From: Fodinibius salsisoli
GTDB lineage: Bacteria; Bacteroidota; Rhodothermia; Balneolales; Balneolaceae
Length of the DNA: 64,000 nucleotides
Assembly: GCF_026229185.1 (NCBI RefSeq)
Contig: NZ_JAGGJA010000008.1
Span: 186,001 to 250,000, forward strand
Direction: 5' to 3'
Each line of letters begins with the position of its first letter. Within the stretch, counting starts at the first letter, position 1. The position numbers were made by a program, and so were the translations under genes. The notes below the pieces were generated by a model. That model was not told where the DNA came from. It was given only the letters and a program-made list of their open reading frames with translations, and made no database searches. Shown here one piece after another: positions 1-64,000 of this stretch.

Positions 1-374
1 TCATCTTCATTGTTGTCTATAACCTGTTGACCATGCGACGAAAAATGTACGTATACCACGTCACCTGTCTTTATTTTACTCATCAACTGTTCGTCAAATG
101 TCTTCTTTATCCCCTCTTTTGTAGCCATTTCATCCCGAACAACAGTAATATTTTTAGATTTGAACCCCTGCTTTTCTAATGTTGATAAAATCAATGGCAC
201 ATCATTTCCCGAGCTAATTTTCCCCCATCCCCCTGATTCAGGATAGTCACCAATGGCAAAGACCAATGCATACTTTTCCGGCGCCCCTGAATCTACTGGC
301 TCGGGAAACATAGCCTCCTGCCAGTTCATTGAAAAAAATAATAGCACAAAAATAGCTGATACAATAAATTTCAT
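1..374 (-). CDS. Caspase-like (peptidase C14) exported protein, C-terminus beyond the window
   Basis: The minus strand encodes an open frame from ATG at 374 to the window edge (124 codons). Residues 1-20 are hydrophobic and look like a signal peptide. The mature part starts with the usual caspase/metacaspase pattern: a hydrophobic beta strand (ALVFAIGDYP), a region resembling the Asn/Asp-rich first helix, then a strand ending in VHFSSHGQQ, where the His is the expected catalytic histidine. The catalytic Cys would lie outside the window. Family knowledge: C14 proteins are cysteine endopeptidases often linked to regulated proteolysis or cell death. An exported form in this phylum is of unknown role. 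It lies downstream of, and in the same direction as, the secreted protein gene at 640-1359, with a 265-bp gap, so co-transcription is possible but unproven. Confidence 0.75.
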   Translation of the reverse strand, partial: MKFIVSAIFVLLFFSMNWQEAMFPEPVDSGAPEKYALVFAIGDYPESGGWGKISSGNDVPLILSTLEKQGFKSKNITVVRDEMATKEGIKKTFDEQLMSKIKTGDVVYVHFSSHGQQVIDNNED

Positions 375-639
375 AATATAATTAAGATCCCTGTTAGGTT
401 TTTGAACACCGTTCTTTGTGATAATCTTCACATCGTCGCTGCATGAAAAAAGTCATCTGTTAATCTCTTTATTTGGATCTCCATTTCTGTCACCTATAAA
501 TCTATAATTTTCAGTATCACACAACGATAGTAGAGTTTGCGATTCGATATCCCTTCATAAGGTTTTCCCTTTATAGATACAGTCAGAACGAAGTATTTTT
601 CCAATAGAACTTTCAGTTTCTTAACTTTCCGAACTCTTC

Positions 640-1359
640 TTAGTTACTTAATATATAGACTGTATTATCATATGCTCCTGTATTCGTAATACGAAAGGTA
701 TATTTTGTTGTACTTGATGGTGTCCACGAAAAGTAAGCCCCGCTTTCATGGCTTTCATCCTTTGCAAGTAACGTGCCATCTTCAACATTGTAAATGTGTA
801 CATTTATATCGGTATCATCATCCCCAACAAAAAGTATTTCAGCAAATTCATCCCCCTCAAACACCCACTTAAAATCGCGAGAGCTATAAGCCGGTATGGT
901 TTCGTAAACTTTGATAAATCCTTTGCCATAAGAATAACCCCGGGAGCCGCGATTAGCTTTCTCAATAAGATCGTTTATCACCTCCATTATAGAAGTATTT
1001 CGATTTGCATAAAGTTGAGCCTCCTTTAGAATTACAGTCGAATTTAATGCAATAGGTTTGAGCCCCTCCCCTTTTGTAGTATGTTCCGATATACCGGTCT
1101 TTGCCGGCATTTTTTCTACTTTACCAGAGTTGGCATCATCTACTTCAAAATCCATCAAAATTTGTGCAGCTGCCACCATGGCATAGGGGTTTGCATTCCG
1201 CTGACCAAAATTGACAAGATTTTTAGCCATCTTAACTATTTTTATTGTTTCACTCTGTTTCTTTTCGTTCGGTAATTCAAAATCACTCTGGGCTACTGCC
1301 AGATAATTGGTCAGTAAAAGCAGGATAAGCGTGCAAAGAAAGTAATTTAACTTTTCCAT
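640..1359 (-). CDS. Secreted protein of unknown function with a C-terminal PPC-like beta domain
   Basis: This is a 239-aa protein with a signal peptide (about residues 1-23, ending AVAQ). The middle (about 30-155) is charged and predicted helical with no family I recognise. The last 80 residues have the alternating beta pattern of bacterial pre-peptidase C-terminal (PPC)-like domains: an Asp-rich DDDTDINVHIYN strand, then SWTPSSTTKYTFRITN, ending in YDNTVYILSN. PPC domains are often found on secreted peptidases, which is suggestive because a caspase-like gene follows in the same direction. No catalytic motif is visible, so I assign no activity. The start at 1359 is the only Met that keeps the signal peptide. 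The gene sits in an AT-rich stretch. Confidence 0.7.
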   Translation of the reverse strand: MEKLNYFLCTLILLLLTNYLAVAQSDFELPNEKKQSETIKIVKMAKNLVNFGQRNANPYAMVAAAQILMDFEVDDANSGKVEKMPAKTGISEHTTKGEGLKPIALNSTVILKEAQLYANRNTSIMEVINDLIEKANRGSRGYSYGKGFIKVYETIPAYSSRDFKWVFEGDEFAEILFVGDDDTDINVHIYNVEDGTLLAKDESHESGAYFSWTPSSTTKYTFRITNTGAYDNTVYILSN

Positions 1360-1782
1360 GATGATATATTACTTGAGTTACATTTTAGCATTCAGTCTTT
1401 ATATGTGATCAAAACCAAAAGGCAACCCCAATTTTAGTGGCTTAATTAATTCATCATTATTCCCGAGGATTCATAAGTACTTAGAATTAAGTATTTATGA
1501 ATTGGGTATTATCAGTTTTGGTAAAATAAATACCAGCAAACTAATTAAACTTCATCCAGTAATTAAGACTACCCCAAAAGCAAAACGCATTTATTTAGTA
1601 ATATATAGCTCATATCCGATTATTTAGCAAGTAATCATATGTTTTTATAAATAATGATACAGTGGATAGCAGTTATTACACTTAATATAATTGTACTTAT
1701 ATCAGTAACGTGATATAAAATACAGGTACGCATCAAGTTTACATTGATTGCTCTATCTTTTGGATTAAAGGGTGTTTAAAAA

Positions 1783-2181
1783 ATGGAAGAACAGGAGGAT
1801 ATAATATTTAATAGGGCCTCATAAAAAGATATCGAAAAGGTTGATCTGTATTAACAGCGTAAGCTGTCGGCTAAGGAGAATCAAATCTACAAAAAACGCT
1901 TAGGTGAAGATGAAAAACCACAAAAGTTACACTATGAACAGAAGCAGGTAATAGAAGGAATAACTTTTGCACAGGTGGGAGATTTTAAAAAGCTTGAAAC
2001 AGCTGATCCGCTATTTACTGATATATTGCGTGGTATAAACACCTTTAACACCAGCGCACGTTGGTATTTGGCACTAACTTATATTAAACTAAGCCAAGCG
2101 AAACCACTTTAAAAAATAGCATCTTCAGAATCCAATTTTCAGGCATCTGCATTCCAATTATTAAAAAATCTTAAAATTTAA
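1783..2181 (+). pseudogene. Decayed anti-sigma-like membrane TPR protein gene
   Basis: Read in one frame from ATG 1783, the sequence carries three in-frame stops (TAA at 1822, 1852 and 2110) yet keeps clear protein-like character to the stop at 2179-2181. The N-terminal part reads like the short cytoplasmic domain of Bacteroidota anti-sigma-like proteins (IEKVDLY-stop-QRKLSAKENQIYKKRL, then HYEQKQVIEGI). The C-terminal part reads like the last TPR of the same proteins (ARWYLALTYIKLSQAKPL-stop-KIASSESNFQASAFQLLKNL). The expected membrane helix and middle TPRs are missing, so there is an internal deletion as well as the stops. The intact gene at 25722-26465 has the same architecture. I infer a dead copy of this family next to the caspase-like gene. 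Confidence 0.65.
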
Positions 2182-2225
2182 TTCGTGGCCTTTCAACTTA
2201 TTCTTTATCTCAATACAACTGTTTT

Positions 2226-2993
2226 ATGAAATTTAAAGAACGATTCCGGTTTTTCTTTAATTTGGATTACCACTACGCTTTTTTACAGGTAATACTAATG
2301 GTAATAAGTATTCTTATCGCTTTTTGGGTTGATACTTGGTGGCAGGGCAAACAAAATATAAAAAAAGAAAAAGCCTACCTTTCTGCTCTCAAATCTGAAC
2401 TGGAAGAAAACCAAAGGATTTACGATTCACACATGGAGAAGTTGAAAGAGGATGTATCAACTACCAGTAATTTCCTGTCAATGTTAAAAGGCAATACATC
2501 GGGTCAAATTCCAGCTGACAGTCTGCAAAAATATATTTGGCCGCTTGCAACTATTAATGTTATTACCCCTATTCAGGCAGCTCTTGATGACTTGATAAAT
2601 TCCGGTGGCATGCAGTATATCCGATCAGATATCTTAAGACGGCAGATTGCCACTTACAAGCAAAACTTCGAGTTTGATTTTGAAAAGCAACGCTCCGCTC
2701 TAAAATTATGGAATTCTACACTATCGGTATTTAACCTGAATAATATGAATATTTCGCAGGTTGTACCCGCTGATGCTATAGAAAGCAGCTCTGAGATACC
2801 GAAATTTGCCTTCAACTCCAGTTTTTCAGCTTCAGACCGTAGAACATATATCAATCGCTTGGTACAACGTATACTTCTTATTGATAGCCTACAAGAATCA
2901 CATCGGAAAGTACTCCAGAATATCCGACCACTGCTTTTTCAGCTAAATTATCAGCTAAACTCTGAGGCATCCCCAAATAGTCAAAACCTTTAA
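2226..2993 (+). CDS. DUF6090-like single-pass membrane protein
   Basis: This is a 255-aa protein with a basic, aromatic N-terminus (about residues 1-15), one strong transmembrane helix (about 17-36, ending in IAFWVDTWWQ) and a long, mostly helical, charged remainder. The layout of a short N-tail, a helix ending in a Trp-rich motif, then KKEKAYLSALKSELEENQ is that of the DUF6090 family common in Bacteroidota, whose function is unknown. It lies 44 bp after the decayed TPR gene and points the same way, so it may once have been co-transcribed with it. No catalytic motif is visible. Confidence 0.7.
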   Translation: MKFKERFRFFFNLDYHYAFLQVILMVISILIAFWVDTWWQGKQNIKKEKAYLSALKSELEENQRIYDSHMEKLKEDVSTTSNFLSMLKGNTSGQIPADSLQKYIWPLATINVITPIQAALDDLINSGGMQYIRSDILRRQIATYKQNFEFDFEKQRSALKLWNSTLSVFNLNNMNISQVVPADAIESSSEIPKFAFNSSFSASDRRTYINRLVQRILLIDSLQESHRKVLQNIRPLLFQLNYQLNSEASPNSQNL

Positions 2994-3145
2994 CCAATAG
3001 TATTATACCTCTGCTATATTTAGTTGACGAATGAAAAGTTAAGGCGTCATAATTTATAATTTGTTGATCGCTCGAAATGAGAATAACTTGTGCATTTGTT
3101 CATTCACAATTCTACATTCTTAACTCCTAATTTTTAATTTATTCC

Positions 3146-4099
3146 ATGAGCAATTGGACCCTACAATCCACCCCGCCGCACGACTGGTTTCTGTGCCTCG
3201 ATGTAGAACAATACTTTGACCATGAACATGACCCGGAAAAAGTCTTTGAAGAGGGATTTCGCAGGCCAATTCCCGTAGGCGATCGTGATGTGATGGTTAC
3301 CACTTTTTTTAATGGCGATCCTGACCATCCAGAGTTCCATTTCGAAAGTGAAGAAGCTTTGGACAAAGATGAAATATCTGAAGCAAATAAAAGCCTCAGC
3401 CGCATCTTTGGTACTGACCTTGACCTACGTCCTCTGTATGACCAAGCTGCTAATGATCCTGTGCTGGAGACTAAGCTCACCGACCTCTATGGTTTGAAGC
3501 GCATGGCCCGGGCGAACCTTTTTGAAGATACCATCAATCGTATTATCCAGATGCGGCTATCGCATAAGCCCACTGCTAAAAAGATGGTGTATAAGGTGCG
3601 CAAGAATTATGGCTCGCTGGTAACGGCCAAAGGGGATAATATTCCAGCCTGGCCCCGCCCGCACCAGCTGGTTAAAGCTGACCCCATGAGCATCCGAAAG
3701 CTGGGCCCCACCAAGCGAAAAGGAGAATTCATTATTGGCTTTGCAGAGGACTTATTATCCGGAGAGCAAGATCTGGAGCATCTCGAAAGCTGCGATCCAC
3801 AGACTTTTTATAAAACTATCAAAGAAGTTCGTGGTGTAGGCCCCACCTCAGCACAACAACTCATGCTCTTTAGAAATCGTACCGATGCCTGCTTCCCGAG
3901 CAACAAAACATCCGGCAAAGAGAAAGGGTTGCGAAAGTGGATTGTTTTAAATTATGGTGAAGATCCGGATACGATTGCTGAGAAAGACTTTAAGCAACTT
4001 ATCACAAACTGGAAGGGATACGAAGCTTCGGCCCTCGAATTCTTATTTGTGAGCTGGATCCTGAATGAAAAAGAGAAGAAACAGAAATCCGGGGATTAA
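3146..4099 (+). CDS. AlkA-like HhH-GPD superfamily protein with the catalytic Asp position changed
   Basis: This 317-aa protein resembles the DNA-3-methyladenine glycosylase II (AlkA) group. Residues 105-215 form the helical domain and residues 224-243 contain a helix-hairpin-helix (IKEVRGVGPTSAQQ) that binds DNA backbone. The C-terminal helices (WKGYEASALEFLFVSWIL) match the end of AlkA. In AlkA the catalytic Asp follows the HhH in a PDDY context. Here the aligned segment reads CFPSNKT (residues 249-255), so the Asp appears replaced by Ser/Asn (S252-N253). If the alignment is right, base excision by the usual mechanism is doubtful and the protein may only bind damage, or use another residue. 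Its stop lies one base from that of the convergent gene at 4101. Confidence 0.72.
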   Translation: MSNWTLQSTPPHDWFLCLDVEQYFDHEHDPEKVFEEGFRRPIPVGDRDVMVTTFFNGDPDHPEFHFESEEALDKDEISEANKSLSRIFGTDLDLRPLYDQAANDPVLETKLTDLYGLKRMARANLFEDTINRIIQMRLSHKPTAKKMVYKVRKNYGSLVTAKGDNIPAWPRPHQLVKADPMSIRKLGPTKRKGEFIIGFAEDLLSGEQDLEHLESCDPQTFYKTIKEVRGVGPTSAQQLMLFRNRTDACFPSNKTSGKEKGLRKWIVLNYGEDPDTIAEKDFKQLITNWKGYEASALEFLFVSWILNEKEKKQKSGD

Positions 4100-4100
4100 C

Positions 4101-4907
4101 TTAATCAGTGGGATGGATGACAACCCTCGCCACCAGCGGCAGGTGGTCAGAATAGTCTCGTTTAATAGCCTTGACATCCAGAACTTCCCAGTTTGATTTC
4201 TTTGACAGGAAAAGATAGTCAATCCGCCGTTCAGGATGTTCAAATGAATAGGTCATTTCGGGTGGCTGGTTATAAATTACAGCTGCATCGAGCCACTGTT
4301 TTTGGATAGCTCTATACGAGTCTGAATCCGGAGTGAAATTAAAATCACCGGCAATAAGCACATTCTTTTCATCCTCAAAGTGGCTGTTAACTGCACCGGC
4401 CTGTGCCAATCGATTTTCCTCATATTGATGGCAAAGATGCGTACCTGCAAAAATAAAGGGTTGCCCGGAGCTGGTTTCCCCTTCCACATATAATGCTGCT
4501 CTCTTTTCACCACCTTTAGGGATTGGCAACATTACTTTTTGGGACTTAAGTGGCTTTTTAGAAAGCAGACCTTCGCCATAGCTACCGCCCTCGTAGTTAA
4601 TCGCCTTCCCGAAGTAGCCTGTCATATCCGTAAGCTTTGCCAAGCTATCAACCAAGCTAAAGGCCTTTCCATTATTGAGAGCAGCCAGTCGACCCGTCAT
4701 TTCATCTACCTCCTGTAGCGCTACGAAATCGGGATCTACTTCCCGAATCAGGGCCGATACATCATCCAGGTTGCCTTTCCCCTCTTCATAGGCCTGTTCT
4801 CCGTGGTAGATGTTATACGACATGACGGTGAGCGTATCCTGTGCAGTTGCACTTAGCGACCACAGGATACCCAAGACCATTAATAAGCTTACTTTGGGAG
4901 TCATCAT
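4101..4907 (-). CDS. Exported endonuclease/exonuclease/phosphatase (EEP) family protein
   Basis: This is a 268-aa protein with a signal peptide (about residues 1-22, ending ATAQ). The EEP fold motifs appear in order: SYNIYHGE near the N-terminus (metal/phosphate site), LQEVDE (the metal-binding Glu), GTHLCHQ, AGDFNFTPDS (Asp and Asn of the active site), RRIDYLF and the terminal SDHLPLV (catalytic His of the SDH motif). All catalytic positions are intact. Members cleave phosphodiesters or phosphoesters in nucleic acids, inositol phosphates or lipids. The substrate cannot be told from sequence, but export suggests a phosphate-scavenging or extracellular role. It follows the SSS transporter gene with a 48-bp gap in the same direction and is probably co-transcribed. 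Confidence 0.85.
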   Translation of the reverse strand: MMTPKVSLLMVLGILWSLSATAQDTLTVMSYNIYHGEQAYEEGKGNLDDVSALIREVDPDFVALQEVDEMTGRLAALNNGKAFSLVDSLAKLTDMTGYFGKAINYEGGSYGEGLLSKKPLKSQKVMLPIPKGGEKRAALYVEGETSSGQPFIFAGTHLCHQYEENRLAQAGAVNSHFEDEKNVLIAGDFNFTPDSDSYRAIQKQWLDAAVIYNQPPEMTYSFEHPERRIDYLFLSKKSNWEVLDVKAIKRDYSDHLPLVARVVIHPTD

Positions 4908-4955
4908 TTCAGTTCTATTTAATCTGGTTAGGATATATAGTGTGTCGACTCTTGG

Positions 4956-6770
4956 TTATTCATACAATTCTTCATCCGGCTTAATTTCAATCAGCTTACG
5001 CCAGGCTTTGAACAACATTCCACTGGCAATCAAGGCGACTACTGTTATGAAGCTTGCCAGTATCCAGTGGCCGTAAATCCAATAGCCTGTGGCAAACAGG
5101 GTTCCGTAGACTGCAACACATCCCAAGACCATGCAGAAAATACCTTGTGGTACTCGCCATGCCTCGTCTTTAAATGAAGCTACGTCCTTGCCTTCTGCGT
5201 CGGCATCATCCAGCACCTTTTGCCAGCCGGGTCCACCGGGACGAGCAATTTCATAAAAGCGATACAGGGTCTCTTTGGAGGTTGGCCTAACCATGAAAGT
5301 AACCGCAACCCATCCAATGGTAGTCAGGATAACACCAATCACAATTTCTTCCCATCCGGAAAGCTGTGGCAAGCCCGTATATTGATGGAAGAATTGAAAA
5401 TAGACTGCCACTACAAATGAAATGACCATTGCTGCAATTTCACTGCCCGCATTGATACGCCACCAGAACCAACGAAGGATGAAAAGCAGTCCGGTACCGG
5501 CTCCAATCTGTAGTAAAATCTGGAAACTATCGAGTGCGTTCTGCATCAATAAGGCCAGAGCTCCGGCGACAATCATGAGTACAACGGTAGAAATTCTTCC
5601 AACCATCACCAGTTCCTTCTCAGAGCTCTTCGGATTCACAAACCGCTTATAGAAGTCATTCACTAAATATGATGATCCCCAGTTCAAGTGCGTTGAAATA
5701 GTAGACATATAAGCAGCTGTCAACGAGGCCACAACCAATCCCAGCCAGCCGGTGGGAATGAAGGTAAGCATGGCGGCGTATCCCATATCATCGCCTGCAA
5801 CAGAAGCAGCGTTCGGAAAGGCTTCTTTCATGGAAGCAACATCCGGAAATACAATGATAGAGCACAACCCAACGATAATCCACGGCCAGGGACGGAGCGC
5901 ATAGTGTGCCGCATTGAAAAAGAATACGGCTGCAATAGAGTTGCTTTCATTCTTGGCGGCAAACATCCGTTGTGCAATATAGCCGCCCCCACCGGGCTCA
6001 GCCCCGGGATAATAGACACTCCACCATTGAACTGCGAGCGGGATAATAAAGACGCCTAAGGCCTGTGAAGGATCAGAAAAATCGGGTAAAATATTCAGTT
6101 GTCCTATAACATCTTTGTGCTGAAGAAGGCCTTCGAACCCACCCACATCCGGATGATTCAATGCTACATAAGCTGCAATAAAACTTCCACCGATAGCTAA
6201 GAAGAACTGGAAAAAATCAGTCAAGAGCACTCCCTTAAGCCCACCGAGTGAACTATATATAACAGTCACAATTCCACTAATTACGACCGTCTCTACCGGA
6301 CTAAGCCCCATAAGAACTCCGGCAATTTTAATGGCAGCAAGGGAAACCGTGGCCATGATGACGACATTAAACACAAATCCCAGGTATACCGATCTAAAAC
6401 CTCTCAAAAAGGCCGCCATTTTGCCGCTATAGCGTAATTCATAAAATTCTACATCCGTCAGTACGCCCGAACGTTTCCATAAATTTGCGTACACAAATAC
6501 TGTAAGCATTCCTGTTAGCAGAAACGCCCACCATACCCAGTTTCCAGAAACCCCATCCGTTCGGACAATATTGGCTACCAAGTTAGGAGTATCCGTTGAA
6601 AATGTTGTGGCCACCATAGAAACCCCCAGCAACCACCACGGCATATTTTTACCAGCAGCAAAGTATTGCTTGGCATTTTTACCCGCCTGCCGAGCTACTG
6701 CAAAACCAATGATTAAGGAGAAGAGTAGGTAGGCCCCAATTATCGTCCAGTCGATAGCTTCAAGTTGCAT
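4956..6770 (-). CDS. Sodium:solute symporter (SSS family)
   Basis: This is a 604-aa inner-membrane protein with about 13-14 hydrophobic helices. The N-terminus (WTIIGAYLLFSLIIGFAVARQAG, then AGKNMPWWLLG) and the following SMVATTFSTDTPN segment are the typical SSS start with the sodium-site helix. The long form, with an extended hydrophilic loop near residues 490-530 and two extra helices, is the subtype often found beside glycoside hydrolases in Bacteroidota. Family knowledge: Na+-coupled uptake of sugars or related small solutes. The divergent neighbours are a GH29 fucosidase and a GH20 hexosaminidase, so I infer uptake of a sugar released by them. Substrate identity is not provable here. 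It shares a 169-bp divergent promoter region with the fucosidase. Confidence 0.87.
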   Translation of the reverse strand: MQLEAIDWTIIGAYLLFSLIIGFAVARQAGKNAKQYFAAGKNMPWWLLGVSMVATTFSTDTPNLVANIVRTDGVSGNWVWWAFLLTGMLTVFVYANLWKRSGVLTDVEFYELRYSGKMAAFLRGFRSVYLGFVFNVVIMATVSLAAIKIAGVLMGLSPVETVVISGIVTVIYSSLGGLKGVLLTDFFQFFLAIGGSFIAAYVALNHPDVGGFEGLLQHKDVIGQLNILPDFSDPSQALGVFIIPLAVQWWSVYYPGAEPGGGGYIAQRMFAAKNESNSIAAVFFFNAAHYALRPWPWIIVGLCSIIVFPDVASMKEAFPNAASVAGDDMGYAAMLTFIPTGWLGLVVASLTAAYMSTISTHLNWGSSYLVNDFYKRFVNPKSSEKELVMVGRISTVVLMIVAGALALLMQNALDSFQILLQIGAGTGLLFILRWFWWRINAGSEIAAMVISFVVAVYFQFFHQYTGLPQLSGWEEIVIGVILTTIGWVAVTFMVRPTSKETLYRFYEIARPGGPGWQKVLDDADAEGKDVASFKDEAWRVPQGIFCMVLGCVAVYGTLFATGYWIYGHWILASFITVVALIASGMLFKAWRKLIEIKPDEELYE

Positions 6771-6867
6771 AAATCAAAGTGTTTATTGAACAATCATTTA
6801 AAAATTAATTGTTTAAATAGAGCAAGCTTCAAAAAGAAACATTTTTTTCAATCAAAACCAACAACCT

Positions 6868-6887
6868 ATTTGTAAAATTCAACAAAT
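6868..6887. promoter_or_regulatory. Short inverted repeat between divergent transporter and fucosidase genes
   Basis: ATTTGT at 6868-6873 is mirrored by ACAAAT at 6882-6887 with an 8-bp spacer, in the AT-rich gap shared by the SSS transporter and GH29 genes. It could be an operator for joint control of both directions, but a repeat this short also occurs by chance in AT-rich DNA. Confidence 0.25.
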
Positions 6888-6939
6888 TTGGTATTATGGC
6901 TCCCTTAACTAAAAAGAAATGTAAATAATAAATAGCAAA

Positions 6940-8403
6940 ATGAAAGTAAAACACTTTCTTTTCATTTTTATCGTTTTAGTACCATTTTTTTTGTCAAACT
7001 GCCAGAATACAGAAAATAATTCTGCTCAGGATGGCATTTCAGAGAATATAACCCAACCATCACCTCAACAAGTTGACTATCAGAAAAAAGAAAAAGTAGC
7101 TTTTGTTCATTTTGGTGTCAACACTTTTACCAACCGGGAATGGGGGACGGGAAAAGAAGACCCTTCTATCTTTAACCCTGAAAAACTGGATGCCGAGCAA
7201 TGGGCCAAAACATTGAGTGAAAATGGATTTGAAACACTCATTCTAACGGCTAAACATCATGACGGATTTTGCCTGTGGCCCAGCAAATATACCGAACATG
7301 ATATTGCTAACAGTCCCTATAAAAATGGGAATGGCGATATTGTAAAGGAAGTTTCCGAAGCCTGTGAAAAATACGATATTGACCTGGGCCTTTATCTCTC
7401 CCCTTGGGATAAACATGAAGAGACCTACGGTACGCCCGAATACAATGAATATTACCTGAATCAATTGAAGGAGCTGCTTACCAACTATGGTGATATTGCC
7501 GAAGTTTGGTTTGATGGCGCCAAGGGTGAAGATGCCAAAGATATGACCTACAACTTTGACAAATGGTGGTCAACGGTGCGCGAGTTACAACCCGATGCAC
7601 TCATCTTTTCTGATGAAGGACCCGATATTAGGTGGATTGGCAATGAGCATGGTTTTGCAGGAGAAACAAACTGGTCGACGGTAAACCGAGACTCCATCAC
7701 CATCGGAAAAGCCGGCCAGGGCGAATACCTGAATACCGGAGAAGCCGGCGGACCTGATTGGGTAGTTGGAGAGTGCGATGTCTCCATCCGTCCGGGCTGG
7801 TTCTTCCACGAAGAAGAAAATGAGGAAGTAAAAACCGTTGCTGAACTAACTGAGATTTATATGAAGTCGGTTGGTCGCAACTGTACACTGCTGCTGAATA
7901 TTCCTCCAAACAAAGACGGACAGTTTCATCCCACCGATGTCAAACGCCTGTATGCCTTTTCTGATACCCTGGAAACGATGTTTGATGAGAATCTGATTGG
8001 CAATGCCTCTATTGAAGCCAATCATGCGGATGCTTCCAACCCCGCCTCTCAGGCTATTGATGGCAACTGGGACACCTTTTGGGCTGCTTCTAACAACGAT
8101 GCCACTCCACAACTAACGCTCACTTTTGATGAACCGGTAACCTTCAATTTACTGGAGCTACAAGAATACATCCCCCTCGGTCAGCGTATTTCTTCCTTTT
8201 CTGTTTCCGCTCGCGTGGATGGTAGTTGGCAATCTATTGCTGAAGAAACAACCGTAGGTTATAAGCGACTTCTCCAGCTTGATGAAACAACCGCTGATGC
8301 CATCCGAATTTCGTTTGATGACTTTTTAAATCGACCAACTATTAACGAAATTAGCCTTTATCATGCAGGCGAAAGTTCAACTGGAGAAATGGCTATTAGA
8401 TAG
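6940..8403 (+). CDS. Alpha-L-fucosidase (GH29) lipoprotein with C-terminal F5/8-type domain
   Basis: This is a 487-aa protein with a lipobox (FFLSNC, lipidated Cys21), so it is probably membrane-anchored in the periplasm or at the surface. The GH29 catalytic barrel covers about residues 45-345: HFGVNTF, the substrate-binding KHHDGF (105-110), LYLSPWD, and VWFDGA, whose Asp192 is the expected nucleophile of this retaining fucosidase. Residues about 355-480 form a beta-rich F5/8 type C (CBM32-like) domain (NPASQAIDGNWDTFWAA), which binds sugar. It heads a run of three genes with the GH20 gene (48-bp gap) and the transglycosylase gene. The role is removal of terminal fucose from glycoconjugates or algal-type glycans (inference). 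Confidence 0.9.
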   Translation: MKVKHFLFIFIVLVPFFLSNCQNTENNSAQDGISENITQPSPQQVDYQKKEKVAFVHFGVNTFTNREWGTGKEDPSIFNPEKLDAEQWAKTLSENGFETLILTAKHHDGFCLWPSKYTEHDIANSPYKNGNGDIVKEVSEACEKYDIDLGLYLSPWDKHEETYGTPEYNEYYLNQLKELLTNYGDIAEVWFDGAKGEDAKDMTYNFDKWWSTVRELQPDALIFSDEGPDIRWIGNEHGFAGETNWSTVNRDSITIGKAGQGEYLNTGEAGGPDWVVGECDVSIRPGWFFHEEENEEVKTVAELTEIYMKSVGRNCTLLLNIPPNKDGQFHPTDVKRLYAFSDTLETMFDENLIGNASIEANHADASNPASQAIDGNWDTFWAASNNDATPQLTLTFDEPVTFNLLELQEYIPLGQRISSFSVSARVDGSWQSIAEETTVGYKRLLQLDETTADAIRISFDDFLNRPTINEISLYHAGESSTGEMAIR

Positions 8404-8451
8404 TCTTTATAACATAAGCAACCATTCTAAGTTCCTTACCTTAAGCGATTT

Positions 8452-10125
8452 ATGAAATACATAAAAAGCCTTTTAGTTTTAACTTTTATCTACCTGTTAA
8501 CAAGTACAGCTTGGGCCCAAACCGGGCACAACATTTCTATCATTCCGGAGCCCGTTTCGATGGAATTAACAGAGGGTTCATTTGAGCTTAACCGAAGTAC
8601 AACCATCCATGCTGATATCTCCCAATATGAAATAAAAAATATTGCTCTTCAGCTCCGAGATGCGATTAATTCGGCTACCGGATATAGCATCACCATAAAA
8701 AATAATGGCGCCCAAACCGGACAATCCAACGCTATTGCCTTAGTCATTGATGATGCAATCGATAACGAAGAAGGCTACCATCTGTCTGTTACGGAAGATA
8801 ATGTGGCAATAGAAGCTCCAACCTCCACGGGATTATTCTATGGAATGCAATCACTGCTCCAGTTATTCCCTGCCCAAATTTATCAGACGGACTATTCCCT
8901 GGTCCCACAGGATACCGAATGGACCATCCCGGGGGTAGAAATCGAAGATCACCCACGGTTCACCTACCGGGGTATGCACCTGGATGTAGCACGTCATTTC
9001 TTCCCGGTGGATTTTATAAAACGCTATATCGATTTGCTAGCTATACACAAAATGAATCGTTTCCATTGGCATTTAACAGAAGACCAAGGCTGGCGTATCG
9101 AAATTAAACAGTATCCTAAATTAACGGAAGTAGGAGCCTGGAGAGATTCCACCCTCGTGGGTCATTACGGTTCAGGACATTATGATAATCAAAAATACGG
9201 TGGCTATTACACGCAGGAAGAGATTCGTGAAGTGGTCGATTATGCTCAAAAAAAGCATGTGACAATTATCCCCGAAATTGAATTGCCGGGGCATGCTTCG
9301 GCCGCTCTGGCTGCCTATCCGGAATTAGGATGTATACCAACCAAAAACTACCAGGTACAAACTACCTGGGGCGTATTTGATGATATTTACTGTCCTCGTG
9401 AAAAGACCTTTACCTTTCTTGAAAACGTACTGACGGAAGTAATGGAACTTTTCCCCAGCGAATATATCCATATTGGTGGCGATGAAGCCCCCAAAAAACA
9501 GTGGGAGGAAAGCCAGTTTGCGCAAAAAGTTATCGAGCGTGAAGGACTGGAAGACGAACATGAACTGCAGAGTTACTTCATAACACGTATCGAGAAGTTT
9601 CTCAATAAGCATGGGCGACAAATTATCGGATGGGACGAGATTCTGGAAGGCGGCCTGGCGCCTAATGCAACGGTTATGAGCTGGCGGGGTATCGAAGGCG
9701 GTATTGAAGCCGCCAAACAACACCATGACGTCATTATGACGCCTGGATCGCATCTTTATCTCGATCATCACCAAGCCAATCCCAACAGCGAACCCTTAGC
9801 TATTGGTGGATTTACTACCCTTGAAAAAACCTATTCTTATGAGCCCATCCCGGAAGAACTCTCCGAAAAGGAGAGCGAGTTTATTTTGGGTGCTCAGGGC
9901 AATGTATGGACTGAGTATATGCACTCAGGCGAAAAGGTCGAATATATGGCCTATCCCCGGGCCTCTGCTTTGGCAGAAGTAAACTGGTCTCCCAAAGAAA
10001 AACGAAACTGGGATTACTTCTGGCAGCGGCTACAGACACAGTTTAAGCGATTTGACATTCTGGATGTAAACGCTGCGGAACATTTTCGTGGCGCTCAACC
10101 AGAGCTTAAAAATCCAAATGAATAG
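8452..10125 (+). CDS. Beta-N-acetylhexosaminidase (GH20)
   Basis: This is a 557-aa exported enzyme with a signal peptide (about residues 1-22, ending TAWAQ). Residues about 28-165 are the GH20b alpha/beta domain and residues 168-510 the catalytic barrel: YRGMHLDVARHFF, FHWHLTEDQGWR, EIELPGHASAAL, then HIGGDEAPK with the Asp344-Glu345 pair that assists the acetamido group and acts as acid. Near the end, WSPKEKRNWDYFWQRL is typical. There is no added C-terminal binding domain. It removes terminal GlcNAc/GalNAc from glycans or chitooligosaccharides. It lies between the fucosidase and the lytic transglycosylase in one probable operon, suggesting turnover of fucosylated, HexNAc-containing material. 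Confidence 0.94.
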   Translation: MKYIKSLLVLTFIYLLTSTAWAQTGHNISIIPEPVSMELTEGSFELNRSTTIHADISQYEIKNIALQLRDAINSATGYSITIKNNGAQTGQSNAIALVIDDAIDNEEGYHLSVTEDNVAIEAPTSTGLFYGMQSLLQLFPAQIYQTDYSLVPQDTEWTIPGVEIEDHPRFTYRGMHLDVARHFFPVDFIKRYIDLLAIHKMNRFHWHLTEDQGWRIEIKQYPKLTEVGAWRDSTLVGHYGSGHYDNQKYGGYYTQEEIREVVDYAQKKHVTIIPEIELPGHASAALAAYPELGCIPTKNYQVQTTWGVFDDIYCPREKTFTFLENVLTEVMELFPSEYIHIGGDEAPKKQWEESQFAQKVIEREGLEDEHELQSYFITRIEKFLNKHGRQIIGWDEILEGGLAPNATVMSWRGIEGGIEAAKQHHDVIMTPGSHLYLDHHQANPNSEPLAIGGFTTLEKTYSYEPIPEELSEKESEFILGAQGNVWTEYMHSGEKVEYMAYPRASALAEVNWSPKEKRNWDYFWQRLQTQFKRFDILDVNAAEHFRGAQPELKNPNE

Positions 10126-10140
10126 TTTGATATTATAGCA

Positions 10141-10926
10141 ATGAAATATCTCCATATACTTTTTCCGGCAATCATTCTGGTGGTGCTAACGGTACAAACC
10201 AAGGCCCAGTCAAACTCAGATTCTCTATCTTATGCTGAGCAGTATCAGCAGGAATTAGCCAGACTTTCTTCCGAATTTGAGAAGCAGGGATACGACCTCA
10301 GCACCTTTACGAATGATAATCGCTTCGAAGTATATGGAGAAATTGATCAACGGTTTAAGGGATCCGCAGAACGTACCACTCCTACGCTGGACGAATACAA
10401 AGAGATTCTGGATTTCGAAGAAAAAGTTAGTCAGGGTGTAGAGTTCCTGCATACCCATTCGAACCAACTCCGAAAAGCCGAAGAAAAATATGGTATCCCA
10501 AAGTATCTTATTACAGCTATTATCGGTATCGAATCAAAATATGGTACTGTTTTAGGGAGTTACAATCCGCTTAATGTGTACATATCAATGGCTCTTGTGG
10601 ATTATCGTGCTGATTTTGCCAAAGCCCAGCTCAAGGAGCTCCTTGAATTTGTAGATCGAAAACAGGTTGATGTTTTTACACTAAAATCGAGTTATGCCGG
10701 CGCCATGTCACCGGCCCAGTTCATCCCCTACTCCGTTAATAAGTGGTGGGTAGGCAAAGATATTTTTGATATGGATAACAGCATTATGTCCGTAGCCAAC
10801 TATTTAGCTCATTTCCAAGAACGAACAAATAGTTTGCGTACCTCCGTATTGCGATATAATCCCAGCGATCTCTATGCAGATACTATTTTGGATTTAGCTG
10901 ACGAAATTGAGAAAGAATCCAAATAA
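10141..10926 (+). CDS. Lytic murein transglycosylase, MltB-like
   Basis: This is a 261-aa exported protein (signal peptide about residues 1-22, ending TKAQ). The C-terminal two thirds match the MltB/SLT_2 fold: YGIPKYLITAIIGIESKYG with catalytic Glu131, then YAGAMSPAQFIPYSVNKW, equivalent to the GAMG-PQFMPSS segment of MltB. It is shorter than E. coli MltB (about 360 aa). The reaction is non-hydrolytic cleavage of the MurNAc-GlcNAc bond giving 1,6-anhydroMurNAc. It begins 15 bp after the GH20 gene, so the three genes are probably one operon. That ties GH20 either to murein recycling or to general glycan degradation. Confidence 0.85.
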   Translation: MKYLHILFPAIILVVLTVQTKAQSNSDSLSYAEQYQQELARLSSEFEKQGYDLSTFTNDNRFEVYGEIDQRFKGSAERTTPTLDEYKEILDFEEKVSQGVEFLHTHSNQLRKAEEKYGIPKYLITAIIGIESKYGTVLGSYNPLNVYISMALVDYRADFAKAQLKELLEFVDRKQVDVFTLKSSYAGAMSPAQFIPYSVNKWWVGKDIFDMDNSIMSVANYLAHFQERTNSLRTSVLRYNPSDLYADTILDLADEIEKESK

Positions 10927-11278
10927 AATCATACATCCCTTCCCAATAAATTACTGTAGTAAAGTCTAACGCTTAGTAGTTGAAGGATAGCACGAGCTAA
11001 CGCTCACACTATTTGTCTCTACCAATACCTTTATTAAGCTTATCACTTCCAAAAAATAGGTGTTTAGAGGATTGTTATTTCACAAAGAACCACAGAAAAG
11101 ACACAGAGTTACACCAAGCTCTTTGTGTACCTGCTTAGTACAGCTATAGCGGTATAATCTGAGATAAAATAAATGATAAAACTGGCTTCTTACTGATTTC
11201 CAAAATAAAAAAGCCTCACTTCCGCTAAGAAGTGAGGCTTAAATTTAGCGTATAAGGCTAAACGGAATCAGGGATGAT
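10927..11278. other. Gene-free stretch with a degenerate inverted repeat
   Basis: No coding frame is supported in this gap between the transglycosylase and groEL. It contains CACAAAGA at 11081-11088 mirrored by TCTTTGTG at 11120-11127. Between them is ACCACAG...ACACAGAG-type sequence, of the kind found as short dispersed repeats in many bacterial genomes. The right end holds the groEL terminator. Confidence 0.5.
11211..11240 (-). terminator. Rho-independent terminator of groESL
   Basis: A perfect 11-bp stem (AAGCCTCACTT at 11211-11221 with AAGTGAGGCTT at 11230-11240) and an 8-nt loop lie 38 bp past the groEL stop. On the minus strand it is followed by a T-rich tract (plus-strand A run at 11204-11212). 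Confidence 0.85.
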
Positions 11279-12967
<1,689 letters not shown>

Positions 12968-13015
12968 CTATTAATTTTAAGAGTTTGCAATTAAATTTTT
13001 ATGTACAAAAAATGC

Positions 13016-13309
13016 TTAGGAAACGATTCCAAGAATATCGGCTTCACGCATGATCAGATATTCCTCACCATCCAGCGTAATTTCAGTGCCTGAATACTTT
13101 CCATAAAGCACTTTGTCGCCTTCTTTAACCGACATATCAATCTTGGTTCCGTTTTCTACTTTACCGGGACCTGCAGCAACGACCGTTCCTTCTTGCGGCT
13201 TTTCTTTTGCCGTATCAGGGATAATGATTCCGGAACTGGTTTTTTCTTCAGCAGGTTCTGGCTGAACCAAAACGCGATCACTTAACGGTTTGATTTTAGA
13301 TTTAGCCAT
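13016..13309 (-). CDS. groES: Co-chaperonin GroES (10 kDa subunit)
   Basis: This 97-aa protein matches GroES along its length: [12 protein letters not shown] at the start, the mobile loop [18 protein letters not shown] (about residues 22-39) with its GII motif that docks on GroEL, the roof-loop region and the terminal READILGIV. It caps the GroEL ring. It is the first gene of the operon. The upstream region has no CIRCE element (TTAGCACTC-N9-GAGTGCTAA) that I can find, so HrcA control through CIRCE is not supported. A 17-bp palindrome at 13399-13415 is the best candidate control site. Confidence 0.99.
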
Positions 13310-13398
13310 AAGTATGACTCCTACGATTTTAGTTATTAGTTGAAGTTGAAATTCATCCTCATCAGCATCATAAATGCTGGAAATACTTTAAAATGGTA

Positions 13399-13415
13399 CA
13401 AAGTAATTTACTTTG
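13399..13415 (-). promoter_or_regulatory. Palindrome upstream of groESL, possible operator or promoter part
   Basis: CAAAGTAA-T-TTACTTTG is a perfect 8-bp inverted repeat with a one-base centre, about 90 bp before the groES start. On the minus strand its right arm reads TTACTTTG, close to the Bacteroidota -7 consensus TAnnTTTG. It may therefore overlap the promoter and allow repression by a dimeric regulator. A second, weaker repeat (CAGCAT-N5-ATGCTG) lies between it and groES. Confidence 0.4.
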
Positions 13416-13475
13416 TTTAGACATAGAGTGGAGCAAGGACCATACCAAACTTTTTCGCGATAGAAGATTTATTTA

Positions 13476-13494
13476 CAAAAAGCCCTATAAGGGC
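13476..13494 (-). terminator. Terminator downstream of rsmA
   Basis: GCCC at 13482-13485 pairs with GGGC at 13491-13494, and on the minus strand the hairpin is followed by TTTTTG (13481-13476). The short GC stem with a T-run fits a terminator for rsmA. On the plus strand a second arrangement (GGGC-N7-GCCC then eight T) overlaps, so the site may work both ways. Confidence 0.55.
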
Positions 13495-13562
13495 CTAAGA
13501 TGCCCTTTTTTTTATAAAAAAATGATAGCCACGAAACCAAAAAAATAAAGGTAGCCGAAATT

Positions 13563-14339
13563 TCAGGTCAAAATGCCATTCTCTTCGAAATGGGCTGTCA
13601 ACTTTTCATATTCGGCAGGCAGCCAGGCCTCGGCGCGCTTGTCAAAATCGAATCCCTCTGGCAATTCTTTTTTGGGGATGATGGGCTTCAAGGCATTACT
13701 CAATTTTTTTCGCCGCTGGTTAAAAGCCGTCCGAACAACCGTTTTCAAATGCTGGTCGGTACAATCCAAATTACCCTTATTGAAGGTAAGCTTAACCATC
13801 GCACTCTCAACATTGGGCTGAGGCTTAAAACAGTGCCGCGATACGGGAAACAAAATTTCGGGGCTGCTCATAAGCTGTGTTTGCACACTCAAAATTCCAT
13901 AATCTTTTGTTCTGATATCTGCGACTAACCGCTCGGCTACTTCTTTCTGCATCATTAAAATGGCATCCGAAAGAACAGAACGCTGTTCAAGCAGAGCAAA
14001 TAAAATTTGGCTGGTAATATAATACGGCAAATTTCCAACTACGTGTGTTTTCTCTTTCCCAATCGAAAGTTCCTGCCAATCTACATCCAGTACATTACCA
14101 TGGTGTATCTTTAGTTTATCAAATTTCTTATTTAGCAGTGCAATGGCACGATCATCCAGCTCTACAGCCAGCAGATTATCAAATCTTTGCAGCAGCGCTT
14201 CTGTCAGTGCGCCGGTACCGGGACCAATTTCAATAACACGATTTCCCGGGGTAGCGGGAATGGCATCCGCAATTTTATCGATAATATTTTGATCGGTAAG
14301 AAAATGTTGGCCTAAACTTTTTTTGGGTCTTAAGCTCAT
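13563..14339 (-). CDS. rsmA: 16S rRNA (adenine1518/1519-N6) dimethyltransferase RsmA/KsgA
   Basis: This is a 258-aa protein of normal family size. The N-terminal SLRPKKSLGQHFL is a signature of KsgA. It is followed by the SAM-binding motif I VIEIGPGTGALTE (about residues 36-48), the acidic LAVELDD of motif II, GNVLDVDW, and the adenine-methylase NLPYY motif IV. The helical C-terminal domain contains FKPQPNVESAMVKL and NQRRKKLSNALK. It dimethylates two adjacent adenines in helix 45 during late 30S assembly. It is transcribed toward groES but separated from it by a terminator, and is divergent from ald. Confidence 0.97.
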   Translation of the reverse strand: MSLRPKKSLGQHFLTDQNIIDKIADAIPATPGNRVIEIGPGTGALTEALLQRFDNLLAVELDDRAIALLNKKFDKLKIHHGNVLDVDWQELSIGKEKTHVVGNLPYYITSQILFALLEQRSVLSDAILMMQKEVAERLVADIRTKDYGILSVQTQLMSSPEILFPVSRHCFKPQPNVESAMVKLTFNKGNLDCTDQHLKTVVRTAFNQRRKKLSNALKPIIPKKELPEGFDFDKRAEAWLPAEYEKLTAHFEENGILT

Positions 14340-14364
14340 TGTAAAATGAATAATGAAAAATTAT

Positions 14365-14410
14365 AAATGAAAAATCCTGGTTATGAATTTTAATTTTAGA
14401 TTTTTCATTT
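14365..14410. repeat. 12-bp AT-rich inverted repeat between rsmA and ald
   Basis: AAATGAAAAATC at 14365-14376 is mirrored exactly by GATTTTTCATTT at 14399-14410. It lies in the divergent gap rsmA/ald and resembles dispersed 'aaaaattaaaaat'-type repeats. A regulatory role is not shown. Confidence 0.5.
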
Positions 14411-14484
14411 TTAATTGTCTTTTGCTTACTGTTGTCAGGTAAATTAAATTATCAGAAATAAGGTATCCGCAAAAACATCATTTT

Positions 14485-15699
14485 ATGGATATAAAACCCC
14501 TTCAAACGGAACAAATTGGTATTCAGACACTGGAAAAACGACTGATGAAGTCTGAATCCGAGATTTCACTAAAGATAGGGCTCCCAAGGGAAGTCTCCAA
14601 TGATGAACGACGTATATCCTTAACGCCGGGCGGAGTATCCATTCTTAAGGCCAATGGGCATGATGTTTTTATTGAGCAAAGAGCAGGCGAGGAGGCTAAT
14701 TTCAGTGACCAGGAATATGCGGATGCAGGCGCTGAGATTGCCTACAGCATTGATGAAGTGTACCAAAAAGCCCAAATGATTGCCAAAGTGGCTCCGCCTA
14801 CCAAAGATGAACTGGATCTTCTGGATGATAATCATACCTTACTCTCGGCCCTGCATTTAGGCAACGCCACCGAACTGTTTATCCAAACCCTTATTGATAA
14901 ATGTATTACCGCTATTGGATTTGAATTTATAAAGGGTGACGATAAGGAGTTCCCGATTGTGCGTATGATGCATGAAATAACGGGCTCTATGGCCGTCCAG
15001 ATCGGAGCACATTACCTTGAAAAAGGGCAAGGAGGACCAGGTATTATGTTGGGCGGCATTTCGGGGATCCCTCCTGCTACAGTCTTAATCCTCGGGGCGG
15101 GTATCACGGCCGAATATGCTGCCCGAACGGCTTTGGGATATGGGGCCCAGGTTTTTGTGATGGATAATGACCTTGCACGGCTGCGCCACCTCGAAAATGC
15201 ACTTGACCGCCGTATCATTACCGCCACAGCAAACTATCAATACCTTTCCTCAGCGCTACAGCATGCCGATGTACTCATTGGTGCAGCGATGCAAGAGGGC
15301 GAACGCTCTCCCTGTATGGTAACAGAATCCATGGTGGCCAGTATGAAGCCCGGCAGCGTTATTGTTGATACTGTTATTGATCAGGGAGGCTGTATTTCTA
15401 CCAGCCGGCCAACCGTTCATTCTAAACCTACTTTTACAAAACATGAGGTTATCCACTACTGTGTACCCAACATCCCCTCTAACGTTGCTCGAACTGCTAC
15501 CTATGCCCTGAACAATGTGCTGGTCCCCTACTTTTTGGCTATTGGAGATGCCGGAGGCATCAAAAAATGCTTATGGCAAAATACGGCCCTCCGTAATGGC
15601 ACCTATGTGTATAAGAAGCATCTTACAAAAAAGTCGCTTGCCAATATCTTTGATATGCCCTTTCGTGATATCGAGATGCTTATTGCCAGCCACATTTAG
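14485..15699 (+). CDS. ald: Alanine dehydrogenase
   Basis: This 404-aa protein matches alanine dehydrogenase/PNT N- and C-terminal domains. The segment IGLPREVSNDERRISLTPGGV (about residues 32-52) carries the conserved substrate Arg and the family start. HLGN near 130 carries a conserved His, and VLILGAGITAEYAARTALGYGAQV (about 203-226) is the Rossmann NAD site. It interconverts L-alanine and pyruvate with NAD+ and ammonia. The N-terminus is about 30 residues longer than usual (DIKPLQTEQIGIQTLEKRLM). A start at Met21 is also possible. It is monocistronic, divergent from rsmA. Confidence 0.92.
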   Translation: MDIKPLQTEQIGIQTLEKRLMKSESEISLKIGLPREVSNDERRISLTPGGVSILKANGHDVFIEQRAGEEANFSDQEYADAGAEIAYSIDEVYQKAQMIAKVAPPTKDELDLLDDNHTLLSALHLGNATELFIQTLIDKCITAIGFEFIKGDDKEFPIVRMMHEITGSMAVQIGAHYLEKGQGGPGIMLGGISGIPPATVLILGAGITAEYAARTALGYGAQVFVMDNDLARLRHLENALDRRIITATANYQYLSSALQHADVLIGAAMQEGERSPCMVTESMVASMKPGSVIVDTVIDQGGCISTSRPTVHSKPTFTKHEVIHYCVPNIPSNVARTATYALNNVLVPYFLAIGDAGGIKKCLWQNTALRNGTYVYKKHLTKKSLANIFDMPFRDIEMLIASHI

Positions 15700-15735
15700 T
15701 TATTCGTGGCTTATTATTCGTTAATTGTTAAAAGG

Positions 15736-15757
15736 CCTACCTTAACCAGTAGGTTTT
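15736..15757 (+). terminator. Weak terminator after ald
   Basis: CCTAC (15736-15740) pairs with GTAGG (15749-15753), followed by TTTT. The stem has only 5 bp, so this is a weak candidate. Confidence 0.35.
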
Positions 15758-15810
15758 GATGCTTAACTATAATATTATTATTTAGCCAAGCTACTAACAG
15801 ACTAATAGTG

Positions 15811-15943
15811 GGCTTTGCAAAACTGAACATTCACTCTTCGACTTCATTCGCCCGATGTAAAACCGGGGCTCATTGCACTCAGACTGATGTCATGTTGAGC
15901 GCAGCGAAGCGTAGTCAAAATATGTCCCCGTATTTCAAAAGCT
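15811..15943 (+). repeat. Interspersed hairpin repeat, family A long subtype, copy 1
   Basis: An element of about 133 bp starts GGCTTTGCAAAAC and ends TTTCAAAAGCTCC, so its ends are imperfect inverted repeats. The inside holds TTCACTCTTCGACT, CTCAGACTGATGTCAT and TTGAGCGCAGCG. The reverse complement of 51686-51821 has the same order of blocks along the whole length, so these are two copies of one element. No protein is encoded. Confidence 0.8.
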
Positions 15944-15979
15944 CCTAATAACCATTAACAAATAACTGCTACCCAAGCA

Positions 15980-16360
15980 TTGACGGAATCGGAACTCAGC
16001 GAAAAGAATTTTAAGCGCATAAGCATTATTAACTGGCTGCTTTGTTTGCCCTTGATCATGTTTTTTGCATGGCCTTATCTCTATGTAGCTCAGTTTATGG
16101 AGATCGAAAATATTCTATGCTATACAGGAGCCCTCTTTTTTGCTGTTCCTTTTATGATTACCATTCTTCATGGGCATGTTACTATGGCCATAGGTGAAGC
16201 CCATCGACACCATTACTACAACTGGCTAGGCCGGCAACCATTAACTTATGGATTACTCTTTCACTCTGTGATGATGCGGACCCGTTTTCGACTCGTTCTA
16301 GTGATTATAAGCGTTGCGTTTTTTTTAATTGGCTATCTGGATGGATTGCTCCTAAAATAA
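15980..16360 (+). CDS. Small membrane protein of unknown function
   Basis: This is a 126-aa frame with a TTG start at 15980; I see no better start and no clear ribosome site. Three hydrophobic helices are predicted at about residues 14-37, 45-68 and 104-123. A hydrophilic, His-rich connection (ILHGHVTMAIGEAHRHHYYNW) sits between helices two and three and could bind metal, but I recognise no family. It lies between a family A repeat and a bidirectional terminator and is convergent with acs. Confidence 0.6.
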   Translation: MTESELSEKNFKRISIINWLLCLPLIMFFAWPYLYVAQFMEIENILCYTGALFFAVPFMITILHGHVTMAIGEAHRHHYYNWLGRQPLTYGLLFHSVMMRTRFRLVLVIISVAFFLIGYLDGLLLK

Positions 16361-16408
16361 AAGCCGGCACCCCATAGGAGCACCGGCCTCACACTCTAAA
16401 AAAATAAT

Positions 16409-16441
16409 AACACTGAAAGGGTTCAAAACTCTTTCAGTGTT
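16409..16441. terminator. Bidirectional terminator between acs and the small membrane protein gene
   Basis: A perfect 11-bp stem (AACACTGAAAG at 16409-16419, CTTTCAGTGTT at 16431-16441) is followed by T-rich DNA on both strands (minus: TTATTATTTTTTT). It sits between two convergent genes. Confidence 0.85.
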
Positions 16442-16458
16442 TGTTTAGCAAGAGCTAT

Positions 16459-18360
16459 TTAATATGCTTTACCTGCCTTTACTTCTTCAACGACTTCAGG
16501 GTTCAACAAGGTGGAAATATCACCCATATCGTCGGTATCACCTGCAGCTACTTTTCGCAGAATACGGCGCATAATTTTACCAGACCGAGTTTTTGGAAGT
16601 CCCGAAACAACCTGAACTTTTCCGGCTTTAGCAATTGGACTAATTGTTTTAGTAATTAGATCATTGATCTCTGTCTTAAACGCTTCAGGGTCCGTTATTT
16701 CCTCTTCACAGATTGTAAAAGCATATACGCCCTCACCTTTCACATCATGTGGATATCCAACAACGGCTGATTCTACGACTTTTGGATGATCATCGATTGC
16801 ATCTTCAATTTCAGCCGTCCCCAATCGGTGGCCAGAGACATTCAATACATCATCCACACGACCCGTAATGCGATAATATCCGTCTTTATCACGACGACAG
16901 CCGTCACCCGTTAAATAATATCCAGGATACTTATTAAAGTAGGTATCCATATACCGCTCGTGATTACCCCAGATACCACGCGTAACGCCAGGCCAGGGAT
17001 AGGATATCACTAAATTGCCCTGCACATCATTGCCTTCAACTTCATTGCCGTCATCATCTAATAGTGCTGGCTTGATACCTGGTAAAGGCAGGGTAGCAAA
17101 TCCAGGCTTTGTTGGGGTAACACCTGCAATGGGTGAAATCATTATTCCGCCGGTCTCGGTCTGCCACCAGGTATCCACGATAGGGCATTCCTCATTACCA
17201 ATCTCTTCGTTATACCAGTTCCAGGCTTCTTCATTGATAGGCTCTCCAACCGTCCCCAACACTTTGAGGGAACTGAGATCATAACGGCGAACATAATCAA
17301 TATCTTCCTTCATCAAAGCACGGATAGCTGTGGGTGCCGTATAGAAATGGGTTACACTGTACTTTTCAACGACTTCCCACAAACGGCCGGCATCAGGATA
17401 CATGGGAGTACTTTCAAAGATGATTCCGGATACTCCATTTAACAACGGTCCATAAATAATATATGAGTGCCCCGTAATCCATCCGGCATCGGCAGTACAC
17501 CAGTATATATCATCTTCATCAACCTGGAACACATTTCGTAAGGTATAACTGGTATATACCATATATCCGCCACAGGTATGAACCTGTCCTTTCGGCTTTC
17601 CTGTTGAACCCGAAGTATAAAGAATAAAAAGTGGATCTTCGGCATCCATCTCGACGGCTTCGTGTTCTCTGGAAACTTCACGTATTAATAGATGCCACCA
17701 CTCATCACGCCCTTCCTTCCATTCAATGTCATTATCAGCATGCTGGCAAACAATGACACTTTCTACTGTAGAGCAGCTTTCCAGCGCTTCGTCAGAAATT
17801 TCTTTGAGGGGTACAAGCTTGTTTCCGCGCCGCAAGCCATCATTGGTAATCAACATTTTGGCATCACAATCCTGGATGCGGTCTGCCAATGACTGTGCTG
17901 AAAAGCCGGCAAATACGATCGAGTGAACGGCTCCGACACGGGCACAGGCCAGTGCTGCTATGGTCAGCTCGGGTGTCATTGCCATATAAATTGCGACCCG
18001 ATCTCCTTTCTCAATGCCCTTCGATTCCAGTACATTAGCAAATTTACAGACTTGCTGATGGAGCTCTTTATACGAAATGCTCCGCGTTAAACCATCCGGC
18101 TGATTGGGCTCAAAGATAAAGGCTGTTTTATCACCGCGCTCTTCCAGGTGACGATCCAGACAATTTTCGGTAATATTTAATTTTCCGCCTTCAAACCACT
18201 TTACATTTCCTTCTTCAAAACTTCCGCTGTGCACATTATCCCAGGGTTTGTGCCAGTCAAAAGTTTCGGCATAATCGGCCCAAAAACTTTCAGGGTTTTC
18301 AATACTTTGTCCATATACCTTCTCATATTCCTCAAACGAGCTGATTGTGTGTTCCTGCAT
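16459..18360 (-). CDS. acs: Acetyl-CoA synthetase (AMP-forming)
   Basis: This is a 633-aa protein of full family length. It has the N-terminal Acs extension (ESFWADYAETFDWHKPWD), the adenylate-forming P-loop FILYTSGSTGKPKG (about residues 247-260), WWQTETGG (about 398), the hinge region YYRITGRVDDVLNVSGHRLGTAE, and PKTRSGKIMRR near the end, whose Lys is the residue acetylated and deacetylated in regulated Acs. It makes acetyl-CoA from acetate, ATP and CoA. The next genes in the same direction encode an ActP-like symporter and its DUF4212 partner, giving uptake plus activation of acetate. A 350-bp gap with a repeat separates acs from actP, so they need not share one transcript. Confidence 0.98.
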   Translation of the reverse strand: MQEHTISSFEEYEKVYGQSIENPESFWADYAETFDWHKPWDNVHSGSFEEGNVKWFEGGKLNITENCLDRHLEERGDKTAFIFEPNQPDGLTRSISYKELHQQVCKFANVLESKGIEKGDRVAIYMAMTPELTIAALACARVGAVHSIVFAGFSAQSLADRIQDCDAKMLITNDGLRRGNKLVPLKEISDEALESCSTVESVIVCQHADNDIEWKEGRDEWWHLLIREVSREHEAVEMDAEDPLFILYTSGSTGKPKGQVHTCGGYMVYTSYTLRNVFQVDEDDIYWCTADAGWITGHSYIIYGPLLNGVSGIIFESTPMYPDAGRLWEVVEKYSVTHFYTAPTAIRALMKEDIDYVRRYDLSSLKVLGTVGEPINEEAWNWYNEEIGNEECPIVDTWWQTETGGIMISPIAGVTPTKPGFATLPLPGIKPALLDDDGNEVEGNDVQGNLVISYPWPGVTRGIWGNHERYMDTYFNKYPGYYLTGDGCRRDKDGYYRITGRVDDVLNVSGHRLGTAEIEDAIDDHPKVVESAVVGYPHDVKGEGVYAFTICEEEITDPEAFKTEINDLITKTISPIAKAGKVQVVSGLPKTRSGKIMRRILRKVAAGDTDDMGDISTLLNPEVVEEVKAGKAY

Positions 18361-18710
18361 AATACTATTTCAATTCCGTAATTTTAATTATCAATGAATT
18401 CCCCTTCAGTGACTATGTTAAATAATTTAGAGACATAATCAAGGTTTGATATCTAAAAAAAAGATAAAGAATATTAAAATCTACGCAATTTTTTTGCAAT
18501 CACTTATGCAGATAGTGGTAACAGGCTCTAGTCAATCTCCCTAAATCCCTCTTCTCCAAAGCTTGTCTCGACCACAGTCGGGGAGGGACTTTAAAGAATT
18601 GCTCAAAAACTGAGGCATGCTACTCAAATAGACCATGAGTTCCTCCTTGGAGAAGGAGGACAGGAGGATTGATTTAAGTTTAACTCAATAAACATACCAT
18701 TAGAATCTTC
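18361..18710. other. Gene-free stretch between acs and the acetate symporter, with a family B repeat
   Basis: I see no coding frame here. The left part is AT-rich and should hold the acs promoter. The right part is the family B repeat at 18532-18672. Confidence 0.6.
18532..18672 (+). repeat. Interspersed hairpin repeat, family B, copy 1
   Basis: This 141-bp element begins TCAATCTCCC and ends AGGAGGATTGA (imperfect inverted ends). Inside are CTCTTCTCCA, a GTCGGGGAGGGACTTT block and CATGAGTTCCTCCTTGGAGAAGGAGGACAGG, the last with a strong local hairpin (CTCCTTGGAGAAGGAG). The copy at 37545-37687 has the same blocks in the same order, with a diverged middle. Confidence 0.8.
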
Positions 18711-20411
18711 CTATTGGTCTGTTATTTCTCGGGCCGGACCGGGATACCGAATTTCTTCCACCAGATCCTGAACATCCTCAGGAGGATCGGCGGTAAATCT
18801 TGAAATAGTTATAGCCACGACTAAGTTAACGATCATAGCTACCGTCCCAAACCCTTCGGGGGATATGCCAAACCACCAGTCAGCTTCGGTACCGCCTCCG
18901 AAACCTCCCAGTTTGTATTTGATCATATAGAAAAGCATCAGCACAATACCAACAATCATACCCGTAATGGCACCCTGCCGGTTCATTTTCTTATCAAAGA
19001 TACCTAACAAGATGGCCGGAAAGAAAGAGGCGGCCGCTAATCCAAAGGCCAGGGCTACCGTTGCCGCTACAAATCCCGGGGGATTGATCCCAAAGTAGCC
19101 TGCCACAACCACGGCAAAGCCAGCCGCTATACGTGCCCAGACCAGCTCAACTTTTTCCGTTATCTCCGGCATAATCTGTTTTTTAATCAGATCATGCGAG
19201 ATACTTGTCGATATAACCAGTAACAATCCTGCGGCTGTAGATAAGGCTGCTGCCAGTCCACCGGCGGCCACCAACGCAATCACCCAGTTGGGCAGGTTGG
19301 CAATTTCCGGATTGGCCAGTACCATGATATCTTGATCGATTGTAAGCTCATTCTGCTGCTCGTTGGCCACATACTGGATTTTTCCATCGCCATCTTTGTC
19401 ATCGAAAGATAGCAGCCCGGTCTCCTCCCAGTTGGTAAACCAAGCCGGAACTTCATCGTATTGCTCGTTAGAGACGGTTTCAATCAAGTTTACGCGTGCA
19501 AAAGCGGCTATGGCCGGGGCTGTGGTATAAAGGATTGCAATAAAAAGAAGTGCGTAGCCTACGGATTTACGGGCATCACGGACTTTGGGCACGGTAAAAA
19601 ACCGGACAATAACATGCGGAAGTCCCGCCGTGCCAACCATAAGAGCCAGCGTAATGGCAAAGACATCTATGGTTGATTTTGTCCCGGAAGTATATTCTGC
19701 AAATCCTAATTCTTGGTGTAGCTGGTTCAGCTTTTCCAATAGAAATGTACCTGATCCATCGGCTAAAGTGCTTCCAAAACCAAGCTGCGGTACAACATTA
19801 CCCGTAAGCTGAAAAGAGATAAAGAAGGCCGGTACCATATAGGCAAAGATCAGGATGCAGTACTGGGCTACCTGTGTGTAGGTAATGCCTTTCATCCCGC
19901 CCAGCACAGCATAGAAAAAGACAATGACCATCCCGATATAAACACCCATGTTGATCGGGACTTCCAGGAATCGGGCAAAAACGACACCAACTCCGCGCAT
20001 CTGTCCCGCTACGTAGGTAAAAGAAACGATGATGGCACAGACCACCGCGACCGTTCGGGCCACATTCGAATAATATCGATCGCCGATAAAATCAGGAACG
20101 GTAAACTTTCCAAACTTACGCAGGTAAGGGGCCAGCAGCAGTGCCAAGAGCACATAACCACCGGTCCACCCCATTAAATAGACACCGCCGTCGTACCCCA
20201 TAAAGGCAATGAGCCCCGCCATAGAAATAAATGATGCGGCTGACATCCAGTCTGCGGCGGTCGCCATGCCATTGGCTAAGGGCGGAACTTTACTGCCCGC
20301 TATATAAAAATCACTTGTAGAGCCTACTCTCGACCAGATAGCAATGCCAATGTAGAGTGCAAAGGTCAGCCCTACCAGAATATATGTCCATGTTTGAATA
20401 TCCATATCCAA
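18711..20411 (-). CDS. actP: Cation/acetate symporter, ActP-like (SSS family)
   Basis: This 566-aa membrane protein has about 13 helices. The start WTYILVGLTFALYIGIAIWSRVGSTSDFYIAGSKVPPLANGMATAADWMSAASFIS is typical of the ActP/VC_2705 subgroup, as are MAGLIAFMGYDGGVYLMGWTGGYVL and LPHVIVRFFTVP. A hydrophilic insertion near residues 315-360 (an Asp-rich DDKDGDGK loop) sits between helices. Family knowledge: Na+-linked uptake of acetate or other short monocarboxylates. The acs gene downstream supports acetate. It pairs with the DUF4212 gene 21 bp upstream. The symbol is by family resemblance; the substrate is inferred. Confidence 0.9.
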   Translation of the reverse strand: MDMDIQTWTYILVGLTFALYIGIAIWSRVGSTSDFYIAGSKVPPLANGMATAADWMSAASFISMAGLIAFMGYDGGVYLMGWTGGYVLLALLLAPYLRKFGKFTVPDFIGDRYYSNVARTVAVVCAIIVSFTYVAGQMRGVGVVFARFLEVPINMGVYIGMVIVFFYAVLGGMKGITYTQVAQYCILIFAYMVPAFFISFQLTGNVVPQLGFGSTLADGSGTFLLEKLNQLHQELGFAEYTSGTKSTIDVFAITLALMVGTAGLPHVIVRFFTVPKVRDARKSVGYALLFIAILYTTAPAIAAFARVNLIETVSNEQYDEVPAWFTNWEETGLLSFDDKDGDGKIQYVANEQQNELTIDQDIMVLANPEIANLPNWVIALVAAGGLAAALSTAAGLLLVISTSISHDLIKKQIMPEITEKVELVWARIAAGFAVVVAGYFGINPPGFVAATVALAFGLAAASFFPAILLGIFDKKMNRQGAITGMIVGIVLMLFYMIKYKLGGFGGGTEADWWFGISPEGFGTVAMIVNLVVAITISRFTADPPEDVQDLVEEIRYPGPAREITDQ

Positions 20412-20432
20412 TAAATTTGTCGTTAATCCCTG

Positions 20433-20693
20433 TTATCCTTCGTGTACATCGAATTTTTTGTCGAGCCTGTTCATCAGCCACACATAGACAAATATGAGTA
20501 CGACAAATACATAAATTGATCCCTGCTGGGCGAACCAGAAACCAAGTTTAAATCCTCCTATCTGGATACTGTTCAATGGCTCTACAAGGAGTATTCCACA
20601 TCCAAACGAAACGATAAACCAGATACTCGTTAGAATACCCACATAGCGGAGATTAGCATGCCAGTATTCATCCATATTCTTTTCCTTTCCCAT
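20433..20693 (-). CDS. DUF4212 small subunit of sodium/solute symporter
   Basis: This 86-aa protein has two helices (about residues 18-38 and 53-73) and the family pattern YWHANLRYVGILTSIWFIVSFGCGILLVEPLN followed by GFKLGFWFAQQGSIYVFVVLIFVYVWLMNRLD. DUF4212 proteins are encoded beside ActP-like SSS symporters and are thought to be their small subunits. A Shine-Dalgarno-like AAAGGA lies 7 bp before the ATG at 20693. A second Met at residue 7 is also possible. It is the promoter-proximal gene of the pair. Confidence 0.92.
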   Translation of the reverse strand: MGKEKNMDEYWHANLRYVGILTSIWFIVSFGCGILLVEPLNSIQIGGFKLGFWFAQQGSIYVFVVLIFVYVWLMNRLDKKFDVHEG

Positions 20694-20992
20694 CTCATCA
20701 TCCTTTAATTATACCTTATCAAATATCGACTGGCCACCGATCCCTTTGCCGGCCCAGCCGTTATATTACAAACCTGAAAAACAAGCTATAACTTAACAAT
20801 ATAGATCTGAAGTGCAAGCAGCGATAAGAATAATTTTAACCATATAAAATAAAAACCTCCTGCACAAACATGTATACATTCCAATGCCCGATAAGAATGG
20901 TTTTATGTTTTATATGCAAACCAAAACTATTGATAATCTCTCAACGCTTTCTAAAAGTCTCTGGGGGGATATACCAAGCCATAAATGCCCAG

Positions 20993-21571
20993 CTACTTGT
21001 TCCATTTCCGCTGGAAACAGTAGTGCAGCCGACTTAGAATACGTGACTTTTTAGTCCGCACATTGGCTTCTGAAATACCAAAATGCTCACTGGCTTCTTT
21101 GGTCGTTATGTCAGGATTTTCAAGTATATGCTCAATAAACGCTCTCGATTTTTTTTTGAGGTTATTTAAACACACTTCCAATATCTTTTGCCGATCTTCA
21201 TCCTGCAAGTTTTCTATCTGTTGGCCGGGATCTTCCAAATGCTGCTCATAATTTTCTATATCCTCCAGAGTGCCGGTATCTTTGTTCCACTTGTCTTTTT
21301 TCATCCAAAAATACTCATTACGGCAAACCTTAATGAGGTAACTGAAAATTTGCTTTTCATTCCGAATTTTATCTTTCAAGATCTGCTCATAAACAATGAT
21401 AAGCGCTCGTTGTGTACATTCTTCAGCCTCTTGCTTATCTGCCCCCAATACTACCTTGGCATAATCTCTAAGTCTTGAAGTGAGTTCTTTCAGTAGCCTG
21501 TTTACTGTACCCTGATCACCTTCTTTCAGGGCATATACAAATTCGGAATAATCAACTCTGGAAGAACTCAA
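20993..21571 (-). CDS. ECF-type RNA polymerase sigma factor
   Basis: This 192-aa protein has sigma-70 regions 2 and 4. Region 2 (about residues 15-95) includes RDYAKVVLGADKQEAEECTQRALIIVYEQI and FSYLIKVCRNEYFWMKK. Region 4 (about 130-188) ends in a helix-turn-helix (TTKEASEHFGISEANVRTKKSRILSRL). Only a TTG start fits, because a stop lies shortly upstream and there is no early Met. It is divergent from the lipoprotein and CHAT genes, with a 384-bp AT-rich gap, and I infer it controls them or itself. The only anti-sigma-like protein nearby is at 25722-26465 on the far side of the CHAT gene. Confidence 0.88.
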   Translation of the reverse strand: MSSSRVDYSEFVYALKEGDQGTVNRLLKELTSRLRDYAKVVLGADKQEAEECTQRALIIVYEQILKDKIRNEKQIFSYLIKVCRNEYFWMKKDKWNKDTGTLEDIENYEQHLEDPGQQIENLQDEDRQKILEVCLNNLKKKSRAFIEHILENPDITTKEASEHFGISEANVRTKKSRILSRLHYCFQRKWNK

Positions 21572-21955
21572 TTGATGTGTAAATCTTAATTATCCAACTA
21601 ATTTTCCGGCTAAGCCAATAATAAAGCCAAACATTTCCTTATTCGAATATATAACTATTAATAAATCATCCAAATCTCACCTGATAAAAAAATTTTAAAA
21701 CCCATCCGACTAAATCTTTTAAATAATTGTTTTCATTAAACTTAAAGTCATGAAAATGGCATCTTATTTATAGAAAATAATATCTTATTTGCACTAAATA
21801 TTACTTTTACTCAAATTATTTTGTAACAATTGTCTTTCTTTCCACTCTTGTTAATGTAATGGTTATAGGCTTTCAGGGCCTTATTAGCTTAAAAAATTAC
21901 CCCATTACACTTTTTTATAAAACATCAAATACCTCAATAAAATCAAGGACTCATT
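21572..21955. other. AT-rich divergent promoter region, ECF sigma / lipoprotein-CHAT
   Basis: No coding frame is supported. It must hold promoters for the sigma gene on one side and for the lipoprotein and CHAT genes on the other. A near-repeat ATCTTATTTATAG...ATCTTATTTGCAC occurs around 21762-21794 and is the only patterned element I see. A precise promoter cannot be placed by eye. Confidence 0.5.
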
Positions 21956-22153
21956 ATGAAATCTTTCGCTCAGAAACTCATCGCTCTCTCATTCATTATC
22001 GCTCTTGCTACTGGTTGTGCTTCATCCGTAACTGACGCTGGCTTAAGCCCCGAAGCTGATACTCCTCAAACGGAACAGGTCACTCCCGATCAGCCAGATA
22101 ATCCTTTCGGTACTGAGCAAGATGTCCAACCTATCGTAGATAAACCCGAGTAA
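21956..22153 (+). CDS. Small lipoprotein of unknown function
   Basis: This is a 65-aa protein. Residues 1-20 are a lipoprotein signal with the lipobox ATGC (lipidated Cys21). The short mature part is acidic and rich in Pro, Asp and Gln (TPQTEQVTPDQPDNPF) and looks unstructured. AAGGA lies about 8 bp before the ATG, one of the clearer ribosome sites in the window. It is the first gene divergent from the ECF sigma gene and lies 162 bp before the CHAT gene. The position suggests it belongs to the same regulated unit. Confidence 0.75.
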   Translation: MKSFAQKLIALSFIIALATGCASSVTDAGLSPEADTPQTEQVTPDQPDNPFGTEQDVQPIVDKPE

Positions 22154-22315
22154 AATACGTGATTTACGTCATCCAAAGATGATGGCATAATTTCTTATAA
22201 CAGCCAAGAAGCGGATATCTGATAGCCTAACTTATTGAACTTGTTGGATTAGAATAGTATAGAATATTTTTTTAATGTGTAGATAGTAAAATTTACACCT
22301 ATACCTTCTAATCCA

Positions 22316-25300
22316 ATGTGGCTATTAGTCATACTTCTTGGCTTTTTTCAACCTGCTTCGGGGTCAACATCAAGTAATCCAATACTTGATCAGGCCAAAG
22401 CCCAGGGACAATACTATATTCAACAAATCCAGGAGAGGAATAAGCTGGATGAACATTTGTGGGCACTTACAGAGTTAAGTACATCGAACCCGCAAATAAA
22501 GAACTTTATTGAAAAAGAAGTCAACGAGATAGAACCCAACAGTGAGGTTCTCAATCTTTTTCGTGATATCGAAGAGACTACAGAAAAACAGCTAAAAAAA
22601 ATAGTATTTAAAACCGGCTCTAAAAATATTCTGATTGCCCTCCTATTATCAGATATCCCCAACAAAGAGAAAATTTATAATAATTTTGTTAGCTCATTTG
22701 GCTTTCAAAATTCTGGATCTATTAATTATCAAGCTATATGCCGTGCTATATTACAGCGTAAGAAGATATCAAGTCATACTCTTTCTGCCGAATCGTTTCA
22801 ACTGATCCATTTTTTCCTAATTTCAGATAAAAAACGTCGGGAATTTATTTCAGAAGATTACCTGAAAAAGATTGCAGCTAATTGGAAACCCAAACCTCAG
22901 GCAAGTAGCCCAAGCAGTTTAAATTTAAAAAGCATCACTCTTTTACAGTCTCTTTACTTACTTGATCGTTATGCAGAGATCACCCCTCTCCATCGTTCGG
23001 TTTTTCGTTCTAACCTATTTCCAACCTCAGCATTAAAGCTCCGATTCTATCGCTATATCGACTACTCGATCTACAGGACCGGTCGTTATGACCAAAACTT
23101 AGAACTTATCCGAAACTCCCTGCTTCCACTGACAAAATATCTGAATGATAAAAAGGCCGAATTAAGTGCGAAACAGCTGCTGGGCGTTTACTTATACAGT
23201 ATTGGGAAGCTTCACCAGGCACGAGATACCTACCAACAGGTTTTAGCAGAAATTGACGACAAAAGGATAGGTATTAATCGTACGTCCCTCTACAATAATT
23301 TGGGTATCACTTATCTGAAGCTAGGCGAGTATGACAAATATTTAGAACTTCAGTTCAAAGCTTTGGAAAAAGCAATAGAGGTAGAAAATTATGCTCATGA
23401 ATTAGACATCTATAATAACCTGTTTGTTTATTACAAAAGACTTAATGACCGAGAAAATGCTATAGATTATCTTAATAAAGCCTTAACCATAGCTCAACGA
23501 AAAGAACACTCTGAAGATTTAGGCATCATTTATATCTCTTTAGGATCCACTTCCCGAAAATTCAATGACAATCTTCAGGAATCTCAGTCATATTTTGCTC
23601 AGGCAAAAAAATATATAGATCCTCAGAATAACACGAAATACTTTATTGAACTACTCAATGAACAAGCGGAAACTTATGAGCAACAAAAAAAGTTTGAGCA
23701 GGCTTTAGTCAAGCATAATCGTGTTCTTGGATTGACGCCCCAAAAAGAGAACAACCCTACTTATATCGATGCCCTGGTCAATAAAGCTCTGATCAATCTG
23801 AAAATGGATCGGCTGCAAACGGCCAAAAAACTAATTGATCAATTTAGTTCCTCCCAATTACAGTATCTTGATTTTGAACAAATCGTCAAGGCTAATACTG
23901 TCAGGGCTAACTACCTGGAGGAAACGGGACAGCACACAGAAGCCCTGGAACTGCTTCGTCCAACTCTTGAACAGGTATTGGAACGTGCCCAAAGCAGCAC
24001 GGATTTACAAAGCGGATATTGGCATATTGCTGATGAATACCTTGATGCTTTTGATCTTGCTATAAATGTTCACCTCAAGCAGAATCAACCGGAAAAAGCC
24101 GTAACGATTTTAGATCAGCTTAAAACCATTAATGATGCTTCTATTTACCAGAACCCCCTTGTCAAGGCGAGTTTACTTAATGAGTCGGAGCTGACGCAGT
24201 ATAAAAATATTACCAATAGCCTTAATACACAGCGGAAAAACCTTTTGACCGTTCCAGAGGATAAGAAGTTTACGGTTAAGCAACGTATAAACGAATTAGA
24301 GTTGCAAAAACGAAAGTTTGATCGCAAGATTTCCTCTCAGACTGATCGCAACTCTGTTTCTATCTCAGAAATCCAGACTAAATTATCGGCACGGAAACTT
24401 ATCCTGCATATTACCGAACTCAATGATTTTTATTACCTAGCAAGGATAAGCCGTTCGGGAGTATCTGTTGATAAAGTTCCGTTTAACAAACAAACGCGTA
24501 AACTTTTTACCAATGCTGTTCAGCAAGTTGCCAACCACACTACTAATCTCGATTCACTTTATGCTATTTCAGAACTCTTAGGAGTTGAAGGCATTCCGGA
24601 TCGCATTAAAGAAATTACGGTAGTACCTGACAGCTATCTCTATCAGCTACCGGTAGATATTCTTCCTCTAAAAAGGCCACCACACCCTTATAGTTACGGT
24701 GCCACTCAATACTTTATCGAAAAATACCAAACGCACTATATCACGTCCCTCAATAGCTTTGATAAAGAAAACCAAAATGCTGCAAGCCGACAATATAAAT
24801 GGAATTACATCGGCTATGGAATTTCGGAATTTGACACCCATTCCAACAAGAACCTGGTCCCCTTACCCTTTGCTCAAGAGGAAGTTACTTCCATAAAAAA
24901 TCGCCTTAGCAACCTCCAAAATTTACAGACCTTTACCAATACAGGTAGTAAAAAAACAACCTTTTCTCGTACTGCTCCAGAGGCTCGCATTTTACATCTG
25001 GCTACCCACAGCGAGGTTTCGGAACGGGACCCCCTGTTCTCAACAATATACTTGAGTAAAGAAGACAGCGCCAACACTACAAATAATTTTACGGACCAAC
25101 TTTTTGCATACGAACTTTTTGGGCTCAACTTAAGTAATGAAATGATTATGCTAAATTCCTGTAAATCCGGCTCCGGCTCCTATATTCAGGGCACAGGAAT
25201 TATGGGCTTTAGTCGGGCATTACAGTACGCCGGGGCCAATTCATTGGTTCTCAATATTTGGTCCGTCAATGATATGCTCGCTTCTGAATTTGCTATACAC

Positions 25301-25555
25301 TTTTATGAACAGCTTAATGAGGGCAAATCCAAGGCTGAAGCATTACAGAATACCAAACGCTACTTTTTGGCTTCCAAAAATGCGAGTCCTCATTTCTGGG
25401 GCCCATATATGCTGATTGGTAATACTGACCCTATTGTAGAGCCTAATAGAACGATGAATCTTGCAATGGCCGGTTCATTTATCTTCTACTTTTTACTACT
25501 TGTCATTCTTTCTTATTTGCACCAAAAGGGAATATTATTGCGAGGGCAGTCATAG
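22316..25555 (+). CDS. Exported, membrane-anchored TPR-CHAT caspase-like protease
   Basis: This 1079-aa protein starts with a signal peptide or anchor (about residues 1-16), has a long helical region with at least five TPR-like repeats (about 285-490: LGVYLYSIGKLHQARDTYQQVL, YNNLGITYLKLGEYDKYLELQF, YNNLFVYYKRLNDRENAIDYL and others), and then a CHAT domain (about 690-1045). The catalytic pair is intact: His898 in LHLATHSE and Cys949 in LNSCKSGSG. A hydrophobic helix near 1052-1069 ends the protein, with a basic tail. CHAT domains are clan-CD cysteine proteases related to caspases and separase. This topology would put the protease in the periplasm, tethered to the inner membrane. Its neighbours are the ECF sigma and anti-sigma-like genes. 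The substrate is unknown. Confidence 0.9.
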   Translation: MWLLVILLGFFQPASGSTSSNPILDQAKAQGQYYIQQIQERNKLDEHLWALTELSTSNPQIKNFIEKEVNEIEPNSEVLNLFRDIEETTEKQLKKIVFKTGSKNILIALLLSDIPNKEKIYNNFVSSFGFQNSGSINYQAICRAILQRKKISSHTLSAESFQLIHFFLISDKKRREFISEDYLKKIAANWKPKPQASSPSSLNLKSITLLQSLYLLDRYAEITPLHRSVFRSNLFPTSALKLRFYRYIDYSIYRTGRYDQNLELIRNSLLPLTKYLNDKKAELSAKQLLGVYLYSIGKLHQARDTYQQVLAEIDDKRIGINRTSLYNNLGITYLKLGEYDKYLELQFKALEKAIEVENYAHELDIYNNLFVYYKRLNDRENAIDYLNKALTIAQRKEHSEDLGIIYISLGSTSRKFNDNLQESQSYFAQAKKYIDPQNNTKYFIELLNEQAETYEQQKKFEQALVKHNRVLGLTPQKENNPTYIDALVNKALINLKMDRLQTAKKLIDQFSSSQLQYLDFEQIVKANTVRANYLEETGQHTEALELLRPTLEQVLERAQSSTDLQSGYWHIADEYLDAFDLAINVHLKQNQPEKAVTILDQLKTINDASIYQNPLVKASLLNESELTQYKNITNSLNTQRKNLLTVPEDKKFTVKQRINELELQKRKFDRKISSQTDRNSVSISEIQTKLSARKLILHITELNDFYYLARISRSGVSVDKVPFNKQTRKLFTNAVQQVANHTTNLDSLYAISELLGVEGIPDRIKEITVVPDSYLYQLPVDILPLKRPPHPYSYGATQYFIEKYQTHYITSLNSFDKENQNAASRQYKWNYIGYGISEFDTHSNKNLVPLPFAQEEVTSIKNRLSNLQNLQTFTNTGSKKTTFSRTAPEARILHLATHSEVSERDPLFSTIYLSKEDSANTTNNFTDQLFAYELFGLNLSNEMIMLNSCKSGSGSYIQGTGIMGFSRALQYAGANSLVLNIWSVNDMLASEFAIHFYEQLNEGKSKAEALQNTKRYFLASKNASPHFWGPYMLIGNTDPIVEPNRTMNLAMAGSFIFYFLLLVILSYLHQKGILLRGQS

Positions 25556-25640
25556 TAACAAATAGATTTATTTGGAATAAAGAAGGGGGAACTAAGCAAT
25601 AACCTTGGCCGCTACTCAAGAGATTTCGTGCAAAAAAAGA

Positions 25641-25658
25641 GAGGGTAGTTACACCCTC
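25641..25658 (-). terminator. Terminator of the membrane TPR gene
   Basis: GAGGGT (25641-25646) pairs with ACCCTC (25653-25658). On the minus strand the hairpin runs into TCTTTTTTTG. It lies 63 bp past the stop of the 25722-26465 gene. Confidence 0.75.
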
Positions 25659-25721
25659 CCGTAGGAACTATTCTAAAAAATTCTGCTAGACTATCAGTAG
25701 GATAGAATCCGTGATAATTTC

Positions 25722-26465
25722 TTATTCTGATAATGCATCGAGATAACGTTCTGCCACACGACGATAGGCTCCGTTAAGCTCGTAAGCTTTTTGCATATCT
25801 GCCCGCGCTTCTGAAATCAACTCTTTTTGCAGATAGGCATTCCCCCGATACCAATATGCTTTCTCCAGCGATAGCACATCAATATCTGCCTGTCCATTTT
25901 GCTCAATAACATTGCCATAGACTTTTATCGCTTGGCTATATTCGGCTTTGTTATAATATAAAGAACCAAGTGTTAAGCTCAGTTCAACCTTCTTGTCTGA
26001 GGCTAATGCTGCATTCTGAAGCTTACCTTCCAGCAAGTTGATAGCCTGCGTATCATTACCTTCATTAGCAAGTATAATCGCTTTTTCGACGGCATCCTCT
26101 TCGTTCTCAGATGACAGTGTGCCATCTGATGAACGATAATACTGAAGTTCAACATCATCTACAGGAGAAATGAGTTGTTGCGTTGACTGGGAAGCAAAGT
26201 TAATAACGCCAAATACCGTTACCAAAATAGCTACCACAGCAGCTGCTGCATAGTACACATAGGTTGACAATGGAGTAACCTTTGCAGTTTCTTTGCGCTT
26301 ATCCACAATCCCCTTAAGGTTGGCCACGCTCTTCATATAATCCATATACCTCTCATCCTGGATTAACTCTGCCCAAAGCTCATCAACTTCACGAGCAGAA
26401 AGCTGCCCCTCTACATAGAGATCAATTTTATGTTTTAATTCTTCGTTATTTAGTTGCTCAATCAT
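25722..26465 (-). CDS. Membrane TPR protein with anti-sigma-like architecture
   Basis: This 247-aa protein has a short cytoplasmic N-terminal domain (about residues 1-65: LKHKIDLYVEGQLSAREVDELWAEL), one transmembrane helix (about 70-90: YYAAAAVVAILVTVFGVI) and a periplasmic TPR-like part (about 120-245: LGSLYYNKAEYSQAIKVYGNVI, YWYRGNAYLQKELISEARADM). The N-terminal pattern (a helix, then an 'LYVEGQLSAREVDEL' type element) is that of Bacteroidota anti-sigma-like proteins. No zinc-binding His/Cys motif is present. It lies convergent to the CHAT gene, with its sigma partner probably the ECF gene at 20993. Anti-sigma activity is an inference. The decayed gene at 1783-2181 has the same layout. Confidence 0.75.
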   Translation of the reverse strand: MIEQLNNEELKHKIDLYVEGQLSAREVDELWAELIQDERYMDYMKSVANLKGIVDKRKETAKVTPLSTYVYYAAAAVVAILVTVFGVINFASQSTQQLISPVDDVELQYYRSSDGTLSSENEEDAVEKAIILANEGNDTQAINLLEGKLQNAALASDKKVELSLTLGSLYYNKAEYSQAIKVYGNVIEQNGQADIDVLSLEKAYWYRGNAYLQKELISEARADMQKAYELNGAYRRVAERYLDALSE

Positions 26466-26777
26466 AATTTTTCCAATTTATTTTTCGGAAAAAGATCCTG
26501 ATAGTGTTAATCTTTTTTACTTTTATACATCCAACGTTCCTTTAAACTCCCAAAAGAACGAAATTATTTCCTGCGATCATGTCAAATTTAGATTGCCAGG
26601 GAAATATTTAATCCCTTCATTAAACAAGAGTGGTCAAAAAGGGGATTTGTTACAAAAAAGTTAAAAAAACATTCCATCCAATATTATTTACTCCCAAAAT
26701 AACTGTTGTAATCTCATTTAATCCACGTATTTTAGACCCTAATACAACTTTCATTATAAGCCATTCCGAATCTACGA
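26466..26777. other. Gene-free divergent region between the TPR gene and the TlpA-like gene
   Basis: This AT-rich stretch has no supported gene. The short open frame within it has no protein character and overlaps the start of the next gene out of frame. It should contain promoters in both directions. Confidence 0.5.
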
Positions 26778-28226
26778 ATGAAGAATTGGAAATTAATTAT
26801 ATCCATAACCACCCTTATGATGGTGATTTCAGGATGTAAAAACAAACAGGATATATCCCTGTCAGGTTCGATTGATTATGTTGGGTCGGCGGATATTTAT
26901 ATTAGTCAACAGCCACTGCATTATAAATATTCGGATAAAATAAGATATCCCTTACAACCTAACCAAAATGGTGCATTTTCCCTTTCGATCCCGGTTGATT
27001 CTGCCGAAATCGTAGAGCTTCATATTAATGAACAGTCGTACCCCCTCTATATTCAACCAGACAAACCGCTGAAGATAACCATAAATCGCGGTCAATTCCC
27101 TAAATTTGTAGCTATTGAAGGCTATCAAAAGCCCTGGCAAACGACCTATGCTGAATTTTGGGAACAAGAACAAGCCTTATTACAAAGGGTCGCGCAACAA
27201 ATTACAGCTTTCAGGGAAGGCGATTCCACCTCTGTATTGCCACTTTATGAAGAACGCTATCAATTAGCAGGTCAATATTTTAGCCAAACTCCTTTTGAAA
27301 AGCTGTACTTTCAATCCGTTGGAGAGTATCTGGTAAAGCGCCTCGAATACATTACATATAACAGAAATAATCCTGGTTTTGACACGCAGAAAGAACGACA
27401 GCAGGTGCTACAGAAGGCCCGGGAACTTAATTTTTTCTCTTTTGAGTCCCTGCATGCCCAGCGTGCCGGAATCAGAGACTTTACAAACGCATTTGCCAAT
27501 ACTTTTGGCGTTGCCGACAGTCTCCAGGAGAAATACGACCAGCAGCTTATGCAGTACGACATCAAACGATTGGGGTACCCAACGCTCGATTCTGCGCGGA
27601 CCTCAGTTCTGCAATATATAGATGGACGAAAGGCCCGGGCTTATGCCCAACTGCATCTTGTAGCTGAACGGGTTGGCGAAATGCCGCTCGATATTGCTAC
27701 GCCAAGTTATCAAAACTACTTAGAAGAATATTCCGATTTTCCTCGCTACACCTCTTTCCTCGAATCGTTCTATGCGGATATTAAAAGCGTATCTCCCGGT
27801 CAACCTGCCATCCCTTTTGCCTTGCCCGATGCCAATGAAAAAATCGTGCAGATGAAAGATTTTCGCGGTAAATATGTACTCCTCGATTTCTGGGCCAGCT
27901 GGTGTATTCCCTGCCTCGATGCCTTTCCATATATGAGAGAAGCCTATCAAAATTATTCTCGCGACCAATTTGAGATCGTAGCTATTTCTATTGAAGAAGA
28001 TAGTCTGCGATGGAGACAGGCTCTGGAACAGTTCGATAATCCCTGGCCCCAACTTTATGGAGGACAGAGCTTCCAGCAGCCGACCTTCCAAACCTACCGG
28101 GGAGGTGGCATTCCTTTTTATGTTTTGGTAAGCCCAGAGGGTAATATCATTCGCTATAATGATGTTCGTCCCTCCTTTAACCTATCCCAGGTTTTAGATA
28201 GCTTAATTACTCCTTCGAACCCCTAA
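26778..28226 (+). CDS. TlpA/ResA-like thioredoxin lipoprotein
   Basis: This 482-aa lipoprotein (lipobox VISGC, Cys20) has an N-terminal beta domain (about residues 25-115, DUF4369-like), a helical middle (about 120-335) and a C-terminal thioredoxin fold (about 345-475). The redox motif is WCIPC with Cys376 and Cys379, and the cis-Pro region is GGGIPFYVLV. It probably reduces or rearranges disulfides in the periplasm. Large multi-domain TlpA-like lipoproteins of this plan are common in Bacteroidota and their partners are usually unknown. The GH3 gene begins 13 bp downstream, so the two are probably one operon. Confidence 0.87.
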   Translation: MKNWKLIISITTLMMVISGCKNKQDISLSGSIDYVGSADIYISQQPLHYKYSDKIRYPLQPNQNGAFSLSIPVDSAEIVELHINEQSYPLYIQPDKPLKITINRGQFPKFVAIEGYQKPWQTTYAEFWEQEQALLQRVAQQITAFREGDSTSVLPLYEERYQLAGQYFSQTPFEKLYFQSVGEYLVKRLEYITYNRNNPGFDTQKERQQVLQKARELNFFSFESLHAQRAGIRDFTNAFANTFGVADSLQEKYDQQLMQYDIKRLGYPTLDSARTSVLQYIDGRKARAYAQLHLVAERVGEMPLDIATPSYQNYLEEYSDFPRYTSFLESFYADIKSVSPGQPAIPFALPDANEKIVQMKDFRGKYVLLDFWASWCIPCLDAFPYMREAYQNYSRDQFEIVAISIEEDSLRWRQALEQFDNPWPQLYGGQSFQQPTFQTYRGGGIPFYVLVSPEGNIIRYNDVRPSFNLSQVLDSLITPSNP

Positions 28227-28239
28227 GAACTATTATTCT

Positions 28240-29376
28240 ATGAAGCGCACTATCATTCTGCTAATAGTATGCATTACAAACCTGACAGGTATCGGCTGCA
28301 GCCAGGATAATACCTCACAAGAAGCTGAAAAGGCATCTCTGGACCAAAAGATCGGCCAAATGCTTAACATAGGATTCCGGGGAATGGCCATTGCCGACAC
28401 CAATCATATTGTACGTGATATTCGTCAGTATCATCTTGGCGGCGTTACACTCTTTGATTATGATGTTCCCCTCGATACAGCTGCCCGTAACATTGGCAGC
28501 CTGCAACAGGTAAAAAAGTTGACACAAGATTTACAATCCCGGGCTCAAACGCCTCTTGTTATTGCTATCGATCAGGAAGGCGGCAAAGTGGCTCGGCTTA
28601 AACCCGAGCGAGGGTTCCCGAATTCAGTTTCAGCTCAGTATTTAGGTACGCTGAATAATATTGACAGTACCCGCTACTATACTCAAAAGATGAGCCAATC
28701 CCTTTCTAATTTAGGTATCAATGTAAACCTGGCCCCGGTGGTGGATCTGAATACCAATCCACAAAATCCGGTCATTGGAAGTTTAGAGCGCAGTTTTTCT
28801 GCTGATCCTCAAACAGTAGTCAGACATGCAACGGCCTACATTAATATGCTGCATAAGTTCAACGTTCTGAGTGTTCTGAAGCACTTTCCCGGACATGGCA
28901 GCTCAAAAAAGGACTCACATCTGGGGGTTGTAGACGTCACAGAAACCTGGGAGCAAAAAGAACTCATCCCTTACCGCGAGCTTATCAACTCAGGTACGGC
29001 GGATATGATTATGACCGCCCATATCTTTAATGCTCGCTGGGATTCGACCTACCCAGCCACGCTGTCCAAGGCTGTAATAACCGGCATGCTACGCGAGGAG
29101 CTCGGGTTTGAAGGGGTTGTGATGTCAGATGATTTGATGATGGGAGCGATTCGTGAGGAATATGGACTCAAGACAGCCATTAATCAAGCCATTTTAGCGG
29201 GTGTAGATGTACTATCCTTCGCTAATAATTCTGTTTATGATCCCGATATAGTACCAAAAGCTCATAACATCATTAAAGAGCTTATTGAAGAAGGCCAGAT
29301 TTCACGCAACCGTATTGATGATTCCTATCAGCGGATCATGAAAATGAAAAGCCGGTTGTCGACAAAGAGAAACTAA
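28240..29376 (+). CDS. GH3 beta-N-acetylhexosaminidase (NagZ-like) lipoprotein
   Basis: This 378-aa lipoprotein (lipobox TGIGC, Cys20) consists of the single GH3 N-terminal barrel. VIAIDQEGGKVARL binds substrate, KHFPGHG is the NagZ loop whose His serves in acid/base catalysis in the HexNAc subgroup, and VVMSDDLMMGAI contains the nucleophile Asp. NagZ in E. coli is cytosolic and recycles murein. The lipoprotein form here would work outside the inner membrane. The reaction is hydrolysis of terminal beta-GlcNAc. It is downstream of and close to the TlpA-like gene and convergent with the redox operon, with only 9 bp between stops. Confidence 0.9.
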   Translation: MKRTIILLIVCITNLTGIGCSQDNTSQEAEKASLDQKIGQMLNIGFRGMAIADTNHIVRDIRQYHLGGVTLFDYDVPLDTAARNIGSLQQVKKLTQDLQSRAQTPLVIAIDQEGGKVARLKPERGFPNSVSAQYLGTLNNIDSTRYYTQKMSQSLSNLGINVNLAPVVDLNTNPQNPVIGSLERSFSADPQTVVRHATAYINMLHKFNVLSVLKHFPGHGSSKKDSHLGVVDVTETWEQKELIPYRELINSGTADMIMTAHIFNARWDSTYPATLSKAVITGMLREELGFEGVVMSDDLMMGAIREEYGLKTAINQAILAGVDVLSFANNSVYDPDIVPKAHNIIKELIEEGQISRNRIDDSYQRIMKMKSRLSTKRN

Positions 29377-29385
29377 AATAGCATA

Positions 29386-29946
29386 TTATTCCTCATCTTC
29401 TTTGCGTCGACGAACCATTATAGCTCGAAACCAGAGGATGCCAATGCCAATGAACGGAATAGCATACACTAAGACAGCAATAGGACCAATGTTTCCGTCA
29501 GGTGTAGCTTCAACTTCAGAGTGAAGCTCTCCTTCCCAGCCTGTCCCTTTTATCACAACCCGCACCTTCCACATTTCGCCCTTATCAAATTCCACTTCCG
29601 TATTATATCGTACACTTCTTGTTACTTGACGTTCAGCGTCATAAAGTTTTTCACTGAGCCTTCCAGAAGTAGGTGCTACTCCAATCTGTACTGAATTGAT
29701 GTCCATCGATTGGGTGGCTGACTTTCTGGGATCAAAAACCACAAAAAAAGTACCGATGCCGATATCCGGATCGGTCCAGACTGATACTAAATAGGGACCC
29801 ACTTCCTGATCTATGATGATAGGGAATGGCGGGCCTTCATGGGATTCCACTGCCGGGGGTAACAGCAACAGAAACATTACAAGCACGAAGGATCTCCAGC
29901 TCCAGTCGTTTATATTCGTTACATTAATTTTCATATTATGCTGCAT
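29386..29946 (-). CDS. Exported, C-terminally membrane-anchored protein of the redox operon
   Basis: This 186-aa protein has a signal sequence (about residues 15-35), an exported beta-rich part and a C-terminal helix (about 152-172) followed by a basic-acidic tail RRRKEDEE, so it is probably an inner-membrane protein facing the periplasm. The exported part starts HEGPPFPIIIDQEVGPYLVSVWTDPD, resembling copper-resistance/YtkA-type beta domains, but I cannot assign a family. No Cys or His cluster is visible. It is the last gene of a four-gene operon, 23 bp after the 4Fe-4S gene. Start at 29946; Met5 is also possible. Confidence 0.65.
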   Translation of the reverse strand: MQHNMKINVTNINDWSWRSFVLVMFLLLLPPAVESHEGPPFPIIIDQEVGPYLVSVWTDPDIGIGTFFVVFDPRKSATQSMDINSVQIGVAPTSGRLSEKLYDAERQVTRSVRYNTEVEFDKGEMWKVRVVIKGTGWEGELHSEVEATPDGNIGPIAVLVYAIPFIGIGILWFRAIMVRRRKEDEE

Positions 29947-29969
29947 TCATTTAGTCTCCAAACCCTGTT

Positions 29970-31415
29970 TTATCCTCCCAGGAACGTTCCACGCATCTCC
30001 ATCGGTTGATTGAGTAACCACACGGCAGCCCCACATAAAATTAGGCATAGAATAGCCCACGGTATAAAAGCCTGCCAGGGTCGTGCTTTATATTCGCGAA
30101 ATGAAATACGATATATTGCTAAGAGAGAGCCCAGCAGCCCCAATCCAAGAAATCCTATCTCCAGGGGATACACAAGTCCGGGCGGCATGCCGGATAAGCG
30201 CCACAGCGGATCTCCCAAGATGGGTATTCCCCAACTGGTCAGCATGCTCTGGATGACGGGGATAAAGGTCCAAAGCCCCGTTAGAAAGTGAAAACTATAG
30301 TGGGCGACCCAAAGCCCAAATCCAAAAGGAACAAGCGCATAGGAGTAGCGCATGATGACCGGCAGCAGCTTCTCCCCTGTTTTCGTCCATTTACTGGTGG
30401 CGTAGGCGGCTGATCCTAATAATATAACTGGCTCGACAACGAGCATTAGGAAAAAGAGCGTACTCAGGACGGGAAGCTCAGAAGTCGTATTTAAAATACC
30501 TGCCAGCCAACGCTGAAAGGCATAGACCGGGCTAACCATTCCAAAAGCATTTAGCAGTGCTCCAAAGGTAAAGACCAGTGCAAGGACCGAGATATCCGGT
30601 CGGTTGGTAAAACGCCCAATACCCGACCGACGGGTCTTCTCCCACAGTTCGCTTCCCGGCACTTTGGTTGATATTGCTACATTATCATGGGGACAGGCAT
30701 GAACACAATCCAGACAAAACGTACAATCCATATTGCCTGTTTTCCTGGGTTGAAAAAGAGCCAGCTCACACCCCCGTTGCACAATTTCATCATGATTATC
30801 AGGATGCCGTATACCCTTGATACAGTCTTTGGTTGTGCAATCCAGACAGGTATCGGGATTCGCTACTTGTACCTCAAAAGGTGAAACGGTTGAGGAGATA
30901 AAGTTAAACTGCCCAATAGGACAAACGTATTTACAGAAGGATGCTTTTTTAAAGAAAGTATCCACCAAAAGTGCCGCCGCAAAATAGGAAATGATGATCC
31001 AAGCCGTCCACCAGGGAGATCCCCAGAGATCAAAATATTCGTAAGCAAAAAGTACCAAAACAAATAAGCCGATGGAGAGCCATTTATTGCGCAGCCATCG
31101 AGGCCAGCTACGAACGGGAGCAGAAAAGCGTCGGGCCAGTTCACGTGGTAGCATAAACGGACAGGCCATACAAAAAACATTCCCAACGACTAATAACAAT
31201 AATACGAGCAACCCGCGGTAATGCACCCAAGTAAATAACGTCGACAAGTTTCTGGGTGCCAGCTGCGGGCCCAGGAGTCCGTGTAAAATCATGGCAACAG
31301 CAATAACAAGCATCACACTTTGCATGGCCATCCGTGAATGCTGCCAGCGCAGAAATTTACCGATAATCGGCAACTGCAGTAAATCTGTTCCCGGAAAACT
31401 ATTTTGAGAACTCAT
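29970..31415 (-). CDS. NosR/NapH-like polytopic 4Fe-4S membrane protein
   Basis: This 481-aa protein has about nine to ten transmembrane helices. Cysteine motifs: CMACP (Cys82, Cys85) at a helix end, CKYVCP (Cys161, Cys165) of the CX3CP type seen in NosR/NapH/CcoG, CLDCTTKDC (Cys190, 193, 198) and CTFCLDCVHACP (Cys231, 234, 237, 241), the classic CX2CX2CX3CP ferredoxin site. The protein therefore could hold two 4Fe-4S clusters and pass electrons between the quinone pool and the periplasm. There is no FMN-binding domain at the N-terminus, so it is not a full NosR. It sits between a YtkA-like lipoprotein and another exported protein. The electron partner is unknown. Confidence 0.85.
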   Translation of the reverse strand: MSSQNSFPGTDLLQLPIIGKFLRWQHSRMAMQSVMLVIAVAMILHGLLGPQLAPRNLSTLFTWVHYRGLLVLLLLVVGNVFCMACPFMLPRELARRFSAPVRSWPRWLRNKWLSIGLFVLVLFAYEYFDLWGSPWWTAWIIISYFAAALLVDTFFKKASFCKYVCPIGQFNFISSTVSPFEVQVANPDTCLDCTTKDCIKGIRHPDNHDEIVQRGCELALFQPRKTGNMDCTFCLDCVHACPHDNVAISTKVPGSELWEKTRRSGIGRFTNRPDISVLALVFTFGALLNAFGMVSPVYAFQRWLAGILNTTSELPVLSTLFFLMLVVEPVILLGSAAYATSKWTKTGEKLLPVIMRYSYALVPFGFGLWVAHYSFHFLTGLWTFIPVIQSMLTSWGIPILGDPLWRLSGMPPGLVYPLEIGFLGLGLLGSLLAIYRISFREYKARPWQAFIPWAILCLILCGAAVWLLNQPMEMRGTFLGG

Positions 31416-31433
31416 GGTGCTGTACGTTTATAT

Positions 31434-31853
31434 CTACTTTTCTGATCGAACCCCGGCTATCTCAATTTGCTTCCTGACTTCACGCCCGTCAGCCAATGTC
31501 GACTTAACCAAAATAAACCAGTCGCCCCCCATGGTAAACTTTATATTGGCCGAATATTTTCCCGGAGCAATTTCTTCAGCGGTAGTTAAAACCGGCTGCA
31601 TACCCGGGTGAGACATGTTACCTTCCAGTTTAACTTCAGCCCCTTTAATTAATTGCTCGGTACTATCTCGTAATGTAAAATCAAGCTGTGCCATGCCTGC
31701 GCTGGGAGGGTTAGGGGTTATTTCCCACTGAAGGTTGATGTCTGGGTCAGCATCATCAGAAGGTGCACACCCAACTGCAGCCAGACATACGATCATAACG
31801 ATACACATTTGTACCAAAGAAACACAGTACAGGTAATACTTACATCTACTCAT
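31434..31853 (-). CDS. YtkA/FixH-like domain lipoprotein
   Basis: This 139-aa protein has a lipobox (AAVGC, Cys29) and a single immunoglobulin-like domain of the YtkA/FixH kind: LQWEITPNPPSAGMAQLDFTLRD, then AEVKLEGNMSHPGMQPV, and GKYSANIKFTMGGDWFILV near the end. In this family the N-M-x-H-P-G-M region often carries Met/His residues suited to copper (here Met, His and Met are all present). FixH-type proteins assist cbb3 oxidase maturation. A YtkA-like lipoprotein could deliver copper or sense it. It is second in a tight operon (37 bp after the previous gene, 18 bp before the next). Confidence 0.8.
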   Translation of the reverse strand: MSRCKYYLYCVSLVQMCIVMIVCLAAVGCAPSDDADPDINLQWEITPNPPSAGMAQLDFTLRDSTEQLIKGAEVKLEGNMSHPGMQPVLTTAEEIAPGKYSANIKFTMGGDWFILVKSTLADGREVRKQIEIAGVRSEK

Positions 31854-31890
31854 CGTCCAGGTTCACTATTAATCCTTTGGATATAAAATA

Positions 31891-32508
31891 TTAGGCTGCA
31901 GATGATTTGGGCTGTACCACACAGCTACACTTGATATGTGATTTTTCGCCGGCTGGCGGAAACATATGCAAATACATTCCGATGATCATCGGAATAAATA
32001 CAAGCGTATTATAGATCAGGTGTAATTCAACTCTGGGGACCCAAAGCTGAACAATACTGATGGGCACGGGTGAGTTAAATAGGTTTTCTCCAACAAGAGC
32101 CTGCCCCTGCAGTATCATATGCTCAATATGGTGCCAGAACTGAATTCCAAAAGAAATCATCCACCATGTGTAAGCATTACCTGTAAAGCCTTTGCGGAAA
32201 ATCCATAACGCCATAAGCATAATGATGGCATAGCCGTAATGCAAAATTTCTGAGGATATGAGCGCTGGAAAATAAAGCCCCAATACTCCTAATGATTCGG
32301 GGATGGGCCACCCCAGCACGTATACCTGGTAAGCCTGTGCCAAATGCTCGGCCCAATGGGCAAGTACAACGGCCATGAATAACTGTAGCCCTCGTTCATG
32401 CCAAACGGTATTTAATTTATGTACAAATTGATTATATGAAGACTGTAATGGTGTGTTTGTATCAGCTGCTGATTCTCGAGCAGCAATTTCTTGTGCCATA
32501 TTTCCCAT
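31891..32508 (-). CDS. His-rich polytopic membrane protein, first gene of the redox operon
   Basis: This 205-aa protein has four to five transmembrane helices. Each carries acidic/His pairs: HWAEH (His51, Glu54, His55), SSEILH (Glu87, His90), HHIEH (His126, His127, Glu129, His130), ELH (Glu161, His163) and His181 at a helix end. The tail ends in CSC (Cys194, Cys196). This looks like an intramembrane metal or heme site rather than a transporter, but I recognise no named family. It leads a four-gene operon with YtkA-like and 4Fe-4S proteins, so a metal- or redox-linked role is likely (inference). The start could be Met1 or Met4. Confidence 0.7.
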   Translation of the reverse strand: MGNMAQEIAARESAADTNTPLQSSYNQFVHKLNTVWHERGLQLFMAVVLAHWAEHLAQAYQVYVLGWPIPESLGVLGLYFPALISSEILHYGYAIIMLMALWIFRKGFTGNAYTWWMISFGIQFWHHIEHMILQGQALVGENLFNSPVPISIVQLWVPRVELHLIYNTLVFIPMIIGMYLHMFPPAGEKSHIKCSCVVQPKSSAA

Positions 32509-32663
32509 GTATCAATTATTGACGGTTATTCCCTTTCATAAAAAGAGCCCTTATTTAATTTGATATTATAAAATCAATTGAATTGAATAACAAGTATCTC
32601 TAATGAACTATCTCATATAAAAACTGGCGGGTTCAAGGTAGCCCTTATCATATACCTATACTA

Positions 32664-33563
32664 TTATCCATCTTGGTCTAAGGTACCTTCCCAACGAGGT
32701 TGTACTTTGGATCCGTAGAGACGTGCATACTCACGACTAAAAGCTGCTCCAATTAATATAATCTGGGCATTATAGTAAATCCAGATTAAAAAAATCACAA
32801 ATGATCCAGCTGTTTTGTAGGTTGGCTGAAGGGATGAGGTGGTCAAATACCAGCCTACCAACGATTTGCCTAATAAAAATAGCAATGCTGTGACCAATGC
32901 CCCAACGGCAAGATCACGGAAACGGACCTCCAGGTCGGGCAAAATTTTAAACATCATCATAAAAAATATTAGCGCCAACATTATATTGACAGCACTACTG
33001 CCCAGTTGTATCAAAAAAAGCTCTTCGCTGCCGAACAAGGGCAACAGGGCTTGCTCCATGACATAGATAATACTTTCAGAAAGCAGGCTCAGAAAAAAAA
33101 GCAGGCTGATGGAACCTATAAAAAGCAGCGCCCGCAACCGGTCCCATAAAAAAGCCCGAACGGTACTTAACTCTGCCTCTCGGACGTTCCAAACTACATT
33201 CAGACTCTTTTTCAACTGGGTAAGCAGTGTGGTAGCTCCAAAAACCAAGGTGACCATTGCTATTATTGAAGACCAAAGCCCTGTAGAGTTCCTACCGGCA
33301 CCCTCTACCATTGATTGTATGGCTTCTGATAATTCTGGTCCTACAACGGCATCCAACATTTTCTGCAGTTCATTCTGCCCCATTTCACCACCCAGCACCA
33401 CACCAAGCAGCCAAACTAAAAGAATAATCAATGGCGCCGTGGAGAAAATACTGTAAAAAGCTATAGCTGCGCTATGGACTCCTAAATCGATACTACCTAT
33501 ACGCTGGTAGGTACCGATAAGTAGGGCCTTAACTTGTTGAAAAAGTGTTTGATCTGAATTCAC
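32664..33563 (-). CDS. YihY/BrkB family membrane protein
   Basis: This 299-aa protein has six helices and the family's features: the N-terminal HSAAIAFYSIFSTAPLIILLVWLLG, VFGATTLLTQLKKSLNVVWNV near residue 110-130, and PTYKTAGSFVIFLIWIYYNAQIILIGAAFSREYA near the end. YihY/BrkB proteins are often mis-named RNase BN. Their function is not settled (suggested transporters or envelope proteins). Single gene, divergent from the DinB gene. Confidence 0.9.
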   Translation of the reverse strand: MNSDQTLFQQVKALLIGTYQRIGSIDLGVHSAAIAFYSIFSTAPLIILLVWLLGVVLGGEMGQNELQKMLDAVVGPELSEAIQSMVEGAGRNSTGLWSSIIAMVTLVFGATTLLTQLKKSLNVVWNVREAELSTVRAFLWDRLRALLFIGSISLLFFLSLLSESIIYVMEQALLPLFGSEELFLIQLGSSAVNIMLALIFFMMMFKILPDLEVRFRDLAVGALVTALLFLLGKSLVGWYLTTSSLQPTYKTAGSFVIFLIWIYYNAQIILIGAAFSREYARLYGSKVQPRWEGTLDQDG

Positions 33564-33657
33564 AACAAAGGGCGTCCGTTATTTAGAGGCATTTACTTTG
33601 GGCAAAAATATACAGTATTTAGGGATAGATGAAATTATTCATTGAAGGATGGTATAT

Positions 33658-34233
33658 ATGCATCTTCCTTATAGTTATAGCTGGTATATCCAACAGTTTA
33701 AAAAAGCCAAAGATACCTCAGAAACGTTTCTTCTTTCAGTGGATGACCGAGATTTCCTGCGTCCGCCTGCTGATGATCAATGGGCCATTGCCGAGTGTTA
33801 TGATCATCTGATTAAGTTTGGATATCTCTACCTCCAAAATATGGAGCCGGCATTAGCGGCCAACTACACAACAACTGATAACCTGCAGCAACCATTTAAG
33901 CCGCGATGGATTACACGGAAAGTCATTTCATTCTTTGCCCCACCTTATAAAATGAAGGTTAAAACCTTTACGCAGATGAAACCCGCCCCCGTCTCTGGAT
34001 ATAACCGGATGGAGCTACTTAATGACTATATCAGTCTCCAGGATCGTCTTATTGCTGAACTGGAAAAAGGTCAACAACAGCAGACCAACTTAGGTGCCGT
34101 GATGGTAGAGCATCCTATCTTTTCTATCCTTAAAATGACGCTTTCAGAATGTTTTGCTATTGTTGAGGTTCACCAGAGGCGGCATCAATGGCAGGCTGAA
34201 CAAACCCTGAAAATGTTGGAAGATAAATTATAG
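33658..34233 (+). CDS. DinB-like four-helix metal-binding family protein
   Basis: This 191-aa protein matches the DinB/YfiT-like superfamily: a helical bundle with AIAECYDHLIKFGYLYL (first His ligand), a middle helix with RLIAELEKGQ, and IVEVHQRRHQWQAEQTLKML, giving the closing His pair (HQRRHQ). Members bind Ni or Zn and include thiol S-transferases. The exact reaction here is unknown. The start is set at 33658 because GAAGGA lies 8 bp upstream of it; the Met codon at 33649 overlaps that site. Confidence 0.82.
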   Translation: MHLPYSYSWYIQQFKKAKDTSETFLLSVDDRDFLRPPADDQWAIAECYDHLIKFGYLYLQNMEPALAANYTTTDNLQQPFKPRWITRKVISFFAPPYKMKVKTFTQMKPAPVSGYNRMELLNDYISLQDRLIAELEKGQQQQTNLGAVMVEHPIFSILKMTLSECFAIVEVHQRRHQWQAEQTLKMLEDKL

Positions 34234-34274
34234 CCAGCCTGTAGCTTATTGATATTCTTCTCTTTATGGGAAAT

Positions 34275-34404
34275 CCTTTGCAAAACTGGGCTTGTCATCC
34301 TGAATTCAGTTCAGGATCTCCCTTCAAAGGCTGCCAAAAGTATGAGATTCTGTCCCGAATGCTATCTGATCCAGAATGACAAGAGGTGATCGTTTTGCAA
34401 AAGG
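34275..34404 (+). repeat. Interspersed hairpin repeat, family A short subtype, copy at 34.3 kb
   Basis: The outer ends CCTTTGCAAAAC (34275-34286) and GTTTTGCAAAAGG (34392-34404) are inverted repeats. Nested inside are CTTGTCATCCTG (34291-34302) and CAGAATGACAAG (34372-34383). The element could fold into one long hairpin. Related copies lie at 38491-38644, 62829-62959 and, as a half, 49349-49440. Confidence 0.85.
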
Positions 34405-34417
34405 CCTCTATGAAGTA

Positions 34418-34867
34418 CTATTTATTCTTGTATTTATAATAGGGAAAGAGAAATAACCCAAAGGGTTCCTGCCCTTCCTTGTCTATAGACTGGTGATGAC
34501 GCTGGTGGGCATATCTGATCAACCGCATAATCTTGCTATCACTCTTGAAGGGCATAAACCGTTTGTGGGCAAACAGATCGTGGATCACAAAGTACAGCAG
34601 CCCGTAAATAGCAATCCCAAGCCCAATAGCAAAACTCATCGATTCAACAGGTGCTTCCATCCCGCGATACATCAGGTATATTGAAACGGCCCCGAAAAAG
34701 AGTGAAAACAGATCGTTTAACTCAAAAGCCCCATGTGTGGGCTTATGATGCGTTTGGTGTATCTCCCAGAGCAGCCCATGAAAAACAAAACGGTGAACCA
34801 GATAGGAAATAACTTCCATCCCGGCAAATCCACAAACAACCCATCCTATAAATTCCAGTATTGCCAT
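34418..34867 (-). CDS. crtZ: Beta-carotene hydroxylase, CrtZ type
   Basis: This 149-aa membrane protein belongs to the fatty-acid-hydroxylase superfamily, with the four CrtZ histidine boxes: HRFVFHG (about 25-31), HQTHH (about 37-41), HDLFAHKR (about 95-102) and HQRHHQ (about 116-121). These bind the di-iron centre. Three or four helices are present. It adds hydroxyl groups at C3/C3' of beta-carotene to give zeaxanthin. No other carotenoid gene is nearby in the window, so the pathway genes must lie elsewhere. It is divergent from the UmuD-like gene. Confidence 0.93.
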   Translation of the reverse strand: MAILEFIGWVVCGFAGMEVISYLVHRFVFHGLLWEIHQTHHKPTHGAFELNDLFSLFFGAVSIYLMYRGMEAPVESMSFAIGLGIAIYGLLYFVIHDLFAHKRFMPFKSDSKIMRLIRYAHQRHHQSIDKEGQEPFGLFLFPYYKYKNK

Positions 34868-34941
34868 GACACTATGTGTTCACTCTAAGTTTTAAATTGT
34901 ATCAGTCCCCATATAAATATCAAAAATAGGGACCTAATACC

Positions 34942-34955
34942 AACAAAAGTTTGTT
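34942..34955. promoter_or_regulatory. Inverted repeat upstream of the UmuD-like gene
   Basis: AACAAA-AG-TTTGTT is a perfect 6-bp inverted repeat, 35 bp before the ATG at 34991. It could be an operator for the UmuD-like/TetR/ABC1 genes or for crtZ on the other side. I cannot match it to a known LexA box of this phylum. Confidence 0.35.
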
Positions 34956-34990
34956 AGAGATACACAATTACAATGATGTGGGTGTAAGCT

Positions 34991-35428
34991 ATGGAAGATT
35001 TTAGCATCACAGATATTTATTCTGGCAACGTAGATCGTACCCCAAAGCAGGATGCCAATCGATTTCGGAAAGAGACGGGCTTTCCGTCACCGGCTCGCGA
35101 TCATTTTGAGAAACCACTTTCTCTTGATGAATACATAATTAAACGTCCTGCAGCCACGTTCTTTGTACGAGTGAAAGGCGATGGGCTGAATAAAATTGGA
35201 ATTTTTTCGGATGATATTTTGGTTGTAGATCGTTCAATATCAGCTTCGCCCGGGCATGTAATTGTTGCCATCCTGGAGGGTGAAATGGTTGCTCGGAATC
35301 TGGTTAAACAAGGTAAGGATATCTATTTATCCCAGAAAAAAAGCCTGGATGGCGCCACCAAAATTACGGATATGCTCGATTTTGAAGTTTGGGGAGTTGT
35401 CTCTCATGCTATCCATAAATATATTTAA
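34991..35428 (+). CDS. UmuD-like S24-family protein lacking the Ser-Lys catalytic dyad
   Basis: This 145-aa protein aligns along its length with UmuD: the cleavage-site region TGFPSPARDHFE (Gly30 next to Phe-Pro-Ser-Pro-Ala), SLDEYIIKRPAATFFVRVKGDG, FSDDILVVDRSISASPGHVIVA, and a terminal FEVWGVVSHAIHKY. In UmuD/LexA the catalytic Ser is in a GDSM motif and the Lys lies in the TVKK segment. Here these read GDGL (Gly65) and MVARN (Arg102), so both catalytic residues are lost. The Cys before the scissile Gly is also Thr. It cannot self-cleave by the usual mechanism. No umuC follows; a TetR gene begins 18 bp later. It may act as a binding subunit fixed in the uncleaved form (inference). Confidence 0.82.
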   Translation: MEDFSITDIYSGNVDRTPKQDANRFRKETGFPSPARDHFEKPLSLDEYIIKRPAATFFVRVKGDGLNKIGIFSDDILVVDRSISASPGHVIVAILEGEMVARNLVKQGKDIYLSQKKSLDGATKITDMLDFEVWGVVSHAIHKYI

Positions 35429-35446
35429 TACTGATTGACGTTTGAT

Positions 35447-36145
35447 ATGACTGATTTCGATCCAGAAACGCTTAAGATAAAGCTAGCGCTTGCAGATGCT
35501 GCAACAGACCTCTATTTAGAGGAAGATGGTGATTTCCTTATTAAGGATGTCGCTGAAGCCGTTGATATAAAACCCGGAGAAGTCTTCAACTACTTTCCCA
35601 ATAAAGATGCCATTCTGCAGTTTTATTATGCCTCTATTGTCTTCCGCTATCAGCTGATGCTCGATGAAATAGATTCATTCGATACCTACACGCTCAGCGA
35701 AAAGTTCTCGAACTTTGCCTACGCCAGCTTCGATATGCTCAATGAAAAACGGGCGTTTGTAGAGCAAACATTTGGCCGTCTTATCTTGCGCTCCTATGGC
35801 AAAACCGATTTTGAAAAAGAAATTGAAGGCCTAATTGAGCAGTTTCTTGACGAAGATCCTCGACTTTCGGCCAGTTCCGAGATGGTCAAAAATGGTTGTT
35901 TCTACAGCTTCCTGCGGATGAAATACCTTGGCTTGGTTCGCTTCTGGATTTCCGACGAAAGCGAAGGCCATGAGCTAACGATGGAGCTGACGGATAAGCT
36001 CACCAACTTCTTGCAAGAACTTATGTACAACTCCATCGTTGACCAAGGGTTTGAATTAGGCAAATTTTTATACTCCAACAAAAAAGCCTTCCTCAATAAT
36101 ATTCCGTTTGTCAAACAGATATTTTCCAAAATAGAAATTCGATAA
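35447..36145 (+). CDS. TetR-family transcriptional regulator
   Basis: This 232-aa protein has an N-terminal helix-turn-helix (about residues 10-50: AATDLYLEEDGDFLIKDVAEAVDIKPGEVFNYFPNKDAIL, the TetR pattern ending in Y-F-x-N-K) and a helical C-terminal ligand/dimer domain. The start is placed at ATG 35447 rather than the upstream TTG at 35435. It lies between the UmuD-like gene and the ABC1 kinase gene (3-bp gap), so it probably regulates this unit. TetR-ABC1 kinase gene pairs are frequent in Bacteroidota (from memory). Confidence 0.82.
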   Translation: MTDFDPETLKIKLALADAATDLYLEEDGDFLIKDVAEAVDIKPGEVFNYFPNKDAILQFYYASIVFRYQLMLDEIDSFDTYTLSEKFSNFAYASFDMLNEKRAFVEQTFGRLILRSYGKTDFEKEIEGLIEQFLDEDPRLSASSEMVKNGCFYSFLRMKYLGLVRFWISDESEGHELTMELTDKLTNFLQELMYNSIVDQGFELGKFLYSNKKAFLNNIPFVKQIFSKIEIR

Positions 36146-36148
36146 TTT

Positions 36149-37477
36149 ATGAGTAACGACTTTCCCTCTTCAAAATTTGAGCGCGGTAAAATTTTTGCCA
36201 AAACAGGCCTTAAAGTAGGAACCAACTATGCCAAACGATATCTCAAGAAATCGATGGGCCAGGAAGAAAGCGAAGAAGAGGGGCGCCAGTTCCACACCGA
36301 TAATGCCCGGCAGGTGTTCAACGAATTCACCAAACTCCGCGGCACGGCGCTAAAGATTGCCCAGTCCCTCAGTATGGATGAAGGCGTGCTGCCCGATGAA
36401 TTTGCTGACGTGATGAGTGAAGCGCAATACAGTGTACCTCCCATCAATAAGGCCCTGGCACGATCTATCATCAAAAAAGAACTGGGTGACTATCCCGAAA
36501 AACTGTTTGCCGAATTCAATCCCGATGCAATTGCCGCAGCTTCCATTGGACAGGTGCATGAAGCCCGTCTGGAAGATGGCCAGAAAGTAGCGGTTAAGAT
36601 CCAGTATCCCAATGTTCGAAACACCATCCATTCGGATATGTCTATTGCCAAATCGCTCGTAAAGCGACTAGCGAAAAGGGGGGCCAACCTTGATGATTAT
36701 TTTGATGAGATTGAATCTACCCTGATAGAAGAGACGGACTATCAGCAGGAAGGGGAATATATTGAATATTTTCACGAACGATTTGCCGGACAAAAAGTGG
36801 ATACCCCGCGCTGGATAAAAGAACTTTCTTCCCCGAAAGTGCTAACAATGACCTTTATTGAAGGCCAACACCTGAAGGAGTTTTTAGCAACAGATCCTTC
36901 CCAGGAGCAGCGCAATCACTATGGCCAGCTTTTGTGGGATTTCTTTCACGATCAGGTAGAACAACGTAACTTCATCCACGCGGATACTCATCCCGGCAAC
37001 TTTTTCTTTAAAGAAGATGGACGACTGGGCGTCATCGATTTTGGTTGTGTCAAAAAATTTGATGAGGAGTTTACGCAGAATTATATGCAGCTTCTGCCCA
37101 TCCTGATTAATGGGAATGAACAAGACGTCCGGGAACTCTACCTCCGGCTGGATATCACCAAAGAAAATCCGGATAATCCCAAAAAAGAAGAAGAGTTCTT
37201 TCAATTCTGTAAGAACTATGGCGAAAGCTTTGCCCTACCCTATATGGAAGACACATTCAATTTTGGCGACCCTTCATTTAAAAGGCGTATTAATCACTAT
37301 GCCAAACGGATGCCGATTATGAATGAGCCGCGGGGAGATAAAAACTTCATTTACAGTACCAAAGTTCATATGGGGCTCTATAGTTTCCTGATAAAGCTTA
37401 AGGCCCAAATTGATACCCAACAAAGTAAAGAAATCACGCAGCGAGTGCTGGGAGAAATGGAGCAAGAAACAGGCTAA
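36149..37477 (+). CDS. ABC1/AarF/UbiB-type atypical kinase
   Basis: This 442-aa protein has the ABC1 family motifs in order: LRGTALKIAQSLSMD with the KxGQ-like stretch (KIAQ here), AAASIGQVHEARLEDGQKVAVKIQYP (Ala-rich loop and the nucleotide Lys), LIEETDYQQEGEY, FIHADTHPGNFFF (catalytic loop) and LGVIDFGCVK (metal-binding DFG). UbiB/Coq8 relatives support isoprenoid-quinone synthesis or lipid homeostasis through ATPase activity. No C-terminal membrane helices are evident. It is the last gene of the unit. The substrate is not predictable. Confidence 0.9.
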   Translation: MSNDFPSSKFERGKIFAKTGLKVGTNYAKRYLKKSMGQEESEEEGRQFHTDNARQVFNEFTKLRGTALKIAQSLSMDEGVLPDEFADVMSEAQYSVPPINKALARSIIKKELGDYPEKLFAEFNPDAIAAASIGQVHEARLEDGQKVAVKIQYPNVRNTIHSDMSIAKSLVKRLAKRGANLDDYFDEIESTLIEETDYQQEGEYIEYFHERFAGQKVDTPRWIKELSSPKVLTMTFIEGQHLKEFLATDPSQEQRNHYGQLLWDFFHDQVEQRNFIHADTHPGNFFFKEDGRLGVIDFGCVKKFDEEFTQNYMQLLPILINGNEQDVRELYLRLDITKENPDNPKKEEEFFQFCKNYGESFALPYMEDTFNFGDPSFKRRINHYAKRMPIMNEPRGDKNFIYSTKVHMGLYSFLIKLKAQIDTQQSKEITQRVLGEMEQETG

Positions 37478-37879
37478 TTAAATAACAAATAAATGGCTTA
37501 ACGCATTGAACGATTGCAATCAAGCCCCCCCCTATGAACAGGTTTCAATCTCCCCAAAGTCTCTCTTCTCCATAGCCTGTCCCGACCAATGTCGGGGAGG
37601 GACTTTGGGATAAATGCCTCAAAATTTATAATTATCTCAAAATAACTCCATGAGTTCCTCCTTGGAGAAGGAGGACAGGAGGATTGACCAAATGTTGATA
37701 AATTTTTAATAACATGTTATAAATTTTAACCGCTAAACGGGTTAGCTTATTTAAAATACCCTAGCAATAGTTACCGCCAGTGGTAATCGTGTAGCATAAT
37801 ATAGGGTTATACCAAAATTATCTCGTTTCCCTTCTATATTTTTCAATTTTAAATAATGCAAGATAACTAAGAGGATATC
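37478..37879. other. Gene-free stretch with a family B repeat
   Basis: No coding frame is supported. It contains the family B repeat at 37545-37687. The AT-rich remainder probably holds the promoter of the lipoprotein gene at 37880. Confidence 0.6.
37545..37687 (+). repeat. Interspersed hairpin repeat, family B, copy 2
   Basis: This 143-bp element begins TCAATCTCCCC and ends AGGAGGATTGA. It shares with the copy at 18532-18672 the TGTCCCGACCA, GTCGGGGAGGGACTTT and CATGAGTTCCTCCTTGGAGA blocks. The central 40 bp differ. It is in the same orientation relative to the window as copy 1. Confidence 0.8.
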
Positions 37880-38449
37880 ATGAAAACTGTTAGTCTGTTA
37901 CTTCTGCTTGTATTGATAGGAACGATAACAGGGAGCTGTTCAAATTCATCGTCTCCAGCTTCTACAAATGGAGAGTTATCCGAAAGTCCATATGCAGAAG
38001 CTAAAAAAGTTTCGGTCCATGCTGATAGCTTAACAGACTTTGCCCAACAAATACCAGGGTTCGGAGGGTTGTTTATTAATGACTCCGACCAGTTAAGTAT
38101 TTACCTCACCAACCCGACCCAACAAGAGGCGAAGGCCAGGGAGGTTCTCTCAAATTCAGAACTTATCGCAAGATCTTTATCAAATAGTTCGGCATCGGTT
38201 TCCAATATGGAGGTATTAAAAGGCCAATATACATTTCTCACGCTTCTTGAGTGGAAAAGAGAGGTATCCAGCAAGGTGCTCGCTATGGATAACGTCTACA
38301 CCGGTGGCATTCATCAGTCTCAGAATAAATTATCCATAGGAGTTAAGGACGAAACTGTAGCAGCTAAAGTGAATGAGAAATTAGCAGAGCTGGATATCCC
38401 CAAGGAAGCGGTCATGATGTACCAAATGACTCCGCCTCAGTATTATTAG
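37880..38449 (+). CDS. Lipoprotein of unknown function
   Basis: This 189-aa protein has a lipobox (ITGSC, Cys20), a Ser/Pro-rich linker and one alpha/beta region (about residues 45-185). The segment QQIPGFGGLFINDSDQLSIYLTN and the closing NEKLAELDIPKEAVMMYQMTPP recall the pro-domain-like lipoproteins found before serine proteases in Bacteroidota, but no protease follows here, so it stands alone. It has no catalytic motif. A GAGGATATC site precedes the ATG by about 5 bp. Confidence 0.65.
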   Translation: MKTVSLLLLLVLIGTITGSCSNSSSPASTNGELSESPYAEAKKVSVHADSLTDFAQQIPGFGGLFINDSDQLSIYLTNPTQQEAKAREVLSNSELIARSLSNSSASVSNMEVLKGQYTFLTLLEWKREVSSKVLAMDNVYTGGIHQSQNKLSIGVKDETVAAKVNEKLAELDIPKEAVMMYQMTPPQYY

Positions 38450-38490
38450 ATATCCAGAAATACCTCGATTTCAGCCATGGACGCTAAGAG

Positions 38491-38644
38491 GGTTAGCAAA
38501 ACCAGACTTGTCATCCTGAATCATGTGCTGAACTTGTTTCAGTATCTCTTCAGTATTCCCGTTTAAATGCTGATTAGTATACATGAGATTCTGCCCCGAA
38601 GGATCGGGATCAGAATGACAAGATAGAGTAGTTCTGCAAAGCCC
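38491..38644 (+). repeat. Interspersed hairpin repeat, family A short subtype, copy at 38.5 kb
   Basis: It runs from GGTTAGCAAAACC to TTCTGCAAAGCCC, with the nested pair CTTGTCATCCTGA (38508-38520) and TCAGAATGACAAG near 38610-38622. It carries an extra 25-30 bp in the loop compared with the copy at 34275. Confidence 0.8.
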
Positions 38645-38649
38645 TTCTT

Positions 38650-39597
38650 TTAGTTCTGAATATCATTCAAAAACTTATAGAATTCGCTATTGGTAGAAAG
38701 AATGATGGATGTCTGTTCATCAAACACTTTTCCGTACGATTCCATCGTGCGCGTAAAGTTATAGAGCTCACGGGCCGACTGCGATTGATTATACGACTCC
38801 GCATAAATGGCCGTAGCCCGTGCATCAGCCTCACCCCGGATTTCTTCGGCTTTGCGAAAAGCATTAGACTGTATAGACTGTAACTCACGTTCTTTTTCGC
38901 CGTTAATGCGCGCCGCTTCACCCTGGCCTTCCGAACGGAATTTATCAGCGATACGGTTTCGCTCACTAATCATACGATCATACACCGTTTGGCGAACTTC
39001 TTCTACATAATTGATCCGTTTAAAGCGGAAGTCAAGGATCTCAATTCCCAGATCCGTGGCTCGTTCATTGGCAAGCTGTTGAATATTGGTCTGGATTGAA
39101 TCGCGCCCTACCGCAATATCAGCCAGAGAGTCTTCTACAACCTCGGTAATCGTTGCTCCGGAAATAGGATCTCTGTTTGTTGAACGTACCACTTCTACCA
39201 AGTCTTGTGAGGCTATGGCATTGCGTGTTTCCCCGTCGAGGATGTCATCCAGCCGCGACTGTGCCCCCCGTTCATCTCGCAGGCGCTTAAAAAATTGCAG
39301 TGGATCCGTAATTTGCCATCGGGCATAGGTATCCACAAAGATGAATTTTTTGTCCTTAGTGGGCACCTGATTCCGGTCGCCATCCCATTCCAGGTAACGC
39401 TTGTCAAAAAAGTTAGCTCGCTGTATCAGGGGTACCTTAAACTTCATGCCCGGCTCCGTAATAGCATCTCCCACCGGATCGCCAAACTGAGTGATAATAA
39501 CCTGCTCGGTCTCATCTACAATGTATGTGCCATCCAGGGCAATAAGAAAAACGACGCCAAGGACGAGGCCCAATGTAATTCCTTTAAAATTCTTCAT
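38650..39597 (-). CDS. hflC: HflC, subunit of the HflKC membrane complex
   Basis: This 315-aa protein has an N-terminal membrane anchor (about residues 6-24), an SPFH/band-7 domain (VDETEQVIITQFGDPVG, KFKVPLIQRANFFDKRYLEWDGD) and a long charged coiled coil (about 190-275). HflC and HflK form a cage in the inner membrane around the FtsH protease and modulate membrane-protein turnover. It starts 4 bp after the hflK stop, so the two genes are translationally close and one operon. Confidence 0.95.
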   Translation of the reverse strand: MKNFKGITLGLVLGVVFLIALDGTYIVDETEQVIITQFGDPVGDAITEPGMKFKVPLIQRANFFDKRYLEWDGDRNQVPTKDKKFIFVDTYARWQITDPLQFFKRLRDERGAQSRLDDILDGETRNAIASQDLVEVVRSTNRDPISGATITEVVEDSLADIAVGRDSIQTNIQQLANERATDLGIEILDFRFKRINYVEEVRQTVYDRMISERNRIADKFRSEGQGEAARINGEKERELQSIQSNAFRKAEEIRGEADARATAIYAESYNQSQSARELYNFTRTMESYGKVFDEQTSIILSTNSEFYKFLNDIQN

Positions 39598-39601
39598 CTG
39601 A

Positions 39602-40615
39602 CTAATTCTCTGTAGTTGAATTTTTTGTTGGCTGCTGTACGTTTACGCCATCCATCTGCATTTGAAGCAGCGGAAGCACATTATTCCCATTCTGATCGGT
39701 TATAATTTTATTGCCCATTTCGGGTATAATCTGTTCCAGTGTTTCAAGATATATCCGTTGTTTTGTCACCTCAGGAGCTTTAACGTACTCATTATAAAGC
39801 TGATTAAAACGCGAAGCCTCCCCCTCTGCTCTATTGGTCCGATTAATGGCATACCCTTCCGCTTTCTGTATGGTTTCCTGGGCCTCTCCGCGGGCTCGGG
39901 GAATGACTTTGTTGTAGGCGGATTTCGCTTCGTTAATCAACGTTTCTTTCTGCTGCTGAGCTTCATTCACAGCGTTGAAAGAAGGCTTCACCGGATCGGG
40001 GGGATTGATATCCTGCAGTACTACCTGCTCAATTTGAAGTCCGGACTCATACTCATTACAGAGCTTCTGAATTAACTGCTGCGCTTCGGCGGCAACCTCT
40101 GCCCTTCCTACAGTCAACACCTCGTTAACGGTGCGGTCGCCCGCAATTTGTCGCATCGCTGATTCTGATATATCGCGCAGGGTTTGCTCAGGTTTACGAA
40201 TCTTAAACAAAAAGTTATAGGGATCGGATACCCGGTACTGCACCACCCATTCCACATCAGCCAGATTCAAATCGCCGGTCAGCATTAACGACTCATCCGT
40301 ATATCCTGCCTTGGCATAGCTTGTATTAACTCCCGCCTGGGTGGTCCGATAGCCAAACTCATGCTTTAACTGACGTTCAACAGGTACATACCGCACCTCT
40401 TCGATGAAGGGCATCTTCAGGTTCAACCCGGACTCTGCTGTCCGAGTATATTCACCAAAGCGGGTAACGATGCCCACCTCTTCAGGATCAACGGTAAAAA
40501 AAGTAGCAAATGCCATAACAAGCACCAAGCCGACCAGTATCACATACCGGATATTCTTACTCAACTTCTCGAGTTGGGGCGGCAGTTCCATGCCGGAAAA
40601 ATTGGTTTCAGCCAT
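39602..40615 (-). CDS. hflK: HflK, subunit of the HflKC membrane complex
   Basis: This 337-aa protein has an N-terminal anchor (about residues 22-41), an SPFH/band-7 domain beginning VDPEEVGIVTRFGEYTRTAESGLNLKMPF, and an Ala/Glu/Arg-rich coiled coil (about 220-290). It is shorter than E. coli HflK because the Gly-rich N-terminal extension is absent. It is the first gene of hflKC and forms the alternating ring with HflC around FtsH. Confidence 0.95.
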   Translation of the reverse strand: MAETNFSGMELPPQLEKLSKNIRYVILVGLVLVMAFATFFTVDPEEVGIVTRFGEYTRTAESGLNLKMPFIEEVRYVPVERQLKHEFGYRTTQAGVNTSYAKAGYTDESLMLTGDLNLADVEWVVQYRVSDPYNFLFKIRKPEQTLRDISESAMRQIAGDRTVNEVLTVGRAEVAAEAQQLIQKLCNEYESGLQIEQVVLQDINPPDPVKPSFNAVNEAQQQKETLINEAKSAYNKVIPRARGEAQETIQKAEGYAINRTNRAEGEASRFNQLYNEYVKAPEVTKQRIYLETLEQIIPEMGNKIITDQNGNNVLPLLQMQMDGVNVQQPTKNSTTEN

Positions 40616-41026
40616 AAATAAAATATCAAGATGAAGTTTACTGTTCTACAACATTATGTAGCACCAACGTATGGTCCTAAAATTTTAGCTATATAATAGC
40701 GGTATCCATTGCCAATTAATAACCGTATTGAACTACTTATTTTTGGGTTAATCAATCGTACAGAGGGCTGTGTAAAATCTCTGAACCCAAGCTTGCTATT
40801 ATCTCGATGGTTTTGCCAACCCTCGTCCAATAAATACGATTGATATGAATTTTTGTTACAAGGCCAACATTGCCTCCTCCACGGGGTGAGCCAAAACAGG
40901 GCTGGAAGCATGCCAAAAGTCATTTACTGATACAACATAGAATCAAGTAACTCTGGCTAAATAAAAAAGCCGATGATTGCTCATCGGCTTTTCATTGTCT
41001 AATGAGATAATAAATGAGGTTTTGTA
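40616..41026. other. Gene-free stretch between hflK and the bacilliredoxin gene
   Basis: An open frame of 89 codons on the minus strand (40654-40923) has unusual Trp/Arg/Cys-rich composition (WLTPWRRQCWPC) and no recognisable family; I do not call it a gene. The stretch may be a dispersed repeat or a relic. The right end has the terminator at 40975-41002. Confidence 0.45.
40975..41002 (-). terminator. Terminator of the bacilliredoxin gene
   Basis: A perfect 12-bp stem (AAAAGCCGATGA at 40975-40986, TCATCGGCTTTT at 40991-41002) with a 4-nt loop lies 24 bp past the stop. On the minus strand the stem ends in T residues. Confidence 0.9.
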
Positions 41027-41476
41027 CTATTCCTCCTCATCTTCTCCGTTGAAGGCTTCAAAAACCATCTTTAAATCGTTGGCTACTTGCTCCTTCGTAC
41101 GTCCTTCCACACGATGACGCGGAATCATTGCCTTTATTTCACCATCTTTAAAATAAGCAAAAGCGGGAGAAGAAGGCGGATATTCGCTGAAATATTCACG
41201 GGCGCGTGCCGTGGCCTCTTTATCCTGACCGGCAAAAACGGTTACCATATGGTCAGGCTTATCTTCCGATTCATCCAGAGCTATCTTTACTCCCGGACGT
41301 GCATTACCAGCCGCACATCCACAAACGGAGTTAATGACCATTAACATCGTGCCTTTGTCATATTCTTTCATTGCACGATCTACATCATCAACGGTCTTTA
41401 GTTCTTCCACACCTAAATCCGTTAACTCTTCGCGCATCCATGAAACATCAGGTCCTGTTCCTAATCCAAATTGCAT
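41027..41476 (-). CDS. Bacilliredoxin, BrxA/BrxB family
   Basis: This 149-aa protein matches the YphP/YqiW (BrxA/B) family: a thioredoxin-like fold with NSVCGCAAGNARPGV, where the CGC motif (Cys52, Cys54) is the active site, followed by SPAFAYFKDGEIKAMIPRHRVEGR. Bacilliredoxins remove bacillithiol or similar low-molecular-weight thiols from mixed disulfides on proteins. The tail is acidic (GEDEEE). It lies just downstream of the superoxide dismutase gene on the same strand, but a terminator separates them. Confidence 0.93.
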   Translation of the reverse strand: MQFGLGTGPDVSWMREELTDLGVEELKTVDDVDRAMKEYDKGTMLMVINSVCGCAAGNARPGVKIALDESEDKPDHMVTVFAGQDKEATARAREYFSEYPPSSPAFAYFKDGEIKAMIPRHRVEGRTKEQVANDLKMVFEAFNGEDEEE

Positions 41477-41548
41477 AATTATACGTTCTTAGTTACAGCT
41501 TTTATTAACAAACGTTGAATATAACAAGCTTTTATGAAGTATTGAAGA

Positions 41549-41584
41549 AGAAAGCGCTCCACAATAATCTGTGAAGCGCTTTCT
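41549..41584 (-). terminator. Terminator of the superoxide dismutase gene
   Basis: AGAAAGCGCT (41549-41558) pairs with AGCGCTTTCT (41575-41584). The inner CCACA/TGTG can extend the stem. It lies 28 bp past the SOD stop. Confidence 0.8.
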
Positions 41585-41611
41585 GTAAAACATACGGCCT
41601 ATGAACAGATC

Positions 41612-42220
41612 TTAGGTAGCATCCGCATAGTTTTCATTCACTTGATCCCAGTTGACCAAGTTCCAGAAATGACTGATATAGTCGCCACGCTTATTTTGAT
41701 AGTGCAGGTAATAAGCATGTTCCCAAACGTCAACTCCTAATATTGGAGTCAGGCCGTTCATATAAGGACTGTTTTGATTAGCGGTAGAAAGCACTTCGAG
41801 ACTTCCATCGTCTTTCACGCACAACCATCCCCATCCGGAACCGAACTGGCTACCGGCGGCATTACTAAATAGTTCTTTAAATTCAGCAAAACTGCCGAAT
41901 TCATCATCAATAGCATCGGCAATATCGCCCGTTGCCGCTCCACCACCATTGGGAGACAGAATCGTCCAGAATAGCTTGTGGTTGGCATAACCGCCGCCAT
42001 TATTTATAACCGCCTGCTTGATATCATCAGGCACTTCGTTAATTCGTTGCAATACTTCTTCAATCGGCAGATCGGCAAATTCATGCCCTTCCAACGCTGC
42101 ATTCACCTTGTTTGTATATCCCTGGTGATGCTTGGTATGGTGAATCTTCATTGTGCGCTCGTCAATATGAGGTTCCAGCGCATCGTAATCATACGGTAAA
42201 TCAGGTAATTCGTAAGCCAT
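41612..42220 (-). CDS. Superoxide dismutase, Fe/Mn family
   Basis: This 202-aa protein is of normal length. The metal ligands are His27 (in [12 protein letters not shown]), His81 (ANHKLFW), Asp164 and His168 ([15 protein letters not shown]). The second-shell pattern has Gly at NNGGGYANH and Gln in TANQNSPYM, which is more like the Mn type, but metal use cannot be fixed from sequence. The GSGWGWL segment has Gly where most have Ala. It is cytosolic, as there is no signal peptide. It dismutates superoxide to hydrogen peroxide and oxygen. It is divergent from the SthA-like gene. Confidence 0.97.
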
Positions 42221-42457
42221 AATTGTTACAATTTTAAGATTTTAGAGTTAAGAATAATGTAAAAGTAAATGGCAATAACTCTTTAATAATCAGTGGGTTA
42301 AATTTAACATCTTATTTGCATTCTCCCAATCAAAAAGGAAAATGATTTTGTTCCTATTTTGAATGCTTTTAAACAATTATTTAAAATAGAAATTTCCTTC
42401 GCAATTTCATCTATTTTACTTTTCTTTCAGCAAACCTTTAGCAACTGAAAAAATACC

Positions 42458-43915
42458 ATGAGCCGAGATTACGATGTCGTTATTATTGGCAGCGGACCCG
42501 CAGGGTTTTCGTGTGCCATGCAAAGTTCCAAGTTTGATCAAAATGTGTTGATTGTTGAATCTCACAAAGATTACCTGGGGGGCACCTGGATTAACACCGG
42601 TACTGTTCCCAGCAAAGCCCTTCGTGAAGCTGCCAAAACTATCCTGGAATTCAATGATCAGTTTGGTGACCATGAGAACAAAAAGCCTTACGAACGGTTT
42701 CGTATGGCCGACCTGCTGCAATACAAGCAGGAAATTCTGGAAAAAGAAAACCGGAAGGTCAAAAACGATCTCATCAAAAATAAAGTAGATGTAGCCCGGG
42801 GAGTCGGTCGTCTTAAAGACAGCCATACGGTTGAAGTGGAAACCCACTTTGGCACTACCGAAACATATACGGCCAACTATATTTTGCTCTGCACCGGCAA
42901 TAGCCCTATCGAGCCTACCAACTTCGACATTGACCACAACAAGGTTTTGGACTATAAATCGATTTTGGACCTAACGCACGTTCCACGCCGACTGGTCGTT
43001 ATAGGATCGAGTGTGAATGCCTTTGAATATGCTACCACTTTTGCGGCACTCGGGACACGTGTTACTATTCTGCACGAACAGCAGAATTATATGACCTTTC
43101 TTGATCATGAAATTAAGGAGCATCTCGAACGATCCCTTAAAAACAAAGATATCACTGTTAGAAGCGGCGTATCCATTGAGGAAGTCGAATTTAATCCACT
43201 GCGCAATAATACTGAAGTTAAATTCCGTTCACTCACGGGAGACAAGCGACTGCAGGTTATCGAAACCGAGCATGTGCTCCACCTGAATGGAAAACGACCC
43301 AATGTTGAAGGCCTAAACCTTGATAAGGCCGGAGTTGAAACGGATGAGAATGACTTTGTAGTTGTTGATGAAACCTACAAAACAAATGTTGACAGTATTT
43401 ATGCGGCCGGTGACCTTGTAGGATTTCCGCGCCTTGCCTCGGCATCCTTCACCCAGGGGCGGCTGGCGGCGTGTAATATGTTTGGTATCCCAACACTCGA
43501 AGTGCCCGAGCAGATCCCATACGGAGTATACAGCATCCCGGAGATCTCGAACATCGGCCTTACCGAACAGGAGGCTAAAGAACAGGGCATTGACATTACG
43601 GTCGGACGGGCGTACTTCAAAAACATTGCCAAGGCCGATATGACCAACCATGATGAAGGCCTGCTGAAGTTGGTATTCAGTACCGATTCACTAAAACTTC
43701 TGGGCGTTCATATTCTCGGTGATGAGGCCGCTAACCTAATCCACCTGGGCCAGGCTGTCATTGCTTCGGAGGGAGATGTACGGTACTTCATCCAGCACGT
43801 CATGAATTATCCGACCCTGAGCGAAGCTTACCGTATTGCCGCATTCAACGGTGTGAACAGAGTCTATCAGACAGGCAGTAAATACAAGAAAATTTTAGGA
43901 GAGCAGGCTGAATAA
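42458..43915 (+). CDS. sthA: Soluble pyridine nucleotide transhydrogenase-like flavoprotein (SthA family)
   Basis: This 485-aa protein belongs to class I pyridine nucleotide-disulfide oxidoreductases. It has the FAD site (DVVIIGSGPAGFSCAMQSSKF), a second Rossmann motif for NAD(P) (RRLVVIGSSVNAFEYATTFAALG), the FAD-closing SIYAAGDLVGFPRLASASFTQG and a dimerisation domain (HILGDEAANLIHLGQA). The usual redox Cys pair is absent: the segment reads GGTWINTGTVPSK. Loss of the disulfide is typical of SthA transhydrogenases, so NADH/NADPH interconversion is the best call. E. coli SthA keeps one Cys here and this protein has none. Its closest partners nearby are SOD and bacilliredoxin. Confidence 0.85.
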   Translation: MSRDYDVVIIGSGPAGFSCAMQSSKFDQNVLIVESHKDYLGGTWINTGTVPSKALREAAKTILEFNDQFGDHENKKPYERFRMADLLQYKQEILEKENRKVKNDLIKNKVDVARGVGRLKDSHTVEVETHFGTTETYTANYILLCTGNSPIEPTNFDIDHNKVLDYKSILDLTHVPRRLVVIGSSVNAFEYATTFAALGTRVTILHEQQNYMTFLDHEIKEHLERSLKNKDITVRSGVSIEEVEFNPLRNNTEVKFRSLTGDKRLQVIETEHVLHLNGKRPNVEGLNLDKAGVETDENDFVVVDETYKTNVDSIYAAGDLVGFPRLASASFTQGRLAACNMFGIPTLEVPEQIPYGVYSIPEISNIGLTEQEAKEQGIDITVGRAYFKNIAKADMTNHDEGLLKLVFSTDSLKLLGVHILGDEAANLIHLGQAVIASEGDVRYFIQHVMNYPTLSEAYRIAAFNGVNRVYQTGSKYKKILGEQAE

Positions 43916-43931
43916 TCAGTTTCTGACGGCC

Positions 43932-44642
43932 TTAAACATAGTGAATAGCCATTGTCAGTCCGGTGGAATCAGTTGGAGGCTCTTCGGGGAGAGTCTTCAT
44001 CTCCTGATCCAATGAATAGCCCGCATACAGTGCAAGGGCCATAGCATCAACGATATCGTCTTCATCAACCTGGTTTCGCCGGTATTCTTCCTTGATATCC
44101 CGGAAAAAATCATCCACAAACGGACTTCTTTTTTTCAGCAGTTCCAGCCTGTGGCGCAGCCCCTTCTTGGTTGCTTTCTTCTGGAGGATGGGATTTCCTC
44201 CATTCAGCTTCTGAAATAACAGCTCCGGATGGCTTTCAAAAACCTTCTCCCGCAGCGACTCATCCTCCTGCAAGTATTGATCTACCGCCCGGATATTTGG
44301 AGTAATGTTCCAGGATTGCAGCGTCACCTTCTTTCCGGTCGTTTCGAAACTTGTCATTGAAGCCTCAGCATAAGTGGGAGCATGAAGTGCCCGCCGGATG
44401 GGTGGGCTAAAGACACTGGACTGGTAATCAGCGCCCAGTACATCCCGAAGCTCTTGATCACACTCACGAACATATTCCTCATCAGTCAATCCAATAGGAA
44501 CATCGATAAAGATTCGATCATATTCTTCGAAATAATCGCCTAACGCCTGCTGAGATTCCAGCAGCCAATAACCGGCATTATCCTCATCCAGCGATATTGC
44601 AATCCATCCTGCGCGGCAGCCATCAATTCCTAATGTCTTCAC
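43932..44642 (-). CDS. DUF429 protein (predicted RNase H-like nuclease)
   Basis: This 236-aa protein starts KTLGIDGCRAGWIAISLDE, with the first acidic residue of an RNase H-like fold. It then has RIFIDVPIGLTDE and the family block SSVFSPPIRRAL, and an acidic VDEDDIVDAMALALYAG near the end. DUF429 has a predicted nuclease fold but no proven activity. It lies 27 bp after aspS in the same direction and is probably co-transcribed. It is convergent with the SthA-like gene. Confidence 0.88.
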   Translation of the reverse strand: MKTLGIDGCRAGWIAISLDEDNAGYWLLESQQALGDYFEEYDRIFIDVPIGLTDEEYVRECDQELRDVLGADYQSSVFSPPIRRALHAPTYAEASMTSFETTGKKVTLQSWNITPNIRAVDQYLQEDESLREKVFESHPELLFQKLNGGNPILQKKATKKGLRHRLELLKKRSPFVDDFFRDIKEEYRRNQVDEDDIVDAMALALYAGYSLDQEMKTLPEEPPTDSTGLTMAIHYV

Positions 44643-44669
44643 CTTCTCTTGTCCTCAACTATTTAGTTA

Positions 44670-46451
44670 CTATTCGACTTCTACTCCTCTTTTTAAGCGG
44701 ATATGAAGCTCATCCAACTGCTCTTGATCTACATGGTCGGGGCTGTTATCCATGGTACTTTGTGCTTTCTGATTCTTGGGGAAAGCAATGACATCCCGCA
44801 GGCTGGTGCCGCCGGCCAAAATCATGATGATACGATCAACGCCAAGAGCGATACCGCCGTGCGGAGGCGCGCCGTACTTAAAGGCTTCCAGCAGGAAGCC
44901 AAACCGATCTTCGGCTTCTTCTTCATCAATGCCCAGCAGCTTAAACATGCGACTCTGAAGGTCCCGATTATGAATACGGATAGATCCCCCACCAATTTCA
45001 TAGCCATTAAGTACTAAATCGTAGGCACGGGAACGTACGGAAGTCGGATCATCATCCAGCTTATCAACATCTTCTTCATGAGGCGAAGTAAACGGATGGT
45101 GCAGCGCATGGTATCGCTGGTCTTCGCGGCTCCACTCTACCAGTGGAAAGTCCGTAACCCACAGAAAGTTAAACTCATCTTTGTTAATCAGGTTATGGTC
45201 TTCGCCCATCATAAGACGCAACTTGCCCATTTGTTTGTAGACATCAGGGCTCGGGCCCGCCAGGATAAGCACCAGATCGCCCATTTCGGCTTCGGCCTTC
45301 TCGACCATTGCTTCCACGGTTTCCTCTTTTAAAAACTTACCAACACTACATTTTACGCCATCATCTTCATTGAGCTTAATGTAGATCAACCCACCGGCAC
45401 CGGTTTCATCCTGAACACGCTCGGTCAGCCGGTCAATAGCGCCACGCCCCATATCTCCCTGGTCCGGCACCGTAATACCCAAGACGGCCCCGCCTTTCTC
45501 TACCGTGCTGGAAAAAATATTAAACTCAGAATCTTTAACCAGCTCCGAAAAGTCAGCAAATTCCAGCCCAAAACGCGTATCCGGCTTGTCGGTGCCGTAG
45601 GTGGTCATAGCCTCATCATACGTCATTCGCTTGAAAGAACCTTCAATCTCTTCATTGACGGTTTCCTTCATCAGCTTCTGCATCAGCTGCTCGGTGCTGC
45701 TCATTATGGCTTCTTCGTCCACGAACGACATCTCCACATCAATCTGGGTAAACTCCGGCTGGCGGTCGGCCCGCAGGTCTTCATCCCTAAAACATTTCAC
45801 AATCTGGAAATAGCGATCGAAACCGGAAACCATCAGCAGCTGCTTATAGGTCTGTGGACTTTGTGGCAGGGCAAAAAACCGGCCAGGATTTACGCGGCTG
45901 GGCACCAAGTAGTCTCGGGCCCCCTCCGGGGTACTTTTCATCAGCACCGGCGTCTCAACTTCCACAAAATCATTATCGTGATAAAAAGAACGAACCGTCT
46001 GGTAAAAATCAGACCGGAGTATCATATTCCGTTGCAGATCCGGGCGCCGCAAGTCCAGATAGCGGTAGCGCAGGCGGATTTCCTCCCCCGTTTCAATATC
46101 TTCTTTGATCTCGAAGGGCGTAGTTTCTGCTTCGGAATAGATAATCAACTCATCTACAACAATTTCAATATCGCCGGTTTTAATTTCCGGGTTGATATTT
46201 TCTTCATCACGCCGATCGACCACTCCTTTTATCCCGATAACATATTCTGTGCGCAACTGCTCGGCCTTCTTATGCAGTTCTTTATCCGTTTCATTAAACA
46301 CAATTTGTGTAATCCCATGCCGGTCGCGAAGATCAATAAAAATAACACCTCCCAAATCGCGACGGGTTGCGACCCATCCGTTTAAAACAATTTCTTCGCC
46401 TGTATCTTTTGCCGTTAATTCTCCACAGTTGTGGGTTCTTTTCCACGTCAT
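44670..46451 (-). CDS. aspS: Aspartyl-tRNA synthetase
   Basis: This 593-aa bacterial-type enzyme has an N-terminal OB-fold anticodon domain (about residues 1-105: RTHNCGELTAKDTGEEIVLNGWVATRRDLGG), class II motif 1 near RFYQTVRSFYHDNDFVEVETP, motif 2 (CFRDEDLRADRQPEFTQIDVEMSF), the bacterial GAD insertion (about 285-420) and motif 3 (GIALGVDRIIMILAG) near residue 535. It charges tRNA-Asp. Whether it is discriminating cannot be judged here. It is transcribed with the DUF429 gene. Confidence 0.98.
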   Translation of the reverse strand: MTWKRTHNCGELTAKDTGEEIVLNGWVATRRDLGGVIFIDLRDRHGITQIVFNETDKELHKKAEQLRTEYVIGIKGVVDRRDEENINPEIKTGDIEIVVDELIIYSEAETTPFEIKEDIETGEEIRLRYRYLDLRRPDLQRNMILRSDFYQTVRSFYHDNDFVEVETPVLMKSTPEGARDYLVPSRVNPGRFFALPQSPQTYKQLLMVSGFDRYFQIVKCFRDEDLRADRQPEFTQIDVEMSFVDEEAIMSSTEQLMQKLMKETVNEEIEGSFKRMTYDEAMTTYGTDKPDTRFGLEFADFSELVKDSEFNIFSSTVEKGGAVLGITVPDQGDMGRGAIDRLTERVQDETGAGGLIYIKLNEDDGVKCSVGKFLKEETVEAMVEKAEAEMGDLVLILAGPSPDVYKQMGKLRLMMGEDHNLINKDEFNFLWVTDFPLVEWSREDQRYHALHHPFTSPHEEDVDKLDDDPTSVRSRAYDLVLNGYEIGGGSIRIHNRDLQSRMFKLLGIDEEEAEDRFGFLLEAFKYGAPPHGGIALGVDRIIMILAGGTSLRDVIAFPKNQKAQSTMDNSPDHVDQEQLDELHIRLKRGVEVE

Positions 46452-46651
46452 AAACTAAAAAATATCTTTACTGAATTGGTGATCTGTTTTCAGAAGCATT
46501 GAAAATAAGTATTCTAATGACCAATCGCTCCCTGTTCTTTTAATTAATCATATTAGATCAATATAATTTTTCAGCTTCCCTTATTCTCTTACCTTAGTTA
46601 TATCAAAATACATGCTACGTTGCCTCGGCACTACATAAAAGCCGAATATCT

Positions 46652-47305
46652 ATGACCCCAATTTCAGTTTTAATTGCTGAAGATCACGAGATTGTGCGCT
46701 ATGGTATCAGCACTTATCTATCTTCAGCAGAAGATATTACGATTGTAGGTGAAGCTTCCTCCGGAGATGAATGCCTAACCTTATTCAAGAAAACAAAGCC
46801 GGATTTATGCCTGCTCGATATTAGTATGCCGCATAAAGACGGTATTGAAGCAGCCCGACTTATTCGCAAGATCGACCAGGAAGTCAAAATTCTGATTCTC
46901 TCGATGCATACAGATCGGCAGAAGCTGACTGATGTCTTAAAGGCGGGCATTGATGGCTACCTGCTAAAAAATATTGAGAAGGCTGATATTCTACATGGTA
47001 TCCGGGCCATTATGCGAGGCCATCAAGTGTTCAGCAAACCTATTGCTGAAATGATGATTACTTCTTTCCTGGATCAAGAAATTCCGCCAGACCCTGATAT
47101 TCAAACAGATATCTCTAAGCGCGAGCAGGAAATTCTTGAACTTATCGTTAAGGGAATGACCAGCAAAGAAATTGCCCAGGAACTTTATATCAGTCCCCGT
47201 ACCGTTGATACCCACCGCTCCAACCTAATGGAAAAACTCGATCTCCATAATACCGCCGACCTGGTTCGCTTTGCCATTACACACAAGTTAGTGCGCCTGA
47301 CTTAA
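46652..47305 (+). CDS. NarL/LuxR-type response regulator
   Basis: This 217-aa protein has a receiver domain (about 1-120) with acidic pocket ED at 10-11, phosphorylated Asp56 (LLDISMP), Ser at LSMHT and a Lys at LLKNI. A LuxR-type helix-turn-helix follows (about 150-212: SKREQEILELIVKGMTSKEIAQELYISPRTVDTHRSNLMEKL). No histidine kinase gene is nearby, so it is an orphan whose partner must be elsewhere. It is a single gene followed by a strong terminator. Confidence 0.93.
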   Translation: MTPISVLIAEDHEIVRYGISTYLSSAEDITIVGEASSGDECLTLFKKTKPDLCLLDISMPHKDGIEAARLIRKIDQEVKILILSMHTDRQKLTDVLKAGIDGYLLKNIEKADILHGIRAIMRGHQVFSKPIAEMMITSFLDQEIPPDPDIQTDISKREQEILELIVKGMTSKEIAQELYISPRTVDTHRSNLMEKLDLHNTADLVRFAITHKLVRLT

Positions 47306-47419
47306 GCAATTACGTAATATTACCCATCAAAATTACATAATTATCGCTATTGATCAGCGTAGGTCCAGAGGTTAAGTTATCTATTGCAAATGGGGTAATA
47401 GCCGTCTGTAGATGATATA

Positions 47420-47457
47420 TAGCAGCCATACCGTGACTGGGTGGCTGCTATTTTTTT
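47420..47457 (+). terminator. Terminator of the response regulator gene
   Basis: TAGCAGCCA (47420-47428) pairs with TGGCTGCTA (47442-47450), followed by seven T (47451-47457). This is a classic Rho-independent terminator on the plus strand. Confidence 0.88.
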
Positions 47458-47483
47458 ATCTACCTTATATCACTTCATAAAGA

Positions 47484-47521
47484 AGCCTCCACATTCAAAT
47501 TTACAGCTGAACATGGAGGCT
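47484..47521 (-). terminator. Possible terminator of the TIM-barrel isomerase gene
   Basis: AGCCTCCA (47484-47491) and TGGAGGCT (47514-47521) can pair around a 22-nt loop. On the minus strand it is followed by TCTTTA. The long loop makes it a weaker candidate. Confidence 0.5.
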
Positions 47522-47545
47522 CTATATCCGTGCTAAACAGACTGC

Positions 47546-48550
47546 TTAATCATCATCCGAAAAGGCAGAATCAAAGGCAGCCTCAGAGGGTGGAAAATCA
47601 ATATCTTTCGTGTATTGGCAGGATTCTTCCGCGCCGAACTCACGATCCATACCGCTATCTTCCCACTCAATGGAAAGCGGTCCTTGGTAATTGATACGGT
47701 TCAGTGCCCGGATTACCTGTTCGAAGTCGATACGTCCACGACCGATGGAAACAAAATCCCAGCAGCGATCTTGGTGACCAAAGTTCAGATGCCCACCAAA
47801 GACACCAGCACGCTTGCGTTCATCCGACCACCAAACATCTTTCATATGAGCGTGATAGATACGATCGCTAAACTCCAGGATAAACTCAATATAATCCACT
47901 CCCTGATATCCAAAGTGGCTGGGGTCGTAGTTAAAGCCAAAGGCCTCTCGCCCATCCAGGGCATCAACGGCCTGCTGTGCAGATGAAATGTCGAAAGCAA
48001 TTTCTGTGGGATGAACTTCCAGCCCGAAACGAACGCCTTCTTCATCAAACACATCCAAAATAGGATTCCATCGATCCGCGAAATCCTGGTACCCTTCTTC
48101 AATGAGTCCCGGCGTGTTCGGTGGAAAGGAGTACATTTTGGACCAGATAGAGCTACCTGTAAAACCATTGACCACATCCACGCCCAGCTTGGCAGCAGCG
48201 CGAGCCGTATCTTTTATTTCATCAGCAGCCCGCTGACGTACGCCTTCCGGATCACCATCACCCCACACATGTTCGGGCACAATCGCCTTGTGTCGTTCAT
48301 CGATAGGATCGCAAACCGCCTGCCCCACCAAGTGATTACTGATAGACCACACCTTCAGATCGTATTTTGCCAACAGCTCTTTGCGCTGTTCGCAGTAGCC
48401 CTCTTCACTGAGCGCTTTCTGTACGTTAAAATGATCTCCCCAACAGGCCAGCTCTAAGCCGTCATAGCCCCAAGAAGAAGCTTTTTCAGCGAGCGTTTCG
48501 AGCGACATATCGGCCCATTGACCGGTAAATAATGTTACTGGACGTGCCAT
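47546..48550 (-). CDS. Sugar phosphate isomerase/epimerase-like TIM-barrel protein
   Basis: This 334-aa protein belongs to the xylose-isomerase-like/AP endonuclease 2 superfamily: [23 protein letters not shown] at the start, a metal-site Glu in [29 protein letters not shown] (His ligand) and SIEWEDSG (last metal Glu) near the end. The usual metal ligands (Glu, Asp/His, His, Glu) look intact. The substrate is unknown. Relatives occur with Gfo/Idh/MocA oxidoreductases and DUF1080 proteins, both present elsewhere in this window. It is divergent from a Crp/Fnr gene. Confidence 0.88.
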
Positions 48551-48767
48551 AATTTTTATCGTTTAATTAACAATTTCTTTTCTATGCAGAACGTCGTAAG
48601 TCTCGCTTATTTGCTGTAAAATGTCAAAAAAAGATATCTCAGATGTTGTAAAAAAATTTTGCCCTTTTTGAGCCGAACTTATCTGGCCTTTGCATATCAT
48701 GACAAGATGTATAACATTATGCTGCAAATGCTGGGGATGATTTATCATCACTAATCTTATTAAAACC

Positions 48768-49346
48768 ATGCCAAAGCCTGAAAAGCTGTTGTCTGATCGA
48801 TTAAACAAAATCATCAATTTTGATGAGCCTAGCCTCTCTGAGCTGATGAATCTATTTGAAGTCAATCATTTTGACAAAGGTTTTCATTATGCAAAAACCG
48901 GTGAATATGCAACGAGGATGGGTTTTGTCGTTGAGGGTGTGCTTCGGGCATATCATACCACGAAGGAAGGTGAGTATTATAATAAAACCTTTTTTACCGA
49001 AGGCTCTTTTGTCGGAGCCTACTCCTCTTTGGTCACTGGAAAAAAGAATCTTATCAACATTCAATGCCTGACAGACGTAATGCTGCTGGAGGGCTCATAT
49101 GCGGATCTTGTAGCCTTATATGACGACTATCCCAGTGTAGAACGCTTTTCGCGCATCCTGGCCGAACAATATTTTGTCCATAAAGAACGACGAGAGATAC
49201 AGCTGGTCACCCTCGACGCTGCCGAGCGCTATGAGCTCTTCCGCAAAAATCATCCGGAGGTGGAACAGCAAATCCCGCAATATCACATTGCCTCCTACCT
49301 GGGCGTTACCCCCACCCAATTGAGCAGAATACGAGCGAAACAATAG
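48768..49346 (+). CDS. Crp/Fnr-family regulator, first of two
   Basis: This 192-aa protein has a cyclic-nucleotide-binding-like beta barrel (about residues 20-110: FDKGFHYAKTGEYATRMGFVVEGVLRAYH, NKTFFTEGSFVGAYSS) and a short C-terminal winged helix (about 145-190: AAERYELFRKNHPEVEQQIPQYHIASYLGVTPTQLSRIR). The nucleotide pocket does not show the full cAMP-binding Arg/Glu signature, so the ligand is unknown. This compact form is common in Bacteroidota. A related gene (51051-51629) lies beyond the SDR and VTT genes. Confidence 0.9.
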   Translation: MPKPEKLLSDRLNKIINFDEPSLSELMNLFEVNHFDKGFHYAKTGEYATRMGFVVEGVLRAYHTTKEGEYYNKTFFTEGSFVGAYSSLVTGKKNLINIQCLTDVMLLEGSYADLVALYDDYPSVERFSRILAEQYFVHKERREIQLVTLDAAERYELFRKNHPEVEQQIPQYHIASYLGVTPTQLSRIRAKQ

Positions 49347-49348
49347 GA

Positions 49349-49440
49349 GGCTTTGCAAAGCCAATCAAGTTTGTCACTCTGAGCTTGTCGAAGAGTCTCC
49401 CAGCTCTTCCGTTAACTTAGCTCAATTTATTTACATATGT
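49349..49440 (+). repeat. Partial family A interspersed repeat
   Basis: It starts with the 14-bp palindrome GGCTTTGCAAAGCC (49349-49362), followed by TTTGTCACTCTGAGCTTGTCGAAGAGTCTCC, which matches the left half of family A elements. The matching right end is missing, so this copy looks truncated. Confidence 0.65.
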
Positions 49441-49506
49441 ACATGAGGTTTGGATAGGCCGGCCATAGCTTTCCATAGAGATAAACAAATCCAACAAACC
49501 ATCTTT

Positions 49507-50250
49507 ATGGAATTAGCGAACAACAAGATATTAATTACCGGAGCTACAGCCGGCATAGGCAAAGCCATAGCCAAGGAATTCCTCAAACATAACAATACCA
49601 TCATTGCCGTCGGACGTGATAAGAGAAAGTTCAAAAGTCTGCAGGCTATTTCGGACCGCATCATTCCTTTTCAGTGCGACCTGGCTAACTCATTGCAGCT
49701 GGAAGAACTCGTACTCTTCATTGAGCAAAAACATCCGGATACGAATATCCTTATCAATAATGCCGGTATTCAATATAATTATCGGTTTGCCGACGAACAG
49801 CATATCACCGATAGGATTAAACACGAGCTGGAGGTCAATCTCTATGCCCCGCTTGCACTCACCGGTTTACTGCTGCCCATTCTAACACTCAACGAGCAGC
49901 CGGCTATTGTTAATATTTCATCCGGTCTGGCCCTTGCTCCCAAGAAACAAGCACCCGTTTACTGTGCATCCAAAGCGGCCATCCATAACTTCTCAAAGTC
50001 GCTGCGGTACCAGCTGGAAGAAAGCGATGTCCATGTTTTTGAAGTGATCCCTCCCCTCGTTGATACGGGCATGACCCAGGGACGCGGTCGTGGCAAGATA
50101 TCTCCTGAACAGCTCAGCCGTGAATTCATCAAAAAGTTTCAAAAAAACCGGTATGAGATAGCCATCGGCAAAGTTAAGTGGCTCAAACTGCTCCGGCGAC
50201 TGAGTCCAGCACTGGCCGACCGTTTGCTAAAAAACGGCAGCGAAAATTAA
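49507..50250 (+). CDS. Short-chain dehydrogenase/reductase, DltE-like
   Basis: This 247-aa protein has the classical SDR pattern: NAD(P)-binding ITGATAGIGKAIA (about residues 10-22), NNAGIQ (about 82-87) and the catalytic Ser-Tyr-Lys set VNISSGLAL...YCASKAA (about 138-160). The start is set at ATG 49507, which places the Rossmann motif at the expected distance. The frame extends upstream only with a TTG. The substrate is unknown. It is followed 24 bp later by the VTT-domain gene. Confidence 0.9.
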   Translation: MELANNKILITGATAGIGKAIAKEFLKHNNTIIAVGRDKRKFKSLQAISDRIIPFQCDLANSLQLEELVLFIEQKHPDTNILINNAGIQYNYRFADEQHITDRIKHELEVNLYAPLALTGLLLPILTLNEQPAIVNISSGLALAPKKQAPVYCASKAAIHNFSKSLRYQLEESDVHVFEVIPPLVDTGMTQGRGRGKISPEQLSREFIKKFQKNRYEIAIGKVKWLKLLRRLSPALADRLLKNGSEN

Positions 50251-50274
50251 TCTCCCATAACAAAGAATTCTCTT

Positions 50275-50937
50275 ATGAAAGATCTGATCAAAATAATTGT
50301 TGTGCTGGCTCTCGTCTTTGCCTCCACCTTCCTCGTAGCGAACCTAACCAGGTTACTATCCATTGAACAAATTAAAAGCTGGCTCCAGATGGCCCATCAG
50401 CTTTCTCCCCTTTATGTAGGATCGGTAGTCATTCTCTTACTTTTCTGTGATTTATTTATCGCTGTTCCCACGCTTACCATCACCATTTTATCCGGATATT
50501 TCCTGGGGTTTCCCCTGGGCGCAATCACGGCCATTACCGGGATGACGCTGGCCGGATTTGCGGGCTATGCCCTGAGCAGAAAATACGGCGACTCCGTTTT
50601 CAAATTCCTGATTAAAGATACCGACCGACGAGCAGAAGCAGTATCAACCTTCGAAAGCTACGGCTTTGCTATGATCCTGATGAGTCGGGCGGTCCCTATT
50701 TTTCCGGAAGTGTCGGCCTGCCTGGCCGGAATGACGAAGATGAAGTTTTCTCGGTTCCTGGGGGCCTGGTTGCTAAGCAGCGTTCCGTACGCTTCCATTG
50801 CTTCCTATGCGGGTTCGGTAAGTTCTATCGACAACCCCATGCCGGCTATTTACGCGGCTATCTCGCTCTCGGCCGTCCTCTGGATCGCCTGGTTCATCTA
50901 CAGCCGATACCAAAAAATGGAGACGGTTAATCACTAA
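50275..50937 (+). CDS. TVP38/TMEM64 (VTT-domain) membrane protein
   Basis: This 220-aa protein has about five to six helices. The VTT (DedA-like) core has FIAVPTLTITILSGYFLGFPLGAITAITGMTLAGFAGYALSRKYG, and a later MILMSRAVPIFPEVSACLAGMTKMKFSRF segment with conserved Arg-x-x-P. VTT relatives include lipid scramblases and DedA transporters. A lipid or small-solute role is possible but unproven. It is co-directional with the SDR gene and with the second Crp/Fnr gene. Confidence 0.9.
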   Translation: MKDLIKIIVVLALVFASTFLVANLTRLLSIEQIKSWLQMAHQLSPLYVGSVVILLLFCDLFIAVPTLTITILSGYFLGFPLGAITAITGMTLAGFAGYALSRKYGDSVFKFLIKDTDRRAEAVSTFESYGFAMILMSRAVPIFPEVSACLAGMTKMKFSRFLGAWLLSSVPYASIASYAGSVSSIDNPMPAIYAAISLSAVLWIAWFIYSRYQKMETVNH

Positions 50938-51050
50938 CTAAGCCGTGCCTTTGGAAAATCAGTTTTTTGAGGTATTGCCTTACCAGTGCTAAATTGGTAG
51001 TCTGCACCTATTCCGCAACATCCATTAGGATACATCCAGGTCTATCATAC

Positions 51051-51629
51051 ATGAATATCACGAAAAATATTACGGCTTTCTTTGAGAAACATTATCCGGA
51101 GTATAACCATGACGGGCTTGATGAGTTATCATCGGCGTTCATCTCCAAAAAGATCCCGAAGGATACCATCATCCTCAGCGAGTCAATGACGGATGGTAAG
51201 CTGCGGTTTTTAAATAAAGGGATTGTCCGGGAATACTACCTTAGTGAAACTAAAGAGAGGAACATCAACTTTTATCTACAGCCGAATTTTATTACGGATT
51301 TTTCTTCGTTCATAAATGCCAGCCGGACCAAGAAAAACCAAGCTACCGTAACGGATGTTGAACTTTTTGAGCTCGATCGGGAACCATTTCTGCGGCTGTT
51401 GAACAGCTATGAATGCGCGCAAAATATGATGGATGAAATTTTTCAACGCCTCCTTAAAGTGCGGGAGCAATTTGAATATAACCGGATGACCAAATCGCCT
51501 GAGGAATTGTACCAGGAACTACGGATCTATAAACCCGAGTGGCTGCAGAACATTCCACAGTACCACATTGCCTCTTACCTTGGTATTACGCCCGAGACCC
51601 TGAGCCGAATCCGAAGCCGCATTTCTTGA
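51051..51629 (+). CDS. Crp/Fnr-family regulator, second of two
   Basis: This 192-aa protein is a relative of the 48768 gene: an N-terminal beta barrel (FISKKIPKDTIILSESMTDGKLRFLNKGIVREYYL) and a C-terminal winged helix (SPEELYQELRIYKPEWLQNIPQYHIASYLGITPETLSRIRSRI). The near-identical IPQYHIASYLG end shows that the two regulators are paralogous, although the rest differs. The ligand is unknown. ATG 51051 is chosen because the upstream extension has only a non-ATG start and no domain character. Confidence 0.88.
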   Translation: MNITKNITAFFEKHYPEYNHDGLDELSSAFISKKIPKDTIILSESMTDGKLRFLNKGIVREYYLSETKERNINFYLQPNFITDFSSFINASRTKKNQATVTDVELFELDREPFLRLLNSYECAQNMMDEIFQRLLKVREQFEYNRMTKSPEELYQELRIYKPEWLQNIPQYHIASYLGITPETLSRIRSRIS

Positions 51630-51685
51630 TTCAAATCAATGACTTTGGTGTCATCCTTCTCGTTCTTTGATCCAAACCTAAAAAA

Positions 51686-51821
51686 GGCCTTTGAAATACC
51701 GACACATATTTCGACTTCACTCCGCTGCGCTCAATATGACGTCAGTCTGAGCGCAATGAACACCGATTTTAATCGGAGCGAATGTAGTCGAAGAGTGAAT
51801 ATTCGGTTTTACAAAGCTCTC
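51686..51821 (-). repeat. Interspersed hairpin repeat, family A long subtype, copy 2
   Basis: Read on the minus strand, it has the same blocks in the same order as 15811-15943: AGCTTTGTAAAACCGAAT, TTCACTCTTCGACTACATTCG, CTCAGACTGACGTCAT, TTGAGCGCAGCG and TATTTCAAAGGCC. It therefore lies in opposite orientation relative to the first copy. Confidence 0.82.
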
Positions 51822-51841
51822 TAAAATAGAAAACAGAAGTG

Positions 51842-52612
51842 ATGAAGATACACCATATCAGAAATGCGACCATGATCATAGAAACTGCCGGCAAGGTGCT
51901 ATTGGTCGATCCCATGCTGGGCTCCAAAGGAAACCTGCCGCCGCTTACGCTATTCAGGTTCAAGCCCCGAAAAAATCCGATGGTCCCTCTGCCCAATAAT
52001 ATGGACCGCCTGTTGGAAAAAGTCACCCACTGCCTGATCACCCACCAACACCCGGATCACCTTGATCAGCAGGGCATACAATTCCTCAAAGATAGGCAAA
52101 TCCCCATCCTGTGCAGCACAAAAGATGAGCAGGATCTCACCGACGAAGGCTTGAACGTCCAAACAAGTCTCAACTACTGGGAAACCACTGATTTTGCCGG
52201 CCTTCGCGTGACGGGCACTCCGGCCCTGCACGGCTATGGATTTATAACCAAACTGATGGGCAATGTCATCGGATTCTATCTCGAACCTCCGGAAGAACCC
52301 TCCATCTATCTAAGCTCTGATACCATTTACACCGAAGCCGTCCATAAAGTGTTAACAGAATTTCAGCCTGACATTAGTGTGGCGGCCTGCGGCTCTGCAC
52401 AGTTCGATATTTTTGGTCCCCTGCTTATGACCATGGACGATATCCTGAAGTTCTTCAACCATGCCCCGGGCAAAGTCATCGCAAACCACCTCGAGGCAAT
52501 TAACCACTGCCCTACCACCCGGGCGGAATTGCAGAAAAAAGTAGCTAACAATGACCTGGAGAAAAAAGTATGGATCCCTGAGGACGGAGAAACAATAGAC
52601 TTGAGTACTTGA
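51842..52612 (+). CDS. MBL-fold metal-dependent hydrolase
   Basis: This 256-aa protein belongs to the metallo-beta-lactamase superfamily, UlaG-like group: MKIHHIRNATMIIETAGKVLLVDPML at the start, LITHQHPDHLD (the HxHxDH-like metal motif as HQHPDH, about residues 69-74), LHGYG, SSDTIYT (metal Asp) and IANHLEAINHC (last His). The metal ligands seem complete. The substrate is unknown. The ATG at 51842 is preceded by AGAAG; a GTG just before it is less likely. It follows the second family A long repeat. Confidence 0.87.
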   Translation: MKIHHIRNATMIIETAGKVLLVDPMLGSKGNLPPLTLFRFKPRKNPMVPLPNNMDRLLEKVTHCLITHQHPDHLDQQGIQFLKDRQIPILCSTKDEQDLTDEGLNVQTSLNYWETTDFAGLRVTGTPALHGYGFITKLMGNVIGFYLEPPEEPSIYLSSDTIYTEAVHKVLTEFQPDISVAACGSAQFDIFGPLLMTMDDILKFFNHAPGKVIANHLEAINHCPTTRAELQKKVANNDLEKKVWIPEDGETIDLST

Positions 52613-52666
52613 AAAAGGTGCTCCGGTATGAACGGATTGGTTAAAACCCCTTTAGCGGTTGGCTTT

Positions 52667-52718
52667 AAATGATTTTAGCGTAGGTGGAGAGAACGACAGC
52701 AGCAATTTATTCAGCCGG
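52667..52718 (+). repeat. Repeat block X, copy 1
   Basis: AAATGATTTTAGCG followed by a GGAGA-GAACGACAGCA segment and TTTATTCAGCCGG. It is repeated with a few changes at 53194-53246. Confidence 0.7.
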
Positions 52719-52940
52719 CCCTGTGGAATGCCATCTTGTGACCCTCCAAGAATTCGGAAGATTCCACGGGGTCGATGAGTTTTGGGTTACAGCTTGCCTG
52801 ATCCCGATACTTCGGAATTAGGTCATACAAAAAAAGTGATAAGAGTATGAGGTTATTTCAGAAATGGAACCAGTAGTTTTTATTAAATTAATATTTCTTT
52901 CCGCCTTTTGCCGTGTCCCATCCATACGGGGGCTTGACCC

Positions 52941-53084
52941 AAAAGGCTCATAAAAGATCAAGAAGAATTTAACTCCTCGGTGCTGGTAAATTATACCACC
53001 GCTGATCACGGCTTGCAGGCAGCCCCTCGTCAAACAGAAATTCTTCCGGTGGGGCTTGTCCCTTTGAATAGAAATAAAAAATAG
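52941..53084 (+). repeat. Repeat block Y, copy 1 (144 bp)
   Basis: It begins AAAAGGCTCATAAAAG and ends GAAATAAAAAATAG. Compared base by base with the block at 53327-53470, I count 8 differences over 144 positions and no gaps, so it is a recent direct duplication 386 bp apart. Confidence 0.9.
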
Positions 53085-53193
53085 ACATAGCTTTCTCCTC
53101 CGGCCTAATATAAATTCTGCTGGGAATGTGACCGTAGCCGAAGCGTAAAGAAATCATTTCTGTCTGAAAGTTGCCGCTTTTGGCAACTTGAGT

Positions 53194-53246
53194 TAAATGA
53201 TTTTAGCGGAGGCGAAGGGAACGACAGCAAGAACTTATTCAGCCGG
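53194..53246 (+). repeat. Repeat block X, copy 2
   Basis: TAAATGATTTTAGCGGAGG followed by GAACGACAGCA and CTTATTCAGCCGG. It matches 52667-52718 in the same orientation. Confidence 0.7.
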
Positions 53247-53326
53247 TGACTTTTTTGCGTTTCGTTTTTTGGTCATCCAAAAGATGGAACAGCTTATTTT
53301 GTAAGCTTCGCCTTTTGTCTTAGCAC

Positions 53327-53470
53327 AAAAGGCTCGTAAAAAGCCAAGAAGAATTTAACTCCTCGGTGCTGGTAAATTATACCGCCGCTGATCACGGCTT
53401 GGAGGCAGCACCTCGTCAAACAGAAATTCTTCCGGTGGGGCTTGTCCCTTTGAATAGAAATAAAAATTAG
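53327..53470 (+). repeat. Repeat block Y, copy 2 (144 bp)
   Basis: Direct duplicate of 52941-53084 with 8 substitutions. It begins AAAAGGCTCGTAAAAA and ends GAAATAAAAATTAG. Confidence 0.9.
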
Positions 53471-53674
53471 AGGTGACTTTTCACCTTTTGCCGTGTCCGT
53501 CGGTACGGGGACTTGATCCTTCCAAAGGGTCGAGACCAGACAAGCTGGACGTGAAAAACCAAGGAGTTACCAGAGAAAAGGGAGTTCCCCTCCTTGGGAG
53601 GGGACAGGGGTGGGTAAAGCATGCCCAATGATCATTTCACCACAATCGATTAATGGGTAATAAAAGTTATTCCC

Positions 53675-54769
53675 TTAGAGCTCAATACGAGCCTCGTCTT
53701 TTTCCGATGATTCCATGATCGCCCGGACAATACGGATATCCTTCAGTCCTTCACTACCCGGCACGATAGGAGCTCTCCCCTCTTTAATAGCCAGGGCTTC
53801 ATTATCCATCTGTCGGGCCTGCTGGTGGTTGGGATCCGGTGGAAGCTGCATACCGTCGCTCGTCTCCCCTTGTACCCCGGAATAGGATTGAAAAGGACGC
53901 AAATTGTACCATCCATCCGTGCAGTCTACATCCAGGTAGTTCATCGACTTGCCGAAGCTGGTTTCGCCCTGGGCCATCACGCCGCCGGGAAACTCCAGCT
54001 CAAAGACCGTAGTTTCGTCCACTTCGTGAAACATTTCGGGACGCTTGGTGCTCTGTTTGCCGCTCACGGCGATGGGCTCCATTTGGGTGGAATAACGCGC
54101 CGCATTGATCGGGTACACGCCCATATCGTAGAGCGCGCCGCCGCCCAGCTCGGCATCCAGCCGCCAATCCCCTTCCGGGTGACTGCCATTATAGCCGGCC
54201 CCCGTCTTGACGCCCGTCACGGCCCCGTAGGTTTCCTCTTCGGCATATTTCATGATGGTCTTCGTATTCGGCTCGTGCTGCATCCGATATCCAATAGACA
54301 GCTGCACTCCATTTTTGTTGGTGGCATCAATGATCGACTGACACTCTTCCACATCCATGGCCATGGGCTTTTCGCACCACACGTGCTTACCCGCCTCAGC
54401 TGCCCGGATGCTGTATTTGGCATGCAGTCCGGTAGGCACTACGATGTAGACGATGTCGATGTCATCGTTGTTAGCCAGCTCGTGCATGGTATCATAACTG
54501 TAGACATTGGCGTCGGGGATATTATATTTGTTCTGCCAGACCGGTATCTTTTCGGGCGACCCGGTTACGATGCCCCGAAGCTCGCAATGCTCAGTCTTCT
54601 GAAGTCCGGGTGCCAGCCGCCCCCTGCTGTAGCCGCCCAGCCCCACCAGGGCCACGCCTAGCTTCTCTTTTTTTCGTGGTAAAATAATGGAGGGAAATCC
54701 AACCGAGGTAACAGCGAGTGCGGATCCGGCCTGCTTGAGAAAATCCTTCCTGGATATGGAATCAGACAT
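53675..54769 (-). CDS. Gfo/Idh/MocA-family oxidoreductase, exported by a Tat-like signal
   Basis: This 364-aa protein begins with a Tat-like signal (SISRKDFLKQAG, then a hydrophobic stretch to about residue 28; note Arg-Lys in place of Arg-Arg). The NAD(P) Rossmann domain follows (VALVGLGGYSRGRL), then IVYIVVPTGLHAKYSIRAAEAGKHVWCEKPMA (the EKP motif with the catalytic Lys) and a C-terminal alpha/beta domain with GGGALYDMGVYPINAARY (conserved Asp and the position of the catalytic Tyr/His). Glucose-fructose oxidoreductase is the model for exported members. The substrate is unknown, presumably a sugar or polyol. Confidence 0.9.
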   Translation of the reverse strand: MSDSISRKDFLKQAGSALAVTSVGFPSIILPRKKEKLGVALVGLGGYSRGRLAPGLQKTEHCELRGIVTGSPEKIPVWQNKYNIPDANVYSYDTMHELANNDDIDIVYIVVPTGLHAKYSIRAAEAGKHVWCEKPMAMDVEECQSIIDATNKNGVQLSIGYRMQHEPNTKTIMKYAEEETYGAVTGVKTGAGYNGSHPEGDWRLDAELGGGALYDMGVYPINAARYSTQMEPIAVSGKQSTKRPEMFHEVDETTVFELEFPGGVMAQGETSFGKSMNYLDVDCTDGWYNLRPFQSYSGVQGETSDGMQLPPDPNHQQARQMDNEALAIKEGRAPIVPGSEGLKDIRIVRAIMESSEKDEARIEL

Positions 54770-54915
54770 AACACAAAACGTTAGTTAAAAAGGATTGAAT
54801 GACGTCAGCTATAACTACAAGTACAAATATAGACAGGATTCACTTAAATGAAAGGGAGAATTGGGGCAGATTTGAGAATCTTTAGCCTTATTTAATTAAA
54901 GGGAGGATAAAACAA

Positions 54916-54955
54916 AAAATCCCTAAGCAGTTGTTATCAACCACTTAGGGATTTT
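54916..54955 (-). terminator. Terminator downstream of tRNA-Met
   Basis: A perfect 12-bp stem (AAAATCCCTAAG at 54916-54927, CTTAGGGATTTT at 54944-54955) lies 6 bp past the tRNA 3' end on the minus strand. The stem ends in T residues and TTG follows. Confidence 0.85.
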
Positions 54956-54961
54956 ACCGAG

Positions 54962-55035
54962 TACCGTGGGGCGGAATCGAACCGCCGACCTCCGGGTTAT
55001 GAATCCGACGCTCTCACCAACTGAGCTACCACGGC
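54962..55035 (-). tRNA. tRNA-Met (anticodon CAU)
   Basis: This 74-nt cloverleaf on the minus strand has acceptor GCCGTGG / CCACGGT, D stem GCTC/GAGC, anticodon arm TCGGA-TTCATAA-CCCGG with anticodon CAT, and T arm GGCGG-TTCGATT-CCGCC. No CCA is encoded. Odd points: a G1-U72 wobble, an A31-C39 mismatch and a U27-G43 wobble. The CCC at 39-41 recalls the initiator, but the D stem (C11-G24) is elongator-like. A CAU anticodon could also be a lysidine-modified tRNA-Ile. I favour methionine, with the class unresolved. Confidence 0.85.
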
Positions 55036-55315
55036 ATTTATTTGAATCAAGAGTTGCCAAATATATAACTTTTATTCCAAAAAGTTAAGTGAAAAATATC
55101 AGAAATTTCATCCGAATTCTGTATTTGAAGTCGGATGAATAATCAAGGGTGTTTGACTGTCATCTGCGTGGTGGTTTATTCATCGGACGATCCCGAGCAT
55201 TCGGGACCGGATGAAATTGATAAACTTTTTGAGGGTCTTCATTTTCGCCTTATTTTTAGCCTCCGTATTTTGAGACACCTAAAAATTTATTTAAATCCAG
55301 CCCTTACATATTCAC

Positions 55316-56782
55316 ATGGCTAAAAAAATCACCTCCAAATCCGAAGATTTTTCACAATGGTATCAAGATGTAATTCGTGAAGGCAAGCTGGCCGACCATT
55401 CCCCGGTGCGCGGCAGCATGGTCATTCGTCCGAATGGCTTTGCGCTCTGGGAAAACATGAAAGAAGAGCTCGACCAGATGTTCAAGGATACCGGCCATGA
55501 GAATGCGTACTTCCCGCTGTTTATCCCGAAATCCTTTTTATCCAAAGAAGCCCAGCACGTTGAGGGCTTTGCCAAAGAGTGCGCGGTGGTAACTCACAGC
55601 CGGCTCAAAAGCGTGGATGGTGGCGTAGAAGTGGATCCCGAATCGAAGCTGGAAGAAGAACTGATTGTGCGCCCCACTTCGGAAACCATTATCTGGGACT
55701 CCTACCGCAACTGGATTCAGTCCTATCGCGACCTGCCCATCCTGATTAACCAGTGGGCCAACGTGGTGCGCTGGGAGATGCGCACGCGGCTGTTCCTGCG
55801 GACCATGGAGTTCCTCTGGCAAGAAGGTCACACCGCACACGCCACCAAGGAAGAAGCGGTAGCGGAAACCAAGCAGATGCTGGAAGTCTACCGAACCTTT
55901 GCCGAAGAATATATGGCGATGCCCGTGATCACCGGAGTCAAAACGGAGTCGGAACGCTTTGCCGGCGCTGAGGACACCTACTGCATCGAAACGCTGCTGC
56001 AGGATAACAAAGCACTGCAGGCCGGAACCTCTCACTTCCTGGGACAAAATTTTGCCAAAGCTTTTGACGTGAAGTTCCAGAGCTCCGAAGGTCAGCACGA
56101 ATACGTCTGGGCTACCAGCTGGGGCGTTTCTACGCGGCTTATCGGTGGATTAATTATGACGCACTCCGACGACCAGGGTTTGGTACTGCCGCCTAAACTG
56201 GCGCCCAACCAAGTGGTGATTGTAACAATCTGGAAGAATGATGAACAGAAAGAAGCCGTACTGGACTACTGCAACGATATTATCAGCGACCTGAAGCAGC
56301 TCGGCATCCGCGTGAAGCTTGACGACCGCGAAAACATGAGTCCGGGCTGGAAGTTTAACGAGCACGAAGCGGCCGGCATCCCCGTTCGACTGACTGTTGG
56401 TCCCCGTGACCTGGAAAACAGCAACGTAGAATTGGCCCGCCGAGATACCGGTGACAAGAATATTGTGGACCGTGAAGGACTGGCTGAACGCGTGGATACG
56501 CTGCTTGATACCATCCAGGATGAACTCTTTGAAACGGCTAAAGAACGAATCCAAAACAACACGCATTCCGTAGATTCGTACGAGGAGTTTAAGGAAATCA
56601 TCGAAAATGAGGGCGGCTTTGTCTATGCCCACTGGGACGGCACGGCCGAGACCGAAGAGAAAATTAAAGACGAAACCAAGGCGACCATCCGCTGTATTCC
56701 ACTGGAAGATGGCGAAGAAGGGGAATGCATGGTGACGGGCAAGCCCTCGAAGCAGAAAGTTCTTTTTGCCCGCGCTTATTAA
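55316..56782 (+). CDS. proS: Prolyl-tRNA synthetase, archaeal/eukaryal type (ProS type 3)
   Basis: This 488-aa class II enzyme of the short form lacks the editing insertion found in the common bacterial type. [43 protein letters not shown] is the type-3 start; motif 2 is [26 protein letters not shown]; motif 3 includes [20 protein letters not shown]. The anticodon-binding domain follows (about 285-395), and the zinc-binding-like C-terminal domain ends in the required Tyr (FARAY). It charges tRNA-Pro. GC content looks higher than in its neighbours by eye. Confidence 0.97.
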
Positions 56783-56843
56783 TGCTCTAATCGACTAAAA
56801 ATAGCTCAAATTTACAAATTTGAACTGTATTTGGAGTTGATGA

Positions 56844-56906
56844 TCATCCCCCTGTCCCCCCTTCGAAGGGGGAAACGCACGGTGATTTTCCGTGCAAAGG
56901 GGATGA
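56844..56906 (+). repeat. Nested hairpin repeat before the PAP2-like gene
   Basis: The outer arms TCATCCCC (56844-56851) and GGGGATGA (56899-56906) enclose CCCCCCTTCGAAGGGGG and GCACGG (56877-56882)/CCGTGC (56890-56895). It can fold into a cruciform-like structure with two inner hairpins. It resembles family B in having C/G-rich arms but is shorter (63 bp). It ends next to the probable start of the next gene. Confidence 0.75.
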
Positions 56907-56909
56907 CCC

Positions 56910-57650
56910 TTGCATCATAAAAAGCTTAGTACTTCTTGCCTCACAACTCCTGAATATATCAAAGACAAGCATTTGGATCGGATATCAGCTGATAGCGGCT
57001 TACCACTAACCGGGCGCCTGCAGTACCGGGGCCCAGCGCGGCTGATCTCTGATCTAATGAATCCCCTTTTTCTACCGCCCTTGGTTCTGGCCATCCTAAG
57101 CTGGGAGCTGGGACTGCCCGGAAGTACCATCAGTTGGATTACCGGGCTCTCCCTCCTTTTCCATACGGCCATCCCGCTTGCAGTCACCTTTTACCTCCTT
57201 AAAAACGGCCATATTACCTCCCCGGATTTACCCAGGCGTAGTGCCCGAACCCGGCTGTTTGGCTACTCCATCGCCAGCTGCTTTATCGCCTTTGTCGGAT
57301 TGGGGGCAACTGTTCCGGTAACGCATCCACTCATTGCGATGGTCGCGCTTATTTACTTGGTCAATCCTGTTATTGGACTGCTCATTAACTTAAAATGGAA
57401 AGTCAGCATTCACACAGCAGCGCTTTCATCGGCCGGCGCCATTTTCCTGGGCCTTACGCTCCCCGGCCTTACAGAATTTACCGCTGATACCTTTATTTTA
57501 TCCTTAACCATCCTTTTACTACTTTTACCACTGATGATCTGGTCACGCTACCGGTTGGGGGCTCATTCCTATGCCGAACTGTTGGGCGGAATCGCCTCCG
57601 GATTTCTACTGACCATTATTGAGCTCTATTTATTTAACATCATGTGGTAA
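56910..57650 (+). CDS. PAP2-like polytopic membrane protein
   Basis: This 246-aa frame has about six helices from residue 50. The C-terminal half keeps PAP2 phosphatase spacing (KVSIHTAALSSAGAIFLG with KxSxH, and SRYRLGAHSYAELLGGIASGF with SRxxxxxH), so a lipid-phosphatase-like activity is possible, but the first motif (KXXXXXXRP) is not evident. The start is uncertain: TTG 56910 gives the fullest protein, whereas the first internal Met is at about residue 50, right before the first helix. It lies 4 bp before the NAD(P)HX repair gene, so the two are co-transcribed. Confidence 0.7.
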   Translation: MHHKKLSTSCLTTPEYIKDKHLDRISADSGLPLTGRLQYRGPARLISDLMNPLFLPPLVLAILSWELGLPGSTISWITGLSLLFHTAIPLAVTFYLLKNGHITSPDLPRRSARTRLFGYSIASCFIAFVGLGATVPVTHPLIAMVALIYLVNPVIGLLINLKWKVSIHTAALSSAGAIFLGLTLPGLTEFTADTFILSLTILLLLLPLMIWSRYRLGAHSYAELLGGIASGFLLTIIELYLFNIMW

Positions 57651-57654
57651 CCTT

Positions 57655-59175
57655 ATGCTTCAAGCTCCACCTTCACATTACTTGCTTACCGCCTCACTTA
57701 GTCAAGAAGTGGACCACCGAACCATTGAAGAAGTGGATATCGATGGATTTACGCTGATGGAAGTGGCGGGCTCTTCTGCTGCCAAAAAGTTGCTCAAAGA
57801 TTACAAACATGCAGGATGGTCGCACGGACTTTACCTCTGCGGCAAGGGCAATAATGGCGGTGATACGCTGGTCGTCGCCCGCTACCTGCTGCAGCACGAT
57901 ATCGCAGCCACCATTGTATTCCTGAGCGGCACTGATGACCTCTCCCCGGATGCACAAAAAAACTGGGAGCTGCTCCAGCAGTTTGACGATCAGGATCAGC
58001 TACAGCATCACAAAAGCTGGGAAGCTTTTACGGAGACTGACCTTGAATACAGCTTCATCATTGACGGCATGCTAGGTACCGGGCTCGATAGTGATCTCCG
58101 CGGCTCCTATACCTCAGCCGTTCAGTGGGCCAACGAACAATCCACTTCTGTTTTCGCTATGGATATTCCCACCGGCCTCCATGCCGACACCGGGCAAATC
58201 ATGGGCGAGAGCATTCAAGCAGATCGCACCTTTGCTTTTGGGGGGCATAAACAAGGGTTTTATCTGGAAGTAGGCCCTGCTCAAACAGGTGATGTAACCT
58301 ACTGTGAACTTCCCTTTCCAAATCAATTCAAATCTTCTTCCAACACTTTTTTGCTGGATGAATCCTGGGTTCCACGCCCCACCCTGCAGCCCGGCCAGCA
58401 CAAGTACGCATCCGGGGTGCTTTATATCATTGCCGGTTCCGAAGGGCTCACCGGGGCCGCCCAGTTAGCTGCCCGCAGCGCCTGGGCCGAGGGATTGGGG
58501 GCGATCATCCTCATTTGTCCCCGGGGCCTGCTTTCCATCTATGAGCAAACACTTCCCTCAATCATCAAAAAACCGGTGGGCAGCAAGAGCGACGAACATT
58601 TTACCAGACAACATCTTGCCAACGTACTTGAGATTATCGGTAAAAAAGAAGGAGCAGTCCTCATTGGTCCGGGCCTGGGACGCCAGGAAGGAACCATTCA
58701 ATTTACGAATGAATTTTTATCTCAGAATACGAGAGATGCCATCATTGATGCCGATGCCTTATGGGCCCTTGCTCAGCAAAAAGATGGATGGAGGAAGCCC
58801 GATAATACTCAATGGATTCTTACGCCACATCCCGGAGAATTGGGGCGATTCACCGATCAAGCTGTTGCAGATGATTATAATCGATTAACATTTGTGCGGA
58901 ACTTTTCATCAGACAAACAAATAACAGTACTTTCCAAAGGCATGCCGGGCATAATCGGGACATCCTCAGGTCCATGCTATTTAACTAACTACAACACCCG
59001 CTACTTTGCACGGGCGGGCAATGGTGATGTACTGGCTGGAAAGATAGCAGCTTATGTGGCATTAGGCCAGGAACCTGACCAAAGTTGTGCCAACGCGCTG
59101 TTACAAGGCAAACAGAAATTAGATTCTTACTTACAAGATTCATCCGATTTACCAGAACCGAAAGATTTTATATGA
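57655..59175 (+). CDS. nnr: Bifunctional NAD(P)H-hydrate epimerase / dehydratase
   Basis: This 506-aa protein has an N-terminal YjeF_N epimerase domain (about 5-215: FTLMEVAGSSAAKKL, YLCGKGNNGGDTLVVARYL) and a C-terminal ribokinase-like dehydratase domain (about 230-500: GSEGLTGAAQLAARSAWAEG, LIGPGLGRQ, WILTPHPGELGRF, ARAGNGDVLAG with the catalytic GxGD Asp). Together they repair hydrated NADH and NADPH. The start at 57655 follows the PAP2-like gene by 4 bp; a longer frame upstream overlaps that gene and is not needed. Its stop overlaps the next start (ATGA). Confidence 0.95.
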   Translation: MLQAPPSHYLLTASLSQEVDHRTIEEVDIDGFTLMEVAGSSAAKKLLKDYKHAGWSHGLYLCGKGNNGGDTLVVARYLLQHDIAATIVFLSGTDDLSPDAQKNWELLQQFDDQDQLQHHKSWEAFTETDLEYSFIIDGMLGTGLDSDLRGSYTSAVQWANEQSTSVFAMDIPTGLHADTGQIMGESIQADRTFAFGGHKQGFYLEVGPAQTGDVTYCELPFPNQFKSSSNTFLLDESWVPRPTLQPGQHKYASGVLYIIAGSEGLTGAAQLAARSAWAEGLGAIILICPRGLLSIYEQTLPSIIKKPVGSKSDEHFTRQHLANVLEIIGKKEGAVLIGPGLGRQEGTIQFTNEFLSQNTRDAIIDADALWALAQQKDGWRKPDNTQWILTPHPGELGRFTDQAVADDYNRLTFVRNFSSDKQITVLSKGMPGIIGTSSGPCYLTNYNTRYFARAGNGDVLAGKIAAYVALGQEPDQSCANALLQGKQKLDSYLQDSSDLPEPKDFI

Positions 59176-59567
59176 AAACCAACGTTCTCTATTCTTTTCT
59201 GCAACGTAACGACTATCTGTTGATTGCAGGCATCATCACCCTCACACTTATAACCTTTGCACTAACGCTGGTACCCGCAGAGATGCTTTCCCAAAATAAA
59301 ATTTGGAGCTATGACAAGGTTGGACATCTGCTTTTATTCGGGAGCTGGACCCTGCTCTTGGGGCTCTACCATAACATCTCTCAGGAGAACAATACCAACT
59401 TCTGGATTATCTTTTTATTAGGCCTGGGCTTCGGTGTACTCATTGAATTTTTGCAGTATAGCTTACCATCGATAAACCGTCATGCCGATATTTATGACGT
59501 CCTTTTTGATGCCATCGGATGCCTGTTGGCTATTGTTGTACTCAAAAAAGTCATCCCGGAAAAATAA
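59172..59567 (+). CDS. VanZ-family membrane protein
   Basis: This 131-aa protein has four helices and the VanZ pattern: WSYDKVGHLLLFGSWTLLL (the DKxxH motif), GLGFGVLIEFLQYSLPSINRHADIYDVLFDAIGCLLAI. VanZ proteins are named after a teicoplanin resistance gene; the role of chromosomal members is unknown. The ATG at 59172 overlaps the previous stop (ATGA), showing translational coupling with the NAD(P)HX repair gene. Confidence 0.88.
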   Translation: MKTNVLYSFLQRNDYLLIAGIITLTLITFALTLVPAEMLSQNKIWSYDKVGHLLLFGSWTLLLGLYHNISQENNTNFWIIFLLGLGFGVLIEFLQYSLPSINRHADIYDVLFDAIGCLLAIVVLKKVIPEK

Positions 59568-59742
59568 CCGGTTCTCTGCTGGATGGAGAAAAGGCCCCTC
59601 CTATTATATCTCTTCTTTCCATATGATCTACTGGATGCTTCCATCCACCTTTGTTGATTTATCTCTATAAATATGTTAAATAGTGTAAAAGAGAGAAGTT
59701 GTATTTAATTATCCGAGGGAATTCTAACCAAATCCAGTGATT

Positions 59743-60399
59743 ATGAAATTTGAGAGAAAAAATCCAGGCATCAACCTTCGCAAGTATTATTCAGTATTTC
59801 TTCAAAGTGGCGTAATCTTCGTTTTACTACTCTTTATTGTAGCCACGAAAGTTGATATCAGGTCGGCAGATCGTGAAATTGATTTTACGGACGTACAGGA
59901 GGTAACTGAAATTGAGGATATCGTTCAAACCACCCACGATGAAAAACCTGCGACGCCTCCCAAACCAATTGCTCCGGTAGAAGTGCCTAATAACGAGCCC
60001 ATAGAAGCTGAACCCCTTGACTTCAGTGCCGACTGGTCAACTTCTACCCCAGGCAAGATACCGGAACCAGCTGATAACAAGGAGGAGGTCACAGAAAACT
60101 TCTTTGTTGCAGTAGAACAAATGCCGAAGCTTATTGGTGGTTTGGCCAAACTACAGCAAAAGATCAACTATCCTGAACGAGCCAAACAGGCAGGTATTGA
60201 TGGACGTGTGACCATCCAGTTTATTGTAACTGAACAGGGAACGGTTGAAGATCCCAAGGTCATTCGTGGTATCGGTGGCGGTTGTGACGAAGAAGCGCTT
60301 CGCGTTGTAAAAAAAGCAAAGTTCAAGCCCGGTCTCCAGCGGGGTAAGCCGGTACGGGTTCAATATAGTATACCGATTCTGTTTCGCCTGCAGAATTAA
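59743..60399 (+). CDS. TonB-like energy transducer, first paralogue
   Basis: This 218-aa protein has an N-terminal anchor (about residues 17-36: YSVFLQSGVIFVLLLFIVATK), a Pro/Glu-rich spacer (about 60-115) and a TonB C-terminal domain (about 130-216: LIGGLAKLQQKINYPERAKQAGIDGRVTIQFIV, VIRGIGGGCDEEALRVVKKAKFKPG, RVQYSIPILF). It couples inner-membrane energy to outer-membrane transport. ExbB/ExbD are not nearby. It is a tandem paralogue of 60554-61213. The GTG six bases upstream is a less likely start. Confidence 0.9.
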   Translation: MKFERKNPGINLRKYYSVFLQSGVIFVLLLFIVATKVDIRSADREIDFTDVQEVTEIEDIVQTTHDEKPATPPKPIAPVEVPNNEPIEAEPLDFSADWSTSTPGKIPEPADNKEEVTENFFVAVEQMPKLIGGLAKLQQKINYPERAKQAGIDGRVTIQFIVTEQGTVEDPKVIRGIGGGCDEEALRVVKKAKFKPGLQRGKPVRVQYSIPILFRLQN

Positions 60400-60553
60400 C
60401 CTATTTATCCCTCCAAGCCTTCAGCAAAAGGCAAATCAATTGGGATAAAATAATTTTTGAATTTTTCTGTTATTAAAGTAGAGATTGTGAATAATTATTC
60501 GTTTTATTAAGGCAAATAAAACAATTTTACGTTAAACTAATGTGGAGGCTAAT

Positions 60554-61213
60554 ATGCGTTCCGAACGAAAAAAACCAACATCTGATTTAAGAAAGTACTA
60601 TACAGTCTTTCTTCAGTTGGGTATTATAGCCGTATTGCTGCTCTTTATTGTGGCAATGAAAATGGAATTTGTTTCAGAGCAAAAGGAAGTTGACCTGGTT
60701 GAAGAACAAGAGGTCGTTGAGATGGAGGAAGTTATTCAGACCAAGCAAAAGAAAACACCACCCCCTCCTCCCAAGCCCCAGGTCCCCGTAGAAGTACCCA
60801 ATGATGAAATTATCGAAGACCAGGAGATTAATCTGGATGCCGATATGAACTTTAATGAGCCGCTGGATATGCCGCCGCCTCCCAAAGAGGCCGAAGAAGA
60901 GGAGGAAGAAGATTTCTTCGTTGCGGTAGAGCAAATGCCTGAACTTATTGGTGGCTTAGGTGAACTGCAGGGAAAAATCGAATATCCTGAGCGAGCAAAA
61001 CGAGCCGGTATCGATGGACGTGTAATCATTCAGTTTATCGTGACCGAGCAGGGGAATGTTGAAGATCCCAGAGTAATCCGTGGTATTGGCGGTGGCTGCG
61101 ACAAGGAAGCACTGCGTGTTGTTAAGCAGGCCAAATTTAAGCCTGGCCGTCAGCGGGGTAAGCCGGTACGAGTACAGTACAGTCTGCCGATTATTTTCCG
61201 TCTGCAGAACTAA
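60554..61213 (+). CDS. TonB-like energy transducer, second paralogue
   Basis: This 219-aa protein has the same plan as its upstream neighbour: anchor (about 17-36), Pro/Glu-rich spacer with a PPPPPKPQ run, and TonB C-terminal domain (ending GKPVRVQYSLPIIFRLQN). The C-terminal domains are nearly the same, while the spacers have diverged. GGAGG at 60544-60548 lies 5 bp before the ATG at 60554, which decides that start over the earlier GTG. It is followed by a strong terminator. It was probably duplicated from the first gene or the reverse. Confidence 0.92.
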   Translation: MRSERKKPTSDLRKYYTVFLQLGIIAVLLLFIVAMKMEFVSEQKEVDLVEEQEVVEMEEVIQTKQKKTPPPPPKPQVPVEVPNDEIIEDQEINLDADMNFNEPLDMPPPPKEAEEEEEEDFFVAVEQMPELIGGLGELQGKIEYPERAKRAGIDGRVIIQFIVTEQGNVEDPRVIRGIGGGCDKEALRVVKQAKFKPGRQRGKPVRVQYSLPIIFRLQN

Positions 61214-61235
61214 CGACCATATATTCTTAAAAAAG

Positions 61236-61265
61236 AAAAGGACCTGTCTTTCGGCAGGTCCTTTT
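61236..61265 (+). terminator. Terminator of the tonB pair
   Basis: AAAAGGACCTG (61236-61246) pairs with CAGGTCCTTTT (61255-61265), an 11-bp perfect stem followed by more T. It lies 22 bp past the second tonB-like stop. Confidence 0.92.
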
Positions 61266-61337
61266 TTATTTATGGGTAGGATTTTTCTGTCATTGCCCAG
61301 TACAAGAGCGGCGAATAATCTTAGCCGGCCGGCTAAA

Positions 61338-61787
61338 CTACCAATCTACGGCCTCCAACACTTCTAAAAGATTATCGTATCCTACTTTTTGCTTTGCATC
61401 AGACAGCGGATGCCACTGCACTTTTTCAATGCCCTCCTCATGCTCCGGTTTAAAGGTTTCCGTATCCGAATCTAACATCATTAAGTACCAGTAGGTTGTC
61501 TTTCCAAAGTACTCCTCTTCCAGTTCGTATTCGTGGTATGTTTCAGGCAATGCGGAAATAATTTGAGGCTTCCCGGAAAGGCCCACTTCTTCGGCTACTT
61601 CGCGTACGGCACATTCCTCAACCGTTTCGGATTCCTCCAATTTTCCTTTCGGCAGATCCCATACTCCGCGCCGAAAAATTAACAGCACTTGGGGTTCCGA
61701 CTGGTCCTCAGCCTTGCGGACTACCGCCCCACCTGCCGCTGTAACCGGAGTGATAGTCTTATTCTTGTTCTGCGGCATCTTCTCCAT
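61338..61787 (-). CDS. Nudix hydrolase
   Basis: This protein is 149 aa with the chosen start. The Nudix box is GKLEESETVEECAVREVAEEVGL (GX5EX7REUXEEXGU, all key residues present, about residues 48-70), preceded by VWDLPKG. A beta-rich fold follows, with ETYHEYELEEEYFGKTTYWYLM. It hydrolyses a nucleoside diphosphate linked to another group; the substrate is unknown. The start is uncertain among 61811, 61787 and 61778, all overlapping the upstream DUF1844 gene, which implies coupled translation. Confidence 0.88.
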   Translation of the reverse strand: MEKMPQNKNKTITPVTAAGGAVVRKAEDQSEPQVLLIFRRGVWDLPKGKLEESETVEECAVREVAEEVGLSGKPQIISALPETYHEYELEEEYFGKTTYWYLMMLDSDTETFKPEHEEGIEKVQWHPLSDAKQKVGYDNLLEVLEAVDW

Positions 61788-62082
61788 CAGACTTTTGGGT
61801 CTCATCAGCATAATTCATGCGAAGATTATTCAGTGTCTCTGTCAGATAGTTTTTTAACTCTGCTGGCAGATTTCCTTTTGTAAATTTCTGCAGCATCACC
61901 AGCGTATCAATCGCAAATTTAGCTGATTTCAGCTCCCGTTCGACCTTCCCTGTATTAGGATTCTCAATCTTCCCCATGCCCATCATTGCAATCTGCTGAT
62001 GCTGTTGTACAAGCATCATAAACAGTAGTTGCTGCTGTTGATCGTCTGACAGATTATCTGCGTCCAAATTAATTTGGTCCAT
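61759..62082 (-). CDS. DUF1844 protein
   Basis: This 107-aa helical protein matches DUF1844: LLFMMLVQQHQQIAMMGMGKIENPNTGKVERELKSAKFAIDTLVMLQKFTKGNL followed by LNNLRMNYADE. The function is unknown. The ATG at 62082 is used; the upstream TTG at 62100 is less likely. The gene overlaps the Nudix gene by about 30 bp, so they form one operon. Confidence 0.87.
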   Translation of the reverse strand: MDQINLDADNLSDDQQQQLLFMMLVQQHQQIAMMGMGKIENPNTGKVERELKSAKFAIDTLVMLQKFTKGNLPAELKNYLTETLNNLRMNYADETQKSDGEDAAEQE

Positions 62083-62215
62083 AGTAATATGTTTCTTCAA
62101 AAGTTAACTGGTTTAAAATCTCAACCAGTCTAATTTGTAATTAATCTTTCCATTCGATATTGTATTCGAATGCCGTTAACCTAAAAATTAATCACAAATA
62201 TATAAATAAGAAGTC

Positions 62216-62821
62216 ATGAAATATTTTCTGCTTGTTTTAGCACTTATGTTCAGCAGTTCTGCTGTTGCCCAGGATTTTCAACCTATATTTAATGGAAAAG
62301 ATTTATCCGGATGGACGATCCATGGCACCGAGAAGTGGTATGTTGAGGATGGTGAACTGGTTTGCGAGAGCGGCCCCGACATGGAATATGGTTATCTTAC
62401 CACCGACAGAACCTATAAAGATTTTATTCTAACCCTTGATTTCAAGCAGGAATCCAATGGGAACAGTGGGGTATTTATCCGGTCAAGTGTAGAAGGCATT
62501 AAAGTAAGCGGCTGGCAAGTAGAAGTGGCCCCACCGGGATCACATACCGGCGGCATATATGAATCCTATGGCCGAGGCTGGCTTAAACAACCGGCGCCTG
62601 AGGATGAAAAGGCGTTAAAAACGGGTGAATGGAATCGTCTGCGTATCCGCGTGGAAGGCGACCAGGTCATTACCTGGCTCAACGACGAAGTAATGGTTGA
62701 CTTAACGGATGAAAAGATTGGAGATGCGACGGGTTCTATTGCCTTACAAATTCATTCTGCTACTGAAGGAAATGAAGTAAAAGTACGATGGAAAAACCTC
62801 CGGGTAAAAGTTCTGGAGTAA
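62216..62821 (+). CDS. Secreted DUF1080 (3-keto-disaccharide hydrolase-like) protein
   Basis: This 201-aa protein has a signal peptide (about 1-19, ending AVAQ) and one DUF1080 jelly-roll domain: FQPIFNGKDLSGWTIHGTEKWYVEDGELVC, FKQESNGNSGVFIRSS, GGIYESYGRGW and GSIALQIHSATEGNEVKVRWKNLRV. Some DUF1080 proteins hydrolyse 3-keto-glycosides. The catalytic set is not clear to me here, so activity is by family only. It is a single gene, transcribed divergently from the DUF1844/Nudix pair. Confidence 0.9.
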   Translation: MKYFLLVLALMFSSSAVAQDFQPIFNGKDLSGWTIHGTEKWYVEDGELVCESGPDMEYGYLTTDRTYKDFILTLDFKQESNGNSGVFIRSSVEGIKVSGWQVEVAPPGSHTGGIYESYGRGWLKQPAPEDEKALKTGEWNRLRIRVEGDQVITWLNDEVMVDLTDEKIGDATGSIALQIHSATEGNEVKVRWKNLRVKVLE

Positions 62822-62828
62822 GCTTTGG

Positions 62829-62959
62829 GGCGTTGCAAAACCTGATTGTCACCGGAATGGTGTGTGGCGATCTCCTTATATAGACATCAACTGAAAGGTT
62901 GCTTTCCTTAGCCGTAAGGAGAAAGACAAGTTAGAATTCCTGGGGGTTTGCAAAGCACC
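62829..62959 (+). repeat. Interspersed hairpin repeat, family A short subtype, copy at 62.9 kb
   Basis: It runs from GGCGTTGCAAAACCTGATTGTCACC to GGGGGTTTGCAAAGCACC. The outer arms are an imperfect inverted repeat, and the inner TTGTC/GACAAG pair matches the other copies. It lies just past the DUF1080 stop. Confidence 0.75.
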
Positions 62960-63054
62960 TCTTTATTTTGATATACAACTTTAATTATTGCTCTCAATAG
63001 GGTACATTTCGTAGCTGTTATTATACTTACAATTTATTACACTTATTAATTGCA

Positions 63055-64000
63055 ATGGCCCACTTACACCCTTTCAGAGCATGGCGCCCTTCTCCTGAAG
63101 ATCTTGAAGAGATAGCCTGTGTTCCATATGATGTGATTAATGTTAGCGAAGCAGAAGAACTGGCTAAAGGCAAACCTAACAGCTTTCTCCATGTAATACG
63201 TCCTGAGATTGATTTACCAGCAGGCACCGATCCACATGATGATGTTGTGTATGAAAAGGGAGCAGAAAATTTAAGGCGTTTTTTGTCAGAGGACATACTT
63301 CAGCAGGAAGATGAACCCTGCCTCTATGTGTACCGCCTGATCCGAGAAGGGCGTACACAGACCGGGATTTTTGCCTGTGTTTCGGTGCAAGACTATGATG
63401 ACGAAGTGATTCTTAAGCATGAGCTAACACGCCCAACCAAAGAGGACGATCGTACCCGGCATATTGTGACGCAACAGGCCCATGCCGAGCCCGTCATGAT
63501 TACTTATAAAGATGATGAGAAGTCGGTAGCGCTTATCGAGCAAACCGTCCAACAGGATCCGCTCTATCATTTTGTGGCTTCCGATGGGGTCATCCATAAG
63601 CTCTGGAAAGTGGAAGATACCGCTCCTTTTGAGGAAGCCTTCGAGAACATTTCGAATCTCTATATCGCAGATGGGCATCACCGATGTAAGAGTGCCTCGC
63701 GCGCTGCAGCGGAAGCGAAGAAAAAGAATGCGAACCATACGGGCGAAGAAGAATATAATTTTTTCCCGGCGGTCGTCTTCCCGATGTCAGACATGCATAT
63801 TATGGCTTACAATCGGGTAGTCTATGACATTCCGGACGGATTCCTACAACAGCTGAAGCAAAAATTTGATCTCACGGAAAGTGCCGAGCCGAGCCCTTCT
63901 AGCAAAGGTGATATTTCCATTTATATTGGAGGGCAATGGTATGGAATAAGCCTGCCTGTGGCCGAAAATCCAAATAGTGTTGAAACACTGGATGTACATC
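63055..64000 (+). CDS. DUF1015 protein, C-terminus beyond the window
   Basis: An open frame runs from ATG 63055 to the window edge (315 codons). It matches DUF1015: HPFRAWRPSPEDLEEIACVPYDVI at the start, FLHVIRPEID, ILKHELTRPTKEDDRTRHI (the conserved KHExTxxxKExDR motif), MITYKDDE and LYIADGHHRCKSA (the conserved DGHHR). The family is about 400 aa, so roughly 80-100 residues are missing. The function is unknown. In other genomes it is often linked to serine/phosphoglycerate genes (from memory). Confidence 0.9.
   Translation, partial: MAHLHPFRAWRPSPEDLEEIACVPYDVINVSEAEELAKGKPNSFLHVIRPEIDLPAGTDPHDDVVYEKGAENLRRFLSEDILQQEDEPCLYVYRLIREGRTQTGIFACVSVQDYDDEVILKHELTRPTKEDDRTRHIVTQQAHAEPVMITYKDDEKSVALIEQTVQQDPLYHFVASDGVIHKLWKVEDTAPFEEAFENISNLYIADGHHRCKSASRAAAEAKKKNANHTGEEEYNFFPAVVFPMSDMHIMAYNRVVYDIPDGFLQQLKQKFDLTESAEPSPSSKGDISIYIGGQWYGISLPVAENPNSVETLDVH

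Follow-up and report, generated by a model that had tools for sequence, protein, structure and literature searches.

The window, i.e. the whole 64,000-nucleotide stretch of Fodinibius salsisoli DNA that was analysed, carries four neighbouring genes, encoding a sigma factor, a 65-aa lipoprotein, a TPR-CHAT protein (hereafter CHAT) and a membrane TPR protein (hereafter TM-TPR), all of which the first-pass annotation had placed correctly from the ORF list:

20993..21571, minus strand: ECF sigma factor gene, 192 aa (ORF, TIGR02937 match and orthologues adjoining CHAT in Balneolales)
21956..22153, plus strand: lipoprotein gene, 65 aa (ORF, orthologues and tandem copies)
22316..25555, plus strand: TPR-CHAT gene, 1079 aa (ORF, PF12770, TPR_12 and AF2 model)
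25722..26465, minus strand: TM-TPR gene, 247 aa (ORF and TPR_2)

The sigma factor gene is divergent from the lipoprotein and CHAT genes, in agreement with that annotation. Its description of CHAT as followed by TM-TPR is true of the position but not of an operon, since TM-TPR lies on the minus strand and is convergent with CHAT. A common promoter-like motif precedes two of the genes, and a stem lies between the lipoprotein and CHAT:

21822..21850, plus strand: promoter-like motif TGTAACA-N15-ACTCTTG, 104 nt ahead of where the lipoprotein gene starts
22168..22186, plus strand: terminator-like stem between lipoprotein and CHAT, found by consensus scan only (possible attenuation)
26625..26654, minus strand: the same promoter-like motif again, some 158 nt ahead of where TM-TPR starts

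TGTAACA-N15-ACTCTTG has two matches in the 64-kb window vs. 0.01 expected, one ahead of the lipoprotein and one ahead of TM-TPR. Among relatives the motif is conserved at both of these places, the one ahead of the lipoprotein being kept in Balneolaceae; in Fodinibius relatives the promoter reads TGTAACA-N15-ACTCTTGT. The source genome holds six matches vs. none in the control, and the genus 51 vs. three, and no match was obtained in the two congeners that lack a close CHAT orthologue. Elsewhere (L215-L247), the motif precedes genes which, named by eye, encode REC-domain response regulators, HU-like proteins, lipoproteins, secreted peptidases and an RND pump. This motif would most naturally be read by the sigma factor encoded at the locus. 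As for the stem, it could make the lipoprotein mRNA more abundant than that of CHAT.

Architecture of the encoded proteins

The sigma protein scores 50.6 bits against the sigma70-ECF model TIGR02937 (NCBIfam), above the cut-off of 42.9, and stays below the cut-off of the Pfam region 4 profile. The 65-aa lipoprotein has a lipobox (LATGC) and a conserved C-terminal tail (..PIV-K-P-E). Its gene is often present as two to four tandem, near-identical copies with a common tail ..PI[VI]x[KR]P.. (Balneolaceae loci L005, L006, L010, L014, L026, L034, L040, L050 and others).

In profile searches, CHAT matches PF12770 with an E-value of 3.6e-48, as well as TPR models including TPR_12; the PF12770 match and the His/Cys dyad place it in the CHAT peptidase family, with proteolysis as its predicted activity. 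The segments and residues of CHAT and TM-TPR discussed below are the following:

22316..22366, plus strand: N-terminal hydrophobic, signal-like segment of CHAT, approximately residues 1-17 (hydropathy; recurs in full-length orthologues)
24881..24883, plus strand: codon of Glu856 of CHAT, candidate S1-pocket acid for a P1 Arg (invariant in 39 Balneolales CHATs; tops a blind column scan)
25007..25009, plus strand: codon of the catalytic His898 of CHAT (invariant, 39/39)
25160..25162, plus strand: codon of the catalytic Cys949 of CHAT (invariant, 39/39)
25454..25510, plus strand: C-terminal TM helix of CHAT, approximately residues 1047-1065 (hydropathy 2.2, basic tail SYLHQKGILLRGQS, same in orthologues; helix 1045-1070 in the model)
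26130..26153, minus strand: juxtamembrane motif V-E-L-Q-Y-Y-R-S of TM-TPR, residues 105-112, candidate cut site (Arg111 invariant, 38/38)
26196..26258, minus strand: TM helix of TM-TPR, approximately residues 70-90 (hydropathy and alignment)

The first-pass annotation was right about the positions of His898 and Cys949 and about both residues being intact. The N-terminal signal and C-terminal membrane helix it had described are also borne out by hydropathy and charge, a hydrophobic N-terminus and a C-terminal helix recurring in full-length orthologues. Among the Balneolales orthologues, 37 of the 39 CHAT tails have at least one Lys or Arg after the TM helix, and several CHAT homologues of other families possess clear, textbook signal peptides. 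CHAT is thus predicted to be exported and anchored by its C-terminal helix, with its domain outside the inner membrane, the export of CHAT and the topology of both proteins being a reading of hydropathy and charge. Since the anchor directly follows the CHAT domain, this domain would sit near the membrane. A reduced form occurs at locus L101 (5249-6733), where a sigma factor and a TM-TPR are accompanied by a minimal CHAT of 250 aa, with an N-terminal hydrophobic segment and a C-terminal helix and no TPR domain.

The AF2 model of CHAT (mean pLDDT of 76.5) has DdvA as its best structural match (E 5e-12), followed by human separase and the TPR-CHAT of Craspase. With a profile of the whole protein, only TPR proteins were found in the PDB, while the CHAT domain alone reached DdvA (E 2e-9) and Csx29. 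As DdvA combines anti-sigma, TPR and CHAT parts in one chain, it supports a functional link between CHAT and TM-TPR at this locus. The earlier remark that the CHAT proteases usually studied are cytosolic needs qualifying in view of DdvA, a transmembrane anti-sigma factor with a CHAT domain of its own.

TM-TPR is laid out as three N-terminal helices, a TM helix and a TPR domain (helices 2-18, 24-36, 40-60 and 68-91 in the model, then the TPR helices, with low to middling confidence before residue 125). The basic residues before its TM helix suggest a cytosolic N-terminus and an extracytoplasmic TPR domain. No anti-sigma family passed its cut-off for TM-TPR in the profile search, and weak RseA_N and zf-HC2 matches were obtained with distant homologues only; Csx30 was not matched in the families searched.

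Conservation in Balneolales and other Bacteroidota

According to tblastn searches of the flanks, the order sigma(-), lipoprotein(+), CHAT(+), TM-TPR(-) is kept in nearly all Balneolaceae loci. In the other families of Balneolales, the sigma factor, CHAT and TM-TPR remain and the neighbouring thioredoxin and GH3 genes are gone. CHAT relatives with an E-value below 1e-80 are confined to Balneolales among the genomes sampled, and the trio of sigma factor, CHAT and TM-TPR recurs in other Bacteroidota families in two main layouts, either as one operon (sigma, TM-TPR, CHAT) or as sigma and TM-TPR convergent with CHAT. The conserved synteny for which the first-pass annotation had proposed to look is thus present, the homologues being neighbours in related genomes and CHAT having a signal-like segment rather than the appearance of a cytosolic protein.

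The analysis was extended to 148 Bacteroidota TM-TPRs, of which about a dozen come from loci first chosen by their CHAT and the others from searches based solely on TM-TPR similarity. In 133 cases the gene lies directly behind an ECF sigma gene (57 overlapping, 54 within 30 bp), the usual position for transmembrane anti-sigma factors; at the locus studied here, the two are separated by CHAT and the lipoprotein. A CHAT gene lies within 4 kb in 73 of the 148 cases, 44 of these within 50 bp, vs. a chance expectation of about 0.3% for a CHAT that near. Because of these two counts, TM-TPR is very probably an anti-sigma factor and CHAT its partner, and the anti-sigma-like character attributed to TM-TPR on first inspection finds support in its sigma neighbours, with a modelled layout that would fit. 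Binding and inhibition of the sigma factor by TM-TPR would follow from this assignment.

TM-TPRs that keep the site Arg discussed below but have no CHAT within 5 kb were examined further; in 11 genomes the sole CHAT was found 5.5-13 kb from TM-TPR. The 4.85-Mb source genome itself encodes two further CHAT proteins, both on another contig. These two exported CHATs lack the C-terminal helix, and their genes are situated approximately 5 and 9 kb from a second sigma/TM-TPR operon (L070 286-1730; C11:481286-482730 in the source genome), whose TM-TPR has a possible site ..PTLRS..

A candidate cut site and a candidate pocket residue

Arg111 is invariant in all 38 distinct Balneolales TM-TPRs aligned, lying some 20 residues beyond the membrane within a linker that varies elsewhere. 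The surrounding segment is mostly I-E-L-D-Y-Y-R-S or I-G-L-D-V-V-R-S in Balneolales; beyond this order, it reads P-I-x-R-G/S, or D-P-G-L-P-x-x-M in some lineages. The cleavage motif of separase is [D/E/S]-hydrophobic-E-x-x-R, and Slk19 is cut by it after D-x-x-R (PMC12609080). Arg111 appears to stand in a comparable setting and is a candidate cut site of CHAT.

A blind scan of all CHAT columns against the class of the TM-TPR site residue (Arg/Lys or not) ranked Glu856 first for association with a basic site. An acid occupies this column in 46 of the 47 pairs with a basic site vs. one of the 21 pairs without, and in later loci it accompanies 20 of 22 basic sites, along with one Met site without the acid and one Ser site with it. 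Exceptions to the pairing are L251 (Ala with an Arg site), L280 (Ile with a Lys site), L160 and L253 (Glu retained with a site that lacks Arg) and L080. The association is weaker than it looks because the sequences are related: the data did not reject placing every non-basic, non-acid pair in one clade (p-AU 0.59), so that few evolutionary events may account for it. Independent pairs were too few for a sign test, and a statistically independent co-change of pocket and site was accordingly not retained.

In Arg-cutting clan CD enzymes the S1 acid stands where the first helix begins, as for Asp163 in gingipain and a Glu in separases (PMC4626109). Glu856 seems to fall at the same place, as read from the sequence and not from superposition. 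The P1-binding Asp of separase (D2070 in human, D2151 in Chaetomium) has no acidic counterpart here, mapping to Ser990 via K670 of Csx29, and Glu856 may serve in its stead. Csx29 itself has a Glu at or beside the Glu856 column (at the edge of the profile alignment), though Craspase cuts after Met, Leu or Ala. Asp986 (W-x-V-x-D) had also been considered as the S1 residue, as it seemed to covary with the site; the separase Asp falls four residues later and the changes occur inside two clades only. It was withdrawn in favour of Glu856, which had come out of a scan of all columns.

Concerning the loss of either partner, CHAT is nearby in one of the 20 TM-TPRs without Arg, Lys, Met or Leu at the site vs. 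68 of the 128 others. The genomes devoid of any CHAT mostly have decayed sites (G125, G129, G208, G288, G663, G719 and G863). An apparent retention of the Arg where CHAT is absent turned out to be mostly wrong, CHAT lying just outside the sequence stretch examined; three true exceptions stay, namely CHAT-less congeners which keep the site Arg (G322, G263 and G351), other members of that genus having CHAT. In two Met-type TM-TPR orthologues (L201 and L202), for which no upstream sigma gene was detected and around which 4 kb hold no CHAT, the conserved site is gone; G863 has no CHAT at all. The two orthologues offer a natural test case for site decay.

Proposed circuit, alternatives and known systems

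Comparison of the genomes established the conserved gene set, the protein architectures, the invariant catalytic and site residues and the common motif. From these we infer sigma binding, cleavage and where it occurs, the signal and what the lipoprotein does as follows. The locus would encode a self-regulated ECF sigma circuit with CHAT as the site-1 protease that cuts the TM-TPR anti-sigma factor after Arg111, which we consider probable with moderate confidence. The cytosolic N-terminus of TM-TPR would hold the sigma factor at the membrane, with the TPR domain outside, in the compartment which the exported, C-terminally anchored CHAT also faces. A signal, perhaps sensed by the TPR solenoid of CHAT or by the small lipoprotein (which, as a guess, may report on the envelope to this solenoid), would lead CHAT to cut TM-TPR after Arg111, some 20 residues from the membrane, which would constitute the first (site-1) step of regulated intramembrane proteolysis. 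Release of the sigma factor would then be completed by an RseP-type protease, one of which is encoded in the source genome. Once free, the sigma factor would transcribe both lipoprotein-CHAT and TM-TPR from the common motif, providing positive and negative feedback. The first-pass annotation had suggested an envelope-stress sensing and proteolysis circuit in which CHAT might cut the anti-sigma-like protein. Conserved synteny, an apparently extracytoplasmic CHAT domain and an anti-sigma-like TM-TPR sustain part of this reading, and the cleavage it proposed gains an independent candidate site, together with a pocket residue to match it and a promoter in common; the cut itself, the stress signal and the part played by the lipoprotein would be predictions of the circuit.

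The identical synteny and the conservation of the Arg would also fit if TM-TPR were an anti-sigma factor that binds CHAT and whose Arg segment is a pseudosubstrate or docking site, keeping CHAT off as securin does with separase, the real substrates being other envelope proteins, perhaps the lipoprotein. Securin does have a pseudosubstrate motif by which separase is blocked (PMC6858450). The site is, however, a short, isolated, membrane-adjacent segment with a small residue after the Arg, as a site-1 cut would show, and Craspase is a case of a TPR-CHAT cutting a sigma inhibitor. We regard this arrangement as rather unlikely. We give similarly little credence to CHAT being an output of the sigma factor, i.e. 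a stress-induced envelope protease for other substrates, with a different protease or a conformational change accounting for the release of TM-TPR. The lipoprotein-CHAT unit has the promoter motif of TM-TPR and is probably sigma-induced, and the three CHAT-less genomes that keep the Arg site are in line with such an output, but it leaves unexplained both the pocket/site association and the decayed sites in most CHAT-less genomes.

A defence or cell-death system, in which phage or damage triggers CHAT and the sigma factor controls defence genes, as for Craspase and DdvS, draws on the nearest structural relatives, Csx29 and DdvA, both belonging to defence regulation. It is nevertheless quite improbable here, given that the PADLOC matches are weak (a generic TPR hit with CHAT and two marginal hits with the sigma protein) and that the genes behind the motif resemble those for lipoproteins, secreted peptidases, an RND pump and response regulators. 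That the genes are neighbours by chance or through general synteny, with no common function, is scarcely credible: in Balneolaceae, TM-TPR also has conserved thioredoxin and GH3 neighbours, but the trio outlasts them and recurs in many Bacteroidota families in several orientations, and the synteny counts contradict such a coincidence.

The proposed circuit, with CHAT as the site-1 protease of TM-TPR, can be set against several known systems. In Craspase/CASP, a TPR-CHAT protease (Csx29), an ECF sigma factor (CASP-sigma) and a sigma-inhibiting substrate (Csx30) are encoded together, and Csx29 cuts Csx30 (PMC10028731). This type III-E CRISPR system differs in being cytosolic and activated by target RNA via Cas7-11, with cut sites that are unconserved and not after Arg (PMC11106740), whereas CHAT is predicted here to be exported and anchored, the inhibitor to span the membrane and the candidate site is invariant. 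Neither Cas7-11 (gRAMP) nor Csx30 or Csx31 was seen among the ORFs flanking the locus, nor any CRISPR gene at the locus. In the DdvS/DdvA pair of Myxococcus xanthus, the transmembrane anti-sigma factor DdvA likewise has a CHAT domain, but in a single chain instead of two proteins. The RseA/DegS/RseP sigma-E pathway of E. coli shares an anchored protease making the first, outer-side cut of a membrane anti-sigma factor (PMC8103513), DegS being an HtrA serine protease with a PDZ domain and CHAT a clan CD cysteine protease with a TPR solenoid. As for separase, it too joins helical repeats to a caspase-like protease and cuts after Arg in an acidic E/D-x-x-R setting, although the eukaryotic enzyme cleaves cohesin in the nucleus or cytosol.

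In the literature searched, we found no paper describing the sigma/CHAT/TM-TPR trio, nor an exported, separate and widely conserved TPR-CHAT with a separase-like site. What is already known is a cytosolic TPR-CHAT cutting an ECF sigma inhibitor (Craspase, PMC10028731) and a fusion of anti-sigma factor and CHAT (DdvA); what is new is the invariant Arg of TM-TPR in a separase-like setting, the Glu856 association and the common motif ahead of lipoprotein-CHAT and TM-TPR. As a tentative extension, which may well prove too broad, the separase-like TPR-CHATs could form a Bacteroidota-wide class of envelope signalling as proteases dedicated to the site-1 cut of ECF anti-sigma factors, with a pocket that changes along with the cut site, Craspase (cytosolic) and DdvA (fused) being derivatives or cousins of an older circuit. 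A few protease families (DegS, signal peptidase and PrsW) are known to make the site-1 cut in ECF anti-sigma factors. If the proposal is true, a separase-like enzyme would be a new protease class in envelope signalling, with a cut site predicted at the residue level, and a likely function would be available for many unannotated TPR-CHAT and TPR genes of Bacteroidota, as would a non-CRISPR setting for sigma-inhibitor cleavage of the Craspase type.
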